From contig NZ_BDAM01000003.1 of assembly GCF_001895045.1 (NCBI RefSeq), forward strand, positions 124,001 to 188,000: a stretch of 64,000 nucleotides of DNA, in the 5' to 3' direction. The first letter of the stretch is position 1; the number at the start of each line of letters is the position of its first letter. The translations under genes and the position numbers were made by a program. The notes under the pieces are model-generated. The model was not told where the DNA came from. It searched no databases and saw nothing but the letters and a program-made list of their open reading frames with translations. Of this stretch, positions 1 through 64,000 are shown piece by piece. The stretch is from Rhodococcus coprophilus NBRC 100603 (lineage in GTDB: Bacteria; Actinomycetota; Actinomycetes; Mycobacteriales; Mycobacteriaceae).

Positions 1-1392
1 GCGGGTCTCGGACAGGTAGTCCATGCCACCGAGTTCGCCACGACGAGACTGGCACAACTCCATGATCGAGCCGATGAACTCGCTGGGCGAGATGATCGTG
101 CACTTGACGATCGGCTCGTAGATCGCCCGCGCCTTGCCTTCCGGCCAGAACGACGGGTTGGTCACGATGTGTTCCTGACCGCCTTCGAGCACGACGCGGT
201 AGACGACGTTCGGGGCGGTGGAGATGAGGTCGAGGCCGAACTCCCGCTCGAGCCGCTCTCGCGTGATCTCCATGTGCAGCAGCCCGAGAAAACCGCACCG
301 GAAACCGAAGCCGAGCGCGACCGACGTCTCGGGCTCGTACGTCAGGGCGGCGTCGTTGAGTTGCAGCTTGTCGAGCGCGTCGCGCAGGTCCGGGTAGTCC
401 GAGCCGTCGACGGGGTAGAGACCGGAATACACCATGGGCCGCGGCTCGCGGTATCCGGTGAGCGGCTCTGTCGCGCCGTTGCGGGCGAGAGTCACGGTGT
501 CGCCGACCTTCGACTGGCGCACGTCCTTCACACCGGTGATGAGGTAACCGACCTCACCGACGCCGAGGCCCTGTGTCGGCTTCGGCTCGGGCGAGACGAT
601 GCCGACCTCGAGCATCTCGTGGGTGCTGCCGGTGGACATCATCTTGATCTTCTCGCGCGGAACGATCCTGCCGTCCACGACGCGCACATACGTCACCACG
701 CCGCGATAGGTGTCGTACACGGAGTCGAAGATCATCGCTCGCGCCGGGGCGTCGGCGTCACCGACGGGCGCGGGCACCTTGCGGATCACCTCGTCGATCA
801 GAGCAGGGACACCTTCACCGGTCTTGCCGGAGACCCGCAGGACGTCCGAGGGTTCGCACCCGATGATGTTGGCGATCTCCGCGGCGTAACGATCGGGATC
901 GGCGGCAGGCAGATCGATCTTGTTGAGGACCGGAATGATCGTCAGGTCCTTGTCGAGCGCGAGATACAGGTTGGCGAGCGTCTGCGCCTCGATGCCCTGC
1001 GCGGCGTCGACGAGCAGCACGGCACCCTCACACGCCTCCAGGGCTCGCGACACCTCGTAGGTGAAGTCGACGTGCCCGGGCGTGTCGATCAGGTGCATCA
1101 CATACTCTTCGCCCTCGTACTTCCAGGGGAGCCGCACGTTCTGCGCCTTGATGGTGATGCCGCGTTCGCGCTCGATGTCCATGCGGTCGAGGTACTGCGC
1201 GCGCATCTGCCGTTCCTCGACCACGCCGGTGAGCTGCAGCATCCGGTCCGCGAGCGTCGACTTGCCGTGGTCGATGTGCGCGATGATGCAGAAGTTCCGG
1301 ATCTTCCCGGGGTCCGTGAAGGTGGTGTCGGCGAAGGTGCTGATGTCGTGCTCCTGACTCGGGATGGCAACGGCCGTGCAGACCGCGGTCAC
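1..1392 (-). CDS. lepA: Elongation factor 4 (LepA), C-terminus cut by window edge
   Basis: This is a translational GTPase that acts on the ribosome and back-translocates or remodels stalled elongation complexes. The frame is open to the left edge, giving about 464 of roughly 600+ residues. The GTPase motifs are in order: P-loop AHIDHGKST, switch-II DTPGH and the guanine-specificity NKID, followed by domain II. The [12 protein letters not shown] segment is typical of LepA and EF-G domain III. The N-terminus is uncertain. I chose GTG at 1392, which gives VTAVCTAVA ahead of the conserved [19 protein letters not shown]. The frame stays open upstream to another GTG at 1419, and mycobacterial LepA also has an extended N-terminus. 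It is divergent from the PemK-like gene. Confidence 0.96.
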
Positions 1393-1481
1393 ACCAGCAG
1401 AATATCCAAGCCTGCGCACGGTCGGGACTCCGGCCGGGGCTCCGCTCGCCACACCCGGCGCTCGGAGGCTCGCTAAGCTCG

Positions 1482-2075
1482 GTGCTCGTGGCTGGCACAT
1501 GGAAGAAACTAGGCATACAACTGGGCCGCCTCGCGGCCCAGCAGGGCCCGAAACTGTACAAGCAACTCCAGCAGTCGGGGGCATTGGACAAGGCGCGGAC
1601 GGCGATCGGCAACGCCGCCGGCACGGCTGCGACCGGCACCGCCGGGACGACCCGCGGCCCGGTTCCGGGACGGCCCGTCGCGTCGCGTACCGCGCCCACC
1701 GCGCACCGCGCCCGGCGCATCTCCTACTCCCCGGACCTGGACGGCCGCGCCGATCCCGGTGAGGTCGTGTGGACGTGGGTGGCCTATGAGGAGGACGCGA
1801 GCCAGGGCAAGGACCGGCCCGTTCTGGTGGTGGGCCGCGACGGCAACACCCTCCTGGGGCTGATGCTGTCGTCGAACACCGACCGGGACGGACATCCCGA
1901 CTGGGTCGGCGTGGGAAGCGGACGCTGGGACCCGGAGGGCCGGCCGAGCTGGGTCCGGCTCGATCGTGTGATCGACGTGCCGGAGGACGGCATTCGGCGC
2001 GAAGGCGCCATCCTCGCGCAGTCCCGGTTCGAGCAGGTCGCTGCTCGTCTGCGTTCCGACTACAGCTGGCAGTGA
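1482..2075 (+). CDS. PemK/MazF-family protein with long N-terminal extension
   Basis: This 197-residue protein ends in a PemK/MazF-like beta-barrel domain, from about residue 90. The signs are [25 protein letters not shown] and a following LGLMLSS strand, which match the family's core. Canonical MazF toxins are about 110 residues. Here the first 90 residues are a basic, Gln/Ala-rich helix ([20 protein letters not shown]) followed by a low-complexity Ala/Thr/Arg/Pro linker. No antitoxin-sized gene lies beside it: upstream is divergent lepA, downstream is convergent aquaporin. It may therefore be a domesticated family member and not a toxin. Start GTG 1482; GTG 1488 is an alternative. RNase activity is inferred from the family only. 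Confidence 0.8.
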
Positions 2076-2151
2076 CCGACCGCAACTGGCAGTGATCCAC
2101 TTCCTGCGGTAAGCGAATACCGGCAGCAGCCGGCTGACCGGCACGAGACGA

Positions 2152-2180
2152 CGCCCGGCGGGCCCCGAGCCCGCCGGGCG
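2152..2180. terminator. Bidirectional stem-loop between convergent genes
   Basis: A perfect 12-bp stem (CGCCCGGCGGGC at 2152-2163 pairing with 2169-2180) has a 5-nt CCCGA loop and lies between the PemK-like gene and the convergent aquaporin gene. Only a short TTCT follows it on the plus strand. Confidence 0.7.
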
Positions 2181-2189
2181 TTCTCCGGA

Positions 2190-3077
2190 TCAGGACGGCC
2201 GCAGCCCCTGTCGTCGGCCGAACAGGAACGCGTAGGCCAGCGCGCCGAGCGCACCGCCTATCAGCGGGAAGACGATGAACAACCACAATTGCCCGAGCGC
2301 GCCGTTCTGATAGAACGCCACGGCGAGGCTGCGCGCCGGATTGACCGAGGTGTTGTCGATCGGGATCGAGATCAGGTGGATCACGGCGAGGGTGAATCCG
2401 ATCGCGATCCCCGCGATCAGCACGTCGGCGATCTGATCGGTCGTGGAGAGCACCACGAACACCAGCAGCGCGGTCAGGAGTATCTCGACGACCATCGCGG
2501 CGCCGATCCCGTAACCGTTCTCGAGGACTCCGCCGAACGGCCCCCGGATCGCAGACGGACTGTGCGCGCCCCAGCCGTTCGCGCCGAGACCGTCTGCCGC
2601 GCGGTCGTACGCCGGGAGCGACGATGCGATCGCAAAGATCGTCACACCCGCCACCAGACCGCCGATCACCTGCGCGATCCAGTAACCGACCGCACGAACG
2701 GGCGTGACCTGGCCGACGATGAGCCGGCCGAGGGTGACCGCCGGATTCACGTGGCAACCCGAAATCGGGCCGATCGTGTACACGAGGAACAGCAGCGTCA
2801 GGCCGAACGCGAGGGCAACTCCGAGTTGGCCCACGTAATCGCCCGCGAAGACAGCTGTTCCGACAGCGGAGAACACGAGCACGAACGTCCCGATCGCCTC
2901 CGCCGCGCACCGTCTGAGATCGGAGTATTCGGCGGGTTCCGCGGTTTCCAACGCGGTTTCGTGGTCGGAGTCGTCGACCCGGTGTGCAGCATCGCGGATC
3001 CCGTTCTCCGGTTCTCGGCCGGTTCTCTGTGCGGGGTCGCGTAGTGGTTCCTGAGCCGGGTCACGTTCGGGTTCCAT
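2190..3077 (-). CDS. Aquaporin Z-like MIP-family channel
   Basis: This is an integral membrane water (or small neutral solute) channel. Both hallmark half-helix loops are present: NPA in [13 protein letters not shown], and the second NPA in [14 protein letters not shown]. Six hydrophobic segments span about residues 58-285, and the loop-E arginine directly follows the second NPA, as in water-selective members. At 295 residues it is longer than AqpZ (about 230) because of a 50-residue acidic, hydrophilic N-terminal tail rich in Glu, Arg and Pro. The ATG at 3077 has a good Shine-Dalgarno, GAGGGGA. It is a single gene with its own terminator region. Confidence 0.93.
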
Positions 3078-3179
3078 GAGTTCCCCTCGGAGGTCGTGGT
3101 CCCGGCCACCGGCCGGACCTACCTACACCGAACACCATCGAATCGTCTTGCCGCAGCATAATTCGCTCGTGAAAGCACA

Positions 3180-4022
3180 CTACGCAAGTCGCGTGACCTC
3201 CACAACGACTTCCTGCGCCGCGGCGCTTCCGCCCATGTAGATGCCCTTGAGCGGGGGTACGTCGCCGTAATCCCGGCCGATCCCCACCGATACGTGTTGC
3301 TCACCCACGAATCTCGCATTGGTGGGGTCGTATCCCCACCACGCACCGGTCCATGCCTGAATCCACGCGTGGGATTGCCCCTCGACGGTTTCCCCGATCG
3401 TCGCGTCCCTGACGGGATGGAGATACCCGGAGACGTACTGTGCGGGAATTCCCATGGCACGCAACAGGAGCAGCGTCAGGTGAGCGTAGTCCTGGCACAC
3501 CCCCTGACGTTCCTCGTATGCCTGGATTGCGGAGGTGTGGACGCCGGTCGTTCCCGGGACGTAATCCATCTGCTCGTGGACCCACTGTGCGGCGGCGACC
3601 ACGGCGTCGACCGGGTCGAGACCCTTTGCGAGGTCCCGGGCGGTCTTGGCGAGCGCTTTGTCTGCCGGAACGTATCGGCTCGGCAGCAGCAATTCGTCGT
3701 ATCGGTCCTTGGTGTCGGGTTCCCGGATCACGTCCCAGCCCGCCGGTTCCTCCTGCGGATCGAGCGAATCCGTCTCCACAACAGACAAACCGGTCACTTC
3801 GAGCGACGTGTGGGGTGCGTGGAGGTCGAACGCCGTCACGGCGCTCCCCCAGTAATCGGTGTACCGGTAGGAGCGCGTCGCGGGAGTCGTCTCGACACGA
3901 CTGAGGATCACCGTCTGACGACTGTCGGACCGGGGCGTCAGACGCGCCTCGTTGTACGACGCCGTGACCGGCCCCGCGTACTCGTAGCCGGTCTTGTGGA
4001 CCACGCGCATGCGCCAGCTCAC
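3180..4022 (-). CDS. Transglutaminase-like cysteine peptidase family protein
   Basis: This 280-residue protein has a bacterial transglutaminase N-terminal beta domain (about residues 4-85) followed by the papain-like core. The catalytic triad is visible as Cys176 in RQGVCQDYAHL, His218 in QSHAWIQAW and Asp232 in WWGYDPTN. It is the last gene of a three-gene operon: its GTG start overlaps the alpha-E stop by 4 nt (GTGA). Comparative genomics (the Iyer/Aravind ATP-grasp survey) links this trio to formation and breakage of peptide or isopeptide-like amide bonds; the substrate is unknown. The equivalent in M. tuberculosis is Rv2409c. There is no signal peptide, so it is predicted cytosolic. Confidence 0.93.
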   Translation of the reverse strand: MSWRMRVVHKTGYEYAGPVTASYNEARLTPRSDSRQTVILSRVETTPATRSYRYTDYWGSAVTAFDLHAPHTSLEVTGLSVVETDSLDPQEEPAGWDVIREPDTKDRYDELLLPSRYVPADKALAKTARDLAKGLDPVDAVVAAAQWVHEQMDYVPGTTGVHTSAIQAYEERQGVCQDYAHLTLLLLRAMGIPAQYVSGYLHPVRDATIGETVEGQSHAWIQAWTGAWWGYDPTNARFVGEQHVSVGIGRDYGDVPPLKGIYMGGSAAAQEVVVEVTRLA

Positions 4023-4993
4023 AGTTCTCCCTCCAGAAGCAGATCGTCTTCACCGTCGTTGCGGGCGGAACTCCATGCCACCCAGGGCGCTGCGTGGAAA
4101 TACTGGAGCGCGATGGCCTCGCCGACCTGCCGGCACATCTCCTGCAGGGCGTCGAGGCGTTCGGCGAGTTCCTCGAGGAGCACGCCCGGCCGGATGAATT
4201 CGAGCTCGCTACGGGCTCGCCCGAGCAGTCGCTGCGCTTCGTTGCGCGCACCGAAGCGGTGGTCGGTCTGGTCGTCGAGTTCGGTCAGGCACTGCTCTGC
4301 CTGCCGGATCGCGGAGAACACCGATCGGGGGAAAAGCCGGTCGAGCATCATGAATTCGACGATGCGTCCCGCGTCGAGTGCCCCCCGGTAGGTGCGCAGG
4401 TAGGTGTCGTATCCACCGGCCGAACGCAGTACGGTCGCCCAGGTCGGCGAGGTGGGCCGGTCGCCGGCACGGGAGAGCAGCAGCCGGACGATCATGTCGA
4501 CACGTTCGATGGACCTGCCGAGCAACAGGAACCGGTATCCGTCGTCACGGCACAGCGTGCTGTCGGCCAGGCCCGCGAACATCGCGCCGCGGTCTTCGAC
4601 GTAACGGAAGAACTCGTGGGGACCCAGACGTTTCGCGGCGCGTTCTCGTTCGGCGAGGGCGTTGTAGGTGGTATTGAGGCATTCCCACATCTCAGTGGAC
4701 GTGACTTCGCGTGCACCGCGGGCATTTTCGCGTGCATGCGAGATCGTATCGAGAATCGACCCGGCGCCGTCTCGGCCGAACGCGACGATGTCGATGACCG
4801 TCTGCACGTCGAGTTCGCCTTCGGGCGCACTGAATCCGAGGACGCGCAGCAACTGCCGGCACGTGCGGTCGGGGTCCACCGTGGAGTCCTCGAGCAGTTG
4901 GTGCACCGCGACGTCCATGATGCGCGCCGTATCGTCGGCTCGTTCGACGTAGCGTCCGATCCAGAACAGCGACTCCGCATTTCGTGCGAGCAT
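4019..4993 (-). CDS. Alpha-E domain protein
   Basis: This all-alpha protein of 324 residues belongs to the alpha-E family (DUF403), which is almost always encoded with circularly permuted ATP-grasp and transglutaminase genes. The family start motif MLARNAESLFWIGRYVERAD is exact, and repeated helical ERA/ERVD-type segments follow (GRSIERVDMIVRLLLSRAG). The ATG at 4993 was chosen because the family motif begins there and it overlaps the upstream stop by one base (TGATG). An in-frame extension to 5527 is possible but is antisense-like low-complexity reading of the ATP-grasp gene. Its role is unproven; it may be a partner or acceptor of the peptide-ligase reaction. Confidence 0.93.
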   Translation of the reverse strand: MLARNAESLFWIGRYVERADDTARIMDVAVHQLLEDSTVDPDRTCRQLLRVLGFSAPEGELDVQTVIDIVAFGRDGAGSILDTISHARENARGAREVTSTEMWECLNTTYNALAERERAAKRLGPHEFFRYVEDRGAMFAGLADSTLCRDDGYRFLLLGRSIERVDMIVRLLLSRAGDRPTSPTWATVLRSAGGYDTYLRTYRGALDAGRIVEFMMLDRLFPRSVFSAIRQAEQCLTELDDQTDHRFGARNEAQRLLGRARSELEFIRPGVLLEELAERLDALQEMCRQVGEAIALQYFHAAPWVAWSSARNDGEDDLLLEGEL

Positions 4994-6639
4994 CAGCGTC
5001 CCCCTCCCTGTTGCTCTTGCTGTTGTTGCTGTTGCTGTTGTTGCTGCTCGGTGGTCAGTTCGGGTCCGCGGTCGGGTTGGCTCACCTCGGCCCTCTCCTC
5101 GACGAACCCCTCCCCGCCCAGTTCGCTGGCCGTGTCGGAGCTTCGGCTGGCCAGCACCCAGGTGTCCTTGCTGCCACCACCCTGACTGGAGTTGACGACC
5201 AGCGACCCTTCGGGAAGTGCGACGCGCGTCAGCCCTCCCGGAAGGATCCAGATCTCCTCGCCGTCGTTGACCGCGAACGGACGCAGGTCCGCATGGCGGG
5301 GAGCGAGTGTGTCGCCCGCCCTGGTCGGCACCGTGGACAGTTGCACGACCGGCTGGGCGATCCATGCCCGGGGATTGGCCCGGATCTTGCGCGCCATGGT
5401 CTTCAGTTCGGCCGCCGAGGCGTCGGGGCCGAAGACGATGCCGTACCCGCCCGAGCCCTCGACGGGCTTGATGACGAGTTCGTCGATGCGGTCGAGGACC
5501 TCCTCGCGTTCTTCGTCGAGCCAGCACCGCAAGGTGTCGACGTTGGGCAGGAGGGGCTTCTCGCCGAGGTAGTAGTCGATGATGTCGGGCACGTAGGTGT
5601 AGACGAGTTTGTCGTCACCCACGCCGTTTCCGACTGCGCTGGAGATCACTACGTTGCCGGCGCGCGCGGCGTTGAGCAGACCCGCCACTCCGAGCACCGA
5701 ATCCGGCCGGAACTGGAGCGGGTCGAGGAAGTCGTCGTCGATGCGCCGGTAGATCACGTCGACTTGCTGCTCACCTTCCGTGGTGCGCATGTAGACGATG
5801 TTGTCGCGGCAGAAAAGGTCGCGGCCTTCGACGAGTTCCACACCCATCTGCCGGGCGAGGAGGGAGTGCTCGAAGTAGGCGGCATTCGCGAGACCGGGGG
5901 TGAGGACGACCACCGTGGGGTCGGCTGCGTTGGGCGCGGCCGCGGCGCGGAGTGCCCGCAACAGGTGCAACGCATAGTCCCCGACCGGACGCACCTTGTG
6001 CTGGACGAAAAGATCGGGCGCCACCCGAGCCATGACGCGCCGATTCTCCATGACGTAGGACACTCCGGACGGCGATCGGAGATTGTCTTCGAGAACGCGG
6101 AAGGTTCCCTTCTCGTCGCGGATCAGGTCGATTCCGGCGACGTGGATGCGCACCCCGTTCGGCGGGACGATTCCCGCCGCCTGCCGGTGGAAGTGCTCGC
6201 AGGACGTGACGAGGCGCTTGGGGATGACGCGGTCCCGCAGGATGCTCTGCTCGCCGTAGACGTCGGCGAGGAACAACTCGAGTGCCCGCACCCGCTGCCG
6301 GATCCCCTTCTCGAGCCGGTTCCACTCCGCTGCCGCGATCAGGCGCGGCACCATGTCCAGCGGGAACGGCCTCTCCTGACCCGACAGGGAGAAGGTCACA
6401 CCCTGGTCGGTGAAGGCCCTGCCCAGCGCGTCGGTGCGCGCCGCGAGATCCTCGGGACCCTTGGACTCGAGAATCTGGTGCAGCCGCCGATACGGCGGAC
6501 GGACCTTGCCCTCCGCATCGAACATCTCGTCGTACGCCAAACGGTCCGGGTTTCTCCCGTAACCGTCGAACACATCGGGGTTCTTCCTGCGGTGCCTGGC
6601 CGGGGACGTGCCCGACGCAGTAGGTGTACGGCGACTCAT
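4993..6639 (-). CDS. Circularly permuted type 2 ATP-grasp protein with poly-Gln tail
   Basis: This 548-residue ATP-grasp enzyme of the circularly permuted class has the family opening FDGYGRNPDRLAYDEMFDAEGKVRPPYRRL and the glycine-rich nucleotide loop VKPVEGSGGYGIVFGP. Such enzymes form amide bonds through an acyl-phosphate; the substrate is not known. It is first in the operon with the alpha-E and transglutaminase genes, which supports a shared peptide-tagging or small-peptide synthesis pathway. The unusual feature is the C-terminus: ten consecutive Gln, a Glu, two more Gln, then GGGR, encoded by mixed CAA/CAG. M. tuberculosis carries a related locus at Rv2411c-Rv2409c. The ATG at 6639 has only a weak ribosome site. 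Confidence 0.94.
   Translation of the reverse strand: MSRRTPTASGTSPARHRRKNPDVFDGYGRNPDRLAYDEMFDAEGKVRPPYRRLHQILESKGPEDLAARTDALGRAFTDQGVTFSLSGQERPFPLDMVPRLIAAAEWNRLEKGIRQRVRALELFLADVYGEQSILRDRVIPKRLVTSCEHFHRQAAGIVPPNGVRIHVAGIDLIRDEKGTFRVLEDNLRSPSGVSYVMENRRVMARVAPDLFVQHKVRPVGDYALHLLRALRAAAAPNAADPTVVVLTPGLANAAYFEHSLLARQMGVELVEGRDLFCRDNIVYMRTTEGEQQVDVIYRRIDDDFLDPLQFRPDSVLGVAGLLNAARAGNVVISSAVGNGVGDDKLVYTYVPDIIDYYLGEKPLLPNVDTLRCWLDEEREEVLDRIDELVIKPVEGSGGYGIVFGPDASAAELKTMARKIRANPRAWIAQPVVQLSTVPTRAGDTLAPRHADLRPFAVNDGEEIWILPGGLTRVALPEGSLVVNSSQGGGSKDTWVLASRSSDTASELGGEGFVEERAEVSQPDRGPELTTEQQQQQQQQQQEQQGGGR
5008..5046 (-). repeat. CAA/CAG microsatellite encoding poly-glutamine
   Basis: Thirteen codons, all CAA or CAG apart from one GAG, encode the Gln-rich tail of the ATP-grasp protein. 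The tract ends four codons before its stop and the alpha-E start, so length changes in multiples of three would alter the tail, while other slippage would shift the stop near the TGATG coupling site. Confidence 0.9.
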
Positions 6640-6732
6640 GCCGGAATCGTTCTATATGTGAGGGCGTTGTGCACAATCCGACATCGAACTGTCTTGGGGG
6701 CGAAACACTGCGGACATGACGATTGCGCCGGT

Positions 6733-6761
6733 TTGGGCTTTGCGGGCCTTCTTGGTATCGT
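6733..6761 (+). promoter_or_regulatory. Candidate rpsT promoter
   Basis: TTGGGC at 6733-6738 and TATCGT at 6756-6761 are separated by 17 bases and lie about 70 bases before the rpsT start. The match to a sigma-70-type promoter is reasonable but was found by eye only. Confidence 0.35.
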
Positions 6762-6829
6762 TGCCTGTCGGTGCCTAGTGCATCCAGAGCTTTTCAACCA
6801 GCTACCAGCAACACGACAGGATTCTACGC

Positions 6830-7090
6830 GTGGCCAACATCAAGTCCCAGGTGAAGCGAATTCGCACCAACGAGCGCAACCGGCTCCGGAACCAGTCGGT
6901 GAAGTCGGCGCTGCGTACCGCGATCCGCTCCTTCCGCGAGGCCGCGGCCGCTGGCGACAAGGACAAGGCCACCGAGCTTCTCGTCGCCACCAGCCGCAAG
7001 CTCGACAAGGCAGCCAGCGCGGGTGTCATCCACCCGAACCAGGCCGCCAACAAGAAGTCTGCACTGGCCAAGCTCGCCAACTCGCTCTGA
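6830..7090 (+). CDS. rpsT: 30S ribosomal protein S20
   Basis: S20 binds 16S rRNA early in small-subunit assembly. The product is 86 residues, the normal length, and starts with the family signature [21 protein letters not shown]. It is strongly basic and continues with the three-helix pattern ([16 protein letters not shown] at the end). The GTG start at 6830 fits the family N-terminus exactly. It is transcribed alone, divergent from the ATP-grasp operon and convergent with holA, the same arrangement as Rv2412 in M. tuberculosis. A strong hairpin follows the stop. Confidence 0.98.
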
Positions 7091-7128
7091 ACGTAGTTCC
7101 GAGGTAGTAGACGCGAGCTCTGCTTTCC

Positions 7129-7160
7129 GAAAGCCGCTTCCCCGACGGGAAGCGGCTTTC
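7129..7160 (+). terminator. rpsT terminator hairpin
   Basis: A perfect 14-bp stem (GAAAGCCGCTTCCC at 7129-7142 with 7147-7160) has a CGAC tetraloop and lies 39 bases after the rpsT stop. The arms end in TTTC on one strand and begin with GAAA, so it could act in both directions for convergent holA. Confidence 0.8.
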
Positions 7161-7230
7161 GTGTGTTCGCGCGACCCCTCCGCACTGAACGGCTCGTGTG
7201 GATCTCCGAGCCGGTCAGCGTCCGGTGTCG

Positions 7231-8202
7231 TCAGCCGGCGAGCTCAGCCACCGTGCGGACCGCGTGCTCGAGCGCGTAGTCCGGATCGGCGGCCGCACCC
7301 TTCACGTCGGCGTTGAGCGCGGCCACCACGCCCAGCGCCGTGCCGATGGATGCCGGTGCCCACGCTCTGGCCTGCGCCTGAGCCTTCTTGACCTTCCACG
7401 GGGGCATCCCTAGTCCGGATGCCATGGAGAACGGGTCGCCGCGACCGGCCGAGCCCACTCGCGCGATCGTGTGCACCGCGTCGGCGAGCGCATCGGCCAG
7501 CAGCACATGAGCGACACCACGGTGCATCGCCCACCGCAGTGCCTCGAGTGCACCGGCAACGTCACCCGCGACAGCTTTCTCCGCTACGTCGAAACCCGTG
7601 ATCTCGGCTTTGCCCGAGTAGTAGCGGCGCACCGCCGCGGCGTCGATCTTTCCGCCGGTGTCGGCCACCAGCTGGCTGCAGGCAGCGGCCAATTCGCGCA
7701 GATCGGATCCGACCGACTCGATGACCAGCTGTTCCACGTCGGACGCGACCCGGACATCGGCTGCCTGGAATTCCTTGTGGACGAACGCGCGTACCCACGC
7801 GACTCGGTCGCCCGCCTTCGCCGGTGCGGCGCAGTCGTGTTCGACAGCCCCGCACGAACGCAGTCCCCCGACCATCGCCTTGGCCCGGCCTCCACCGTTG
7901 TGCACCACGACGAGTGCCACGCCGCTCGGCACGTCGGCCGCCGCGTCGAGAATCAGGGCTGCCGCGTCCTTGCCGGCCTCCCCCGCGGACTCGAGCACCA
8001 CTACACGGTCCTCGGCGAACAACGACGGGCTCAGCAGTTCCGCCAGCTCGGGAGGAGCGGCATCCCCGGCCCGCAACCGCGACACCGGAAGATCGGTGCC
8101 CGCTCCGCTCCGCGCCCGAACGTCGGCGACGATCTTCGCAATTGCACGGTCGATCAACAGTTCCTCGTCGCCGAGGAGCAGATGCAAAGAAGAGTCGCTC
8201 AC
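7231..8202 (-). CDS. holA: DNA polymerase III subunit delta
   Basis: Delta is the clamp-loader subunit that opens the beta sliding clamp. The protein is 323 residues, normal for actinobacterial HolA. It opens with [20 protein letters not shown], the AAA-like fold without a Walker A motif. The alpha-helical C-terminal collar domain follows ([27 protein letters not shown]). Its GTG start overlaps the comEC stop by 4 nt (GTGA), so translation is probably coupled. This comEA-comEC-holA order matches Rv2415c-Rv2413c. Confidence 0.95.
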
Positions 8203-10547
8203 GGCTCGATGGTGTCACGGCGGTCCGACACCACGGCCAATGCCCCCGAGCCCGCACGCACCACCGCGACATCGCCGTGCCGATCGGTACTCAGCACCCG
8301 CGCTCCCAGCGCCCGAAGTGCAGCAATCGTCTGCGGATGCGGATGCCCGAAGGTGTTGTCACGCCCCGCGCTGACCACCGCGACGCGCGGGCGGACCGCG
8401 GTGAAGAACCGGGTCGGAGTGGTACGCGAGCCGTGGTGCGGCACTTTCAGCACATCCGCACGCACATCGGCGCCCGAGCGCACCAGCGCATCGAGCGCGG
8501 CCTCTTCCGCATCGCCGGGCAGCAATATCCGGCCTACCGGGGTGTCGGCGACCAGGACCAGCGACAGATCGTTCTCCTCCGCGTATCCGGGACGGACCGG
8601 GCCGATCACCCGGATCGTCGTGGCTCCGGCCACCAGGACGTCGTCGCGCCCGACCTCTCGCACCTCAACGCCGTGCCTGGCCGCCACGCGAGCAAGGTCC
8701 GTGGCGCCTTCACGGTCGGCGGCACCGGGGCCCACCACCACCGACGCGACATCCCGCCCCCGGAGGACACCCGGCACACCCCCGGTGTGATCGGCATGAA
8801 GGTGCGTCACCACGAGCATCGAGACACTGCGGATGCGGAGGCGCCGCAGGCAGCGGTCCACGGGTTCGGGCTCCGCACCCGCGTCGACGACCACAGCACC
8901 TCCCCCGTCCGTGGCAAGGATCAGTGCGTCGCCCTGGCCGACGTCGCAGGCAACCAGTACCCACCCGTCGCCCGGCCATCCGGGCTGCAGGAGCCGGACC
9001 GGGAGCCACACTGCCGCGGCGGCGAGGAGCGCGACACCGACCACGACCCGTACTCGCCCGTATCGCGCAGCGCAGCAGATCACCGACGCGACGACACCGA
9101 CGAGGACCGCCCCGGTCGCCCCTTCGGGCACCGCAACCTCCGCAGACGGCACAGCTGCGGCGCGCTCGGCGATACCGAGCATCCACCACAAGAACGGTGC
9201 GGCGACGGTGGCGAGCACCTCACCCGCACCGGAATGGGCCGTTGCGGCCACCGCGACACCGGATCCGAGCACGGTCAGCGGTGCCACGACGGGCGCGACG
9301 AGGATGTTCGCCGCGACGGACACGAGACTCACCGTTCCGGTGGCCGCGGCGACGATCGGCGCGGTGACGGCGAACGCCGTCCCCGAGACCGCCGACACCT
9401 CGGCGACCACACGCGGCCAGCCGTGTTCACGCAGCCACATGACGACCACGGGTGCGAGCACGACCAGGCCCGCGGTCGCCGAGACAGACAATGCGAAGCC
9501 GACGTCGACGGCGAGGTCGGGGTCGAGGACGAGCAACGCACCGACGGCACCGCACAACGCCGGCAACGCCTGGCGTTCGCGGCCGGCGACGAGTGCCAGC
9601 AACGCGATCGCGCCCATCGCCGCGGCGCGCACGACACTCGCCGAAGGTCGCACCACGATCACGAAAGCGACGAGAGCCACTGCGGCCACGGCCGTTCCGG
9701 TGCGCGGGCCAACACCCACTGCGCGGACGACGAGCAGAACCGCACCGAGCACGATGCTCACGTTCGCCCCGGATACGGCCGTCAGGTGCGTCAACCCGGC
9801 GATACGGAAGTTCTCACGCGTGCCGTCCTCGAGCCGGGAGGTGTCTCCGACGACGAGACCGGGCAGCAGTCCCGCTTGGTCCGCAGGCAGCGCACTTCGG
9901 CATGCCTCGGCCAACCGCTTCCGCACCGTGCCTGCCCACCTCTGCCAGACGGGCGGGGATGTCACGGCGTTCGGCGGGTCCTCGGCCCGGAATATCGCGA
10001 CGTCCGTGCCCGGTCCGGTGATCGGCGACAGCCGGAAACGCGCGGTGACACGTTGTCCGGGAGAGATGTCCGACCATCCGTCTGCGGGAGCGAAGACGAC
10101 GACAGTTCCGCCCGTGACAATTGGGATTCCGTCGACGGTCACGTGCCGAAGTACCGCCGGTATCCGAACCTGTGCTTCCCCACCGAATCCGACGCGCTGC
10201 AGCGCCTTCGGATCGTCTGTGGGTTCGAGAACCGCACTCGCCCATCCCCCGGCGGCGGCAGCCTCGACCACCGGATGTGTTTCGGTGAACCACATGCGAA
10301 TTCCCGTCGCCGTGCCGAACCCCGCGACGACCGCGCATACTGCCAGCACCACCGGCACGGCAGCAGGTGCCTGCCGAATCCCCTGCCCGCGCACGCACAC
10401 TACGTAGAGCAGACCCGCCGCGACGCACGCGAGGACGGCGACCGCACCGGCAGGCCCCGAACCGCGGTGAAGACCGAGCGCTGTCACGCCCCACGCTGCG
10501 GCAGCACACGGCACCAGGCGGGCGTCGAGGTCGGGCAGCGCGGTCAC
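8199..10547 (-). CDS. comEC: ComEC/Rec2-family DNA-uptake channel
   Basis: This polytopic membrane protein of 782 residues is homologous to the channel that moves single-stranded DNA across the membrane in competent bacteria. It has a hydrophobic N-terminal region, a DUF4131-type soluble segment, the competence membrane domain ([22 protein letters not shown]) and a C-terminal metallo-beta-lactamase domain carrying [13 protein letters not shown]. The true start is GTG at 10547, which overlaps the comEA stop (GTGTGA context). The longer frame upstream reads through comEA and is spurious. Natural competence is not established in most relatives, so function is inferred from family. Confidence 0.94.
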
Positions 10548-11380
10548 ACCGTGACCAGTTCGCGCAACCGCGCGAGCCGCGCCGGGCCGATCCCGTCGAC
10601 CTCGCCGAGTTGCTCGACATCGGTGAACGGCCCGTTCGCCTGCCGGAACGCGACGATGGACGAGGCCGTCACCGGGCCTACACCGGGAAGCGCATCGAGC
10701 GTCGCCTCGTCGGCGGCGTTGAGATCGACCTTTCCCTGTCCCGGTGGTCCTGCCGCGCCCGGACCGCGGTCGCCTCCGTCGAGCGGACCCGCGCCGGAGA
10801 CGACGCTTCCGTGGGGAACGGGTTGTGGCGGAGACAATCCGACGACGATCTGGTCGCCGTCGGAGATGCGGCGGGCGAGATTGAGGCCAACGAGGTCCGC
10901 CCCAGGTGCGACACCCCCTGCGGCGTCGAGCGCGTCCGCCACGCGTGCGCCGGGAGCGATCTCGACGAGCCCGGGCCGGTGGACGAGGCCCACCACGCTC
11001 ACGACGAGGGCGGCAGGTTCCGTCTCGGGTTCCGGTGTGGCCCCTGTGGTCGCCGCAACCGTGCTCGCCGCCACCGTGGTCGCGGGGGTGATTTCGACGG
11101 CGGGCAGCGGTGGCACGGGGTCCGGGACGGGCCGGTCGCGCCAGAGCACACCCACCGTGACCAGCACGGCGAGCACACCCACCCCGGCGAGCGCCGCGGT
11201 GCCGCGGTGTCCGGTGCTCCATCGTGCGGCGAGGAGGCGGTCGCTCAGGGTCGTCGTCGGTGGAGGCTCGGGTTCGTCGTACGCCTGGGCGTCCCGCAGA
11301 TCGTCGACCTCGGGACCCGCCGTACGCGCGATCGCACCGAGTCTGCTTCTCGCCACGTCGCCGTCGTCACTACTCGCCAT
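10544..11380 (-). CDS. comEA: ComEA-family helix-hairpin-helix DNA-binding protein
   Basis: This 278-residue membrane-anchored DNA-binding protein is the usual partner of ComEC. A cytoplasmic N-terminus of about 55 residues is followed by one transmembrane helix (AALAGVGVLAVLVTVGVLW), a Thr/Ala/Pro linker and an SLBB-like domain (VSVVGLVHRPGLVEIAPGAR). The C-terminal pair of helix-hairpin-helix motifs comes last (VDLNAADEATLDALPGVGPV, then GEVDGIGPARLARLREL). It is the first gene of the comEA-comEC-holA operon and overlaps comEC by 4 nt. Confidence 0.94.
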   Translation of the reverse strand: MASSDDGDVARSRLGAIARTAGPEVDDLRDAQAYDEPEPPPTTTLSDRLLAARWSTGHRGTAALAGVGVLAVLVTVGVLWRDRPVPDPVPPLPAVEITPATTVAASTVAATTGATPEPETEPAALVVSVVGLVHRPGLVEIAPGARVADALDAAGGVAPGADLVGLNLARRISDGDQIVVGLSPPQPVPHGSVVSGAGPLDGGDRGPGAAGPPGQGKVDLNAADEATLDALPGVGPVTASSIVAFRQANGPFTDVEQLGEVDGIGPARLARLRELVTV

Positions 11381-11479
11381 GCCGCGACGCTAAGGTCGCC
11401 TCGAACCCCGTACCCGTCCCCGGAGACGGGTACGACTCCACCTGGGGATCGATCGTCTACCTGGGGACAAGGTGCGCAC

Positions 11480-12295
11480 TCAACTGTGCGCGACGACAAC
11501 TCCCACTGCGCCCGGCCCGACGTGCGCACCGAGGACCGCATCGAGTTCGGTCACCGTCACCTCCGCCTCCGGGAGCCGCTCGGACAGTTGCTCGACGATC
11601 CGGCCGGCTCTCTCGGGTGCGTCACGGTGATGCACCGCTACGAGCGCGCCCGGTCCGGCCTCGGCGACGACGCCGTCGACGAGCTTGGTCATCGCCTTGG
11701 TCATGGTTCGGGTCTTCTCGCGCAGGACGAGTTTGCCCTCGACGAGATGGAGGACGGGTTTCATCGCGAGTGCGGTACCGAGCAGCGCGGTGGCGGTACC
11801 GATTCGCCCGCCGCGCCGCAGGTGGTCGAGACGGTCGACCACGAGCAGGGTCCGAGCCGACGCCGCGACCTTTTCGGCCCGGTAGTACACCTGGTCGAGG
11901 TGTTCACCGGCCCGTGCCGCACGAGCGGCGTCGAGCACCGCAAACCCCAAACCCATTGCGGTGTTACGGGAATCGACGAGTCGGATGCCGTCTCCGAGGG
12001 CATCCGCGGCGGACCGCGCAGCGTCCCAGGTGCCGGACAGCAACCGCGACAGGTGCACCGCCACCACACCGTCGCCGTCGCTGTCATCCAGCGCGGAGGT
12101 GTACACCTCGGTCAGTTCGGCAGGCGACGGACCCGACGTGGTCACCGTCGCGAGGTCCTCCGGAAGCTCGTCGACCCCTTCGCGCAGATCGCGGCCGTCG
12201 GCGATCACATGCAATGGCACGACACGGATGTCGTACCGATCCACCATTTCCGGATCGAGACAGCACGACGAATCGGTCACCACCACGACAGTCAC
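11480..12295 (-). CDS. DegV family fatty-acid-binding protein
   Basis: DegV (FakB-like) proteins bind a single fatty acid and in firmicutes hand it to a kinase; the actinobacterial role is less clear. The product from GTG 12295 is 271 residues and begins VTVVVVTDSSCCLDPEMVDRYDIRVVPL, matching the family opening. It continues with TSGPSPAELTEVY and the central GTATALLGTALAMKPVLHLVEGK. An in-frame extension further upstream runs into octT and is rejected. It lies 5 bases after the octT stop, so it is probably the last gene of the nadD-rsfS-gpgP-octT-degV operon (Rv2417c equivalent). Confidence 0.92.
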   Translation of the reverse strand: MTVVVVTDSSCCLDPEMVDRYDIRVVPLHVIADGRDLREGVDELPEDLATVTTSGPSPAELTEVYTSALDDSDGDGVVAVHLSRLLSGTWDAARSAADALGDGIRLVDSRNTAMGLGFAVLDAARAARAGEHLDQVYYRAEKVAASARTLLVVDRLDHLRRGGRIGTATALLGTALAMKPVLHLVEGKLVLREKTRTMTKAMTKLVDGVVAEAGPGALVAVHHRDAPERAGRIVEQLSERLPEAEVTVTELDAVLGAHVGPGAVGVVVAHS

Positions 12296-12300
12296 GAGGA

Positions 12301-13122
12301 CTACCGTAGGCCGTCCGCCGCCGGCCGCGCATCCCGGCGCGCCATCCGCACCGCGTCCACGACCTCGGCCGCGACTCGCCGGTGCGCCTCCCAGCCCCAG
12401 TGGATACCATCCGGATTCGCGTCGTCGGAGAAGATGTTGTCGTGGACCGCCTCGCCGAGATCGACCAGCGGCACCGCATGCTCCGACGCCCATGTCGTGA
12501 TCGCCTGCACCGCGGGACGACGACCCCGGTGGACCGAGCGGTAGTGCTCACTGCGGTGCACCGACGGCAACGTTCCGACGACGGGCAGATCCGGGCGCAC
12601 GTACGCCAGTGACTCCCTGATCATCTCGAGGTATTCCACGCTGACTCGGGGCGGCAGCGCGACGGGCCAGCCCAGCGGCGAGAGCCGGGGCTGAAGCCAT
12701 CCGTACGCGTTGCGGGCGACGCGGCGCAGCGCCGGGGGGCGCACGTAGCGCAGTCCTTCTCGCAGCGCTGTGGGCAGCGGCGAAGGGAGGGTGTCCATCC
12801 CGCCTACTCCGAGCACCACCGCACCGGCGCGCGGAATGGTTGCCCAGACCCGCGGGTCCTGAGTCAGCGCCCACCATGCGTCGCGGGAGGTCCATCCGAT
12901 GCGCGCGACGAGTTCCACGTCCCAGCCCAGTTCGGCGGCGGCGAGGTTGGGCCAGATACGCGGATGATCGGCGGGCAGTCCGCCCTTGGGGCCGTAGTAG
13001 CTCAGGGAGTCGGCGAGCACCAGCAGGGTGGGCCGTCCGGTGCCGGATCCGGTGTCCTCGACCGGGTCGGCGCCGTTCTCCTGTCCGGAACCCTGAACCG
13101 GGGCCGGATCAGAGGACGTCAT
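12301..13122 (-). CDS. octT: SGNH/GDSL acyltransferase, OctT-like
   Basis: In mycobacteria the enzyme at this syntenic position (Rv2418c) is the diglucosylglycerate octanoyltransferase, which acylates the reducing-end primer of methylglucose lipopolysaccharide. This 273-residue protein shows SGNH blocks: ADSLS near residue 37 (nucleophile Ser), GVGGMD, and the C-terminal Asp-x-x-His as [13 protein letters not shown] Glu/Asp/Gly-rich N-terminal stretch of about 28 residues precedes the domain. It overlaps gpgP by 14 nt. The assignment rests on synteny plus motifs. Confidence 0.85.
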
Positions 13123-13759
13123 CGGGCGCCACCTCGGCCGACGCGTTCCACACGTCGAGTCGCCAGGACGGAACGTCGCCGTAACCGCTCAGCTGGACCC
13201 AACCGGTGTTGCCGAGACCGCCGAGCACGGGCCACCGATCCACGGGCAGGTCGAGCAGCGCCGCGGTGAGCGCGCCGATCAAACCACCGTGCGCGACCAG
13301 GATGATCGGTTCGAGGCCCCACCGCTCGTGTTTGTCGAGCAGTTCGTCCACCACGCGGAGGCTGCGGCGGGCCACGTCCACGCGGCTCTCTCCCTCCGGC
13401 GGCGCCCAGGTCGCGTCCGCCCGCCACGCACTGCGTGCGCCGGGTGCAATCGCGTCGACGTCCGTGTGGGTCAGTCCTTGCCACTGCCCGAGGTGGGTCT
13501 CACGCAGCCGGGCGTCGATCTCGACGGGAAGGCCCGCGCGGTCGGCCACCGCGACCGCGGTGTCGTACGCGCGGCGCAGGTCCGACGAGACGACCGCACG
13601 CGGATCGAGCGCCGCCATGGCTTCTGCGACGCCCGCGGCCTGCCGGCGGCCGAGATCGGACAGGTCCGTATCGAGCTGACCCTGCATCCGGCGGGTGGCG
13701 TTGTACCCGGTTTGTCCGTGGCGCAGCAGAATCAGCCGCCGCACCCGCGGCTCGCTCAC
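13109..13759 (-). CDS. gpgP: Histidine phosphatase, glucosyl-3-phosphoglycerate phosphatase
   Basis: This branch-1 histidine phosphatase of 216 residues has the catalytic motif [12 protein letters not shown] near the N-terminus, the general-acid region [12 protein letters not shown] and the second catalytic His in [15 protein letters not shown]. Position directly upstream of octT and downstream of rsfS matches Rv2419c (GpgP), which dephosphorylates glucosyl-3-phosphoglycerate to make the precursor of methylglucose lipopolysaccharide. It overlaps rsfS by 4 nt. It could be called a generic phosphoglycerate-mutase-like protein if synteny were ignored. Confidence 0.88.
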
Positions 13760-14196
13760 GCGTCGCCCGTGGGCTCGGCGTCACCGGATGCTGCGTCGGA
13801 CTCCTCCGAGCCGGTCTCGACTGCCGAGCGCGGGCCGCCGACACCCTCGACGGGCACGGTCGGGCAGTCCTTCCACAGACGCTCGAGCGCGTAGAAGTTG
13901 CGTTCTTCCTCGTGCTGCACGTGGATCACGACGTCGACGTAGTCGAGAAGCGTCCAGCGGCCCTCACGGGTTCCCTCACGACGGACCGGCTTGTGGCCGG
14001 CCTCGCGGAGCTTCTCCTCGATGTTGTCGACGATCGCGTTGACCTGACGTTCGTTCGGCGCGGACGCGATGACGAAGCAGTCGGTGATCACCAACTGCTC
14101 CGAAACGTCGAGCACCACGACATCGGTTGCCAGTTTCTCGTCGGCCGCCAGGGCCGCGACACGGGCCATCTCGATTGCTTCTGTCGTTGCGCTCAC
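13756..14196 (-). CDS. rsfS: Ribosome silencing factor RsfS
   Basis: RsfS binds ribosomal protein L14 and blocks subunit joining when nutrients are short. The 146-residue protein carries the family core: [39 protein letters not shown], then [36 protein letters not shown]-terminal tail rich in Ser, Glu and Gly goes slightly beyond the family core. It overlaps both neighbours by 4 nt, so nadD-rsfS-gpgP is tightly coupled, the common bacterial nadD-rsfS arrangement. Confidence 0.97.
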
Positions 14197-14903
14197 TGCG
14201 TGCTCTTTCTCTCGGTCTTGCTCTCGATGTAATGGTCTTCGGTGGCGACGCTCTCGGCGGCAGTCGCGCGCTCGAGGTAGAGGTGCCGTTTGCTGATGTA
14301 CTGCACCACCCCGTCCGGTACCAGGTACCAGACCGGCCGATTCGCCCGCACCCGCTCACGGCACTCCGTCGACGAGATCGCCAGCGCGGGGACCTCCACG
14401 AGACTCACCGCCTCGTCGGGAAGGTCGCTCAGGTGCGGTGCCAGGTGCTCGACGTTCAGGTCGTAACCGGGCCGGGATACCCCGACGAACCGGGCCAGAC
14501 CGAACAGAGTCCGCCAATTCTGCCACGACAGGATCGAGCCCAGCGCATCCGCACCGGTGATGAAGTACAGTTCCGCGCCCGGATACATCTCGCGCAGGTC
14601 GCGCAGGGTGTCGACGGTGTAGGTGGGCGTGCCCCGGTCGATGTCGACGCGGCTGACGGTGAACCGCGGGTTCGACGCCGTCGCGACGACAGTCATCAGG
14701 TATCGGTCCTCTGCGGGGCTGACCTCCCGCATCGACTTCTGCCAGGGCTGCCCGGTCGGGACGAAGATCACCTCGTCGAGACCGAACCGCGCGGCGACCT
14801 CGCTGGCCGCGACGAGGTGGCCGTGGTGGATCGGATCGAAGGTGCCGCCCATCACGCCCAGACGTCGCTGTGGCGCTACGGGCCGCTCCGATGGCTGATG
14901 CAC
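14193..14903 (-). CDS. nadD: Nicotinate-nucleotide adenylyltransferase
   Basis: NadD joins nicotinate mononucleotide to ATP to give deamido-NAD in the NAD pathway. The 236-residue protein contains the nucleotidyltransferase motif [18 protein letters not shown] near the N-terminus and the C-terminal [28 protein letters not shown] signature. It is the first gene of the nadD-rsfS-gpgP-octT operon. The chosen start is ATG 14903, about 20 residues before the motif. A slightly later start is possible. Confidence 0.97.
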
Positions 14904-14922
14904 GATGGTTCAGCTTACGGGG

Positions 14923-16368
14923 TCACACCGGGAGCAGGCCCGCCACCACCGCGGCCAGCTGTTGCGCCGACCTGCACTCGTGCATGGTGATGACCTCTCC
15001 GTAGGCGCGCGCCGCCGAATCTCCGGAACCCCATTGACCCCGGGGTTCCGGATTGAGCCAGTGCGCATGCCGGGCGACGCCGACGAGATGCTCGAGGACC
15101 TCCACCTTGGGAGTGCGGTAGTTCGTCCGCGCGTCACCGAGGACGAGCAGCGAACTGCGACCGGTCAGGCTGTGGGCGTGACGCTCCGCAAACGTCGCCA
15201 GCGCGTTGCCGTAGTCGGAGTGCCCGTCGTAAGTGATCAGGTCGGCTTCCCGCAGCATCCGTGACATCGCGTCACCCAGGTCGGCCCCCGACGAGAAGTA
15301 GTGCGTCACTTCGTCCGTCGTGTCGATGAAGGCGAACACCCGCACCCGGGAGAACTGTTCGCGCAACGCGTGGACCAGAAGCAGGGTGAAGTGCGAGAAG
15401 CCGGACACCGACCCGGATACGTCGCACAGCACGACGAGTTCCGGCCTCGCCGGCCGGGGCTTGCGGTTGATCAGGTCGATCGGCACGCCGCCGGTGGACA
15501 TCGATTTCCGCAGGGTGCGCCGCAGGTCGATCGCGCCGGCGCGGGCACGACGCCGGCGGGCGGCGAGCCGGCTCGCGAGGAGCCGCGCGAGGGGCATCAC
15601 GCTGCGACGGAGCGCGACCATATCGGCATCGGACGCGCGCAGGAAGTCGACTTCCTCCGCCAGTTTGGGGACGCCGTACTTCTCGACGCGTTCCCGGCCG
15701 AGGTGTTCGGCGGTGCGGCGCCGGGTCTCGCGTTCGACCATCGACCGGAAGTCCGCGATCCGGCGTGCCGCGGTCCGGCGGGCAACCTCGGTTTCGTAGT
15801 CGCCGTCCTCGCGTTCCCCCGGCGCGCTGTTTCCGAGCAGCCCTTCGAGGATCCTGGTGAGCAAAGTTTCCGGCGCCACGTCGCGGAGCGCCTGGTACGC
15901 CGAGAAGGAGGGCCCGTTCGACGACTTGAACTGCCCGAGTTCCTCGACCATCTGCGCGGTGAGCGTCTCGACTGCCGCCTGTGCCGCGGGAGAGTCGTCG
16001 GCGAGTAGTTCGGCGATCAGTTCGCGCAGCGCGTCGAGGTCGATCTCGCCGTCGGGAGTCCGTGGCAGCACGACGTCCGGCGTGTCGGCGGTGCGGTGCC
16101 CGATCGCCGGGGGAAACCACAGGTCGAAGAGCGCGTCGAAGGTCGGACGATGGGTGGTGCGGCGCAGCAGAGTGCAGGCGAGGCCCTCGCGCAGCGCTTC
16201 CCGGTCCAGCATCTCGATCACCGTCATCACCCGGCCCGCGTCGACCGTTTCCGACGGACCGACCGCGATCCCCCGGCGGCGCAGCGACTCCACGAATCCC
16301 ACGAGGTGGCCGGGGAGACCGTGCGGTGCGATCGGTGTCCCCGGACCGCCCTGAAACGCGCCGGCCAT
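14923..16368 (-). CDS. VWA-domain (CoxE-like) protein
   Basis: This 481-residue protein ends in a von Willebrand factor A domain of the CoxE type. The metal-site motif is LVVLCDVSGSVSGFSHF (DxSxS), followed by VFAFIDTTDEVTHYF and GHSDYGNALATF. The first 300 residues are helical and charged. It sits one base after a MoxR-type AAA ATPase gene, and MoxR-VWA pairs generally act as chaperones that mature or insert cofactors into a partner enzyme. The partner is not adjacent here. The same pair precedes proA in M. tuberculosis (Rv2425c-Rv2426c). Confidence 0.92.
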   Translation of the reverse strand: MAGAFQGGPGTPIAPHGLPGHLVGFVESLRRRGIAVGPSETVDAGRVMTVIEMLDREALREGLACTLLRRTTHRPTFDALFDLWFPPAIGHRTADTPDVVLPRTPDGEIDLDALRELIAELLADDSPAAQAAVETLTAQMVEELGQFKSSNGPSFSAYQALRDVAPETLLTRILEGLLGNSAPGEREDGDYETEVARRTAARRIADFRSMVERETRRRTAEHLGRERVEKYGVPKLAEEVDFLRASDADMVALRRSVMPLARLLASRLAARRRRARAGAIDLRRTLRKSMSTGGVPIDLINRKPRPARPELVVLCDVSGSVSGFSHFTLLLVHALREQFSRVRVFAFIDTTDEVTHYFSSGADLGDAMSRMLREADLITYDGHSDYGNALATFAERHAHSLTGRSSLLVLGDARTNYRTPKVEVLEHLVGVARHAHWLNPEPRGQWGSGDSAARAYGEVITMHECRSAQQLAAVVAGLLPV

Positions 16369-16369
16369 G

Positions 16370-17266
16370 TCAGTTCAGCCGGAGCTCGGCTGCGGCACGC
16401 AGCTGGTCGGACTGGTGTTTGAGAATCACCCCGAGCGTGGTGCGCACCGCGGAGTCGTCGAGGGTGTCGAGCCCGAGCGCGAGCAGGGTCCGGCCCCAGT
16501 CGATCGTCTCGGCGACCGACGGCACCTTCTTCAGTTGCATGCCGCGCAGGACCCGGACCGTGCGCACGAGTTGCTCGGCGATCGCATCGGGAAGCTCCGG
16601 CACACGGCTGGCCAGGATCCGCCGCTCGAGGTCGGCGTCGGGAAAGTCCAAGTGCAGGAACAGGCAGCGCCGTTTGAGCGCTTCGGACAGCTCTCGGGTC
16701 GCATTGGAGGTGAGGACGGCGAAGGGCTTACGGGTGGCGGTGATCGTCCCCAGTTCGGGCACCGTGACCGCGAAGTCGCTCAGCACTTCGAGCAGCAGGC
16801 CCTCGATCTCGACATCGGCCTTGTCGACCTCGTCGACGAGCAGCACCGTCGGGTCGTCCCGGCGGATCGCCGTCAACAGCGGGCGGGAGAGGAGGAACTC
16901 TTCCGAGAACACGTCCGCCTTGGTCTCGTCCCACGATTCACCGGCCGCGGCGTTCGCGCCCGCCGACTGGATGCGCAGGATCTGCTTCGCGTGGTTCCAC
17001 TCGTAGAGCGCCCGCGATTCGTCGACGCCCTCGTAGCACTGCAAGCGGACCAGTTCGGCGCCGGAGGTCTGGGAGACGGCCCGCGCGAGTTCGGTCTTGC
17101 CGACACCGGCGGGTCCCTCGATGAGCAGCGGCTTGTCGAGGCGGTCGGCGAGGAACACCGCTGTGGCGGTGCCTTTGTCCGCGAGGTAACCGGTCTCCGC
17201 GAGGCGGTCGATCACGTCCTGGACATCCGCGAAGATCGGCGGGGTGGTGGGCAGCGCACGATCCAC
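16370..17266 (-). CDS. MoxR-family AAA+ ATPase
   Basis: This 298-residue AAA+ ATPase has Walker A LLIEGPAGVGKTELARA (about residues 52-68), Walker B VLLVDEVDKADVEIEG, sensor 1 FAVLTSNATREL and arginine-finger region KRRCLFLHLDFP. MoxR proteins work with VWA partners as metal-cofactor or assembly chaperones. The GTG start at 17266 gives MDRALPTTPPIFADVQDVI. It lies 28 bases downstream of proA and one base upstream of the VWA gene, so the three probably form one transcript. Confidence 0.94.
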   Translation of the reverse strand: MDRALPTTPPIFADVQDVIDRLAETGYLADKGTATAVFLADRLDKPLLIEGPAGVGKTELARAVSQTSGAELVRLQCYEGVDESRALYEWNHAKQILRIQSAGANAAAGESWDETKADVFSEEFLLSRPLLTAIRRDDPTVLLVDEVDKADVEIEGLLLEVLSDFAVTVPELGTITATRKPFAVLTSNATRELSEALKRRCLFLHLDFPDADLERRILASRVPELPDAIAEQLVRTVRVLRGMQLKKVPSVAETIDWGRTLLALGLDTLDDSAVRTTLGVILKHQSDQLRAAAELRLN

Positions 17267-17294
17267 GCTGAGTCCTTTCGTCGGTCGGCCGGGG

Positions 17295-18581
17295 TCAGGC
17301 CGGGCGGGTGTGGCCGTCGCCCCACACGACCCATTTGGTGGAGGTCAGTTCCGGCAGTCCCATCGGGCCCCGAGCATGCAGTTTCTGCGTGGAGATTCCG
17401 ATCTCGGCACCGAACCCGAACTGCTCTCCGTCGGTGAACGCCGTCGACGCGTTGACCATAACGGCTGCGGCATCGACGCGGGCGGTGAACTCCCGTGCGG
17501 CGGCGAGGTCGGATGTGACGATGGCTTCGGTGTGACCGGTTCCGTACCGGTCGATGTGCTCGACCGCCGCGTCCAGGTCGTCGACGACCGCGAACGCGAC
17601 GTCCAGCGTGAGGTATTCCTCGGCCCAGTCCTCTTCGGTGGCCGGGACCAGACCGGGCAGGTCGCCGTGCACCGTCACGCCGTGCGACTGCAATGCCTCG
17701 AGCAGACGCGGGACGGCGGTGTCGGCGACGGCCTTGTCGACCAGGATCGTCTCGGCGGTGTTGCACACACTCGGCCGCCGGGTCTTGGCGTTCACGACGA
17801 TCTTCTCGGCCATCTCGAGGTCGGCCGCGGCGTGGATGTAGACGTGGCAGTTGCCGACACCGGTTTCGATGGTCGGCACGGTGGCATCCCGGACCACCGC
17901 CGCGATCAGGCCGGCGCCGCCGCGGGGAATAACGACGTCGACGAGCCCGCGCGCCTGGATCAGATGGGTGACCGAGGAACGGTCGGCGCTGGGCAGCAAC
18001 TGCACCGAGTCGACCGGCAGGCCCTGGCCCTCGAGTGCGGTGCGCAGTGCGGTGACGAGGGCGGCATTCGAACGCGCCGCCGAAGACGAACCACGCAGCA
18101 GGGCGGCATTGCCCGATTTGAGGGCGAGACCGAACGCGTCGACGGTGACGTTGGGACGCGCCTCGTAGACCATCCCGACGACGCCGAGCGGCACCCGCAG
18201 TTGCCGTAGTTCGAGTCCGTTGGGCAACGTCGATCCACGGACGACCCCACCGATCGGATCGGGCAGTCCTGCAACCTGACGAAGTCCCGACGCGATCCCG
18301 TCGATTCGGGACGGCGTCAAACGCAGCCGGTCCAGGAGTGATTCGTCGGTGCCGCTCGCGCGGGCGGCTTCGATGTCCTCGGCGTTGGCGGCGAGGACCG
18401 AGTCGCTCGCTGCGAGCACAGCGTCGGCGGCGGCGTGGAGCGCAGCATCCTTCTCCGCGGTGGTCAGCAGAGCAAGACGGCGGGACGCGACGCGGGCGCG
18501 GCGGGCCGCGGCATGTACGGCCTCTCGGGTGTCCCCGGCGTCGGTCACAACTGAGTCGGGAGTCACGGCAGTCATGCCCAC
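17295..18581 (-). CDS. proA: Glutamate-5-semialdehyde dehydrogenase (gamma-glutamyl phosphate reductase)
   Basis: ProA reduces gamma-glutamyl phosphate with NADPH in the second step of proline synthesis. The 428-residue protein has the aldehyde-dehydrogenase fold with [20 protein letters not shown], the nucleotide-binding [10 protein letters not shown] and the catalytic cysteine in [16 protein letters not shown]. Length is standard. proB is not in the window. The ATG at 18581 follows an unremarkable 49-base gap from ddl on the same strand. Confidence 0.97.
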
Positions 18582-18630
18582 AGCCTAGTCCGGGAGGTGG
18601 CGGCACCGACAAGCGCGGCGCCGGTGTGGG

Positions 18631-19737
18631 TCAGCGAAGACCGGTCCCCCGCGCGAGCGCGGTCCGTACGAGGACGCCGACGAGGTCGCGATACCCGATC
18701 CCGGTGGCCTCCCACATCTTCGGATACATCGAGATCGACGTGAAGCCTGGCATCGTGTTGATCTCGTTGATCACCGGCCCGTCGGCGGTGACGAAGAAGT
18801 CGACGCGGGACAGGCCCTGGCAGTCGAGAGCGCGGAACGCGCGGACGGCAAGGTCGCGGATTTCGTCGGAGACGGCGGGATCGAACTTCGCCGGCACGTC
18901 GAATTCGCAGACGTCGTCGAGGTACTTGGTGTCGAAGTCGTAGAACGCCTCGTGGTTGCCCGAGGTGTCGGGCATGCGGATCTCCGCGACCACGCTGGCG
19001 CGCACGTCGCCGTCGGGGAACTCGAGGACACCGCACTCGACCTCGCGACCGACGATGGCGGATTCGACGATGACCTTCGGATCGTGCGCGCGGGCCTTGC
19101 CGACAGCGGCGTCGAATGCCGCCCAGTCGGTGACACGGCTGACACCGATCGACGATCCGCCGCGGGCCGGTTTCACGAAGACGGGAAGCCCGAGTTGCTG
19201 CTTCTGCTCCTCGGTGAGCGCGGTCGTACCGGGCCGCATCACGATCTGGAAGCCGACCGGCAGCCCCTCCGCGGCCAGCAACTTCTTGGTGAATTCCTTG
19301 TCCATTCCAGCTGCGCTCGCGAGCACTCCGGGACCGACGTAGGGCACGCCGGCGAGCTCGAGAAGGCCCTGAATGGTGCCGTCCTCGCCGTACGGTCCAT
19401 GCAGCACCGGGAAGACCACGTCGACGGACGCGAGTACCTTGCCGAACTCCCCCTCGTCGAGCGCGACGATGTCTCCGGCGCGGGTGGGGTCTGCCGTGAG
19501 CACCAGAGACGAGCCGTTCGCATCGACGACGGGCAGTTCGCGGCCGGCCTTCGCGAGATGCTCCGGGTCGGAGTCGCCCAGCACCCAGGACCCGTCGGTC
19601 GTGATCCCGATCGGGACGACGTCGTATTCCTCGGGGTCGAGGTTGCGCAGGATGCTGCCCGCCGACACGCAGGAGACGGAGTGTTCGTTGCTGCGACCGC
19701 CGAAGACGACGGCCACCCGGGTTCGGGGCGTTCTCAC
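18631..19737 (-). CDS. ddl: D-alanine--D-alanine ligase
   Basis: Ddl makes the D-Ala-D-Ala dipeptide for peptidoglycan precursors. The 368-residue ATP-grasp enzyme has the N-terminal [20 protein letters not shown], the serine-rich ATP loop [15 protein letters not shown], the metal-binding [19 protein letters not shown] and the omega-loop region. Length and motifs match actinobacterial Ddl (Rv2981c equivalent). The start is GTG at 19737. In M. tuberculosis it is followed directly by gpsA; here a PLP enzyme gene lies between. Confidence 0.97.
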
Positions 19738-19810
19738 GGCACAAACCGTACCGGTAAGCTGACCGGTCTCCCCAGCCGCGTCCCGTTCGGTTTGCGCGTC
19801 CGGGCTGCCG

Positions 19811-20944
19811 TCAGGCCCGTCGGACCGAGTCGAGGGCGGTGCGGAGATCGTCCAGAAGATCGATGGTGTCCTCTATTCCGCACGACAACCGGACGAAACC
19901 CTCCGGTACCGGATCGCCCCACCGGGCCCGTCGGTCCGCCGTGGTGTGGATCCCGCCGAAGCTGGTCGCCGGCACCACGAGTTCGGCAGCTTTCACGAAC
20001 CGATGTACGTCGTCTCGGGTGGGGAGCACGAAGGTGACCAGGGGGCCGAATCTCTGCATCTGTGCAGCGGCCACCGGGTGGGACGGGTCAGATTCGAGGC
20101 CCGGGTACCGCACTGCGGCGACGGCGGGGTGCTCTCCGAGCATGCGGGCGACGGCGAGGGCGTTCGTGCACTGCCTGCCGAAGCGCAATCCTGCGGTCCC
20201 GAGACTGCGGTGCGCGAGCCACGTTTCGAAGGGACCGAGCACCGTGCCCGAGTGCAGGCGCTCTCGGTCGAGCCGGGCCACGAGAGCGGGATCGGAGACC
20301 GCGACGTAGCCGAACAGCAGGTCGCTGTGCCCGCTGAGCGATTTCGTCCCGCTCGCGACGACGACATCTGCGCCGAGGGCAAGCGGAAGCTGGCCGAGCG
20401 GGGTGGCGGTCGTGTTGTCCACGAGCAGCAGTGCTCCGGCGGCTCTGCACAACTCGGCCGTGGCCCGCAGATCGACGGTGTCCAGGCCGGGGTTCGACGG
20501 GGTCTCGGCGAGCACCACCGCGCCCTCGCCGGCCTGCTCGAGGACCGCGCGCAGTGTCCCGTCGCCGAAATCGGCGACGGAGAGTTCACGAACGACCATG
20601 CCGAGGGGAGCGAGGTACTCCTGCGCGTAGGCGCGCACCTGGTAATAGCCGTCCGCGGGCACCACGACCGTGACGCCGGGCCGGGCGAACGCTCTCAGCG
20701 CGACGGTGATCGCCGACATACCGGACCCGACGACCCGTGCCGCGACGGCTCCCTCGAGGGAGGCGAGGGCCGATTCGAGGGCCCGCCACCCGGGATTGGA
20801 CGCCCTCGCGTAGGTGTCTGCCTCGCCGGTTTCGTCCTCGCCGAGCAGGTAAGGCGCGGCGAACACCGGACCCTGCTGCAGCGGTGATCCCGGAGACCCT
20901 TCGTAGGCAACAGCTTTCACACATCGAGTCGAATCTCCGGTCAT
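19811..20944 (-). CDS. Cys/Met-metabolism PLP enzyme (cystathionine gamma-lyase/synthase family)
   Basis: This 377-residue fold-type I PLP enzyme of the trans-sulfuration family has the N-terminal [23 protein letters not shown], the PLP phosphate-binding GSGMSAI, the aspartate region [12 protein letters not shown], the Schiff-base lysine in [20 protein letters not shown] and the C-terminal [16 protein letters not shown]. These fit cystathionine gamma-lyase or synthase; motifs alone do not separate them. The ATG at 20944 gives [12 protein letters not shown] and lies 5 bases after the gpsA stop region. The upstream in-frame extension is antisense to nothing conserved and was dropped. Confidence 0.9.
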
Positions 20945-20949
20945 GTCGC

Positions 20950-21948
20950 TCACTCCGGCTTGATCCGCCGGCCGAGCAGCAGACCGATCGCGTCGTGCAC
21001 CGACATCCCCTCGTGGCACACCCGGTGGACGGCGTCGGTGAGCGGCATCTCGACGTCGTAGCTCGCGGCGAGGGCCCGTACCGACGTGCAGGACTTGACC
21101 CCTTCGGCGACCTGGCCGTGCGTGGCCTCCTGCGCGCTCTCGAGCGACTCACCGCGACCCAGACGTTCCCCGAAAGTGCGGTTCCTCGACAGCGGCGAAC
21201 TGCACGTCGCGACAAGGTCGCCGACTCCGGCGAGACCGGCGAGTGTGGTGGGCATCGCCCCGAGCGCCACACCGAGACGGATGATCTCGGCGAGTCCCCG
21301 GGTGATGATGGTTGCGACGGTGTTCTCCCCCAGCCCCACTCCCGCGGCCATCCCGCAGGCCAGCGCGATCACGTTCTTGCACGCGCCACCGATTTCGCAC
21401 CCGATGACGTCGGTGTTGGTGTACGGACGGAAATAACCTGTCGCACAGGCCTTCTGAATTTCCAGCGCACGCGTGGAATCGGGGCATGCGATCACCGTCG
21501 CGGCGGGTTGACCCTCGGCTATCTCCCGGGCCAGGTTGGGGCCGGAGAGCACGGCGACGCGGTGCTGGTCGGCTCCCGTGACCTGGCCGATCACCTGACT
21601 CATCCGCATGAGGGTGCCGCTTTCGATCCCCTTGGCAAGACTGAGGAGGGTGGTCCCGGACCCGATGTCGTCGCGCCACGACTCCAGGTTGGCGCGCAGG
21701 GACTGACTCGGCACCGCGAGCACCGCGAAGTCGACGCCGTCGAGCGCCACGCGATGATCGGTCGTTGCCTTCAACGAGGCCGGAAGCACGACGCCGGGCA
21801 GATAGCCGGGATTCTGGTGCCTCTCACCGATTGCCTGCGCCACCTCTGCCCGGCGCGCCCAGATGGTCACGTCGGTTCCCGCGTCGGCGAGCACCTTCGC
21901 GAAGGCGGTCCCCCACGACCCTGCCCCCAGAACTGCCGCTTTGGTCAC
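20950..21948 (-). CDS. gpsA: Glycerol-3-phosphate dehydrogenase [NAD(P)+]
   Basis: GpsA reduces dihydroxyacetone phosphate to sn-glycerol-3-phosphate, the backbone for phospholipids. The product from GTG 21948 is 332 residues. It has the dinucleotide loop [20 protein letters not shown], the central [18 protein letters not shown], the substrate-binding [17 protein letters not shown] and the C-terminal [27 protein letters not shown]. The start was set by the family N-terminus and by the GGGAGAG site two bases upstream. The 44 extra codons further upstream have no family match. It is divergent from cofC. Confidence 0.97.
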
Positions 21949-22088
21949 AACTCTCCCTCTTTGCCCTCGTTGGTCCCAAGTCCGATTCGGTGTACGCGCC
22001 GCCGCAGCGGGTTCCTTCAGTATCGCCCAGATACGCAGACGGCACCGCGAGCCGCCCTCCTCCACGACCGGCTGGCACAATCACGCCC

Positions 22089-22811
22089 ATGCCCGCGGTG
22101 CACGTTCTCGTTCCGGTCAAGGCCCTCGGCCTGGCCAAGTCGAGACTGGCGCACGCCCTCGAGCCGGAAGCGCGAGCCGACCTGGTGCTCGCGATGCTGC
22201 AGGACACACTCAGCGCTGCCCACGGACTCGACGACGCACAGCTCACCGTCATCACCTCCGACCACCGGGTCGCGGCCGTCGCTCTCGAGTCGGGAGCGTC
22301 CGTGCTGGTCGACCCGCCGGCCGTGCGCGGCGTGGAACGGTCGGATTCCCTCAACGCAGCGCTGCGTGCGGCTGCGGAACACGCCCGGGCGCAATCGGCG
22401 GGCGTGGATCTCGTCGCCCTCCAGGCGGACCTTCCCGCCGTGCGGTCGCACGAGCTGGCGGAGGCGCTCGAGGAGGCACGTGCGACGGGCATCATGATCG
22501 TCGCCGATCACACCGGCTCGGGCACCACCGCGCTGCTCCACTGCAGTACGCAGGATCCGCTGCGTCCGCAGTTCGGTCCCGGTTCCGCCCGTCGGCACCT
22601 CGGCGACGGTGCTCGCGCTGTGGAAGCCGCTCTTCCCGGCCTGCGGCTCGATGTCGATACCGTCGACGATCTGGGGGTCGCGGTGCGGCTGGGGGTCGGC
22701 GCGGCCACCGCCGCGGTGCTCGATCGCATCGGATCGACACTTCCCTTCCCGTGCCCGACCTCTCGCCGACCACCTCATGCCTCATCGGTTCCTGACACAA
22801 TGGAGCGGTGA
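22089..22811 (+). CDS. cofC: 2-phospho-L-lactate / phosphoenolpyruvate guanylyltransferase
   Basis: CofC (FbiD) activates the three-carbon phosphoacid with GTP to start coenzyme F420 side-chain assembly; in mycobacteria phosphoenolpyruvate is the substrate. The 240-residue protein begins [21 protein letters not shown] and shows the nucleotidyltransferase core ALQADLPAV and GTTALL plus [10 protein letters not shown] near the C-terminus. The ATG at 22089 fits the family start. Its stop overlaps the ppk1 start by 4 nt (GTGA), matching Rv2983-Rv2984. Confidence 0.95.
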
Positions 22812-25024
22812 CCAACGGCGACACCCCCGAGCAGATCGCAGGCATCGACACGAGTGCCGGAACCGAGCAGAGTGCCACACCCGGCACCCCCCGACCGCAG
22901 GGACGCGTGGCCACCGCCACCAGCGCCCCACCCGCCGCGATCAACTCGCAACTGAAGACAGACCCCAGCGACGGCCTGCCCGGCGATCGCTACCTCAACC
23001 GCGAATTGAGCTGGCTCGACTTCAACGCACGAGTGCTGGCGTTGGCGGAGGACACCTCCCAGCCGCTCCTCGAACGCGCCAAGTTTCTGGCGATCTTCGC
23101 GTCGAATCTCGACGAGTTCTACATGGTGCGCGTCGCCGGACTCAAGCGTCGTGCGGAGACCGGACTGTCCGTCCGGTCGGCCGACGGTCTCTCCCCCCGG
23201 GCTCAGCTCGCACTCATCGCGTCGAGCACGCAGGAACTCGCGGGCCGGCATGCCCAGGTCTTCCTCGACTCGGTTCTGCCGGCGCTCGAGGCCGAGGGCA
23301 TCTCGATCATCAAATGGGCCGACCTGACGGCCGACGAACGCGACCGGCTCACGCGATATTTCGCCGAGCAGGTGTTCCCGGTGCTCACCCCCCTCGCCGT
23401 CGACCCCGCGCATCCCTTCCCCTACATCAGCGGATTGAGCTTGAATCTCGCTGTGACGGTGAAGGATTGCGAATCCTCCGGTGAGCACTTCGCCCGAGTG
23501 AAGGTGCCCGACAACGTCGATCGGTTCGTCCGCGTCGACCGCGCGGGCTCGCTGTACGGTCTCGCCGCCTTCCTCCCGCTCGAAGAACTCATCGCCGCGC
23601 ACCTGGACGTCCTGTTCCCCGGGATGGAAATCGTGGAGCACCACGCGTTCCGCGTCACGCGCAACGCCGATTTCGAGGTCGAAGAGGACCGCGACGAAGA
23701 CCTCCTCAAAGCGCTCGAACGCGAACTCGCCCGACGACGCTTCGGTTCACCCGTCCGGCTCGAAGTGTCGGACGACATGACCGAGCACATGCTCGATCTG
23801 CTGCTGCGCGAATTGGATGTCGACCCTGCCGATGTCGTCCAACTGCCCGGTCTCCTCGACCTGTCCTGCCTGTGGCAGGTGCATGCCGTCGACCGTCCCG
23901 ATCTCAAAGATGTGCCGTTCGTCCCCGCAACGCATTTCGCGTTCGGTGAGAGGGAGACCCCGAAGAGCGTCTTTTCGACCCTGCGCGAGGGCGACATTCT
24001 CGTCCATCACCCGTACGACTCCTTCTCGACGAGCGTGCAGCGCTTCATCGAGCAGGCTGCCGCGGACAGCCAAGTCCTCGCGATCAAGCAGACGCTCTAC
24101 CGCACCTCCGGTGATTCCCCGATCGTCGATGCACTGGTGGCTGCCGCCGAGGCGGGCAAACAGGTGGTCGCGCTCGTCGAGATCAAGGCCCGCTTCGACG
24201 AACAGGCGAACATCAAGTGGGCACGCAAACTCGAGCAGGCGGGCGTGCACGTCGTCTACGGACTCGTGGGCCTCAAGACCCACTGCAAGACATGCCTGGT
24301 GGTCCGTCGTGAAGGTTCGACGATCCGTCGCTACTGCCACATCGGCACGGGCAACTACAACCCGAAGACCGCGCGACTCTACGAAGACGTGGGTCTGCTC
24401 ACGTCGTCGCCGGAAATCGGCGCCGATCTGACCGACCTGTTCAACACGCTCACCGGTTACTCGCGGAAAGCGCAGTACCGCAACCTGCTCGTGGCTCCGC
24501 ACGGGGTTCGCAAGGGCATCATCGAGCGGATCGACCGGGAGATCGAGCACCATGCGGCGGGCCGCGCCACCCTGGTTCGGCTCAAGGCCAATGCACTCGT
24601 CGACGAGCAGGTCATCGACGCGCTGTATCGCGCGTCGCGCGCCGGCGTCCCGGTCGAGATCGTGGTGCGCGGTATCTGCGCGCTCAAACCGGGCGTTCCG
24701 GGCCTGAGCGAGAACATCACGGTCCGATCCATTCTCGGCCGGTTCCTCGAACATTCGCGCATATTCCACTTCCTGGGCAGCGACGAATCCTGGATCGGCA
24801 GCGCCGACATGATGCACCGCAACCTCGATCGCCGGGTCGAGGTCATGGTGCAGGTGAAGAACCCTCGGCTCGCCAAGCAGTTGCAGGACATATTCGACTC
24901 CGCGCTCGACCCGGCCACGCGATGCTGGACGCTCGAGGCCGACGGCACGTGGACGGCGTCCCCCGCCCCGGGCACCGCAGCGCGCGACCATCAAATGGAA
25001 CTCATGCGCAGCCGCGCATCGTGA
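22808..25024 (+). CDS. ppk1: Polyphosphate kinase 1
   Basis: PPK1 makes polyphosphate reversibly from ATP. The 738-residue protein starts with a variable Thr/Ala/Pro-rich 55 residues, then the family N-domain [20 protein letters not shown]. It continues through the two phospholipase D-like domains with the catalytic histidines in [15 protein letters not shown] and [19 protein letters not shown]. The C-terminal [18 protein letters not shown] is typical. Length matches the actinobacterial class. Translation is coupled to cofC, and the Nudix/phosphatase gene follows after 13 bases. Confidence 0.98.
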
Positions 25025-25037
25025 TGCGGAGACACAG

Positions 25038-26003
25038 GTGACCGATTCGTCCGATAAGCCGATGAAGGCCAACATCTTTGCCGCGGGTGCGGTGCTGTGG
25101 CGACCCGCAGGGCGCAGTTCGAGCCGTTCCACGGACGACAACTCGGGCCGGCCCGCGCTCCGCCCGATCGAAGTCGCAGTCGTGCACCGGCCGCGATACG
25201 ACGACTGGTCTTTTCCGAAAGGCAAACTGGATCCCGGGGAAACCGCTGTCGTCGCGGCGGTCCGGGAGATCCGGGAGGAAACGGGATTCCAGCCTGTCCT
25301 GGGCCGGCACCTCGGGCGCGTGACCTACCCGGTGCCCGGGCACCGTAAACTCAAGCGGGTGGACTACTGGGCCGCGAGGCCGGCCGGTGGCGAGTTCGTA
25401 CCGAACAACGAAGTCGACGAACTACGTTGGGTATCACCGGATTCCGCCTTCGATCAGCTGTCGTATCCGATGGACCGCAGCATTCTGCGGCGGTTCCGGT
25501 TGCTGCCCGCCGACACCACGACCGTCCTGATCGTCCGACATGCGAAGGCTGGGAGCCGGAAGAAACACCGCGGTGACGACCGGACCCGTCCCCTCGATTC
25601 GGCGGGCAAAGTCCAGGCGGCCGCGCTCGTTCCGCAAGTGCGCGCGTTCGGTGGAGACAGCGTCACCGCGGCGGACCGCACGCGGTGCATCGACACCGTG
25701 ACACCCGTCGCCGCCGACCTGGGCGTCGAGGTCGCAGTCGAACCCTCGCTCTCGGAAGAGGAGTACAACGGCGACCCCCAACTCGGCCGCAAGCGCACAC
25801 TCGACATCGTCGCCCGCGGGGGCACCCCGGTGATCTGTAGCCAGGGAAAGGTGATTCCCGATCTCGTCTCGTGGTGGGCGGCCCGGGACGGAGTGACGCT
25901 GCCTCCGGCGCGCAACCGCAAGGCGAGCATGTGGGTGTTGTCGCTGCACGGCGATCGCCTCGTCGCTGCCGATCACCTGGACAGTCCACTGCCCCCGAAG
26001 TAA
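25038..26003 (+). CDS. Nudix hydrolase fused to histidine phosphatase (MutT1-like)
   Basis: This is a two-domain protein of 321 residues. The N-terminal Nudix domain has the box GKLDPGETAVVAAVREIREETGF near residues 61-83. The C-terminal SixA-like histidine phosphatase domain begins at VLIVRHAKAGSRKKH. In mycobacteria this fusion is MutT1 (Rv2985), which cleans 8-oxo-dGTP and diadenosine polyphosphates, with the second domain removing further phosphate. The canonical RHG of the phosphatase domain appears as RHA, as is common in SixA-type members. It follows ppk1 by 13 bases, probably in one transcript. Confidence 0.93.
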   Translation: MTDSSDKPMKANIFAAGAVLWRPAGRSSSRSTDDNSGRPALRPIEVAVVHRPRYDDWSFPKGKLDPGETAVVAAVREIREETGFQPVLGRHLGRVTYPVPGHRKLKRVDYWAARPAGGEFVPNNEVDELRWVSPDSAFDQLSYPMDRSILRRFRLLPADTTTVLIVRHAKAGSRKKHRGDDRTRPLDSAGKVQAAALVPQVRAFGGDSVTAADRTRCIDTVTPVAADLGVEVAVEPSLSEEEYNGDPQLGRKRTLDIVARGGTPVICSQGKVIPDLVSWWAARDGVTLPPARNRKASMWVLSLHGDRLVAADHLDSPLPPK

Positions 26004-26104
26004 TCCGTGTAATCCGAACGTCCGCCCGCGGATTCGGGGCGATTCGGACACAGCCGCGAGACGGCTGCATATCCCGCCCAGGGGCGTCCTGCGTCCCGAC
26101 GACG

Positions 26105-26142
26105 ACGGCGGCTACCGGGAAAACCATGCCGGTAGCCGCCGT
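26105..26142. terminator. Bidirectional stem-loop, mutT1-like / hupB
   Basis: A perfect 14-bp stem (ACGGCGGCTACCGG at 26105-26118 with 26129-26142) has a 10-nt loop and no U-tract. It sits between two convergent genes and is the only structure in that 217-base gap. Confidence 0.65.
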
Positions 26143-26220
26143 CTGCCGTCGTGCGCGCGCAGGGCGCGAACGGGGTGCCGTCTAGTTCTGTTCGGTGCCG
26201 GCATGCGTGCCGGCGACGAA

Positions 26221-26979
26221 CTACTTCTTGGCGGTGCGGCGGGTCGTGGTCTTCTTGGCCGGGGCCTTCTTCGCTGCCGTGGTGGTCTTCTTGGCCGCGG
26301 TGGTGGTCTTCTTGGCCGGAGCCTTCTTCGCCGCGGTGGTGGTCTTCTTGGCCGCGGTGCTCTTGGTCGCGGTGGTGGTCTTCTTGGCCGGAGCCTTCTT
26401 CGCCGCGGTCGTGGTCTTCTTGGCCGCGGTGCTCTTGGTCGCGGTGGTGGTCTTCTTGGCCGGAGTCGCCTTTGCCGCGGTTGTCTTCTTTGCCGCGGTG
26501 GTCTTCTTGGCGGGAGCCGCCTTTGCCGCGGTTGTCTTCTTCGCCGCAGTGCTCTTGGCTGCCGTGGACTTTGCCGCGGTGGTCTTCTTGGCCGCCGTCG
26601 ACTTCGCGGCGGTCTTCTTCGCAGCCTTCTTGGCAGCCGCGGTCTTCTTCGCCGCCGCAGCAGCACCGCGCTTGACGGCAGGACCGGTAGCGGGGAGCTT
26701 CTGGTTACCCGCGATGACTGCCTTGAACTGCGCACCCGGACGGAAAGCCGGTACGGACGTCGGCTTGACCTTGACCGTCTCACCGGTGCGCGGGTTACGG
26801 GCGACGCGGGCCGCACGGCGACGCTGCTCGAAGACGCCGAATCCGGTGATGGTAACGCTCTTCCCGTCGTGCACGGCGCGCACGATCGCGTCCACGATGT
26901 GCTCGACGGCCGCCGTGGCGGTGCGCCTGTCCGAACCGAGCTTCTCGGTCAGAACGTCGATCAATTCTGCCTTGTTCAT
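26221..26979 (-). CDS. hupB: HU-family nucleoid protein HupB with PAKK-repeat tail
   Basis: HupB compacts DNA and in mycobacteria also affects iron acquisition and cell-wall traits. The 252-residue protein has a standard HU domain (residues 1-92: [52 protein letters not shown]). The remaining 160 residues are a histone-H1-like tail built from [20 protein letters not shown] and TKSTAAKK units. The tail is longer than the about 110 residues in M. tuberculosis HupB (214 aa in total). The gene is convergent with the MutT1-like gene and upstream of leuD on the same strand. Confidence 0.97.
26224..26680 (-). repeat. Degenerate tandem repeats coding Lys/Ala/Thr tail of HupB
   Basis: On the plus strand the recurring unit is a GCGGTGGTGGTCTTCTTGGC-type block interspersed with GGAGCCTTCTTCGCC. 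Two long near-identical copies (about 26290-26390 and 26370-26460) suggest recent duplication. Length polymorphism between strains is likely. Confidence 0.85.
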
Positions 26980-27088
26980 TGATTTCCTCCGCGCATCTAC
27001 GGTCCACCGTCAGACCGACTCCAGTCCACGGTAGACCCGCAAACGGGCTAGAGTCTATGTGCCACGCGGATTCTCATGCAAATATGTG

Positions 27089-27128
27089 GCCGGCCCCGGC
27101 TCGACCGAGGGGTCGAACCGGGGCCGGC
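27089..27128 (-). terminator. leuCD terminator hairpin
   Basis: A nearly perfect 18-bp stem (27089-27106 with 27111-27128, one C/A mismatch) and a GAGG loop lie 21 bases after the leuD stop. Confidence 0.75.
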
Positions 27129-27149
27129 AGAGGCAGTCTCGCCGTCCGA

Positions 27150-27746
27150 TCAGGGGGCCGGAAGCGTCCGCGGTTTCCAAGAAGGCCTTGACTTTTCGTA
27201 CTCGGAAATCGCGTCTACCTGGCGCAATGTCAATCCGATGTCGTCGAGACCCTCCAGCAGACGCCACCGGGTGTAGTCGTCAATGACGAACGGCACCACG
27301 GTGGTTCCGGCGGTCACCGTCCGAGTTTCCAAATTCACATCGAGTTCGAGCCCGGGCTGCTGTTCGATGAGCTTCCAGAGCAATTCGACGTCGTTCTGCT
27401 CCACCTGAGCAGCGAGCAGACCGGCCTTGCCGGCGTTGCCGCGGAAGATGTCGGCGAAGCGCGACGAGATCACAACCCGGAATCCGTAATCGGACAACGC
27501 CCACACCGCATGTTCGCGCGACGAGCCGGTGCCGAAATCGGGTCCGGCGACGAGAACGGTTCCGCGATCGAAGGGTGGGGTGTTGAGAACGAACGACGGA
27601 TCGTTACGCCACGCGGCGAACAGTCCGTCTTCGAATCCTGTGCGGGTGACGCGTTTCAGATACACCGCCGGGATGATCTGGTCGGTGTCGACATTGGAAC
27701 GGCGCAGGGGGACGCCGATGCCTTTGTGAGTAGTGAAGGCTTCCAT
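27150..27746 (-). CDS. leuD: 3-isopropylmalate dehydratase small subunit
   Basis: LeuD pairs with LeuC to isomerise 2-isopropylmalate to 3-isopropylmalate in leucine synthesis. The 198-residue protein has the swivel-domain motifs [32 protein letters not shown] and [23 protein letters not shown]. The ATG at 27746 is the family start ([20 protein letters not shown]), with GGAGATAT upstream. The gap to leuC is 25 bases, so they form one operon. Length is normal. Confidence 0.97.
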
Positions 27747-27771
27747 GGAAATATCTCCTCGGTCCTGTGCT

Positions 27772-29190
27772 CTAGTCCAGATCCGCCGGAGCGGAGAGGG
27801 TGCCGCGCACCGCTGTTGCGGCGGCCACTGCCGGGGAGACGAGGTGCGTGCGACCGCCCTTGCCCTGCCGCCCCTCGAAATTACGGTTCGATGTCGAAGC
27901 CGACCGCTCACCGGGCGCGAGCTGGTCCGGGTTCATGCCCAGGCACATCGAGCAGCCCGCCTGACGCCATTCCGCCCCTGCGGCCGTGAAGATCTCACCG
28001 AGACCTTCCTCCTCCGCCTGGACACGAACGCGCATCGAACCCGGCACGACGAGCATGCGGACTCCGTCGGCCACCTTGCGCCCCTCGAGCACTTCGGCGA
28101 CAGCACGCAGATCTTCGATCCGTCCGTTGGTGCAGGATCCGACGAACACGGTGTCGATCTTGATGTCCCGCAGCGGCATACCCGGTTCGAGGTCCATGTA
28201 CCTCAGAGCCTTCTCGGCAGCAGACCGCTCGGTCTCCTCCGCGATCTCTTCCGGCACCGGCACCGTGGAGCTGAGCGGTGCGCCCTGACCGGGGTTGGTC
28301 CCCCACGTCACGAACGGCGTCAGCGCACTGCCGTCGATGTGGACCTCCGCGTCGAAAACCGCGTCGTCGTCGGTCTTCAGCTGTTCCCACGCTTCGACGG
28401 CCGCATCCCAGTCCGCACCCTTCGGCGCGTGCGGGCGGCCCTTGACGAATTCGTAGGTGACGGCGTCGGGCGCGATCATGCCGGCACGCGCGCCCGCCTC
28501 GATCGACATGTTGCAGATCGTCATCCGCGCTTCCATCGAAAGCTTGCGGATCGCCTCTCCGCGGTATTCCAGGACGTACCCTTGGCCCCCGCCGGTTCCG
28601 ATCTGGGCGATGATCGCGAGAACGAGGTCCTTGGCCGTGACACCGGGCTGCAGTTCACCGTCGACGTTGATCGCCATGGTCTTGAACGGCCGCAGCGACA
28701 ACGACTGCGTCGCCATGACGTGCTCGACCTCACTGGTGCCGATACCCATTGCGAGAGCACCGAAAGCTCCGTGGGTGGAGGTGTGACTGTCGCCGCACAC
28801 CACGGTCATACCGGGCTGGGTCAGGCCGAGCTGCGGGCCGACCACGTGCACGATGCCCTGATCGAGGTCCCCCATCGGGTGCAGGCGTACGCCGAATTCC
28901 TCACAGTTGCGGCGCAATGTCTCGACCTGCGTGCGCGAGACGGGATCGGCGATCGGCTTGTCGATGTCGACCGTCGGAACGTTGTGGTCCTCGGTTGCGA
29001 TGGTGAGATCGGGCCGACGCAGCGGCCGTCCCGCCAGCCGCAGACCGTCGAAGGCCTGCGGACTGGTCACCTCGTGCACGAGATGCAGGTCGATGTAGAT
29101 CAGGTCCGGCTCGCGCGCCGCCCCCTCTCCTTCACCACGCACGATGACGTGCTGATCCCACACCTTCTCTGCCAGAGTCTTTCCAGCCAT
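27772..29190 (-). CDS. leuC: 3-isopropylmalate dehydratase large subunit
   Basis: This is the iron-sulfur-containing catalytic subunit of isopropylmalate isomerase, 472 residues. The [4Fe-4S] ligands are Cys in [17 protein letters not shown] and the pair in [29 protein letters not shown] and [12 protein letters not shown] are also typical. The ATG at 29190 gives [16 protein letters not shown], the family start, preceded by GGTGGAGA. Longer readings upstream cross the divergent IclR gene and are wrong. Confidence 0.97.
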
Positions 29191-29273
29191 GTTCTCCACC
29201 TGTCGTACGTGACGAACGCGGGACCGATTCAGGGCTGTCCGGCCCGCGCATGGTGTCGTCCCCGCCTCGTTCC

Positions 29274-29300
29274 GCATGCGATATGCTTCCCAGCATGCGA
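29274..29300. promoter_or_regulatory. Candidate regulator site between leuC and the IclR gene
   Basis: Two direct copies of GCATGCGA (29274-29281 and 29293-29300), each containing the palindrome GCATGC and spaced 19 bases start to start, lie in the 127-base divergent gap. They are just upstream of the regulator's GGAGG site. IclR-type regulators in this position (LtbR/NdgR) bind the leuC promoter, so these copies are a reasonable operator candidate, not a proven one. Confidence 0.4.
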
Positions 29301-29317
29301 GACGGAGGTATCGACCT

Positions 29318-30019
29318 ATGAGACAGCATAGCGGGATCGGAGTGCTGGACAAAGCCATGACTGTCCTGCATGCAGTGGCCGAACAGCCTTGCAACCTCAA
29401 CGAGTTGTGCCTCCGGACAGGCTTGCCTCGTGCCACTGCCCACCGCCTCGCTGTCGGCCTCGAAGTGCACCGCCTCCTCATGCGCGACGGCGACGGCCAA
29501 TGGCGCCCGGGCCCCGGCCTGGCCGAACTCTCCACCGGTGCCGGCGACTCCCTGGTCGAGGCGGCCACACTCGTACTCCCCCGATTGCGCGAAATCACAG
29601 GCGAGAGCGTGCAGTTGTACCGCCGCGAGGGCACGCACCGGGTGTGCATCGCCGCCCTCGAACCGCCGACGGGTCTGCGCGACACCGTCCTCGTGGGATC
29701 ACGCCTGCCCATGACGGCCGGATCGGGCGCCAAAGTTCTGCTCGCATGGGCCGATACGGCCGTCCAGCGCGCGATCCTTCCGGACGCCGCGTTCGGGGAA
29801 CGTGTGCTCACGGAAGTACGCCGTCGCGGATGGGCGCAGAGTGCCGCCGAACGCGAACCCGGAGTAGCGTCTGTCGCCGCGCCCGTCCGGGACAGCGGAG
29901 GCGCTGTCGTCGCCGCAGTGTCGGTCTCCGGGCCGATCGACCGGATGGGACGACGTCCGGGCGCCCGGTGGGCCGCCGACCTTCTCGCCGCCGCGGAGGC
30001 TCTTCACAAGCGGCTCTGA
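29318..30019 (+). CDS. IclR-family regulator of leucine biosynthesis (LtbR/NdgR-like)
   Basis: This 233-residue regulator has an N-terminal winged helix ([43 protein letters not shown], about residues 6-48) and a C-terminal IclR ligand domain ([54 protein letters not shown]). Divergent placement from leuCD is the conserved arrangement of Corynebacterium LtbR, Streptomyces NdgR and M. tuberculosis Rv2989. The expected role is control of leuCD and related amino-acid genes. The ATG at 29318 was chosen for its GGAGG site; an upstream in-frame ATG at 29276 is less likely. Confidence 0.93.
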
Positions 30020-30062
30020 GCAACCCTGGTGGCGGATGTGCGTGGTATGTCACAGTTCTCGC

Positions 30063-30575
30063 ATGGGAACCAACCGCCGTGCCGACATCACCATGACCGA
30101 CCCGGAGATCTCCGATTTCCTCCACCACAGCCGTGTCGCGACGCTGGCCACGCTCGGCTCCACAGGCATGCCCCATCTGGTGGCCATGTGGTACGCGCTG
30201 CTCGACGGGGAGATCTGGTTCGAGACGAAGGCGAAATCACAGAAGGCCGTGAACCTTCGCCGGGACAACCGGGTCACCGTGCTCGTCGAGGCCGGTGACA
30301 CCTACGACCAGTTGCGGGGCGTCGCCCTCGAGGGGCACGCCGAAATCCTCGACGACCACGACACCGTATTCGCGGTGTGTCGCGACGTCTGGGAGCGGTA
30401 CACCGCTCCGTACACCGAGCAGGCACGACCGGCCGTCGAGCAGATGATGGCCAAGCGGGTCGCGGTGCGCGTCGTGCCCGATCGTGTCCGGTCGTGGGAC
30501 CACCGCAAGCTTGGTATACCCGCGATGGAGATCGGCGGCACGACTGCTGCGTACCTCTCCTCACCCGCGCGCTGA
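30063..30575 (+). CDS. PPOX/FDOR split-barrel (F420- or flavin-dependent) protein
   Basis: This 170-residue member of the pyridoxamine-5-phosphate-oxidase-like split-barrel superfamily has DPEISDFLHHSRVATLATLGSTGMPHLVAMWYALLDGEIWFETKAKSQKAVNLRRDNRVTVLVEAG, the classic cofactor-binding run. Such proteins in actinobacteria are often F420-dependent reductases; cofC elsewhere in the window shows F420 is made. The Rv2991 gene occupies the same position between the IclR gene and gltX in M. tuberculosis. Start ATG 30063 is likely; MTDPEIS, ten residues later, is possible. Confidence 0.88.
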   Translation: MGTNRRADITMTDPEISDFLHHSRVATLATLGSTGMPHLVAMWYALLDGEIWFETKAKSQKAVNLRRDNRVTVLVEAGDTYDQLRGVALEGHAEILDDHDTVFAVCRDVWERYTAPYTEQARPAVEQMMAKRVAVRVVPDRVRSWDHRKLGIPAMEIGGTTAAYLSSPAR

Positions 30576-30653
30576 CCCGGGCCCGGTAAATGGGGCGACA
30601 GCGCCGCTCCCCCGGCGCTACATTTCGAGGCATCGGCGAAGGAAGGGGACACC

Positions 30654-30821
30654 ATGACCGATCCGGAGAAGGAACGCCTCAAACAAGAATTCCGTGACGC
30701 GCTCGAGCGGAAGAATCACCGTGACGTCCACGGCACCGCGCATCTCGACGCGCAATCCAAAGCTCGCGGGCCGAAAGCGCACGCGGACCACCACCGCGAG
30801 TTCCGGCGCAAGAGCGTATGA
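30654..30821 (+). CDS. DUF5302-like small basic protein
   Basis: This 55-residue, highly charged protein starts MTDPEKERLKQEFRDALERK and ends HADHHREFRRKSV. It has a good ribosome site, GGAAGGGGA, 7 bases before its ATG. The sequence pattern (short helix, then KSRG/PKAHADH-type basic tail) fits the small actinobacterial DUF5302 family of unknown function. A bidirectional hairpin follows 20 bases after the stop. Confidence 0.75.
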   Translation: MTDPEKERLKQEFRDALERKNHRDVHGTAHLDAQSKARGPKAHADHHREFRRKSV

Positions 30822-30840
30822 GAAACGGCCTGGCAACGAA

Positions 30841-30871
30841 AAGACCCTCCGAGCAATGCTCGGAGGGTCTT
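30841..30871. terminator. Bidirectional terminator, DUF5302 gene / tRNA-Glu 1
   Basis: A perfect 14-bp stem, AAGACCCTCCGAGC (30841-30854) with 30858-30871, has a 3-nt loop. It is followed by TTC on the plus strand and TTTTCG on the minus strand, so it can end both the DUF5302 transcript and the first tRNA-Glu transcript. Confidence 0.85.
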
Positions 30872-30878
30872 TCGGTTG

Positions 30879-30951
30879 TACCCCCGATGGGATTCGAACC
30901 CACGCTACCGCCGTGAGAGGGCGGCGTCCTAGGCCGCTAGACGACGGGGGC
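30879..30951 (-). tRNA. tRNA-Glu (CTC), copy 1
   Basis: The 73-nt minus-strand cloverleaf has acceptor GCCCCCG, anticodon loop CTCTCAC (anticodon CTC), T-loop GGTTCGAATCC and discriminator A. CCA is not encoded. It is identical to the second copy 86 bases away. Confidence 0.97.
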
Positions 30952-31003
30952 CTGGACTTACCGTCGGCACCCCCGAAGGAATGCCTGTCTTTAGAGAAGA
31001 ACA

Positions 31004-31027
31004 CCCACCGATCCGGAGATCGGTGGG
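31004..31027 (-). terminator. Terminator of tRNA-Glu copy 2
   Basis: A perfect 10-bp stem, CCCACCGATC (31004-31013) with 31018-31027, and a 4-nt loop are followed on the minus strand by TGTTCTTCTC, 10 bases past the tRNA 3-prime end. Confidence 0.75.
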
Positions 31028-31037
31028 CAGTTCATGG

Positions 31038-31110
31038 TACCCCCGATGGGATTCGAACCCACGCTACCGCCGTGAGAGGGCGGCGTCCTAGGCCGCTAGA
31101 CGACGGGGGC
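31038..31110 (-). tRNA. tRNA-Glu (CTC), copy 2
   Basis: This 73-nt gene is identical to copy 1 across the whole cloverleaf, with different flanks and its own hairpin downstream. It lies 86 bases from the tRNA-Gln on the same strand. Confidence 0.97.
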
Positions 31111-31196
31111 CTGAGAACTTCTTCTCTTGCGCTTCCCGGGGGAAGCTCAGCCAGCTTAGCTGGCCGAGACGCGGCGGGCAAACCTCCGCATCGCAG

Positions 31197-31268
31197 CTGG
31201 GGTACCAGGACTCGAACCTAGAATGGCTGAACCAGAATCAGCTGTGTTGCCAATTACACCATACCCCA
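31197..31268 (-). tRNA. tRNA-Gln (CTG)
   Basis: The 72-nt minus-strand cloverleaf has acceptor TGGGGTA, anticodon loop TTCTGGT (anticodon CTG), T-arm CTAGGTTCGAGTCCTGG and discriminator G. The U1-A72 pair at the acceptor end is the feature that lets GatCAB recognise Glu-tRNA-Gln. A small hairpin, CCAGCTTAGCTGG (31151-31163), lies downstream. Confidence 0.95.
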
Positions 31269-31396
31269 ATGGACTGTCCCTTCGGCCTGCGCACTGCGCT
31301 TCGGCCTCCGTTCCCGAACCGAGAGAAAGACTAACACCATCACCATGTCCAACTACAAATCGGCTGGTCAAACCCCTTGAATCGGCACGGACGGAA

Positions 31397-31430
31397 AGAC
31401 GCCCGCGCAGCGGAAGCTGCACGGGCGTCT
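31397..31430 (-). terminator. gltX terminator hairpin
   Basis: The arm AGACGCCCGCGCAGC (31397-31411) pairs with 31416-31430 with one mismatch around a GGAA loop. It is followed on the minus strand by TTTCC, 17 bases after the gltX stop. Confidence 0.8.
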
Positions 31431-31446
31431 CTGATCGAGTCCCGGA

Positions 31447-32919
31447 TCAGGCGACTACCGACCTGGCGGCCCGCAATCGGTCGAGGGTGCGCTCACGTCC
31501 GAGCAGTTCCATCGACTCGTAGAGCGGCGGGCTGATGTGCGACCCCGTCACCGCTACCCGCACCGGGGCGAACGCCTTGCGAGGCTTGAGTCCGAGATCG
31601 TCGATGAGGGCCGTCTTGAGGGCCTCCTCGATCGCGGCGGTCGACCACTCGTCGAGCGCGTCCAGCGCGGCGAGCGCGGCATCGAGGACAGGCCCTGCCT
31701 CCGTCTTGAGGTTCTTGGCAGCGGCCGCCTCGTCCAGCTCGAACTCGGATTCGCCGACGAAGAGGAACTTCAGCAGGTCCCATGCGTCGGAGAGGACCAC
31801 GATGCGGGTCTGGACCAGATCGGCGGCGGTCCGGAACAACGCGTCGTCCACATCGGAAGCGATGTGCCCGTGCTCGACGAGGAACGCCTTCAACCGTGTC
31901 GCGAAGTCCTCAGGCTCGAGCATCCGGATGTGCTCGGCGTTGATCGCATCGGCTTTCTTCTGGTCGAACCTCGCCGGGTTGGAATTGACCTTGCCGATGT
32001 CGAAGGCCGCCACCATCTCGTCGAGCGAGAAGATGTCGCGGTCGTCGGTCAGTCCCCATCCGAGCAACGCGAGATAGTTCAGCAGGCCCTCCGGGATGAA
32101 ACCGCGCTCGCGATGGAGGAAGAGGTTCGACTCGGGATCGCGCTTGGACAGCTTCTTGTTGCCCTGGCCCATCACGAAAGGCAGGTGCCCGAACTCGGGC
32201 GTGAAGTCGGCCACGCCGATGCGCTGCAGCGCGGCATAGAGGGCGAGCTGACGCGGCGTCGACGACAACAGGTCCTCACCGCGCAGGACATGCGTGATCT
32301 TCATGAGGGCGTCGTCGACGGGATTGACGAGCGTGTACAGCGGGATGCCGTTTCCGCGCGTGAGCGCGAAGTCGGGAACCGTGCCGGCCTTGAACGTCGT
32401 CTCGCCGCGGACGAGGTCGTTCCACGTGAGGTCCTCGTCGGGCATGCGCAGCCGCACCACGGCTTTGCGTCCCTCGTCGAGAAACGCCTGGCGCTGCTCG
32501 GGGGTCAGATCGCGGTCGTAGTTGTCGTATCCGAGCTTGGGGTCGCGTCCGGCCGCTTTGTGCCGCTCCTCGACCTCTTCCGGAGTCGAGAACGACTCGT
32601 AGGCCTCGCCCGCCTGGAGAAGCTTCTCCACGACGCCGATGTGCAGCCCGCGCCGCTCCGACTGGCGGTACGGCTTGTAGGGACCGCCGACCTCCGGACC
32701 CTCGTCCCATTCGAGTCCCAGCCAGCGCAACGCGTCGAGAATCGCCTGGTACGACTCCTCGCTGTCGCGAGCAGCGTCGGTGTCTTCGATGCGGAACACG
32801 AAGGTGCCGCCGTGGTGGCGCGCGAAGGCCCAGTTGAACAGGGCGGTACGCACGAGACCCACGTGCGGGGTTCCGGTCGGGGACGGACAGAAACGGACAC
32901 GTACTTCGCTGCTGGTCAT
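31447..32919 (-). CDS. gltX: Glutamyl-tRNA synthetase
   Basis: This class I synthetase of 490 residues has the HIGH-type motif in [25 protein letters not shown] and the KMSKS-type motif as [14 protein letters not shown]. In actinobacteria without GlnRS the enzyme is non-discriminating and charges both tRNA-Glu and tRNA-Gln with glutamate. GatCAB, whose three genes are also in this window, then amidates the latter. The start is ATG 32919. The FAH-family gene upstream is 81 bases away on the same strand. Confidence 0.98.
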
Positions 32920-33000
32920 GACTCGCTCAGGGTTGAGGATCGACGGGAGACCCTCCCAGGCTATCCCTTGACCCGGCCCCCGGAAGCGGAGACCGCCCGG

Positions 33001-33777
33001 TCATGCCCCCTTGGCAACCACAGGATTGGTGAGTGTTCCGATCTTCTCGACCGTGACGGAGACGGTGTCGCCCGGGACGATCGGTCCGACGCCCTCCGGC
33101 GTGCCCGTGAGGATGACGTCGCCCGGGAGCAGCGTCATCACCGCCGACACCCATTCGATGAGCTTCGGAATGTCGTGCACCATCAGCGAAGTGCGGCTGC
33201 GCTGCCGCGGCTGACCGTCGACCTCCGCCGAGATCTCGAGATCCGACGCGTCGAGATCGGTCTCGATCCACGGACCGAGAGGGCAGAACGTGTCGTGCCC
33301 CTTGGCCCGCGTCCACTGGCCGTCTGCGGCCTGGTGGTCGCGCGCGGAGACGTCGTTCGCGACGGTGTATCCGAGGATCACCTCGCGGGCCTTCGCTGCG
33401 GGCACGTCCTTGCAGGGCCGGCCGATCACCACGGCGAGTTCGGCCTCATGGTGCACCACCGACGCGTTGCGCGGGATGACGATCGGCGCACCCGGCCCGA
33501 CAATCGAGGTGTTCGGCTTGAGGAAGATCACCGGTTCTTCGGGGACCTCGTTGCCGGATTCCGCAGCGTGCGCAGCGTAATTGCGGCCGACGGCAATCAC
33601 CTTGCTGGCGAGGATCGGCGCGAGCAGGCGGACATCGGCGAGCGGCCAGCTACGACCGGTGAAGGTCGGGGTACCGAAGGGATGCTCAGCGATCTCCTTC
33701 GCCGTCGCGGCGTCCCCCTCCCCCTCGATGCTGACGAAAGCGACACCGTCCGGACTGGCAATTCGACCAAGGCGCAT
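33001..33777 (-). CDS. Fumarylacetoacetate hydrolase family protein
   Basis: This 258-residue FAH-fold enzyme includes the divalent-metal and active-site region VIGRPCKDVPAAKAREVILGYTVANDVSARDHQ and also VIAVGRNYAAHAAESGNEVPEEPVIFLKPNTSIVGPG, with GDVILTGTPEGVGPIVPGD near the end. Family reactions include C-C bond hydrolysis, decarboxylation and isomerisation in aromatic catabolism, or oxaloacetate/acylpyruvate clean-up. The same neighbour of gltX in M. tuberculosis is Rv2993c. Motifs cannot fix the substrate. Confidence 0.93.
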   Translation of the reverse strand: MRLGRIASPDGVAFVSIEGEGDAATAKEIAEHPFGTPTFTGRSWPLADVRLLAPILASKVIAVGRNYAAHAAESGNEVPEEPVIFLKPNTSIVGPGAPIVIPRNASVVHHEAELAVVIGRPCKDVPAAKAREVILGYTVANDVSARDHQAADGQWTRAKGHDTFCPLGPWIETDLDASDLEISAEVDGQPRQRSRTSLMVHDIPKLIEWVSAVMTLLPGDVILTGTPEGVGPIVPGDTVSVTVEKIGTLTNPVVAKGA

Positions 33778-33890
33778 GCGGGAAGTCTAACGGGGTGACC
33801 ACCGCCTCCGATCGACGCGGGCGCCGGTGGCCGTATACAGTGAGCCGACATTTCACGATACGGGATTCATTTCCCAGATAGTGGGAACCT

Positions 33891-35081
33891 ATGGACGCGG
33901 GCGACATCGGAGCACGACGCTGGCTCATCCTGACCGTCGGCGTACTGGCACAAGCGGCACAGGCCACTGTGGTCAACGGAGTCGCATTCCTCATCCCTTC
34001 CCTTCACACCGAGGCGGGCCTGTCCCTCGCACAAGCCGGAACCCTGGCCGGCGCACCACTTTTCGGTGGAGTGTTCACACTCGTCGTGTGGGGTGCGATC
34101 TCGGACCGGTTCGGGGAGCGTCTCGCGCTCGCCGCAGGACTGGGGCTCGCGTCCGCCGCCACCGCGGCGGCCGCGCTCACCACGTCCATCCCCGCACTCG
34201 GCATACTGCTCGTGCTCGCCGGGGCCGGTGCCGTCAGCGCGAACGCCGCGAGCGGACGCGTCGTGGTCGGATGGTTCGCGCCCGCACAACGCGGTCTGGC
34301 AATGGGTATCCGCCAGATGTCGGTGCCGCTCGGCGTCGCGGCGGGCGCTCTGGTCATCCCGCAGCTCGCGACGAATCACGGAATCGCATGGGCGCTGGCA
34401 TTTCCGGCGCTGGCCTGCGGGACCGCGGCGCTCGCGTGCGTACTGGGAATTCTCGATCCTCCCCGGCCGGACCGGGCGGAGGCGAAAAGCACCGGAATGC
34501 TCGGGAGCCCGTACCGGAACTCGTGGACGCTCGCGCGCATCCACGCCGCCTCGATTCTGCTGGTCGTTCCGCAGTACGTTGTGTGGACCTACTCGCTCGT
34601 GTGGCTGATCACCGACCGCGGATGGGACGAAACCGGCGCGGGGCTGCTGATCACCGTCGCACAGGTCCTCGCCGCCCTGGGTCGTGTCGCGGCCGGGAGT
34701 TGGTCGGACCGGGTAGGAAGCAGACTGTGGCCTCTGCGCATCGTCGCGGTCTCGGTGGTGGTGTCGATGGCCGCGCTCGCCGTGTCGTCGCTTTTCGATT
34801 CACCGGTGGCGATCGTCATCCTGCTCGTCGCCTCGGTGCTCACCTCCGCACCGAACGGCTTGGCGTTCACTGCGGTTGCCGAAATAGCCGGGCCCTATTG
34901 GGGAGGGCGTGCGCTGGGCATCCAGAACACCGGACAATTCGTCGCAGCCGCAGCGGTCGGGCCGGCCTTCGGCGCACTCATAGCCGCAGTGGGCTTCCCG
35001 ATCGCTTTCGCGATTGCGGCGATGGCACCGGCGGCCGCCGCACCGGTGGTACCGCAGGTACCCGTGGATCCGAAAAAGTAA
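33891..35081 (+). CDS. MFS transporter
   Basis: This 396-residue major-facilitator protein has 12 predicted transmembrane helices. The loop 2-3 motif is close to family type (WGAISDRFGERLALAAGLGL), repeated weakly in the second half (GRVAAGSWSDRVGSRLWPLRI). The substrate is unknown. Rv2994 holds the same position in M. tuberculosis. The start ATG 33891 is preceded by GGGAACCT. It is divergent from the FAH-family gene and convergent with leuB, sharing a terminator hairpin. Confidence 0.93.
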   Translation: MDAGDIGARRWLILTVGVLAQAAQATVVNGVAFLIPSLHTEAGLSLAQAGTLAGAPLFGGVFTLVVWGAISDRFGERLALAAGLGLASAATAAAALTTSIPALGILLVLAGAGAVSANAASGRVVVGWFAPAQRGLAMGIRQMSVPLGVAAGALVIPQLATNHGIAWALAFPALACGTAALACVLGILDPPRPDRAEAKSTGMLGSPYRNSWTLARIHAASILLVVPQYVVWTYSLVWLITDRGWDETGAGLLITVAQVLAALGRVAAGSWSDRVGSRLWPLRIVAVSVVVSMAALAVSSLFDSPVAIVILLVASVLTSAPNGLAFTAVAEIAGPYWGGRALGIQNTGQFVAAAAVGPAFGALIAAVGFPIAFAIAAMAPAAAAPVVPQVPVDPKK

Positions 35082-35087
35082 CCGGCC

Positions 35088-35122
35088 GTGCGGGTTCCGG
35101 CGCAATCAGCCGGAACCCGCAC
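35088..35122. terminator. Bidirectional stem-loop, MFS / leuB
   Basis: A perfect 14-bp stem (GTGCGGGTTCCGGC at 35088-35101 with 35109-35122) and a 7-nt loop fill the 45-base gap between convergent stops. There is no U-tract. Confidence 0.75.
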
Positions 35123-35126
35123 GGGG

Positions 35127-36137
35127 TCAGAGTGCCGCTGCGATGCGGTCGCCGACCTCAGCTGTGACGATCGGGCCCGACCCACGCGACGCGAGGTCGG
35201 CTTCCACCGCGCGTTCCACCCGGGAGGCTTCCTCGTCGCGTCCGAGATGACGGAGCAGCAGCGCAGTCGACAGGATTGCCGCCGTCGGGTCTGCGATGCC
35301 CTTGCCCGCGATGTCGGGGGCCGACCCGTGCACCGGCTCGAACATCGACGGGTTCGTGCCCGACGCGTCGATGTTGCCGCTCGCCGCCAGGCCGATGCCA
35401 CCGGTGACCGCACCTGCGAGATCGGTGATGATGTCGCCGAAGAGATTGTCGGTGACGATCACGTCGAATCGGGACGGATCGTCGACCATGTAGATCGTCG
35501 CCGCATCGATGTGGCAGTAAGCGGTTTCGACGTCAGGGTACTCACGGCCCACGGTCTCGATCGCACGCGTCCAGATCGCACCGGCATTCGACAGCACGTT
35601 GGTCTTGTGGATGAGCGTGAGGTGCTTGCGACGGGTCTGAGCCAACGCGAACGCGTACCGCACGACCCGCTCCGCACCGAACCACGTGTTGATCGACACC
35701 TCGGTGGCGATCTCGTGCGGCGTGCCGACCCGGATCGCGCCACCGTTGCCCGTGTACGGGCCTTCGGTGCCTTCACGGACCACGACGAAGTCGATGTCCG
35801 GGTTCTTGGCGAGCGGCGACGCCGAGCCCGGGTACAGACGCGACGGACGCAGATTCACATGATGATCGAGAGCGAACCGCATGTTGAGCAGCAGTCCGCG
35901 CTCGAGCACTCCGGGCGTGACCGACGGGTCTCCGATGGCACCGAGCAGGATCGCGTCGTGCTCGCGGATCGCCGCGAGATCGGCTTCCGGCAACAGCTCA
36001 CCGGTCGCGTTGTATCGCTTTGCGCCGAGGTCGTACTCGGTGGTCTCGAGGTCCGGGACCAGCTTGCGCAAGACCTTCAGCGCCTCGGCCGTGACCTCGA
36101 CACCGATTCCGTCACCGGGGATGACTGCAAGTTTCAT
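35127..36137 (-). CDS. leuB: 3-isopropylmalate dehydrogenase
   Basis: LeuB oxidatively decarboxylates 3-isopropylmalate to 2-ketoisocaproate with NAD. The 336-residue protein starts [20 protein letters not shown] and has the substrate arginine region [23 protein letters not shown], the metal site [33 protein letters not shown] and the adenine-binding [21 protein letters not shown]. It is the short actinobacterial type. It follows serA, with a strong terminator between, so it is probably transcribed separately. Confidence 0.97.
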
Positions 36138-36162
36138 GGCTAGTGCTCACTTCCTGTGCGAC

Positions 36163-36198
36163 GGTGGCCGCGACCGTGCAGAGACGGTCGCGGCCACC
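36163..36198 (-). terminator. serA terminator hairpin
   Basis: A perfect 15-bp stem (GGTGGCCGCGACCGT at 36163-36177 with 36184-36198) and a 6-nt loop lie 46 bases after serA and 25 bases before the leuB start. Confidence 0.75.
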
Positions 36199-36244
36199 GG
36201 ACGATGCTGGGTTCGAGTGCGCCCGTGGGCGTCCCCGGAAACGA

Positions 36245-37837
36245 TCAGGACAGGTCGACCTGCGCGACGCGCGCGTCGAGCTGCTCGACGATCTGCGCCA
36301 CCTCGGCGTCGCCCACCACGCGGTCGACACGCAGGATGACCGTCGCACCCGGGCCCTCGGCGTCCTGGCTCAGTGCTGCTGCCTGGATGTCGACACCGGC
36401 GTTGCCGAGGACGGTGCCGAGGGTTCCGAGAACACCCGGGCGATCCTGGTAGTGCACGATGAAGTTGTGGCCTTCGGCACGCAGGTCGAAGCTGCGTCCG
36501 TTGATGTTCACGATCTTCTCCACCTGCTGCAGACCGGTGAGAGCACCCGCGACCTGCGTGACGTGACCGTCGGCAGCCACGGCGCGCACCTCGACGGAAC
36601 TGCGGTGGGTCTGGGCTTCGCTGACCTTGTCGACCTCGACGGTCACGCCGCGCTGCTCGGCGAGCTGCGGTGCGTTGACGAACGTGACCGGCTCGTCGCT
36701 GCTGGCGGAGAACAGACCGCGCAGGGCGGCGAGGCCGAGGATCTCGACGTTCTCGGCGGAGAGTTCGCCGCTTGCGACGACCTGCACGTTCTGAACCGCC
36801 TCGGGTGAGAGGGTTCCGGCGAGCAGGCCGAGCTTGCGAACGAGCTCGAGCCACGGCGCGACCTCTTCGCCGACGGGGCCGCCGGAGACGTTGACGGCGT
36901 CCGGCACGAACTCGCCGGCGAGCGCAAGCAGCACGCTCTTGGCGACGTCGGTGCCCGCACGATCCTGGGCCTCGGAGGTGGAAGCGCCGAGGTGCGGGGT
37001 GACGACCACGTTGTCGAGGTCGAACAGCGGCGAATCGGTGCACGGCTCGGTGTTGAAGACATCGAGTCCGGCGGCGCGGACCTTGCCGGACACGAGAGCG
37101 TCGTACAGCGCGGTCTCGTCGATGAGGCCACCGCGGGCAGCGTTGACGATGATCACGCCGTCCTTGGTCTTCGCGAGCCGCTCCGCGTTGAGCAGACCTG
37201 CGGTCTCCTTGGTCTTGGGCAGGTGCACGGAGATGAAGTCGGCGCGTGCGACCAGTTCGTCGATGTCGACGAGCTCGATGCCCAGCTGTGCGGCACGTGC
37301 CGCAGGCAGGTAGGGGTCGTAGGCGATGATGTCGGCCTCGAATGCCGCGAGACGCTGGGCGAACAGCTGACCGATCCGGCCGAGGCCGACGACGCCGACG
37401 GTCTTGCCGAGGATCTCGGTTCCGTTGAAGCTCGAACGCTTCCAGGTCTTCTCACGCAGCGTGCGGTCGGCAGCCGGGATCTGGCGCGCGGTGGAGAGCA
37501 GCAGCGCCACAGCGTGCTCGGCGGCGGAGTGGATGTTCGACGTCGGGGCGTTGACGACCATCACGCCGCGCTCGGTGGCAGCCGCGATGTCGACATTGTC
37601 GAGGCCCACGCCCGCGCGGCCGACGATCTTCAGATTGGTGGCTGCGGCGAGGACCTCGGCGTCGACGGTCGTCGCGGAGCGGACCAGCAGCGCGTGTGCG
37701 TCGGGCACGGCAGCGAGCAGCGCCGGGCGGTCCGGGCCGTCCACCCAGCGCACCTCGACACCGTCACCGAGCGCATCGACGGTCGACTGCGCAAGCTTGT
37801 CGGCGATCAGGACTACTGGACGGCCATTCTGGCTCAC
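36245..37837 (-). CDS. serA: D-3-phosphoglycerate dehydrogenase
   Basis: SerA oxidises 3-phosphoglycerate at the entry to serine synthesis. The 530-residue protein is the long type: substrate/NAD domains (residues about 1-310: VGVVGLGRIGQLFAQRLAAFEADIIAYDPY, ARGGLIDETALYDALVSGKV, TPHLGASTSEAQDRAG), the intervening allosteric substrate-binding domain, and a C-terminal ACT domain (GVLGTLGTVLGNAGVDIQAAALSQ) that senses serine. This matches mycobacterial SerA1, with the same gene order (Rv2995c-Rv2996c). The start is GTG 37837. Confidence 0.97.
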   Translation of the reverse strand: MSQNGRPVVLIADKLAQSTVDALGDGVEVRWVDGPDRPALLAAVPDAHALLVRSATTVDAEVLAAATNLKIVGRAGVGLDNVDIAAATERGVMVVNAPTSNIHSAAEHAVALLLSTARQIPAADRTLREKTWKRSSFNGTEILGKTVGVVGLGRIGQLFAQRLAAFEADIIAYDPYLPAARAAQLGIELVDIDELVARADFISVHLPKTKETAGLLNAERLAKTKDGVIIVNAARGGLIDETALYDALVSGKVRAAGLDVFNTEPCTDSPLFDLDNVVVTPHLGASTSEAQDRAGTDVAKSVLLALAGEFVPDAVNVSGGPVGEEVAPWLELVRKLGLLAGTLSPEAVQNVQVVASGELSAENVEILGLAALRGLFSASSDEPVTFVNAPQLAEQRGVTVEVDKVSEAQTHRSSVEVRAVAADGHVTQVAGALTGLQQVEKIVNINGRSFDLRAEGHNFIVHYQDRPGVLGTLGTVLGNAGVDIQAAALSQDAEGPGATVILRVDRVVGDAEVAQIVEQLDARVAQVDLS

Positions 37838-38047
37838 GTGTGGACTCCCTGTGTCGTGAATGTGTGGGTGGTCGACGGCGCCGACGCCTGTCGGAAGGCG
37901 CGTTCACCCGCGACCGCTCACAGTTTAGTGCCCCGGCCCCCGGCACGGACCCACCGGGATCGCCACCGGGGAAAATCGGGCCGGGGTGGCGTCCCGCACG
38001 CGATCACGGGCCCGACCGGTATCCGGCCGAAAGACGTCGCGGGTGCC

Positions 38048-39862
38048 TCAGCGCCGACGCCGCAAATGCCTGGCACCCGGTACCGGGCGCGGCCTCCGCC
38101 GTGCACTCCGTCCGGCGGTTCCGGTCGGCGAAATGTCCGGACGCGCACGAATTGTCCGCTGCGTGATACCGGTGTCGTGCCGGTGCCGGAAGGCGATCAC
38201 GGCGGCACGAGGCGTGGGATAGAACCGTTCCCGGTGGAAACGGTTCGCCGATTGCATGCGCAGGAGCTTGTCCCTCTCCTGGCCCTCCAATGCCGCAAAA
38301 ACGAAACGAATTCCGTTGTGGGACAGATATTCGTCCAGCCGCTCGATTTCTTCGACCGATGTCGTGTCGAGGTCGGTGATCGGCTGGGCCACGAGGATCA
38401 CCCACTCCACCCGATCGGATCGCTCCTGTACGAGTGCGCGCACATACCCCGTGAGAATCGAGCCGTTCGCGAAGAACAGCGGTGCGTCGAACCGTGCCAA
38501 TAGGAGACCTCTGATCCGGTGGCCTTCGGGATGGCGAGCGCTGTCGTGATATCCGGCGATTCCGGGGACTTCGACGAGTTCGGCACGGTGAGGCCGCCAG
38601 GCCTGGATCATCAACGCCATCAGCGACAGCGCGATCGCGATCAGTACGCCTCGCAGCACCCCCGCGAGGATGACGGCGACGGATGCCGCTATACACAAAC
38701 CGAATTCGATCTTGGCCACCTGCCACAGATGCCCGACCTTGGCGAATTTGAACTGCGCGCTCGCAGCGACGATGACGACGGCGCTGAGCGCAGAGCGCGG
38801 AAGGTCGCCCGTCGCGCCGGGTGCGAGCAGGAGGAAGGCAAGGACCGTCAGTGCTCCCACCACTCCGGCGAGTTGTGTGTGCGCGCCCGCGCGTTGGACG
38901 ACAGGCGTGCGGCTTCCGCTACCGCACACCGGGAACCCGCCTGTGACACCGGCCGCGAGGTTCGCGACGCCGAGCGCCCGCATCTCGGAGCTTCCGTTCA
39001 CGTCCTCACCGCGCTCAGACGAGAAAGCGCGGGACACGACAGCGGTGTCGGCGAAACCGATGATGGCGATCGCGACCGCGGGGCCGAGCAGAGTCGCGAC
39101 GTCGCTCCACGCGAGCCCGCCGAGGGCCGGGCCCGGGAGCCCCGACGGGAGCGCGCCCACTGTCTCGAGCTTGTCGCCCAGCCCGAAAGCGGCTGTCACC
39201 CCGGTGGCCACGACAACCCCGACGAGGATGCCCGGAACTCGTGGCCACAGCACCTGTATCACCACGATCAGGATCAGGGTCGCGCCGCCGAGGAGGAAGG
39301 CGAGCGATCCGAGCGCACCCCCGCGCACCGCGTCCGCAGCATTCCGGAGGTTCGTGAAGAGGTCGGCCGGCCGGGTATTCGCTCCGAGTAGGTGCGGGAC
39401 CTCGCTCGCGATCACGATCAGAGCGATAGCATTGAGAAATCCGACCCTGATGGGGTTGGACAGCAGTTCTGTGATGAATCCGAGGCGCAGAATCCCGCTG
39501 AACAACAGCAGAATTCCGACTATGAGGGCGAGCAGACCGGCTAGCGCCACGGCGCGGGCGGGATCTCCTGCCGCGGCGAGGGGAACGACCGCCGCAGCGA
39601 TCAGCGGTGCCAGGGCGGAAGACGGAACGACCACGAGGATGCGCGACGGACCGACGAGCGCGTACACCAGCATCGGCACGATCGTGGCGTACATGCCCAT
39701 GTGGGCAGGCAGTCCCGCCGCTGCCGCGTATCCCATGCCGGTGGGCACCAGTAGTGCGCTGACCACCAAACCGGCAGTGACGTCGGTCCGCAGCCATCCG
39801 CGCTGGTATCTGCGTGCCGTGGCGATGCCGGGAATCCGGCTGACGGCGGCCGAGAGCGACAT
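38048..39862 (-). CDS. SulP-family anion transporter with STAS domain
   Basis: This 604-residue secondary transporter of the SLC26/SulP family may carry sulfate, bicarbonate or dicarboxylate. The family opening YQRGWLRTDVTAGLVVSALLVPTGMGYAAAAGLPAHMGMYA lies in the first helices. About ten to twelve membrane spans follow. From about residue 440 there is a cytosolic STAS domain (PEGHRIRGLLLARFDAPLFFANGSI, ITDLDTTSVEEIERL), and then a basic, low-complexity tail of about 60 residues. The substrate cannot be read from sequence. It is a separate gene from ilvC, with a hairpin between. Confidence 0.94.
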   Translation of the reverse strand: MSLSAAVSRIPGIATARRYQRGWLRTDVTAGLVVSALLVPTGMGYAAAAGLPAHMGMYATIVPMLVYALVGPSRILVVVPSSALAPLIAAAVVPLAAAGDPARAVALAGLLALIVGILLLFSGILRLGFITELLSNPIRVGFLNAIALIVIASEVPHLLGANTRPADLFTNLRNAADAVRGGALGSLAFLLGGATLILIVVIQVLWPRVPGILVGVVVATGVTAAFGLGDKLETVGALPSGLPGPALGGLAWSDVATLLGPAVAIAIIGFADTAVVSRAFSSERGEDVNGSSEMRALGVANLAAGVTGGFPVCGSGSRTPVVQRAGAHTQLAGVVGALTVLAFLLLAPGATGDLPRSALSAVVIVAASAQFKFAKVGHLWQVAKIEFGLCIAASVAVILAGVLRGVLIAIALSLMALMIQAWRPHRAELVEVPGIAGYHDSARHPEGHRIRGLLLARFDAPLFFANGSILTGYVRALVQERSDRVEWVILVAQPITDLDTTSVEEIERLDEYLSHNGIRFVFAALEGQERDKLLRMQSANRFHRERFYPTPRAAVIAFRHRHDTGITQRTIRARPDISPTGTAGRSARRRPRPVPGARHLRRRR

Positions 39863-39940
39863 TGGGCAAGTATGAGCCGTCGACCCGGCCCCCGTCGGCA
39901 GATTGCCTGCGGTCGTTCCGGCGTCCCCACGCCCGAACGA

Positions 39941-39977
39941 CGGCAGCCCGGCACCTCGAGAAGGTACCGGGCTGCCG
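39941..39977 (-). terminator. ilvBNC operon terminator hairpin
   Basis: CGGCAGCCCGG (39941-39951) pairs with 39967-39977, extended by four inner pairs after one mismatch. It lies 17 bases after the ilvC stop. There is no U-tract. Confidence 0.65.
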
Positions 39978-39993
39978 CAGCAGGATGGAGATA

Positions 39994-41043
<1,050 letters not shown>

Positions 41044-41547
41044 CTAACGGGTAGCCGTGATGGACTTGGGACCGCGTCCGACGGCAACGACGCCGGACTG
41101 AACGATTTCCCGGATCCCGTACGGCTCGAGCATGCGGAGAAGCGCATCCAGCTTGGAGCGGGTGCCGGTGGCCTCGATCGTGAGCGACTCGGGCGACACG
41201 TCGATCACCTTGGCGCGGAAGAGATTCACGGTTTCGATGACCTGGGTGCGAACGCTCGCGTCCGCGCGCACCTTGATCAGCAGAAGTTCGCGGGCGACGG
41301 ATGCCTCGCCCTCCTGCTCGACGATCTTGATGACGTTGACGAGCTTGTTGAGCTGCTTGGTGACCTGCTCGAGAGGAAACGCGTCCACGGTGACGACGAT
41401 GGTCATACGTGAGATCTCGGGGATCTCGGTACCACCGACCGCGAGCGATTCGATGTTGAAGCCGCGCCGCGAAAACAGCGATGCGACTCGGGCCAGCACG
41501 CCCGGCTTGTCCTCGACGAGGACACTGAGGGTGTGGCTCGTGCTCAC
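41044..41547 (-). CDS. ilvN: Acetolactate synthase small (regulatory) subunit
   Basis: IlvN binds valine through its ACT domain and gives feedback control to the large subunit. The 167-residue protein starts [40 protein letters not shown], the ACT domain, and then the C-terminal domain [32 protein letters not shown]. Its GTG start overlaps the ilvB stop by 4 nt, so the two subunits are translationally coupled. Confidence 0.98.
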
Positions 41548-43484
41548 TTGGCTTCCTCCTCGGCTGCAGCCTGGTGGCCGCGTGCATGATCACGTTCGAT
41601 TACCGCGTCGACGACCGTGGCGTCGTCCTCCGCGGTGTCCTCGTCGAACAAGGGACGGATGTCCCGGGCAGCCATGATCTCGTCGTTGCCGGTGCCGGCA
41701 GCGACCATCGGCCAGACCTGCGCGTCCTTGCCGACGATGAAGTCGATGACGACCGGGCGATCGTTGATCTCCTGGGCCCGCCGGATCGCCGGTTCGACGT
41801 CTTCTTCACGTTCGACACGGATGCCGACGCAGCCGAGTGCCTCTGCGAGCTTGACGAAGTCCGGGATACGCAGCGAGTGCGTGGACAGATCGGTGTTCGA
41901 GTACCGCTCCTCGTAGAAGAGCGTCTGCCACTGGCGGACCATGCCGAGGTTGCCGTTGTTGATCAGCGCGACCTTGATCGGAACACCCTCGACGGCGCAC
42001 GTCGCGAGTTCCTGGTTGGTCATCTGGAAGCAGCCGTCGCCGTCGATGGCCCACACCTCGGTGTCCGGGCAGCCCATCTTGGCGCCCATCGCCGCGGGCA
42101 CCGCGTAGCCCATGGTGCCGAGCCCACCGGAGTTGAGCCACGTGCGCGGCTTCTCGTAATCGATGAACTGAGCAGCCCACATCTGGTGCTGGCCCACGCC
42201 GGCGCAGTAGATCGCGTCGGGACCGGCGAGCTTGCCGACGGCCTGGATCACGAACTGCGGCGACAGGCTGTCGTCGGACGGGCGGTCGTAGCTCAGCGGG
42301 TAGGTACGACGGATGTCGTCGAGGTACGCCCACCAGGCGGTGTAGTCGAGCGTGGTGTTCGTCGCGAGATGAGCGCGGATCGCCTCGATGAGCTCGACGA
42401 GAACCTCTTTGCAGTCGCCGACGATCGGGACGTCCGCGTGCCGGTTCTTGCCGATCTCGGCGGGGTCGATGTCGGCGTGGATCACCTTGGCGTCGGGCGC
42501 GAAGGAGTCGAGCTGACCGGTGACGCGGTCGTCGAAGCGGGCGCCGAGAGTGATGAGGAGATCACTCTTCTGCAGCGCCGCCACGGCCGCGACATTGCCG
42601 TGCATGCCCGGCATTCCGCAATGGAGCGTGTGGGTGTCGGGGAACGCGCCGCGCGCCATCAGCGTGGTGACCACCGGGATGCCGGTCAGTTCGGCGAGCT
42701 CGAGCAGCTCTGCCGAGGCCTCGGCCTTGATGACACCGCCGCCGACGTAGAGCACCGGCTTACGCGCATCGGCGATCAGTCGTGCCGCCTCGCGGACCTG
42801 CTTGCCGTGCGGCTTGGTGACGGGCCGATATCCGGGCAGGTGCATTTCCGGCGGCCAGCTGAAGGTCGTCTGGGCCTGAAGGATGTCCTTGGGGATGTCG
42901 ACGAGGACCGCGCCGGGCCGGCCCGACGACGCGAGATAGAAGGCCTCCGCGAGCACGCGAGGGATGTCGGCACCGTCGGTGACCAGGAAGTTGTGCTTGG
43001 TGACGGGCATCGTGATGCCCGAGATGTCGGCTTCCTGGAAGGCATCGGTGCCGATGAGCGGACGGCCGACCTGGCCCGTGATCGCCACGAGTGGAACCGA
43101 GTCCATCTGGGCGTCCGCAAGCGGTGTGACGAGGTTGGTCGCGCCGGGCCCGGAGGTCGCCATGCACACCCCGACCTTGCCGGTGGCCTGGGCATATCCG
43201 GTGGCGGCATGGCCTGCGCCCTGCTCGTGCCGGACGAGGACGTGCCGCACACGCTTCGAATCGTAGATGGGGTCGTATACGGGCAGGATCGCGCCGCCGG
43301 GAATGCCGAAGACCGTGTCCACCTCGAGTTCCTCGAGCGCTCGGACCACCGACTGGGCGCCGGTGACGCGCTCGGGCGCGACCGGGCGCCGGGTGGCGGG
43401 GGTCGCCGCGGCGGCGGCGGACGCAGGGGTGCTGCCCCCCGGCTTCCGCGGCGAGGGTTGAGGCCGTGCGGTTGGTGCGCTCAC
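41544..43484 (-). CDS. ilvB: Acetolactate synthase large subunit
   Basis: This thiamine-diphosphate enzyme condenses two pyruvates, or pyruvate and 2-ketobutyrate. From GTG 43484 it is 646 residues: a Pro/Ala-rich start, then [31 protein letters not shown] with the catalytic Glu in [21 protein letters not shown]. The ThDP-binding [20 protein letters not shown] motif is near residue 470, followed by the FAD/quinone-like C-domain. The ribosome site AGAGGAA is 5 bases before GTG 43484, so the longer in-frame reading is rejected. Expression is probably controlled by the attenuator just upstream. Confidence 0.97.
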
Positions 43485-43513
43485 TGCAATTCCTCTGATT
43501 CTGGCTCCGGGCA

Positions 43514-43550
43514 ACAAAAAACCCTCGTCAGCGTTGTGCTGTACGAGGGT
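43514..43550 (-). terminator. Intrinsic terminator of ilvB attenuator
   Basis: On the minus strand ACCCTCGT (43550-43543) pairs with ACGAGGGT (43528-43521), an 8-bp perfect stem. It is followed at once by a six-T run, 30 bases before the ilvB start. It is the only hairpin in the window with a full U-tract in front of a gene instead of after one, which marks it as an attenuator. Confidence 0.85.
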
Positions 43551-43598
43551 GGCGCGTCGTGGGCGAGTTGCAGAATGCGGCTCAGGCGACGACGCGCC
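43551..43598 (-). promoter_or_regulatory. Competing leader pairing of ilvB attenuator
   Basis: GGCGCGTCGT inside the leader-peptide codons (43598-43589) is perfectly complementary to ACGACGCGCC (43560-43551), which directly abuts the terminator stem. A ribosome held over the Leu/Val/Ile codons would mask the first arm and change folding of the second, the usual logic of amino-acid attenuation. The exact antiterminator is not resolved by eye. Confidence 0.6.
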
Positions 43599-43629
43599 GG
43601 CCGATTACGAGCAACCCATTCTGATTCAC
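43582..43629 (-). CDS. ilvB leader peptide (15 residues)
   Basis: The GTG-started reading frame encodes [15 protein letters not shown]. Seven of its 15 residues, if the initiating residue is excluded, are Leu, Ile, Val or Ala, with the run Leu-Leu-Val-Ile and a Val-Val pair near the end. Its stop is 98 bases before ilvB and 32 bases before the terminator stem. The sequence fits the actinobacterial pattern of branched-chain-rich leader peptides before ilvB. The start lies about 8 bases after the -10 box, so the mRNA may be leaderless. Confidence 0.75.
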
Positions 43630-43636
43630 GCGCTTG

Positions 43637-43666
43637 ACGGTAGGCGCATGGTGTGGAGACAGTCAA
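43637..43666 (-). promoter_or_regulatory. Candidate ilvBNC promoter
   Basis: On the minus strand TTGACT (43666-43661) and TACCGT (43642-43637) are separated by 18 bases. Transcription would begin near 43630, at or one base from the leader-peptide GTG. Confidence 0.6.
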
Positions 43667-43726
43667 CTTGGTGTGGTTACTGTCCCAGAATGTGAGATGC
43701 CTCGGCTGCAGTGACAAGATGGTGAG

Positions 43727-44272
43727 GTGTCATCTTCACAGCAGCCCGTGCCACCTCCTCCATCATCCCACACGCCCGATTCGACGACGCAGGTCATCCA
43801 GATTTCGCGCCTGTCCTTCCTCGCGTGCGGTCTTCTGTTCCTGGCGCTGGCCTCCCCCGCCCTCGCGTGGCCCGAAGCCTTCGCGTGGACCCTGGTGATC
43901 CCGTTTCTCGTCGCCGCGTGGGTCGTCCGCGTGCGCACCGTCGTAGGCCCCGACGGAGTGGTCGCCCGCTCGACGTTCTCCACCACGACGATCCCGTGGG
44001 AGTCCCTGAAGGGAATTCGCTTCCCCAAGCGCGGCTGGGCTCGCGCGACACTCACCGACGACTCCGAGGTCGCGTTGCCCGTCGTCACCTTCGGACGCCT
44101 GCCGCAACTGGCACAGGCCAGCGGAGGACGCATCACCGATCCGTACGCTGCCGCCCGCGAAGCGGAAGCCGCGCGAGAATCCTCCGCCGGTGACTCTCCC
44201 GACGACGCCGAGCCGACCACCGATGCACGCGACGACGTGACGGAAACAGACTCGGATACCGAGAGCAAATAG
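43727..44272 (+). CDS. PH-domain membrane protein (Cfp6-like)
   Basis: This 181-residue protein has two close hydrophobic segments (about 30-48 and 52-67) followed by a bacterial PH-like domain (VRVRTVVGPDGVVARSTFSTTTIPWESLKGIRFPKRGWARATL). A disordered acidic C-terminal tail ends TETDSDTESK. Divergent placement from ilvB matches M. tuberculosis Rv3004, the culture-filtrate antigen Cfp6. Function is unknown. The GTG start at 43727 is preceded by GGTGAG, and its promoter must lie in the 60 bases shared with the ilvB promoter. Confidence 0.88.
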   Translation: MSSSQQPVPPPPSSHTPDSTTQVIQISRLSFLACGLLFLALASPALAWPEAFAWTLVIPFLVAAWVVRVRTVVGPDGVVARSTFSTTTIPWESLKGIRFPKRGWARATLTDDSEVALPVVTFGRLPQLAQASGGRITDPYAAAREAEAARESSAGDSPDDAEPTTDARDDVTETDSDTESK

Positions 44273-44373
44273 CACACGAGTAAATTCGACTCTGCCGCCA
44301 CCCGGATCACGCCCCAGCCCGGCGACCGGATGCGGCCCGCCGCTTGCGCACACCCCCGTCAAGGAAGTCAGCC

Positions 44374-46215
44374 ATGCCCCCGTTGAGGTCACGCACCACC
44401 ACCGTCGGACGTAATGCAGCCGGCGCGCGCTCACTGTGGCGCGCCACCGGAATGACCGATTCCGACTTCGGTAAGCCGATCGTTGCGATCGCGAACTCGT
44501 ACACGCAATTCGTGCCCGGCCACGTCCACCTCAAAGACGTCGGCGAGATCGTCGCCGAAGCGGTCAAGGCCGCCGGTGGCGTGGCACGTGAATTCCACAC
44601 CATCGCCGTCGACGACGGGATCGCGATGGGCCACGGCGGGATGCTGTACTCGTTGCCGAGCCGCGAAATCATCGCGGACTCGGTGGAATACATGGTCAAC
44701 GCTCACACTGCCGACGCGCTGGTGTGCATTTCGAACTGCGACAAGATCACGCCGGGCATGCTCAACGCCGCGATGCGCCTGAACATCCCGACCGTGTTCG
44801 TCTCCGGTGGACCGATGGAAGCCGGGAAGGCAGTCGTCGTCGACGGAGTCGCGCAAGCACCCACCGACCTCATCACCGCGATCTCCGCGTCGGCCAACGA
44901 CTCCGTGAGCGAAGAAGGACTCGACGAGGTCGAGCGCAGCGCGTGCCCGACGTGCGGGTCGTGCTCGGGCATGTTCACCGCCAACTCGATGAACTGCCTC
45001 ACAGAAGCACTGGGCCTGGCACTTCCGGGCAACGGTTCGACGCTGGCGACGCACGCCGCGCGGCGCGCACTGTTCGAACGGGCCGGCACCACCGTCGTCG
45101 AGGCGGCGCTGCGTTACTACCGTGACGGCGACGAGTCCGTGCTTCCGCGCAACATCGCCACCCCCGCGGCGTTCCGCAACGCGATGGCGCTGGACGTCGC
45201 GATGGGCGGATCGACCAACACGGTGCTGCACACGCTCGCGGCTGCGCAGGAAGGCGAGGTCGACTTCGACCTCGAGACGATCGACGCGATCAGCCGCAAG
45301 GTCCCGTGCCTGTCGAAGGTCTCCCCGAACTCCGATTACCACATGGAGGACGTGCACCGCGCCGGCGGCATCCCCGCGCTGCTCGGCGAACTGCGCCGCG
45401 GCGGACTGCTCGAGACCGACGTGTCGACGGTCCACACGAAGAGCTTCGACGAGTGGCTCGACACCTGGGACATCCGGTCCGGGAAGGCCTCCGACGAAGC
45501 GATCGAGCTGTTCCACGCAGCGCCCGGCGGAGTGCGCACCACGGAACCATTCTCGACGGACAACCGGTGGTCCTCGCTCGACACCGACGCGGCAGGCGGC
45601 TGCATCCGCGACGTCGAACATGCGTACACCGTCGAAGGAGGGCTGGTCGTGCTGCGCGGCAACGTCGCGCTCGACGGTGCGATCCTCAAGACCGCCGGCA
45701 TCGACGAGGAACTGTTCTCCTTCCAGGGGCCGGCGCTTGTGGTCGAGTCGCAGGAAGAGGCGGTCTCGGCGATCCTGCAGAAGCGCATCAAGCCCGGCGA
45801 TGTCATGGTCGTCCGCTACGAAGGTCCCAAGGGCGGGCCCGGCATGCAGGAGATGCTGCACCCCACCGCCTTCCTGAAGGGCGCCGGACTCGGCAAAGTG
45901 TGCGCGCTGATCACCGACGGCCGGTTCTCCGGTGGTACCTCGGGCCTGTCGATCGGGCACATCTCCCCCGAAGCTGCCGCCGGTGGCACGATCGGGCTCG
46001 TCGAGACCGGCGACCAGATCCGCATCGACGTCGCTACCCGCACCCTCGAGGTGCTGGTGTCCGACGAGGAACTGGCCACCCGTCGCGCCAAGATGGAAGC
46101 GTCGGAGAAGCCGTGGCAGCCGGTCGATCGTCAGCGCACCGTCACCACCGCGCTGCGCGCATACGCAGCGCTGGCAACGTCGGCGGATAAGGGTGCGGTG
46201 CGGTACGTGCCGTGA
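44374..46215 (+). CDS. ilvD: Dihydroxy-acid dehydratase
   Basis: IlvD dehydrates dihydroxy acids to 2-keto acids in valine and isoleucine synthesis, using an iron-sulfur cluster. The 613-residue protein contains the cluster cysteines in [14 protein letters not shown] and [20 protein letters not shown], and the C-terminal [24 protein letters not shown]. The ATG at 44374 ([26 protein letters not shown]) has AAGGAAG upstream. In M. tuberculosis ilvD lies elsewhere; here it completes a local branched-chain set. It is the last native gene before the low-GC island. Confidence 0.98.
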
Positions 46216-47212
46216 TCACAGGCTTTTGTACAAGACGACGGCGGGGGCCGCACACGGGTGTGCGGCTCCGGCCGGCGTTGCGAGCCGACTACAAAGCGTA
46301 CGAGCAGCCTGTAGAGGCTCTTTAAATCCTGTGGTCACATATGGAGATGTACTAACTCCATCAGAGATGGGTCAGACTCAACTCCCATTACGGCGTTCGC
46401 GTGCTGGTGTTCAAATTCTTTGAGACGCTTGTGGATGAGTCCCGCTTGTGGAACGTGTCGGCCATAGGTGTCGGCTGTTTCTTAAACCCTAGTAGCGTCA
46501 TCCCTCGCGAAATGAGAGCGCACCAAGCGCCTCTTCCCAGACCTAGGCGCTCCGTAGGAAGTAGGACAACCTCGCGACTAAACAAGTGGATCCGCCGAAT
46601 CTGCCGGACCGCGCGGGGTGATGCTGGTATCTCCTTTCCAAAAGCAGCGACGACTTCGTCTGCAAAGGCGCCGAGGGTATTGGAACCGAGCACCCCCATA
46701 CCGTCGAAGAGGTTCACCGGCTTTGGTCAATGCCTTGATGACACTCCTCAGTGAAAAGAAGTGAGTGCCTAAATGAGCGCTACGCCACCCGGATCTGGCT
46801 ACCGAAGTCGACGCAAAACATCGTTTCTGGGACGGCGGATTCCAGGTTTAACAGCGATGTAGGCAGGGATCTGGTAGTCGCACGGTCGGGAATGGCAGGT
46901 CCTGCGTCGAGGCCCTACCCATCCACTTGTCTACATTCCGATACCAGGGCCTCGAACGAGCTAGCGAGGCGATTAGCGAGCCACACAACAGGCTGCGTCG
47001 GATGGCTGGACTTAGCACCCATCGCCTGCGGATGCGACCGCGGCTTCAGTTTGGCATCTCACTCGCTTCACCCACGCGCTCGGTGCACTAAAGAACTGGA
47101 TGATCCGCCAACGTCCCGAGCACGAGCAACAAACTCAATTTCGGCTCGCTGAAACGGTCATCGGAAACAATCTAAGTTAGGATGCATCCCAGTCACCGGA
47201 TATTCGAATCAG
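46216..47212. other. 997-base gap, left end of low-GC island
   Basis: Just after ilvD there is a GC-rich hairpin (46247-46254 with 46259-46266, CGGG loop). From about 46300 base composition falls and no convincing gene is seen except a weak minus-strand frame listed separately. Small frames on both strands have no recognisable domain. No integrase, tRNA fragment or insertion sequence was recognised. Confidence 0.6.
46388..46717 (-). CDS. Hypothetical protein or gene remnant, 109 residues
   Basis: The frame from GTG 46717 reads MNLFDGMGVLGSNTLGAFADEVVAAFG and later LFSREVVLLPTERLGLGRGAWC, which looks more protein-like than random antisense reading. It is preceded closely by an in-frame stop and lacks a good ribosome site, and its C-terminal part becomes low-quality. 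I do not recognise a family. It could be a decayed fragment brought in with the island. Confidence 0.3.
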   Translation of the reverse strand: MNLFDGMGVLGSNTLGAFADEVVAAFGKEIPASPRAVRQIRRIHLFSREVVLLPTERLGLGRGAWCALISRGMTLLGFKKQPTPMADTFHKRDSSTSVSKNLNTSTRTP

Positions 47213-49585
47213 TTAAGGAAGTCTACCTGACTCCTGTTCGTTTGCGAGGTCGTCATCTCGAATATCTAGGTAGCACCTAAAGGCCGGGTGCACACGGAAT
47301 CGCACTGGCCGATTCATGCGGGTTGCGAGTCTCTGCGCTGCTTTATACTTCTTCTTAGCTTCGGACTCACCCTCGACGTATACAAAGCTGCTATCGCGCG
47401 TCTCGACTCCAAGGAAACTAGTTCGGATAAGCCAGCTTACCAAAGAGTCAAAATCGGAAGCTGAACCTAGTACATCTTGGAGGTCCGACATTGTGACCGT
47501 CGAGTCGAGTCCCGCGAACTCGAAGAGCAATTCTTCGAGATTGAATCCTTGCGCTTCAGACTCCACAATCAATGCCTCTACCGCGAACCTTGAGTATTGA
47601 AACTCTGCATAGTTGAAATCCTGACGGAGGACGCGATCATGGCGCCTATTAATTGCTGTTGTGAGCGCAGCGTTCCCCAGATAAATAAGATCGCGCGGCC
47701 TAGGTAAGGCCCTCCACAAGAGGTAGTCGCGAGTCGGGAGTCCGTGCACCTCAGCGCAAAACACCCGTTCCCACAGGCCCTCTGCTCCTCGAGCGCTCGC
47801 GGAATCGCGATTCGCCTCATATCGTTCTTCGAGCACTCGAATCAGTAGTTCTTCGTCGCTCCATTGGATCGTCTGAGGATTGATCTTGTCAGGTTCGCGC
47901 GCGTGTGCGGCGATCACATCATAAATATCGGTGCGTATGAACACGGTGAGTGTCACGTGAGCTGGGGGCGATGCTTTGTTTGCTCTCTCGAATTCTGCCT
48001 CCAGCTTGCCCTGAGTTACCAACAGCGACAGGATGAATTGCGAAAGCTCGTCGAATGCTACGCCCTTTTCCCAGGTCTTATCCAGATTGTCAATTAGTAC
48101 GGAGACCCTATCGTAAGCGTGCAGCACCTTCTTAAGCTTAGGAAGAAGGCTGGCCCTCCAAGCGTTCCGGATTCGTGATGTTAGGTCTTGTGACCCAATT
48201 TCATGATCGAGCGCGCCTGCGATAACGTCATCTAGTCGGGATGTAAAGTCAGCTTCAAGATCAATTCCATGCCGCGCCAACTCAGCAGCGAGTTCACTTG
48301 TGCTTGCATCCGCCCCAAGTCCAGCAGGCAACGACTCCGCGTTGGAAAGGGCTGCGATGGCTATCTCTGTCGTTAATAGGTAACTCCAGAGATTCAAAAG
48401 AAAATAATCTCGGTTCTGCCTATTCGTTGCCTGTTCAAGAACCAGCACCAAGCCAGCAAGGTCATATGAGCTGGGCTTAACCGAAACGACGAGATTTCGT
48501 CTATCCTTGCGCAGTTCGGCAACTGATTCCTGCATTGTTGCAGTCTTGCCCGTTCCTTTTCGCCCAGTAAAGACGGAGGCACGACCACTTAAGACCGCCT
48601 CAAATTCGTTCGTATGCACGAAGTAATCGTTCAGTTCTATCTTTTCGGACTCGGCAACGTACTGACCAAAGGTTCGAATCGGAAGTTCTATATCAAGCTT
48701 TAGTCGCCCAAGGCGTTTACGCGATCCCGGAGCCGTTGGCAGTACCTTTAGCCACTCTTCGACGTACTCAGTCAGTTTAACCGTTGACTGGTATACATAA
48801 ACTAGATCTCGATAGTCTAAGGGGGCCTGATATTCCTCCTCTGCCACCATTAGTAATGGTATTTCAAATCCATGGGCTATGCCACCAACGAATGCCAGTC
48901 GCGCATTATATGCTGGCGCTAGTGTCCGAGTAGGCTTCATAAAGTGAAGAATCGCGGCTGAAGAACGGTATATTGATTGAACGTAATAAGCTAATGAACC
49001 CAGCCCAAACTCTTCTTGCGAAGCCAAAAAGTTTAGATGAGTTTTCCGGTCGAGCAGTCGTTCCAATCTCTCTGCGGAATTGAACTTGTGCGGCACGCCG
49101 GGCGCAAAAATCGCGTTCTCTTCCCGTGGACGACCACCCGATAGGAGCCCCTCAATGAATGGATCTTCGACTTCGAGCGTCCTTTTGCAGACTTCCGCTG
49201 CCAGCTTTTGGGAGTTCCCGCTGTAGTCTATCCTCCCCAAGGAATCAACTATTCCTAACGATTGCCACGATTTCAGGGCCTCTTCGTCGGACTCATCGAG
49301 GGCCAGGAATAATTTCTTATTGCGCGCGAGCGCATACCCTGCCTCGAAAAGAACGTTCGGATTGCTTGAGCTAACTTCTGCGACGCACGCGTCACACTCA
49401 TCAATCTTCTTCGTGACAATATCGATTATCACGCGCCCGCTTACCGATAGATCTTCCCAGCCGCAAGCTCTTATGCCTCGCTGCGACGTAGCTGCAACCG
49501 CATCGCGCATAGACTCAGCGCGAAGCGCGGGACTCCCTGCGTAAGCGAAAAACGCGGAGGGTTGCTCGTTACCGTGAAGCGTCAT
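47213..49585 (-). CDS. P-loop NTPase with N-terminal deoxyribosyltransferase/TIR-like domains
   Basis: A 790-residue multidomain protein. Residues about 10-140 form a Rossmann-like domain with CDACVAEVSSSNPNVLFEAGYALARNKKLFLALDES, the pattern of nucleoside 2-deoxyribosyltransferase-like and TIR-like effectors. Residues about 180-280 look like a second such domain (NARLAFVGGIAHGFEIPLLMVAEEEY). The ATPase follows: Walker A GRKGTGKT at 341-348, Walker B VLIDNLDKTW about 496-505 and a sensor-like TVFIRTDIYD. The C-terminal third is helical. The organisation resembles STAND or Sll1717-type NTPases that act as threat sensors coupled to a nucleotide-degrading effector. Function is inferred; no substrate is known. 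It is base-composition atypical and probably acquired. Confidence 0.8.
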   Translation of the reverse strand: MTLHGNEQPSAFFAYAGSPALRAESMRDAVAATSQRGIRACGWEDLSVSGRVIIDIVTKKIDECDACVAEVSSSNPNVLFEAGYALARNKKLFLALDESDEEALKSWQSLGIVDSLGRIDYSGNSQKLAAEVCKRTLEVEDPFIEGLLSGGRPREENAIFAPGVPHKFNSAERLERLLDRKTHLNFLASQEEFGLGSLAYYVQSIYRSSAAILHFMKPTRTLAPAYNARLAFVGGIAHGFEIPLLMVAEEEYQAPLDYRDLVYVYQSTVKLTEYVEEWLKVLPTAPGSRKRLGRLKLDIELPIRTFGQYVAESEKIELNDYFVHTNEFEAVLSGRASVFTGRKGTGKTATMQESVAELRKDRRNLVVSVKPSSYDLAGLVLVLEQATNRQNRDYFLLNLWSYLLTTEIAIAALSNAESLPAGLGADASTSELAAELARHGIDLEADFTSRLDDVIAGALDHEIGSQDLTSRIRNAWRASLLPKLKKVLHAYDRVSVLIDNLDKTWEKGVAFDELSQFILSLLVTQGKLEAEFERANKASPPAHVTLTVFIRTDIYDVIAAHAREPDKINPQTIQWSDEELLIRVLEERYEANRDSASARGAEGLWERVFCAEVHGLPTRDYLLWRALPRPRDLIYLGNAALTTAINRRHDRVLRQDFNYAEFQYSRFAVEALIVESEAQGFNLEELLFEFAGLDSTVTMSDLQDVLGSASDFDSLVSWLIRTSFLGVETRDSSFVYVEGESEAKKKYKAAQRLATRMNRPVRFRVHPAFRCYLDIRDDDLANEQESGRLP

Positions 49586-49774
49586 CCACCGATGATGCCA
49601 TGCTGGCCGCGCAGCGAGAAGGGTTAGCTGGCAACTACATACAAAAGAGCCCAGGCGGGATGAACGAGGTGCCTCGGGAATTGCTCTACCGTCTCAGAAA
49701 GTATCGGTGCAATGAAGAGGACACGCCAAACTGGTCAACCGCCTTTAGGCGGAATCCCTAGCTCTTGTGGGATG

Positions 49775-50689
49775 TCAAAGGCTAGAGCGGGTCGCGAGCC
49801 AAACGACATGTTCACGGCTGATGGCTTCCTCGGCATCATCAACTTCGCGTGCCCAGGATTCTTCCGTATCCGCAAGGCTTAGCTTCGCTTCAGCGCTTGT
49901 CAGGTCGCTGAGCGCCGCTGAGTACGCCCTATAATTGAAGTCGTATTGCTTCGTCTGAGTCCAGGCCAAGACTCCGGTTACCAAAGCTGCTATGGCAGCA
50001 GCAATTTGGGTTAGGTCTAGGCTCAGGGCGGCGGCAAGTGAGATTCCTACACCGGAGAGTTCGAGGATGATAAGGACCAAACGCCACCTCTCAGCTTGCC
50101 GCTTGTTTAACCGTGCCTTGTCTGAGTACCATTTCTTTTGCTGATCGATCCGGGCCTCTAGATAACTCTGACGACGGTGTTCAAAACTGGATCGACGTAG
50201 GACGAGCATCCAATCGGAGATTTCCGGTGCCTGGACTGGGTGCAACTCGAGGTCTAAGAACTTCTCCCGGATCGACTTCATCCGCTTCAGCAACGCTCTC
50301 ATTGCGTCGACTTCTTCTAGCGGAGCCGGGAATGGGTTCCCTCCCACAGCAAACTTCCATATCAGAGTCTTTGCGGATTCAGCAACGGCCCTTCCGTCAT
50401 ACCAGGATTTGTCAGGTCGGTTTTTCCACGTATCGAGTTCGAGCACGAGTGTGAGGACGAAAGCGAGGACACCGAACAGCGCCGGGACATTAATAGGACC
50501 GATCTCTCCCCACTCCACCGTCCAGGAGAAGACTCCCGTAAGGGCAGCACCTCCTAGGAGGAGCAGTCTCGTACGCGTCGTCTGTACGTAACTCCTCTGC
50601 CCTTCGAGCGAAGCCTTGTCTGCCGCGCGAAATAGATACGGGTAGTCATTGTCTGGAACGTCGTGAAGTATTGCCATAGCTGGAATCAT
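49775..50689 (-). CDS. SLATT/DUF4231-like four-helix membrane protein
   Basis: This 304-residue protein has two pairs of transmembrane helices (about 41-58 and 66-85; 204-223 and 226-243). The second pair is preceded by the signature YLEARIDQQKKWYSDKARLNKRQAERWRLVLIILE and followed by YNFRAYSAALSDL-type helices, which resembles the SLATT/DUF4231 fold. SLATT proteins are predicted pore-forming effectors in nucleotide-signalling conflict systems (Burroughs and co-workers). The first pair has a similar Trp-Tyr-Ala helix after it, suggesting a tandem arrangement. No nucleotide cyclase is adjacent. The start could be ATG 50689 or 50677. Confidence 0.7.
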   Translation of the reverse strand: MIPAMAILHDVPDNDYPYLFRAADKASLEGQRSYVQTTRTRLLLLGGAALTGVFSWTVEWGEIGPINVPALFGVLAFVLTLVLELDTWKNRPDKSWYDGRAVAESAKTLIWKFAVGGNPFPAPLEEVDAMRALLKRMKSIREKFLDLELHPVQAPEISDWMLVLRRSSFEHRRQSYLEARIDQQKKWYSDKARLNKRQAERWRLVLIILELSGVGISLAAALSLDLTQIAAAIAALVTGVLAWTQTKQYDFNYRAYSAALSDLTSAEAKLSLADTEESWAREVDDAEEAISREHVVWLATRSSL

Positions 50690-51162
50690 GCCTTGTCAGG
50701 AGATGGTATGCCTCTCGTCCGAGAGCAATCAGTACAGAAATCCACCTCTGTCTATTGATCGGCTCGCTGAGCATCCCGCGCCACGGCATCGAGTCCACTT
50801 GGTCACTGCCTACAGAGCGAGGTGGCTGCTCGGAACACACATGGGGATCCAAGGTCGGCGCACACGTCCAGTTTTAGTCGAGCCTCGAAGCTGTGCGTTG
50901 CGCTGATTGAGTTCGTACCAGCGTAGCGGTTGGCCGTTCGCTATTCCGCATTGATACCGCAGACACGTTGCCTATGGCCGAGCTTCACGCGTTCGTGATC
51001 GATCGATACTGGTACGTCGAGAATTGGCCGCGTTCTAAGTCTGTGCCCTGCAGATGCTGGAGCTCTAAGTCTCAGCACCGACCGCCCAAGGTGGCGCGCA
51101 GTGCGTCGATATCACTAGGAAAGCACCCTCCAGCTGAGGTGACCATCCGGGGAGAGCTTCGT
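50690..51162. other. 473-base gap between SLATT-like and TIR genes
   Basis: No convincing coding frame was found; the plus-strand frame at 50968-51282 overlaps the end of the TIR gene and has no known domain. The region should hold the promoter of the SLATT-like gene, but no clear -35/-10 pair was seen. Confidence 0.5.
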
Positions 51163-52314
51163 CTAATTGATACGACGAGGCGCCACCTCGGCGTTCTCTA
51201 TTTCCTCGATCCTCCGTACCCATTCGTCGAAAAGTCCTTGGCCGTCCATGAAACGTTGAAGTGCCCGCGCGATCTTCCCTAGGGGCTTCCTCAAGTCGCG
51301 GCTCATCGACGCGACGCGCTTAACTTCTTCATTCATTCTCTGGAGAGATGCGATTGCTTGTGCACCGGAATCCCGGAGAGAGCGAATCCCGGTGGCAAAT
51401 GCCGCGAAGTCTCTGTCATCGTTCGTGCTTGACGGGTCCTCGGCAATGCTAAGGAGAATCTTGGAAATCCCGTTGTCCATTTGGAGCGCTTGCTCTGTAT
51501 AAATCGTGCTGGTCTCGACGATTCGATCAGCAATGGGGTTTAACTCGCCGGCCAGCTTCCGAGCCAATGCCAACTTCACCGACGCGCTCGCAGATCGTCC
51601 GACTGTCTGCATTTTTGGTGCGTACCGGTTGAATGGCTCCGATAGGGCTTCGATGTCGGATGACAGGGTCTCGATTGTCTTTGTCCAAGAAGGAAAAAGA
51701 ACTTCGATTTCAGCCATGCTATCGAGGATTCCAGGCGACACATCTGCGAACTCGTCGACGTTCGTGTTTTCGGCGGGCACGGGATCTAAGACTTCCGGCC
51801 GATCAGCGATCATTTCCGCGATCTCTGCAAGTCGGAGGGCTAGTTTGTTGACGGCTGACCGGTATTGTGCACTTTGCTCTTCCTCCAGTCGTAGCGTCGT
51901 CCAGTTTTCGTACTGGGTAGAAGAAATGATCGCCTTCACTTCGTCCTCAGCGTCCTCTTCAAGCCTCGGAACGCCCGAGTACAGGATCGGAAGCAGAAGT
52001 TCCTTGACACCGCGCCTCTCAGCATGCTTCGAAAATTGGATGAGTTCGTGTCTGCACTCGGGTCTCTGAATGTAGCGAGCGGTAACGATCGGAATGAAAA
52101 AGGTGGTGGCGGCAAGCGCATCGTCGATGGTATCTCGCCACCTTGCACCCCAAGAGATGTCATCTCTGTCAACGAACATGTGGATCTCGTTACCCGTGAT
52201 CAGCGAGTATTCCGCCTCGATCAAATTACACAGCCGCAAAATGCGCCCATGTTCTGCTTCGTTGTCGGCGTGTACGTAGCTCCAGAAACCCGCGGGTTGC
52301 TCGCTAGTTGTCAT
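51163..52314 (-). CDS. TIR-domain protein with helical C-terminal region
   Basis: This 383-residue protein has a TIR domain at residues about 8-150: GFWSYVHADNEAEHGRI, EIHMFVDRDDISWGARWRDTIDDALAATTFFIPIVTARYI, then CRHELIQF with Glu90 at the position of the NADase catalytic glutamate. The remainder (about 195-383) is alpha-helical and coiled-coil-like, rich in Ala, Glu, Leu and Arg (IETLSSDIEALSEPFNRYAPK). There is no membrane segment. Bacterial TIR proteins commonly deplete NAD or make signalling nucleotides after phage sensing. The ATG at 52314 was chosen because the TIR motif starts at once; the extra upstream codons are basic low-complexity. It is probably a defence gene, by family. Confidence 0.88.
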   Translation of the reverse strand: MTTSEQPAGFWSYVHADNEAEHGRILRLCNLIEAEYSLITGNEIHMFVDRDDISWGARWRDTIDDALAATTFFIPIVTARYIQRPECRHELIQFSKHAERRGVKELLLPILYSGVPRLEEDAEDEVKAIISSTQYENWTTLRLEEEQSAQYRSAVNKLALRLAEIAEMIADRPEVLDPVPAENTNVDEFADVSPGILDSMAEIEVLFPSWTKTIETLSSDIEALSEPFNRYAPKMQTVGRSASASVKLALARKLAGELNPIADRIVETSTIYTEQALQMDNGISKILLSIAEDPSSTNDDRDFAAFATGIRSLRDSGAQAIASLQRMNEEVKRVASMSRDLRKPLGKIARALQRFMDGQGLFDEWVRRIEEIENAEVAPRRIN

Positions 52315-52840
52315 GCTGAGGCATTTAACCAGACAAACTAATCGTGTGCTACGCACCGCGCGAAGGAAGCGTGCAATCCGCAGGTTGCGCACCAGCAGCC
52401 GCAAGGGCCCCCGACGGCGTCCAGCTCGGGTCCCCAGATGGGCTTCAGAGTACCCATGCGGGAGCATGCCCAGCCGACCCTCACACGGGTTTACGCATGT
52501 TCCTTTCCCATGCTGGCGGGCGCGTCCCGCGGCTGGGCATGACCAGATTCGCTCCCGACGAACTCATCAGCTCATCACCTCGTCCCGGGCCGATCGGTCT
52601 ACTACAAGAGGTCAACCCGTCATGTATTCATGACCCGCAGGTTAATCTAGGCCCATCACGAGCCACGTCCCGAGCGCGACGTGGAGATAGCGTGCACTCG
52701 ATGCCCGTAATCGGCTACATCAATGCAGCGGCTTTCCTGGCAAACGCGCACGCGCCGCCTTTGAGAACCGGTATTCGTCGGAGTTTGGCACGACGCTCGG
52801 CCGTGGGCGTGCCACGCCCCGGCGGATTGCGACCCAATGG
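52315..52840. other. 526-base gap, right end of island
   Basis: No gene is supported. Base composition rises back to the native level across about 52350-52840. There is a short palindrome, GTCATG-tatt-CATGAC (about 52620-52636). Long plus-strand frames here are continuations that overlap the DoxX gene on the opposite strand. Confidence 0.55.
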
Positions 52841-53596
52841 TCAGCGGGCGAACAGCCACAGACAGACGCCCGCAGCGACCCCCAGTAGCAACGCCACGAA
52901 CGATCCGAGGAACGGACGCGTGGCCCATTTGCGCGGACCGTCGGCCGCGATCCGTCCGGGGCCGGTGAGTGTGAGCGCCACTGCCGTTGCCGCGAGCAGC
53001 ACTTCGTATTCGAAACCGGAGCGCTCGGATGCGAAGTACTGCACTCCCGGCTCGAGGTTGTGCTTGTACAGCACGGCGTTGATCATGATCGCCACGACCG
53101 CCGCCGCCGCGAGCGGGGTCAGCAGACCGAGGACGAGCAAGGCGCCCGCTGCGGTCTCACCGACAGCGCCCGCGATCGCGAGGATGCGTGGCTGCTGGTA
53201 TCCGGCCTCGCGAAGAAGCTGCTCGAAACCGTCGAGTCCGGGCCCTCCCCACAACCCGACCAGCTTCTGCAGGCCGTGGGCGATCAACGTCGCACCGACG
53301 ACAAGTCTCAATATCAGCAACCCGAGGTCGAGAGTGCCCCGGCGCGCCTTGGGTGCTCGCTGGTCCACGCCGGTCGCGGGCCCGAAAGAATCCGGGGTGT
53401 GGGCACCGGTCGTGTCCGGCCGGTACATCTGCTCGGTGGGGGCGGCGTGTGCCCCGCCGCCGACCGACGACCCGTCGAAGTCGAGGTCGTCCTCGGTTTC
53501 CAGCCGGGAAGAACGGGTGCGGCGCATCTGGAGCGTCGGCTCGTCGTAAGGACTCGATCCTGTTTCCGGCGATCCGCCGGTTCCTTTGTCGGTCAC
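52841..53596 (-). CDS. DoxX-family membrane protein
   Basis: This 251-residue protein has a disordered, acidic N-terminal half (about 1-105) and a DoxX domain with four membrane helices: LGLLILRLVVGATLIAHGLQKLVGLWGGPGLDGFEQLLREAGY, then GETAAGALLVLGLLTPLAAAAVVAIMINAVL. Mycobacterial DoxX (Rv3005c) forms a membrane-associated oxidoreductase complex with SodA and SseA and protects against oxidative stress; this gene occupies the same position. Start GTG 53596 was taken because it is the last good start before the divergent lipoprotein gene. Confidence 0.88.
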   Translation of the reverse strand: MTDKGTGGSPETGSSPYDEPTLQMRRTRSSRLETEDDLDFDGSSVGGGAHAAPTEQMYRPDTTGAHTPDSFGPATGVDQRAPKARRGTLDLGLLILRLVVGATLIAHGLQKLVGLWGGPGLDGFEQLLREAGYQQPRILAIAGAVGETAAGALLVLGLLTPLAAAAVVAIMINAVLYKHNLEPGVQYFASERSGFEYEVLLAATAVALTLTGPGRIAADGPRKWATRPFLGSFVALLLGVAAGVCLWLFAR

Positions 53597-53675
53597 GTCA
53601 CTCAGGGTAGGACCTCCTGGCGCCGCAGACGCCGCATCGGGAGGTGACACGCGGGCTGCCGGTAACGTTTGCGGC

Positions 53676-54821
53676 ATGACGTGGGGTTCGCAATCGACAG
53701 GTTCACGCCGTGTTCGCACGGCGGCGGTGGCACTGGCCGTGGGGGTCGCGGTGTCGTCGTGCGCCCGGTTCGACGACACGGCGTCCACGCCCTTCACCCC
53801 GGAGCCGACCTTCGATGCCGGACCTGGCTTCGGTCCGCAGGATCCGACCACCACGACGACGCCGCCGAGCGCGTCCGCGGTACCGTCCGGGCCCTGTGTG
53901 GACCCCGATCCCGCGGTGGTCGCGACCTGCCTCGACACGACCGGCGGGTTGGTGACCATGCCGGGAGGTGGCGCCGCGCTGGTGACCGAACGACGCACCG
54001 GCAGAATCCTGCAGGTCGCACCCGACACCGAGCCGGTGGAGGTAGCCAAGATTCCCGTCGACGCGTCCGGTGACGGTGGGCTGCTCGACGTGGCACTGTC
54101 ACCCACCTTCGACGAGGACCGTCTGCTCTACGCCTACATCACCACCCCGACCGACAACCGGGTCGTGCGCATCGCGGCCGGCGACACTCCGAAGGACGTC
54201 CTCACGGGCATCCCGCGCGGCGCGACCGGCAACGGCGGCGGCATCGAGTTCTCGTCGCCCACCGAGATGGTCGTCCTCACCGGGAACGCGGGAAATCCTG
54301 CTGCCGCAACAGATCCCGCTTCCCTGGCCGGCAAGCTCCTCGAATTCACCCTTCCCGCGCCCGGTGCCGCTCCTTCGCCGACGGCACTGCTCTCCGGCAT
54401 CGGTTCTGCAGGCGACGTGTGCCGAGACCCGGGCGGAAACCTGTGGGTGACGGATCGAACCGAACTCGAAGATCGTCTCCAGCGTGTGGGCGCCGACGGC
54501 TCCGTCGGCTCGGGCCCGGCGTGGACCTGGCCCGAGCGACCCGGGGTGGCGGGATGCGCCGCGTCACCGGACGGTATCGCGGTCTCCCTCACCGGCGCGA
54601 AAGCCGTCGCGGTGGTCGCCGTCGACCCGGGATCGGGTGCGGTCACCGCCGCTCCGATCCTCACCGTCCAGGACCGGTACGGAATGCTGCGCGGAGCGGC
54701 ATCGTCCACGGACGGCCTCCTGTGGGTATCGACCGTCAACAAGTCCGGCGGTGAACCCGGACCGAACGACGACCGTGTCGTGCGTATCCAGTTCCCCGCA
54801 GGCGGCGGCGGCTTCGACTGA
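53676..54821 (+). CDS. PQQ-dependent sugar dehydrogenase-like lipoprotein (LppZ-like)
   Basis: This 381-residue secreted beta-propeller protein has an N-terminal signal peptide with lipobox VAVSSC (Cys28), a Thr/Pro-rich linker and then a glucose/sorbosone-dehydrogenase-type propeller (GDGGLLDVALSPTFDEDRLLYAYITTP, DNRVVRIAAGD, LLWVSTVNKSGGEPGPNDDRVVRI). M. tuberculosis Rv3006 (LppZ) is in the same place, divergent from doxX. Sugar dehydrogenase activity is a family prediction; PQQ is not normally made by these organisms. ATG 53676 was chosen because it begins the signal peptide. Confidence 0.88.
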   Translation: MTWGSQSTGSRRVRTAAVALAVGVAVSSCARFDDTASTPFTPEPTFDAGPGFGPQDPTTTTTPPSASAVPSGPCVDPDPAVVATCLDTTGGLVTMPGGGAALVTERRTGRILQVAPDTEPVEVAKIPVDASGDGGLLDVALSPTFDEDRLLYAYITTPTDNRVVRIAAGDTPKDVLTGIPRGATGNGGGIEFSSPTEMVVLTGNAGNPAAATDPASLAGKLLEFTLPAPGAAPSPTALLSGIGSAGDVCRDPGGNLWVTDRTELEDRLQRVGADGSVGSGPAWTWPERPGVAGCAASPDGIAVSLTGAKAVAVVAVDPGSGAVTAAPILTVQDRYGMLRGAASSTDGLLWVSTVNKSGGEPGPNDDRVVRIQFPAGGGGFD

Positions 54822-54860
54822 GGCTCGTCGCGGGGGCGCTACCGTCAGCGCCGCGCGGGC

Positions 54861-56372
54861 TCAGCTGCAGGCAGCGATGACCAGTTCCTTGACCCGGGCC
54901 GGGTCTGCCTGTCCGCGTGTCGCTTTCATGACGTCACCGACGATCTTCCCGGCGGCCTGAACCTTGCCGGAGCGGATCTTTTCGGCGATGTCCGGGTTCG
55001 CGGCGAGCGCTTCGTCGACTGCCGCCTGCAGTTTGCTGTCGTCGCGCACCACGACGAGTTCGGGATGCGCGACGAGGATGTCCTCCGGATCGCCCTCACC
55101 AGCGAGCACGTGATCGACGACCTGACGGGCCACCTTGTTGTTGAGCTTGCCGCTGTCGATGAGTGCGACGACCTGCGCGACCTGCGCGGGAGTGATCGGA
55201 AGGTCGGCCAGTTCGACGCCCCGCGTGTTGGCCTGCTGTGTCAGGTACGACACCCACCAGGACCGCGCGGCGTCGGCGGGCGCGCCCGCCTCGGTGGTGG
55301 CGATCACCAGGTCGAGGGCACCGGCGTTGACCAGGTCGCGCATCACTTCGTCCGAGACGCCCCAGTCGGCCTGGATGCGGGCGCGGCGCAACCACGGCAA
55401 CTCGGGGAGGGTGCCGCGCAGTTCTTCGATCCAGGCGGCGTCGGGGGCCACCGGCTCGAGGTCGGGTTCCGGGAAGTACCGGTAGTCTTCGGCGGTTTCC
55501 TTGCGACGGCCCGGGGAGGTGGTGCCGTCCGCCTCCTGGAAGTGGCGGGTCTCCTGGATGACCTCACCACCGGAGAGGAGAACCGCGGCCTGGCGGCGCA
55601 TCTCGTAGCGCACCGCGACCTCGACCGACTTGAGCGAGTTGACGTTCTTCGTCTCGGTGCGAGTGCCGAACTCCTTCGCACCGATCGGCATCAGGGAGAT
55701 GTTCGCGTCGCACCGCATCGATCCCTGGTCCATGCGCACATCGGACACGTCGAGCGCGCGGAGCAGGTCGCGCAGGGCCGTCACGTAGGCACGTGCCACC
55801 TCGGGTGCGCGTTCCCCTGCGCCGACGATCGGCTTCGTGACGATCTCGACCAGCGGCACGCCGGCACGGTTGTAGTCGAGCAGCGAGTGGCTCGCACCGT
55901 GGATCCGGCCGGTGGCGCCGCCCACGTGCAGCGACTTACCGGTGTCCTCCTCCATGTGCGCGCGCTCGATGTCGACGCGCCAGGTGCTGCCGTCGTCGAG
56001 GACCACGTCGAGGTAGCCGTCGGTGGCGATGGGTTCGTCGTACTGCGAGATCTGGTAGTTCTTCGGCTGATCCGGGTAGAAGTAGTTCTTGCGGGCGAAC
56101 CGGCCCCACGGGGTGATCGAGCAGTTCAGTGCGAGGCCGATCCGGATCGCCGACTCGACTGCCGCCTGGTTGACCACCGGCAACGCGCCCGGCAGGCCGA
56201 GGCACACGGGGCACACCTGGGTGTTGGGTTCGGCGCCGAATCCCGTCGGGCAGCCGCAGAACATCTTGGTGGCGGTGTGCAGTTCGACGTGCACCTCCAT
56301 GCCCATCACGGGCTCGAACTTCGCGAGCACGTCGTCGTAGGCGAGCAGGTCGGCAGACACAGAGGCAGTCAT
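54861..56372 (-). CDS. gatB: Aspartyl/glutamyl-tRNA amidotransferase subunit B
   Basis: GatB is the kinase and tRNA-binding subunit of GatCAB, which converts Glu-tRNA-Gln and Asp-tRNA-Asn to the amides. From ATG 56372 it is 503 residues: [23 protein letters not shown], the conserved [46 protein letters not shown], and a C-terminal helical/YqeY-type domain ([14 protein letters not shown]). Length is normal. It follows pfkA by 67 bases on the same strand and is 5 kb from gatCA. Confidence 0.97.
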
Positions 56373-56439
56373 GGTCCTGATTTTAGACCGCGCCCGGAAC
56401 GGAGTGGCGCGGGCTCGCACCCGGCCACCCCGCGCGAGT

Positions 56440-57471
56440 TCAGCCGAAGAGAACGCGCATTTCCTGATAGCGCGATTCAGGGACGAACTTGGGGTCAGCG
56501 AGCGATTCGTCGAATCCGACCCGGGCGATCTCGGTGCCGTGCAACGCGACCATGTGCCCCCATTCCTCGTCGGCGACGAGATCGGTCACCGCCATGCCGA
56601 GGCGAGTCGCAAGCACACGGTCGAAGGCGGTGGGGACACCGCCGCGCTGGATGTGCCCGAGCACGGTGGCACGCGTTTCGATGCCGGTGCGCTCTTCGAT
56701 CAGCGGCGCGAGGACCTCACCGATACCGCCGAGCCTGGGGCGATCGAACCCGTCGAGCCCCTTCGTGGAATACGCCTCGTCCATGTCCGGGAATTTGAAT
56801 CCCTCCGCGACGACCACCATCGGGGCGCGGCCGCGGTTACGGACACTGAGCACCCACCGGCAGATCTGTTCGAGACTTTCGGGGTGCTCGGGGATCAGGA
56901 TGGCGTGCGCGCCGCCCGCGGTCCCGGAGTGCAATGCGATCCATCCCGCGTGCCGGCCCATCACCTCGAGAACCATGCACCGTTTGTGGGAATTGCCCGT
57001 GGTGCGCAGCCGGTCGATCGCGACGGTGGCGATCTCCACGGCCGTGTCGAAACCGAAGGTGTAATCGGTGTTGCTGAGATCGTTGTCGATGGTCTTGGGA
57101 ACACCGACGATCTTGATCCCGTCCTCGTACAGCCGCTTCGACGCCGCTGCGGTCCCCTCGCCTCCGATGGCGACGACTGCATCGACCCCGAGCCGGTCGA
57201 GGGTCGCCTGGATGTTCTGCGCGCCTCCCAGGGGTCCCTGATACGGACCGAATCGGCTGGTGCCGAGGATTGTTCCGCCCTGCTGCGCGAGGCCGCGAAC
57301 CCTGCTGCGATCCAACGGGACGGCATCACCCTCGACGAGCCCCCGCCAGCCGTCGAGGAAGCCGACGAACTCCTGGCCGTGGACTTCCGTACCTTTCAGC
57401 ACTGCGCCGCGGATGACCGCGTTCAGGCCCGGACAGTCCCCGCCGCTCGTGAGAATCCCGATCGTCGCCAT
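56440..57471 (-). CDS. pfkA: 6-phosphofructokinase
   Basis: PfkA phosphorylates fructose-6-phosphate, the committed step of glycolysis. The 343-residue protein starts [22 protein letters not shown] and has [38 protein letters not shown] and [10 protein letters not shown]. The GGEGT glycine at the ATP/PPi selectivity position favours ATP, while the Lys in PKTIDNDL is shared with group III and PPi enzymes. This mixed signature is known in actinobacterial ATP-PFKs. Start ATG 57471. Confidence 0.95.
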
Positions 57472-57540
57472 GCTTACCCTCCGTCGAATCGACTTCGTTC
57501 CGCCCTGCCATCCTGCCCGCTGCGCGGCGAGCAGGCAGCC

Positions 57541-58218
57541 CTAACGGGGGGTGACCAGTCCCGACTCGTAGGCGATGACCACGGCCTGCGCGCGATCACG
57601 CAGGTGGAGTTTGCCGAGAACCTTGCCGACATGGGTCTTGACCGTCTGCTCGGCCACGAACAACCGCTCGGCGATCTCGGTGTTCGACAGTCCGTGCGCG
57701 ATCAGTTCGAGGACCTCGACTTCCCGGGGGGTGAGGACATCGAGCGCATGGTCGCGTCCTCGCCGCGGCTGCCGGCGCCGGGTGACGTCGGCGATGAGCC
57801 GCCGCGTCACCGTCGGCGCGAGCAGCGCCTCGCCCTGCGCCACCACCCGCACCGCGCGGACCAGTTCCTCCACCGGTGCGTCCTTGAGGAGGAACCCGCT
57901 CGCCCCCATCCCCAGCGCCTCGTAGACGTAGTCGTCGAGGTCGAACGTCGTGAGCATGAGCACCCTCGACCGCGGCTCACGGGTGTCGGAGAGGATGAGC
58001 CGCGCGGCGTCCAGACCGTTCATCTCGGGCATGCGCACGTCCATGAGGACGACGTCGGGCCGCAGGCGCGCGACCTCTGCGACCGCGACCCGGCCGTCTG
58101 GGGCGTCGCCGAGGACACTGATGTCGGTTTGCGCCGCGAGCAGCGCGCCGAAGCCTTGTCGCACCATGGCCTGGTCGTCGGCGATGAATACGGTGATGGG
58201 ATTCCGGGATTCGGTCAT
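57541..58218 (-). CDS. LuxR/NarL-type response regulator
   Basis: This 225-residue regulator has an N-terminal receiver domain (ITVFIADDQAMVRQGFGALL; phospho-acceptor Asp in VLMDVRMPEMNG; conserved Lys in GFLLKDAPVEELVRAV) and a C-terminal LuxR helix-turn-helix (LTPREVEVLELIAHGLSNTEIAERLFVAEQTVKTHVGKVL). The cognate histidine kinase gene ends 10 bases upstream, so the two are an operon. ATG 58218 was chosen; longer upstream readings overlap the kinase gene. Target genes are unknown, though the phospholipase/hydrolase pair divergent from the kinase is a possible target. Confidence 0.94.
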   Translation of the reverse strand: MTESRNPITVFIADDQAMVRQGFGALLAAQTDISVLGDAPDGRVAVAEVARLRPDVVLMDVRMPEMNGLDAARLILSDTREPRSRVLMLTTFDLDDYVYEALGMGASGFLLKDAPVEELVRAVRVVAQGEALLAPTVTRRLIADVTRRRQPRRGRDHALDVLTPREVEVLELIAHGLSNTEIAERLFVAEQTVKTHVGKVLGKLHLRDRAQAVVIAYESGLVTPR

Positions 58219-58228
58219 CGGCGTCAGC

Positions 58229-59401
58229 CTAGGCCGGACGGGTGGGCAGCACCGCCCGCACCTCGAATCCGCCGTCGTGTCGCGGATGGGCGACGAGGTG
58301 TCCACCGACCGCCGTCGCTCGCTCCGCCATCCCCCGGATCCCGTTTCCGCCGCCGGGATCGGAATCGGACCGGCCTCGTTCACCCGGCCCGTTCGTCACG
58401 GACACCGTCACCGTGCCCACCTCCCAGTCGATGCGGGCCGTGACGTCGGCGCCGGGCGCGTGCCGGGCGCTGTTGGCGAGGGATTCCTGCAGGATCCGGT
58501 ACATCGTGAGCCCCACCCCGTCGGTGACCCCGGACGGTGAGCCCGTCGTGGTGGTCTCGAGACGGACGCCGGCGCGCAGCGACGCGTCGAACAGTTCCTC
58601 GATCCGGTCGAGTCCGGGTTGCGGCGCGCTCTCCGGCAGTTCGCCATCGCTGCGGAGCACTCCGAGGAGACTGCGGACGTCGTTGAGCGCTTCCCGCGCA
58701 GTAGTCCCGATGGATTCGAACTCGGCGCGTGCCGGCTCGCTCATCTCGGGAAGCCGGTAGGGCGCGCTCTGCGCCTGCACGACGATCAACGACATGTGGT
58801 GGGCGACGATGTCGTGCAATTCGCGGGCGATGTGCGCCTTCTCCTCGAGAATCTCCCGTCGGGCACGCTCGAGTTCGCTGACCTCTTCCACCCGCGCGAG
58901 CTGCCGGCGGGAGATGACAAGCCAGCGCACGAGCAGCCCGAACGTGACGATCGCAGTGATCCCGAGCGCCCATCCCCATCCGTCGTTGCCCGGCACGAAA
59001 GCGAAGAAGAGCAGGACCGTCGCAATCCACACCACGAGCACGACGCGGATCTGCTCGCGGATGCTGACCGCGGCGACCAGCACGAGCATCACGATGATGT
59101 GCACGACCTGCCACGGATAGGCGAACCCGTCGACGCGGTCGAAGGCGATCGGCACGACGAGGGCAGTCGCCACGGCGAGAGCCCACCCCAGCGTCGGCCG
59201 ATTCCACACCAGCAACATCGGGAACACCGCAGCGGCGGAAACCAGCGGCATCATCGGCGGCGTGACGTCGTGGGTCAGGTGCAAGGTGGGCCAGGCGACG
59301 GCGTAGAGGATCAGAGTCACGGAGACGACACCGATGGTGAGCCAGTGCCTGCGGCCCGACTGCACCGTGGCTTTCATTCCCGATGACGGCAACTTCTTCA
59401 C
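58229..59401 (-). CDS. Sensor histidine kinase (DesK/NarX-type)
   Basis: This 390-residue membrane kinase has about five to six N-terminal transmembrane helices (residues about 22-165), then a HisKA_3 dimerisation/phosphoacceptor domain with His in IARELHDIVAHHMSLIVVQAQ. The HATPase domain follows, with LTMYRILQESLANSARHAPG and the G-box GGGNGIRGMAERATAVGG. It partners the downstream response regulator. The sensed signal is unknown; the sensor is membrane-embedded with no large extracellular domain. Start GTG 59401 is used; ATG 59377 (MKATVQSGRRHW) is an alternative. Confidence 0.94.
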   Translation of the reverse strand: MKKLPSSGMKATVQSGRRHWLTIGVVSVTLILYAVAWPTLHLTHDVTPPMMPLVSAAAVFPMLLVWNRPTLGWALAVATALVVPIAFDRVDGFAYPWQVVHIIVMLVLVAAVSIREQIRVVLVVWIATVLLFFAFVPGNDGWGWALGITAIVTFGLLVRWLVISRRQLARVEEVSELERARREILEEKAHIARELHDIVAHHMSLIVVQAQSAPYRLPEMSEPARAEFESIGTTAREALNDVRSLLGVLRSDGELPESAPQPGLDRIEELFDASLRAGVRLETTTTGSPSGVTDGVGLTMYRILQESLANSARHAPGADVTARIDWEVGTVTVSVTNGPGERGRSDSDPGGGNGIRGMAERATAVGGHLVAHPRHDGGFEVRAVLPTRPA

Positions 59402-59544
59402 GCGTTCACGCTAGGAGCTATCGGGCTCGTCTGTCGTCATACCTGGGAGTGAGATCCGAGTGCCCTCTCGGTAGGGGGTCGCGCGTATCCGGCCCCTCTG
59501 GCGCGTGATCCGTGTGTGGGCGTCCGGTTCCTAGCGTCGCCGCC

Positions 59545-60252
59545 ATGACATTGCGATCGGTGCTGACGTTGCGATCGGCCCTGACACTGCGATCGGTGCT
59601 CGGCCGGGGCGCGGCCGTCCTTCTGCTGTGCGGAGGGGTCGCGTTGTGTGTGAGCGCAACACCGTCCCCCGCAGCGGGCAGGTTGCCTTCGGCGGCAGGA
59701 GCGGTCCCGGCGAACGAGATTGCTTCGAGCGAGTTCACCCCAGCCGTGACCGTGCATGCGCTCGCGACCGACGACACTGCCGCTGCGCTAGCCGCGTTGC
59801 CTGCCGGATTCGCCACCGCGATGGGTTACTCACCGGTGACCGAGCCGGGCTTCACATCCGATGCAGTTCTCGTCGATCCGCGGGGAGACTGCTCCTCACC
59901 TGTCCCTCTTCCCTCCAGTTTCGAAACAGCGTGCCGCACCCATGATCTCGGTTACGACATGTTGCGGTATGCCCGCGACACCGGACAGGAACTCGGCCCG
60001 GATGCGCGTCGTGAGCTGGATGCGATGCTCGCACGACATCTGTATGCGGCCTGCGACTCGGAGGCTGCCCGCGGCGACATCACCTGCCGTCCCGCCGCTC
60101 TGGTCGCCTCCACATTCGTAGGTCTCAATTCGTGGCGGCAGGGCTACCGCATTCCGGTCTCCGAATCTCCTGCCCCGCTTCTGCTCTCGTCCGGCCTCGG
60201 CACTGTGGTCGTCACCTGGGGCGTGTGGGCACGACGAAAGGCACGCCGATGA
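59545..60252 (+). CDS. Secreted prokaryotic phospholipase A2-like protein, C-terminally anchored
   Basis: This 235-residue protein has an N-terminal TLRSVL-TLRSAL-TLRSVL repeat, a signal-type hydrophobic segment (AAVLLLCGGVALCVSATP), then the prokaryotic PLA2 catalytic signature ETACRTHDLGYDMLRYA (Cys-x-x-His-Asp-x-x-Tyr) near residues 131-147. A C-terminal hydrophobic helix with a basic end follows (LLLSSGLGTVVVTWGVWARRKARR), which suggests anchoring in the membrane instead of release. PLA2 hydrolyses glycerophospholipids at sn-2. Its stop overlaps the next start (ATGA), so the two are coupled. Confidence 0.85.
   Translation: MTLRSVLTLRSALTLRSVLGRGAAVLLLCGGVALCVSATPSPAAGRLPSAAGAVPANEIASSEFTPAVTVHALATDDTAAALAALPAGFATAMGYSPVTEPGFTSDAVLVDPRGDCSSPVPLPSSFETACRTHDLGYDMLRYARDTGQELGPDARRELDAMLARHLYAACDSEAARGDITCRPAALVASTFVGLNSWRQGYRIPVSESPAPLLLSSGLGTVVVTWGVWARRKARR
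59548..59601 (+). repeat. Three 18-bp in-frame tandem repeats
   Basis: The unit ACATTGCGATCGGTGCTG is present three times with two to four substitutions, giving three copies of Thr-Leu-Arg-Ser-Val/Ala-Leu right after the start of the PLA2-like gene. Confidence 0.9.
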
Positions 60253-61637
60253 GCACCCTCACCCGTGAACCCGGCAACAGATCCGCTCCGCCGTCGCGTC
60301 CCTCCCCCGCACGGCGCCTGCGCGGCGCTCTCGATGCGTCGACGCCTGCGATCGGCACGAGTGCCCTTGTCGCTGTGGCGCTGTGTCTTTCACTCGCGCC
60401 CTCGCTCCTTCCTCGCACTTCGGCGATACAGGGCGTGGTGTGCGGGCTGGCGATCGCGCTGGCACTCGCAGGGCGGGAAGGTGTGCGACGCCTGCGTACC
60501 GCGCACCCGGCACCGGCATCCGGTGAGGCCGAGGTGCGCTGTCTCGCCGCCGCGGTCGCCGCCGCATCGGTCGTCGTCGCCGGAACCGGTGCACACCACT
60601 GGCAGAGCGCGCTGCGAGAAACCATGGGGCAGGCCACGATCGGGCTGAGCTACTGGCTCGAAGTGTGTGCAGCGGGCACCGTCGTCGCAGCGGCGGCGAT
60701 CTTCGCGGGGCGCGCGATCCGCGCGCTCGTCAGGCATCGGAAAGGCCGCAGAATTGTCGCGGCCGTCGGCACCGCTTTGCTGGCAGCATGGTTCGGGTTC
60801 GGCTCCGCGCTGTTCTTCCCACCGGCGGGCAACGCGGATCCTGCCTCCGCCTCGCCGATCCCGGCGGCTCCCGGACTGGCGGGCTCGGAGGATTCCTTGG
60901 TGGGGTGGGACACGCTCGGACGAGAGGGCCGGCGTTTCGTTTCCATCGCCTCCAGCGGTTCTGCGGTCCGAACGTATGTCGGTCTCGGGTCGGCGCCCGA
61001 TGTCCCGTCGCGAGCCTCACTGGCCGTCCGGGAGTCGGAGCGCGCCGGCGGATTCGACCGCGGGCATCTCGTGCTCGCGATTCCCACCGGATCGGGATGG
61101 GTGGACGCGCAGGCCGTCGAGGGGTTCGAGCGGCGGTGGGGCAACGACGTCGCCATCGTCGCCCAGCAGTATTCGGATGCCCCGAGCTGGATGACGTTCC
61201 TCACCGATCGCGACGCGGCCTCCGACTCGGCCCGCGCGCTCACCTCGGCCGTTCGCGCACACATCGACACCCTGCCCGCGTCGCAGCGGCCGGAAGTGCA
61301 CGTGTACGGGCAGAGTCTCGGCGCTTCCGGTGCGGCAGCGGCACTTACGAACACGGAGGCCGGCTCGTGCGCCGCCTTCCTGGCCGGTCCGCCGGCCGGG
61401 GTCCACCTTCCGGGGGGAACCGTCCTGGCGAACACCTCGGATCCGGTGGTGTGGTGGGAGCCCGCGCTGCTGTGGTCGCCGCCGGATCTGTCCCACGCGC
61501 GGGTCGATGCCCCCGTGCCGGCCTGGCTGCCGCTGGTCACCTTCGTGCACACGACCGTGGACCTTCTGACGTCACTGGACACCGCACCCGGTCACGGCCA
61601 CCGGTACGGGCAGGATCAAGCGGACTGCTCGGCCTAG
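60249..61637 (+). CDS. Alpha/beta-hydrolase-9 family membrane protein
   Basis: This 462-residue membrane-anchored hydrolase of the Abhydrolase_9 family has four N-terminal hydrophobic segments (residues about 35-210) followed by a periplasmic/extracytoplasmic alpha/beta-hydrolase domain (GREGRRFVSIASSGSAVRTYVGLGSA, FDRGHLVLAIPTGSGW). The nucleophile elbow is VHVYGQSLGASGAAAALTN. Family members are found in actinobacterial envelopes and their substrate is unknown. Pairing with the PLA2-like protein by a 4-nt overlap suggests a lipid-related role. ATG 60249 was chosen by coupling and by the membrane segments. Confidence 0.88.
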   Translation: MSTLTREPGNRSAPPSRPSPARRLRGALDASTPAIGTSALVAVALCLSLAPSLLPRTSAIQGVVCGLAIALALAGREGVRRLRTAHPAPASGEAEVRCLAAAVAAASVVVAGTGAHHWQSALRETMGQATIGLSYWLEVCAAGTVVAAAAIFAGRAIRALVRHRKGRRIVAAVGTALLAAWFGFGSALFFPPAGNADPASASPIPAAPGLAGSEDSLVGWDTLGREGRRFVSIASSGSAVRTYVGLGSAPDVPSRASLAVRESERAGGFDRGHLVLAIPTGSGWVDAQAVEGFERRWGNDVAIVAQQYSDAPSWMTFLTDRDAASDSARALTSAVRAHIDTLPASQRPEVHVYGQSLGASGAAAALTNTEAGSCAAFLAGPPAGVHLPGGTVLANTSDPVVWWEPALLWSPPDLSHARVDAPVPAWLPLVTFVHTTVDLLTSLDTAPGHGHRYGQDQADCSA

Positions 61638-61650
61638 ACTGCGGCAGACG

Positions 61651-61691
61651 CACGGCCCGCAGGTTCCGCGAACGGTAACCTGCGGGCCGTG
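61651..61691. terminator. Bidirectional stem-loop, hydrolase / gatA
   Basis: A perfect 15-bp stem (CACGGCCCGCAGGTT at 61651-61665 with 61677-61691) and an 11-nt loop lie between the convergent hydrolase and gatA stops. There is no U-tract. Confidence 0.75.
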
Positions 61692-61710
61692 TGAGGTGCT
61701 GTCGAGCCGC

Positions 61711-63186
61711 TCAGGCCACGATGGGGCCGCGCGCCGCCTCGAAGGCCGCGCCCACCCGGTAGAGACGCTCGTCGGCCAGCGCGGGTGCCATGATCTGGAG
61801 ACCGACGGGAAGACCGTCCTCGGCGGACAGACCCGACGGCACCGACATCGCGCAGTGACCTGCGAGATTGGTCGGCAGCGTGCACAGATCGGACAGGTAC
61901 ATCGCGAGCGGATCGTCGACCTTCTCGCCCAGCTTCCACGGGGTGAACGGGCTCGTCGGCGACACCAGCACGTCGACCTGCTCGTAGGCCTTGTCGAAGT
62001 CCTGCGCGATGAGACGACGCACCTTCAACGCCTGGCCGTAGTAGGCGTCGTAGTATCCGGAGGACAGCGCATACGTACCGATCATGATGCGGCGCTTGAC
62101 TTCTTTGCCGAAGCCGGCGGCACGGGTGGCCGCCATGACCTGGTCGGCGCTCATCGTGCCGTCGTCCACGCGCATGCCGTACCGCATCGCGTCGAACCGG
62201 GCGAGGTTGGACGACACCTCCGACGGGAGGATCAGGTAGTACGAGGCGAGCGCGTACTCGAAGTTCGGGCACGACACCTCGACAACCTCGGCACCGAGCT
62301 TGGTCAGGGTTTCGACGGCCGCATCGAACGAGGCGATCACGCCGGGGTTGTAGCTGTCGGAGTGCAGTTCCTTGACGACGCCGACCCGCAGTCCGGTCAG
62401 GTCACCTTCGGCGCCGCGACGCGCAGCCTCGACGACCGGACGCACCGCGGCGTCGACGGAGGTGGAGTCGCGCGGGTCGTGCCCGGCGATCACTTCGTGC
62501 AGCAGCGCGGTGTCGAGGACGGTACGACCGCACGGGCCACCCTGATCCAGCGACGACGCGCACGCGACCAGACCGTACCGGGACACCGTGCCGTAGGTGG
62601 GCTTGGTGCCGACCGTCGCGGTCACCGCTGCGGGCTGACGAATCGACCCGCCGGTGTCGGTGCCGATGGCAAGCGGCGCCTGGTAGGACGCGAGTGCGGC
62701 CGCGGACCCACCGCCCGATCCGCCCGGGATCCGATCGGTGTCCCACGGGTTGCGGGTGGGGCCGTATGCGGAGTTCTCGGTCGACGAACCCATGGCGAAC
62801 TCGTCCATGTTCGTCTTGCCGAGGATGGGGATGCCCGCCTGCCGCAGCTTGGTGGTCAGCGTCGCGTCGTAGGGCGATACCCAGCCCTCGAGGATCTTCG
62901 ACCCGCAGGTCGTCGGCATGTCGGTGGTGGTGAAGACGTCCTTGAGCGCGATCGGCACCCCGGCGAGCGAAGACGCGGGCTTCTCCCCCGCGGCGACCGC
63001 CCGGTCGACCTCGCCCGCGGCCGCGAGCGCTTGTTCGCCCGCCACGTGCAGGAATGCGTTGTAGTTGCCGTCGACGGCCTCGATGCGGTCCAGGTGCGCC
63101 CGGGTCACCTCGACGGACGAGAGGTCGCCCGCGTGGATCCGTGCGGCGAGGGTGGCGGCGTCGAGCCGTGTGATGTCGGCGCTCAT
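61711..63186 (-). CDS. gatA: Asp/Glu-tRNA amidotransferase subunit A
   Basis: GatA is the glutaminase subunit of GatCAB that frees ammonia for transamidation. The 491-residue amidase-signature protein has the Ser-cisSer-Lys triad region: [22 protein letters not shown] (Lys), [33 protein letters not shown] (both serines), [19 protein letters not shown]. Length is normal. Its ATG overlaps the gatC stop by 4 nt (ATGA). Confidence 0.98.
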
Positions 63187-63482
63187 TCGCCCTCCCCCAG
63201 AATCTGCGGGACGGAGAACCGTCCTTCCTCGACGAGCGGAGCACCCGACAACGCCTCCTCGGGCGTCAGTCCGGGAACGACTTCGTCCGGGCGTGTCACG
63301 TTGGTGACGGCGTTCGGGTTCGCCATCGGCGCGACATCGTCCGCGGCCACCTCCGACACCGCCTTGACATGGTTGAGGATCGAATCAAGCTGGCCGGAGA
63401 ACTCGTCGAGTTCGGCGTCGGTCAGCGCGAGCCGGGACAACCGGGCGAGGTGCGCGACCTCGTCACGGGAGATGTCAGGCAC
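63183..63482 (-). CDS. gatC: Asp/Glu-tRNA amidotransferase subunit C
   Basis: GatC stabilises GatA folding and its docking to GatB. The 99-residue protein begins [44 protein letters not shown], the family signature, and continues [26 protein letters not shown]. The start is GTG 63482. gatC-gatA are coupled; gatB is separated from them by pfkA, a two-component system and two lipid-type enzymes. Confidence 0.97.
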
Positions 63483-63794
63483 CGTAGGTGGCCCCTTTCC
63501 GATGGGAATTGAACTTCCTGTCCAGGGTAGTGCGTGCCCGATGCGGTCGTGCAGTCGGTTCGATCACCCCCGTGTGCCTCCTCCGTTGCCCGGGCTGTTT
63601 CGTTCGTACAAAGGAATTGTTGCGTTCTCGTGAACCGGATGCCCGCGACCGGGCATTTTCGGGTGAGGATCGTCGAATCCGGTAATGGGCGGTCACAATC
63701 GGCGTGTAGTGAGTGGAAAGATGTGCCCCGCCGGGGTGCAGTGCGATCCCGGGCCGGCGTACGGGGCGCCGGCATCCTCTGGGAAGGGACGTAC
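63483..63794. other. Divergent promoter region, gatC / ACT gene
   Basis: No gene is seen in these 312 bases. A short hairpin, GCCCG-cga-CGGGC, lies at about 63642-63654. Both gatC and the ACT-domain gene must be transcribed outward from here, but no promoter pair stands out by eye. Confidence 0.5.
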
Positions 63795-64000
63795 GTGTCG
63801 TATCTGTTGCGTGTCCGGCTACCCGATCGTCCCGGTAGCCTCGGCGCGCTCGCCTTGGCTCTCGGATCTGTCGGAGCGGATATCCTCTCGCTCGATGTCG
63901 TCGAACGCGGCACGGACTACGCGATCGACGATCTCGTGGTCGATGTCGATCCGGGAAAACTGCCCGACACACTCCTGACCGCCGCGGAGTCGCTCGACGG
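63795..64000 (+). CDS. ACT-domain protein, cut by window end
   Basis: The open frame from GTG 63795 reads SYLLRVRLPDRPGSLGALALALGSVGADILSLDVVERG, a clear ACT amino-acid-binding domain, and continues to the window edge (68 complete codons visible). A GGGAAGGGA ribosome site precedes the start. Rv3013, an ACT-domain protein of unknown role, is in this place in M. tuberculosis, divergent from gatC. The C-terminus is not visible. Confidence 0.9.
   Translation, partial: MSYLLRVRLPDRPGSLGALALALGSVGADILSLDVVERGTDYAIDDLVVDVDPGKLPDTLLTAAESLD

Follow-up and report, generated by a model that had tools for sequence, protein, structure and literature searches.

Three minus-strand genes of conflict-type families lie together between ilvD and a doxX-type gene of Rhodococcus coprophilus, and the question they raise is whether they form one composite defence system, a stack of independent defence genes or something between the two. 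We analyzed the 64,000-nucleotide stretch of contig NZ_BDAM01000003.1 that carries them (the window), which has a mean GC content of 0.663. Taken in 1-kb intervals, GC is 0.49-0.56 over 46.5-52.5 kb and 0.63-0.72 elsewhere in the window, two edge intervals excepted. This low-GC stretch of 6.6 kb, with ilvD (plus strand) on one side and the doxX-type gene (minus strand) on the other, holds three intact open reading frames with intergenic gaps of 189 bp (genes 1 and 2) and 473 bp (genes 2 and 3), so that the GC-poor island, the gene order and the gaps described in the first-pass annotation are all confirmed (Table 1).

Table 1. Features of the insert and its flanks; positions are those of the window, and domain positions are residues of the gene 1 protein.
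Feature	Position	Strand	Description
Foreign insert	46275..52840		between ilvD and doxX; blastn homology, empty sites, GC profile
Insert junctions			left: just past the ilvD/doxX terminator hairpin; right: at the doxX stop codon
Terminator hairpin	46235..46278	+	retained on the ilvD flank; insert starts right after
Left end of insert	46275..47212		938 bp, low GC, no recognised gene
Gene 1 (P0001)	47213..49585	-	790 aa, two N-terminal domains and Sll1717 ATPase
Gene 1 domain 1	~8-140		DNPH1/NDT/TIR-like, invariant Glu81
Gene 1 domain 2	~155-285		second alpha/beta domain, without that Glu
Gene 1 domain 3	~300-775		ORC/STAND-like Sll1717 ATPase
Gene 2 (P0002)	49775..50689	-	304 aa, SLATT_3 + SLATT_1 membrane protein (DUF4231)
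Gap between genes 3 and 2	50690..51162		no detectable ThsB remnant
Gene 3 (P0003)	51163..52314	-	383 aa, FxsC-type TIR (~9-170) and long-helix C-terminal part (~195-375)

The foreign origin proposed for the island is borne out by comparison with the genus. Aligned by blastn with L045, the nearest relative, the sequence loses homology after 46274 and regains it at 52841, and the coding matches of ilvD and doxX are 6,631 bp apart here versus ~57-106 bp in 16/16 same-genus genomes fetched (a genus search gave 17 relatives, from which G223 was left out, its ilvD lying on a broken short contig); in G051, whose ilvD is 99% identical, the gap is 75 bp. Because the two genes are so close in these relatives, we conclude from the comparison that the insert is recently acquired foreign DNA. 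At the left junction, positions 46228-46290 fold at -36.9 kcal/mol (z -3.5) as the terminator hairpin, and the intact counterpart in the ilvD-doxX gap of L045 folds at -53.5 kcal/mol. The left end of the insert has no match among 4,040 ORFs of the fetched loci (E 0.01) and no Rfam match at E 0.1, and none of its small ORFs matches Pfam at an E below 0.025. The other end, 526 bp, is also without a recognised gene. No tRNA gene lies inside the insert, its small ORFs include no recognisable integrase or transposase, and junction repeats do not rise above chance. Promoter consensus scans, which bear on the first-pass suggestion that the gaps mark separate promoters, score at shuffle level.

Protein families assigned by Pfam and NCBIfam agree with the earlier reading of the genes as a TIR protein, a SLATT/DUF4231 protein and an NTPase, and support their conflict-type identity. 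Gene 2 is a SLATT family member with two matches above the curated cut-off of 26.3 bits (SLATT_3, E=4.5e-37; SLATT_1, E=1.5e-29; 128 and 103 bits). It has hydrophobic segments at residues 61-90 and 201-247 by hydropathy and an intact conserved C-terminal block, is predicted to be a membrane effector, and has relatives in Actinomycetota and on plasmids. Gene 3, the sole TIR_2 match in its own genome (E=3e-9), resembles the N-terminal part of FxsC (E=1e-11; 44.8 bits, under the cut-off of 130) and matches a profile of six FxsC proteins by hhalign (98%, E=3e-13), while the FxsC C-terminal model gives no match at E up to 1, so it falls outside FxsC itself. The stated length takes as start codon the ATG that agrees with starts in the family; the frame can be followed further upstream. 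Glu90 lies in a C-R-x-E motif that is invariant in 5/5 aligned rows, and the C-terminal part is modelled as long helices at low confidence (pLDDT 62). Gene 3 matches 9/301 family genomes and, searched as an alignment, 13/335 class genomes, own genome included in both counts. PADLOC models gave only partial matches to the three proteins, the best being PDC-S66 (E=1.3e-6) at residues 41-112 of gene 3.

Gene 1 belongs to the Sll1717 P-loop ATPases (NF047389; 293.4 bits, cut-off 75), a family whose name implies no function, and adds two N-terminal domains to it. The first domain has a DNPH1/NDT-like fold with the conserved Glu and is nearest to DNPH1 among the folds compared, and the ATPase is ORC/sso1545-like. 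At its N-terminus, gene 1 matches the NDT family weakly (PF05014; 20.9 bits, under the gathering score of 28.8, and thus below family membership), and PF05014 matches 5/9 members of set A4, gene 1 included, at E up to 0.001. The Glu81 motif, Walker A, Walker B and Arg551 are all present in 17/17 aligned rows. The gene is rare, with matches in 2/301 family genomes and, at E up to 1e-30, in 2/396 phylum genomes (own genome included in both), the other phylum match covering residues 273-776 only. Its architecture is scattered across Actinomycetota, plasmids of cyanobacteria, spirochaetes and proteobacteria, and viral contigs, and in G086 the relative is a lone low-GC gene flanked by high-GC genes. 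No description of the NDT-Sll1717 architecture was found in the open-licence PMC literature searched.

Mapping the neighbours of relatives of each gene, we found that genes 1 and 3 mostly occur apart from SLATT. Relatives of gene 1 lack SLATT in 16/17 loci, and a TIR gene is present in 2 of the 17. These loci are G086, eight plasmid records drawn from the 13 with coverage of 80% or more (near-copies were dropped), and eight viral loci out of 17, the remaining nine matching in the ATPase part only; in two of the viral loci the fetched sequence stops shortly past the gene. SLATT is likewise absent near gene 3 relatives in all 22 loci (0/6, 0/2 and 0/14 in the three sets). The 14 are mostly distant relatives in longer proteins; three loci bear on SLATT absence only, L098 and L163 because the ORF test shows no TIR there and L168 because it has just a blast match to gene 3, and L092, read in two frames, is kept in the neighbour count and left out of alignments. 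Because gene 1 and gene 3 relatives so generally lack SLATT, the trio is, judged by these neighbourhoods, not a fixed unit. The closest relatives found for the three genes sit in different records (a Rhodococcus qingshengii plasmid, 65%; Rhodococcus sp. ARC_M6, 61-62%; G251, 67%), and some gene 3 relatives are found among phage genes (near a major head protein gene in L094, with similar neighbours in L093 and L096) or in a viral contig (L129).

The SLATT family shows the opposite tendency. A TIR gene lies within the fetched stretch (5-17 kb) in 17/18 SLATT loci, a count from home-made HMMs that were partly built from the TIRs of those same loci; in 14 of the 18 the TIR is of the ThsB kind, the match in L106 is a fragment only, and L087 has no TIR. 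This set includes nine plasmid records picked as different from 79 matching records, omits L091, L099 and L100, whose SLATT matches fall below ~30% identity, as well as L115, which was reached by way of gene 1, and had L004 and L005 dropped beforehand as the same contigs as L084 and L086. Because the HMMs derived in part from the loci they counted, 15 further SLATT loci were read, of which 11 hold a TIR within ~5 kb, seven of the TIR_2 type and four of the ThsB kind, and the remaining four (L142, L149, L154, L156) hold none; the same HMMs gave a TIR in 0/16 ilvD-region background loci of the genus. Pfam confirms ThsB_TIR or TIR_2 in most of the SLATT partners scanned. In six of the 15 loci, a complete FxsC TIR stands 2.7-3.5 kb from SLATT, with other genes in between; these are FxsB-containing clusters, as scanned in L146 and L151 and judged from sequence starts in the rest. 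Gene 2 is by this evidence a member of a TIR-partnered SLATT family. Thus, of the two readings offered by the first-pass annotation, one composite system or a stack, the answer falls in between: genes 1 and 3 do occur independently in relatives, which tells against a fixed trio, whereas the tie of SLATT to TIR genes stands.

These results suggest, at somewhat less than an even balance, an acquired mini defence island in which genes 3 and 2 form a TIR-SLATT pair of Thoeris logic and gene 1 is an autonomous NDT-STAND ATPase. Upon infection, the FxsC-type TIR of gene 3 would cleave NAD+ to an ADP-ribose-type signal, the SLATT protein would open the membrane in response, and the infected cell would halt before phage release by abortive logic. 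The pairing is supported by the TIR neighbours of the SLATT family against the TIR-free background, by SLATT occurring near FxsC, and by the genome itself, which has no ThsB match (PF08937) at E up to 0.001 and whose only TIR_2 match, gene 3, lies immediately upstream of gene 2 on the same strand. In the SLATT tree, where partner labels are scattered overall, gene 2 shares a starred four-member group with two proteins whose partner is a ThsB and a third that has a TIR_2 partner. A simple history would be that gene 2 descends from ThsB-partnered kin, lost its ThsB and was re-partnered with a different TIR; a tblastn search with three ThsB partners returned chance-level matches alone among the matches listed. 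The main evidence against the pairing is the lack of SLATT at all 22 loci read for gene 3 relatives other than the complete FxsC proteins, and because the last 14 of these loci added no SLATT, our confidence moved from even to slightly below it, where we also place a TIR-made signal gating the SLATT effector. The TIR-less SLATT loci and the non-adjacent FxsC and SLATT genes argue against it as well, and the intergenic gaps give no hint of a single, tight operon. For gene 1, the architecture points to a stand-alone mechanism as the probable one: once activated, the ATPase would oligomerise and turn on its fused DNPH1/NDT/TIR-like glycosidase, which may cut NAD+ or a nucleotide, and the gene would join TIR-SLATT facultatively only.

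A quite possible alternative is that three independent genes were simply stacked: a prophage-type TIR with SpbK-like logic, an orphaned SLATT without ThsB, and a single-gene NDT-STAND ATPase. The separate neighbourhoods and separate nearest relatives of the genes, together with the phage surroundings of some gene 3 relatives, favor this. It fits less well with a SLATT family that mostly keeps its TIR neighbor, and with an intact gene 2 adjoined on the same strand by the only TIR_2 gene of the genome.

Gene-1-like ATPases do adjoin TIR and SLATT genes in two unrelated loci. In L115, a viral contig and the sole SLATT-bearing locus among the 17 gene 1 loci, the ATPase lies beside SLATT, a TPR-S protein and two ThsB genes; L144, alone among the 15 class-level SLATT loci, holds a gene 1 relative (38% identity) beside SLATT and a ThsB-like gene that reads in two pieces and is recognised by the home-made ThsB HMM only, not by Pfam or NCBIfam. 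On the gene 1 tree, the SLATT-adjacent proteins are placed apart from one another, the window, L115 and L144 requiring three changes. Given the rarity of gene 1, we estimate that random placement hardly explains its position beside TIR-SLATT, a position that general defence-gene clustering could explain; a recurrent, facultative association is a fair reading of these loci. It is unlikely that the association amounts to a recurrent mix-and-match module, in which the TIR signal and an NDT-like ATPase signal would converge on one SLATT and the TIR would be swappable, ThsB for FxsC-type. Quite unlikely, too, is one three-part system in which the ATPase would sense infection and make or tune a nucleotide signal, the TIR would add an NAD-derived signal and SLATT would execute. 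The repeated adjacency speaks for such a system, but SLATT is missing from the stretches fetched for the closest gene 1 relatives (on the L007 plasmid and in G086) and for L131, a 77% relative of the gene in L115, the TIR types are unlike across the window, L115 and L144, and the TIR piece in L144 has only the home-made model behind it. Decaying cargo with no present role is very improbable, since none of the three reading frames is truncated and all keep their conserved motifs, despite the gene-free ends of the insert, the missing ThsB match and an end branch of gene 2 that is the longest in its group of four (0.61).

Compared with described systems, the parts are familiar. Passages of two papers treat SLATT as a predicted membrane effector regulated by nucleotide or ADP-ribose signals and note TIR-SLATT neighbourhoods (PMC9503650, Viruses 2022; PMC7159879, eLife 2020), the latter placing the two together in GTPase-centred conflict systems. 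The cassette shares with the neighbourhoods they describe the closeness of a TIR gene to a SLATT membrane protein and differs in its FxsC-type TIR, the double SLATT_3+SLATT_1 form and the NDT-STAND ATPase alongside. Thoeris, as outlined in PMC11204291, combines ThsB with ThsA of the SIR2-SLOG or TM-macro kind. The cassette resembles it in the logic of a TIR signal-maker and an effector, and many SLATT relatives have ThsB partners, but it carries none of the ThsB, SIR2, SLOG or macro domains: at E up to 1, PF08937 does not match gene 3, and models of SIR2, SLOG or macro domains match none of the three proteins. FxsABC peptide clusters (NCBIfam models) share the TIR type and, in the six loci above, SLATT_3/1, but they differ in the C-terminal part that gene 3 lacks and in the FxsB radical SAM maturase, for which the best match in this genome reaches 35.5 bits against a cut-off of 370. 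SpbK, a single-protein TIR antiphage defence, likewise joins TIR to a further domain, N-terminal there (residues 1-94, in the account of PMC12847820) and C-terminal in gene 3. Swarozyc/DUF4062 proteins are presented in PMC13174449 as TIR-like NADases, with eukaryotic DUF4062 proteins STAND-like in build; gene 1 also has a TIR/NDT-related domain with a conserved Glu, but its N-terminus is nearest to DNPH1, its ATPase is ORC/sso1545-like, and it has no DUF4062 match at E up to 1.

The cassette is assembled from known kinds of parts, and their grouping, not found in the open-licence PMC literature searched, is a candidate novelty within that scope, which is not proof of novelty. We infer an antiphage role for it. 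Gene 1 is a scattered, unnamed single-gene candidate whose domain build recalls NLR-type immune receptors. The view of SLATT as a TIR-linked effector comes from gene-neighbourhood prediction, as set out in PMC9503650 and PMC7159879, and this locus would offer a compact, naturally occurring case for asking whether such an effector can take a TIR other than ThsB as its new partner.

The closest relative of gene 1, the fusion of a DNPH1/NDT-like domain with an Sll1717 ATPase, lies in locus L007 (NZ_CP054208.1), where it is annotated as two coding sequences in the same frame with an in-frame stop between them, flanked upstream by a divergent TIR_2 gene and downstream by a DUF4062 gene. Another relative, in locus L061 of genome G086, stands alone, with a GC content of ~0.53 amid flanking genes of ~0.7.

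Gene-1-like ATPases also adjoin a SLATT gene and ThsB or ThsB-like genes in two unrelated loci. The viral contig of L115 groups such an ATPase with a TPR-S protein, SLATT, and two ThsB genes. In L144 (genome G795) the ATPase is convergent to a ThsB-like gene and SLATT; this ThsB-like gene, which may be broken, is read as two pieces lying side by side.

No recognized gene or RNA was found in the low-GC ends of the insert (window 46275-47212 and 52315-52840). A hairpin lies between genes 2 and 1.

Coordinates of the intergenic hairpin and of the gene 1 relatives
Feature	Coordinates	Location	Basis
Hairpin without T-run	window 49741-49754	between genes 2 and 1	z -2.4 when 49720-49780 is folded
Closest gene 1 relative	L007:7974-10367	NZ_CP054208.1	
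Lone gene 1 relative	L061:11846-14251	G086	
ATPase, TPR-S, ThsB, SLATT, ThsB	L115:3965-9835	IMGVR_UViG_2565956771_000001	
ATPase, ThsB-like, SLATT	L144:1925-6286	G795	

TIR genes of the gene 3 type occur as stand-alone cargo close to phage-type genes or inside a viral contig (L093, L094, L096, and L129). On a rhizobial plasmid (L102), the annotated row reads TIR, DNA lyase, 7-cyano-7-deazaguanine synthase, TIR, DUF4231 (SLATT), TIR, and L103 resembles it. In six loci (L146, L150-L153, and L155), FxsC TIR clusters include a SLATT_3/SLATT_1 gene at 2.7-3.5 kb from the FxsC TIR, and this proximity suggests that FxsC may be the signal-maker for a SLATT effector.
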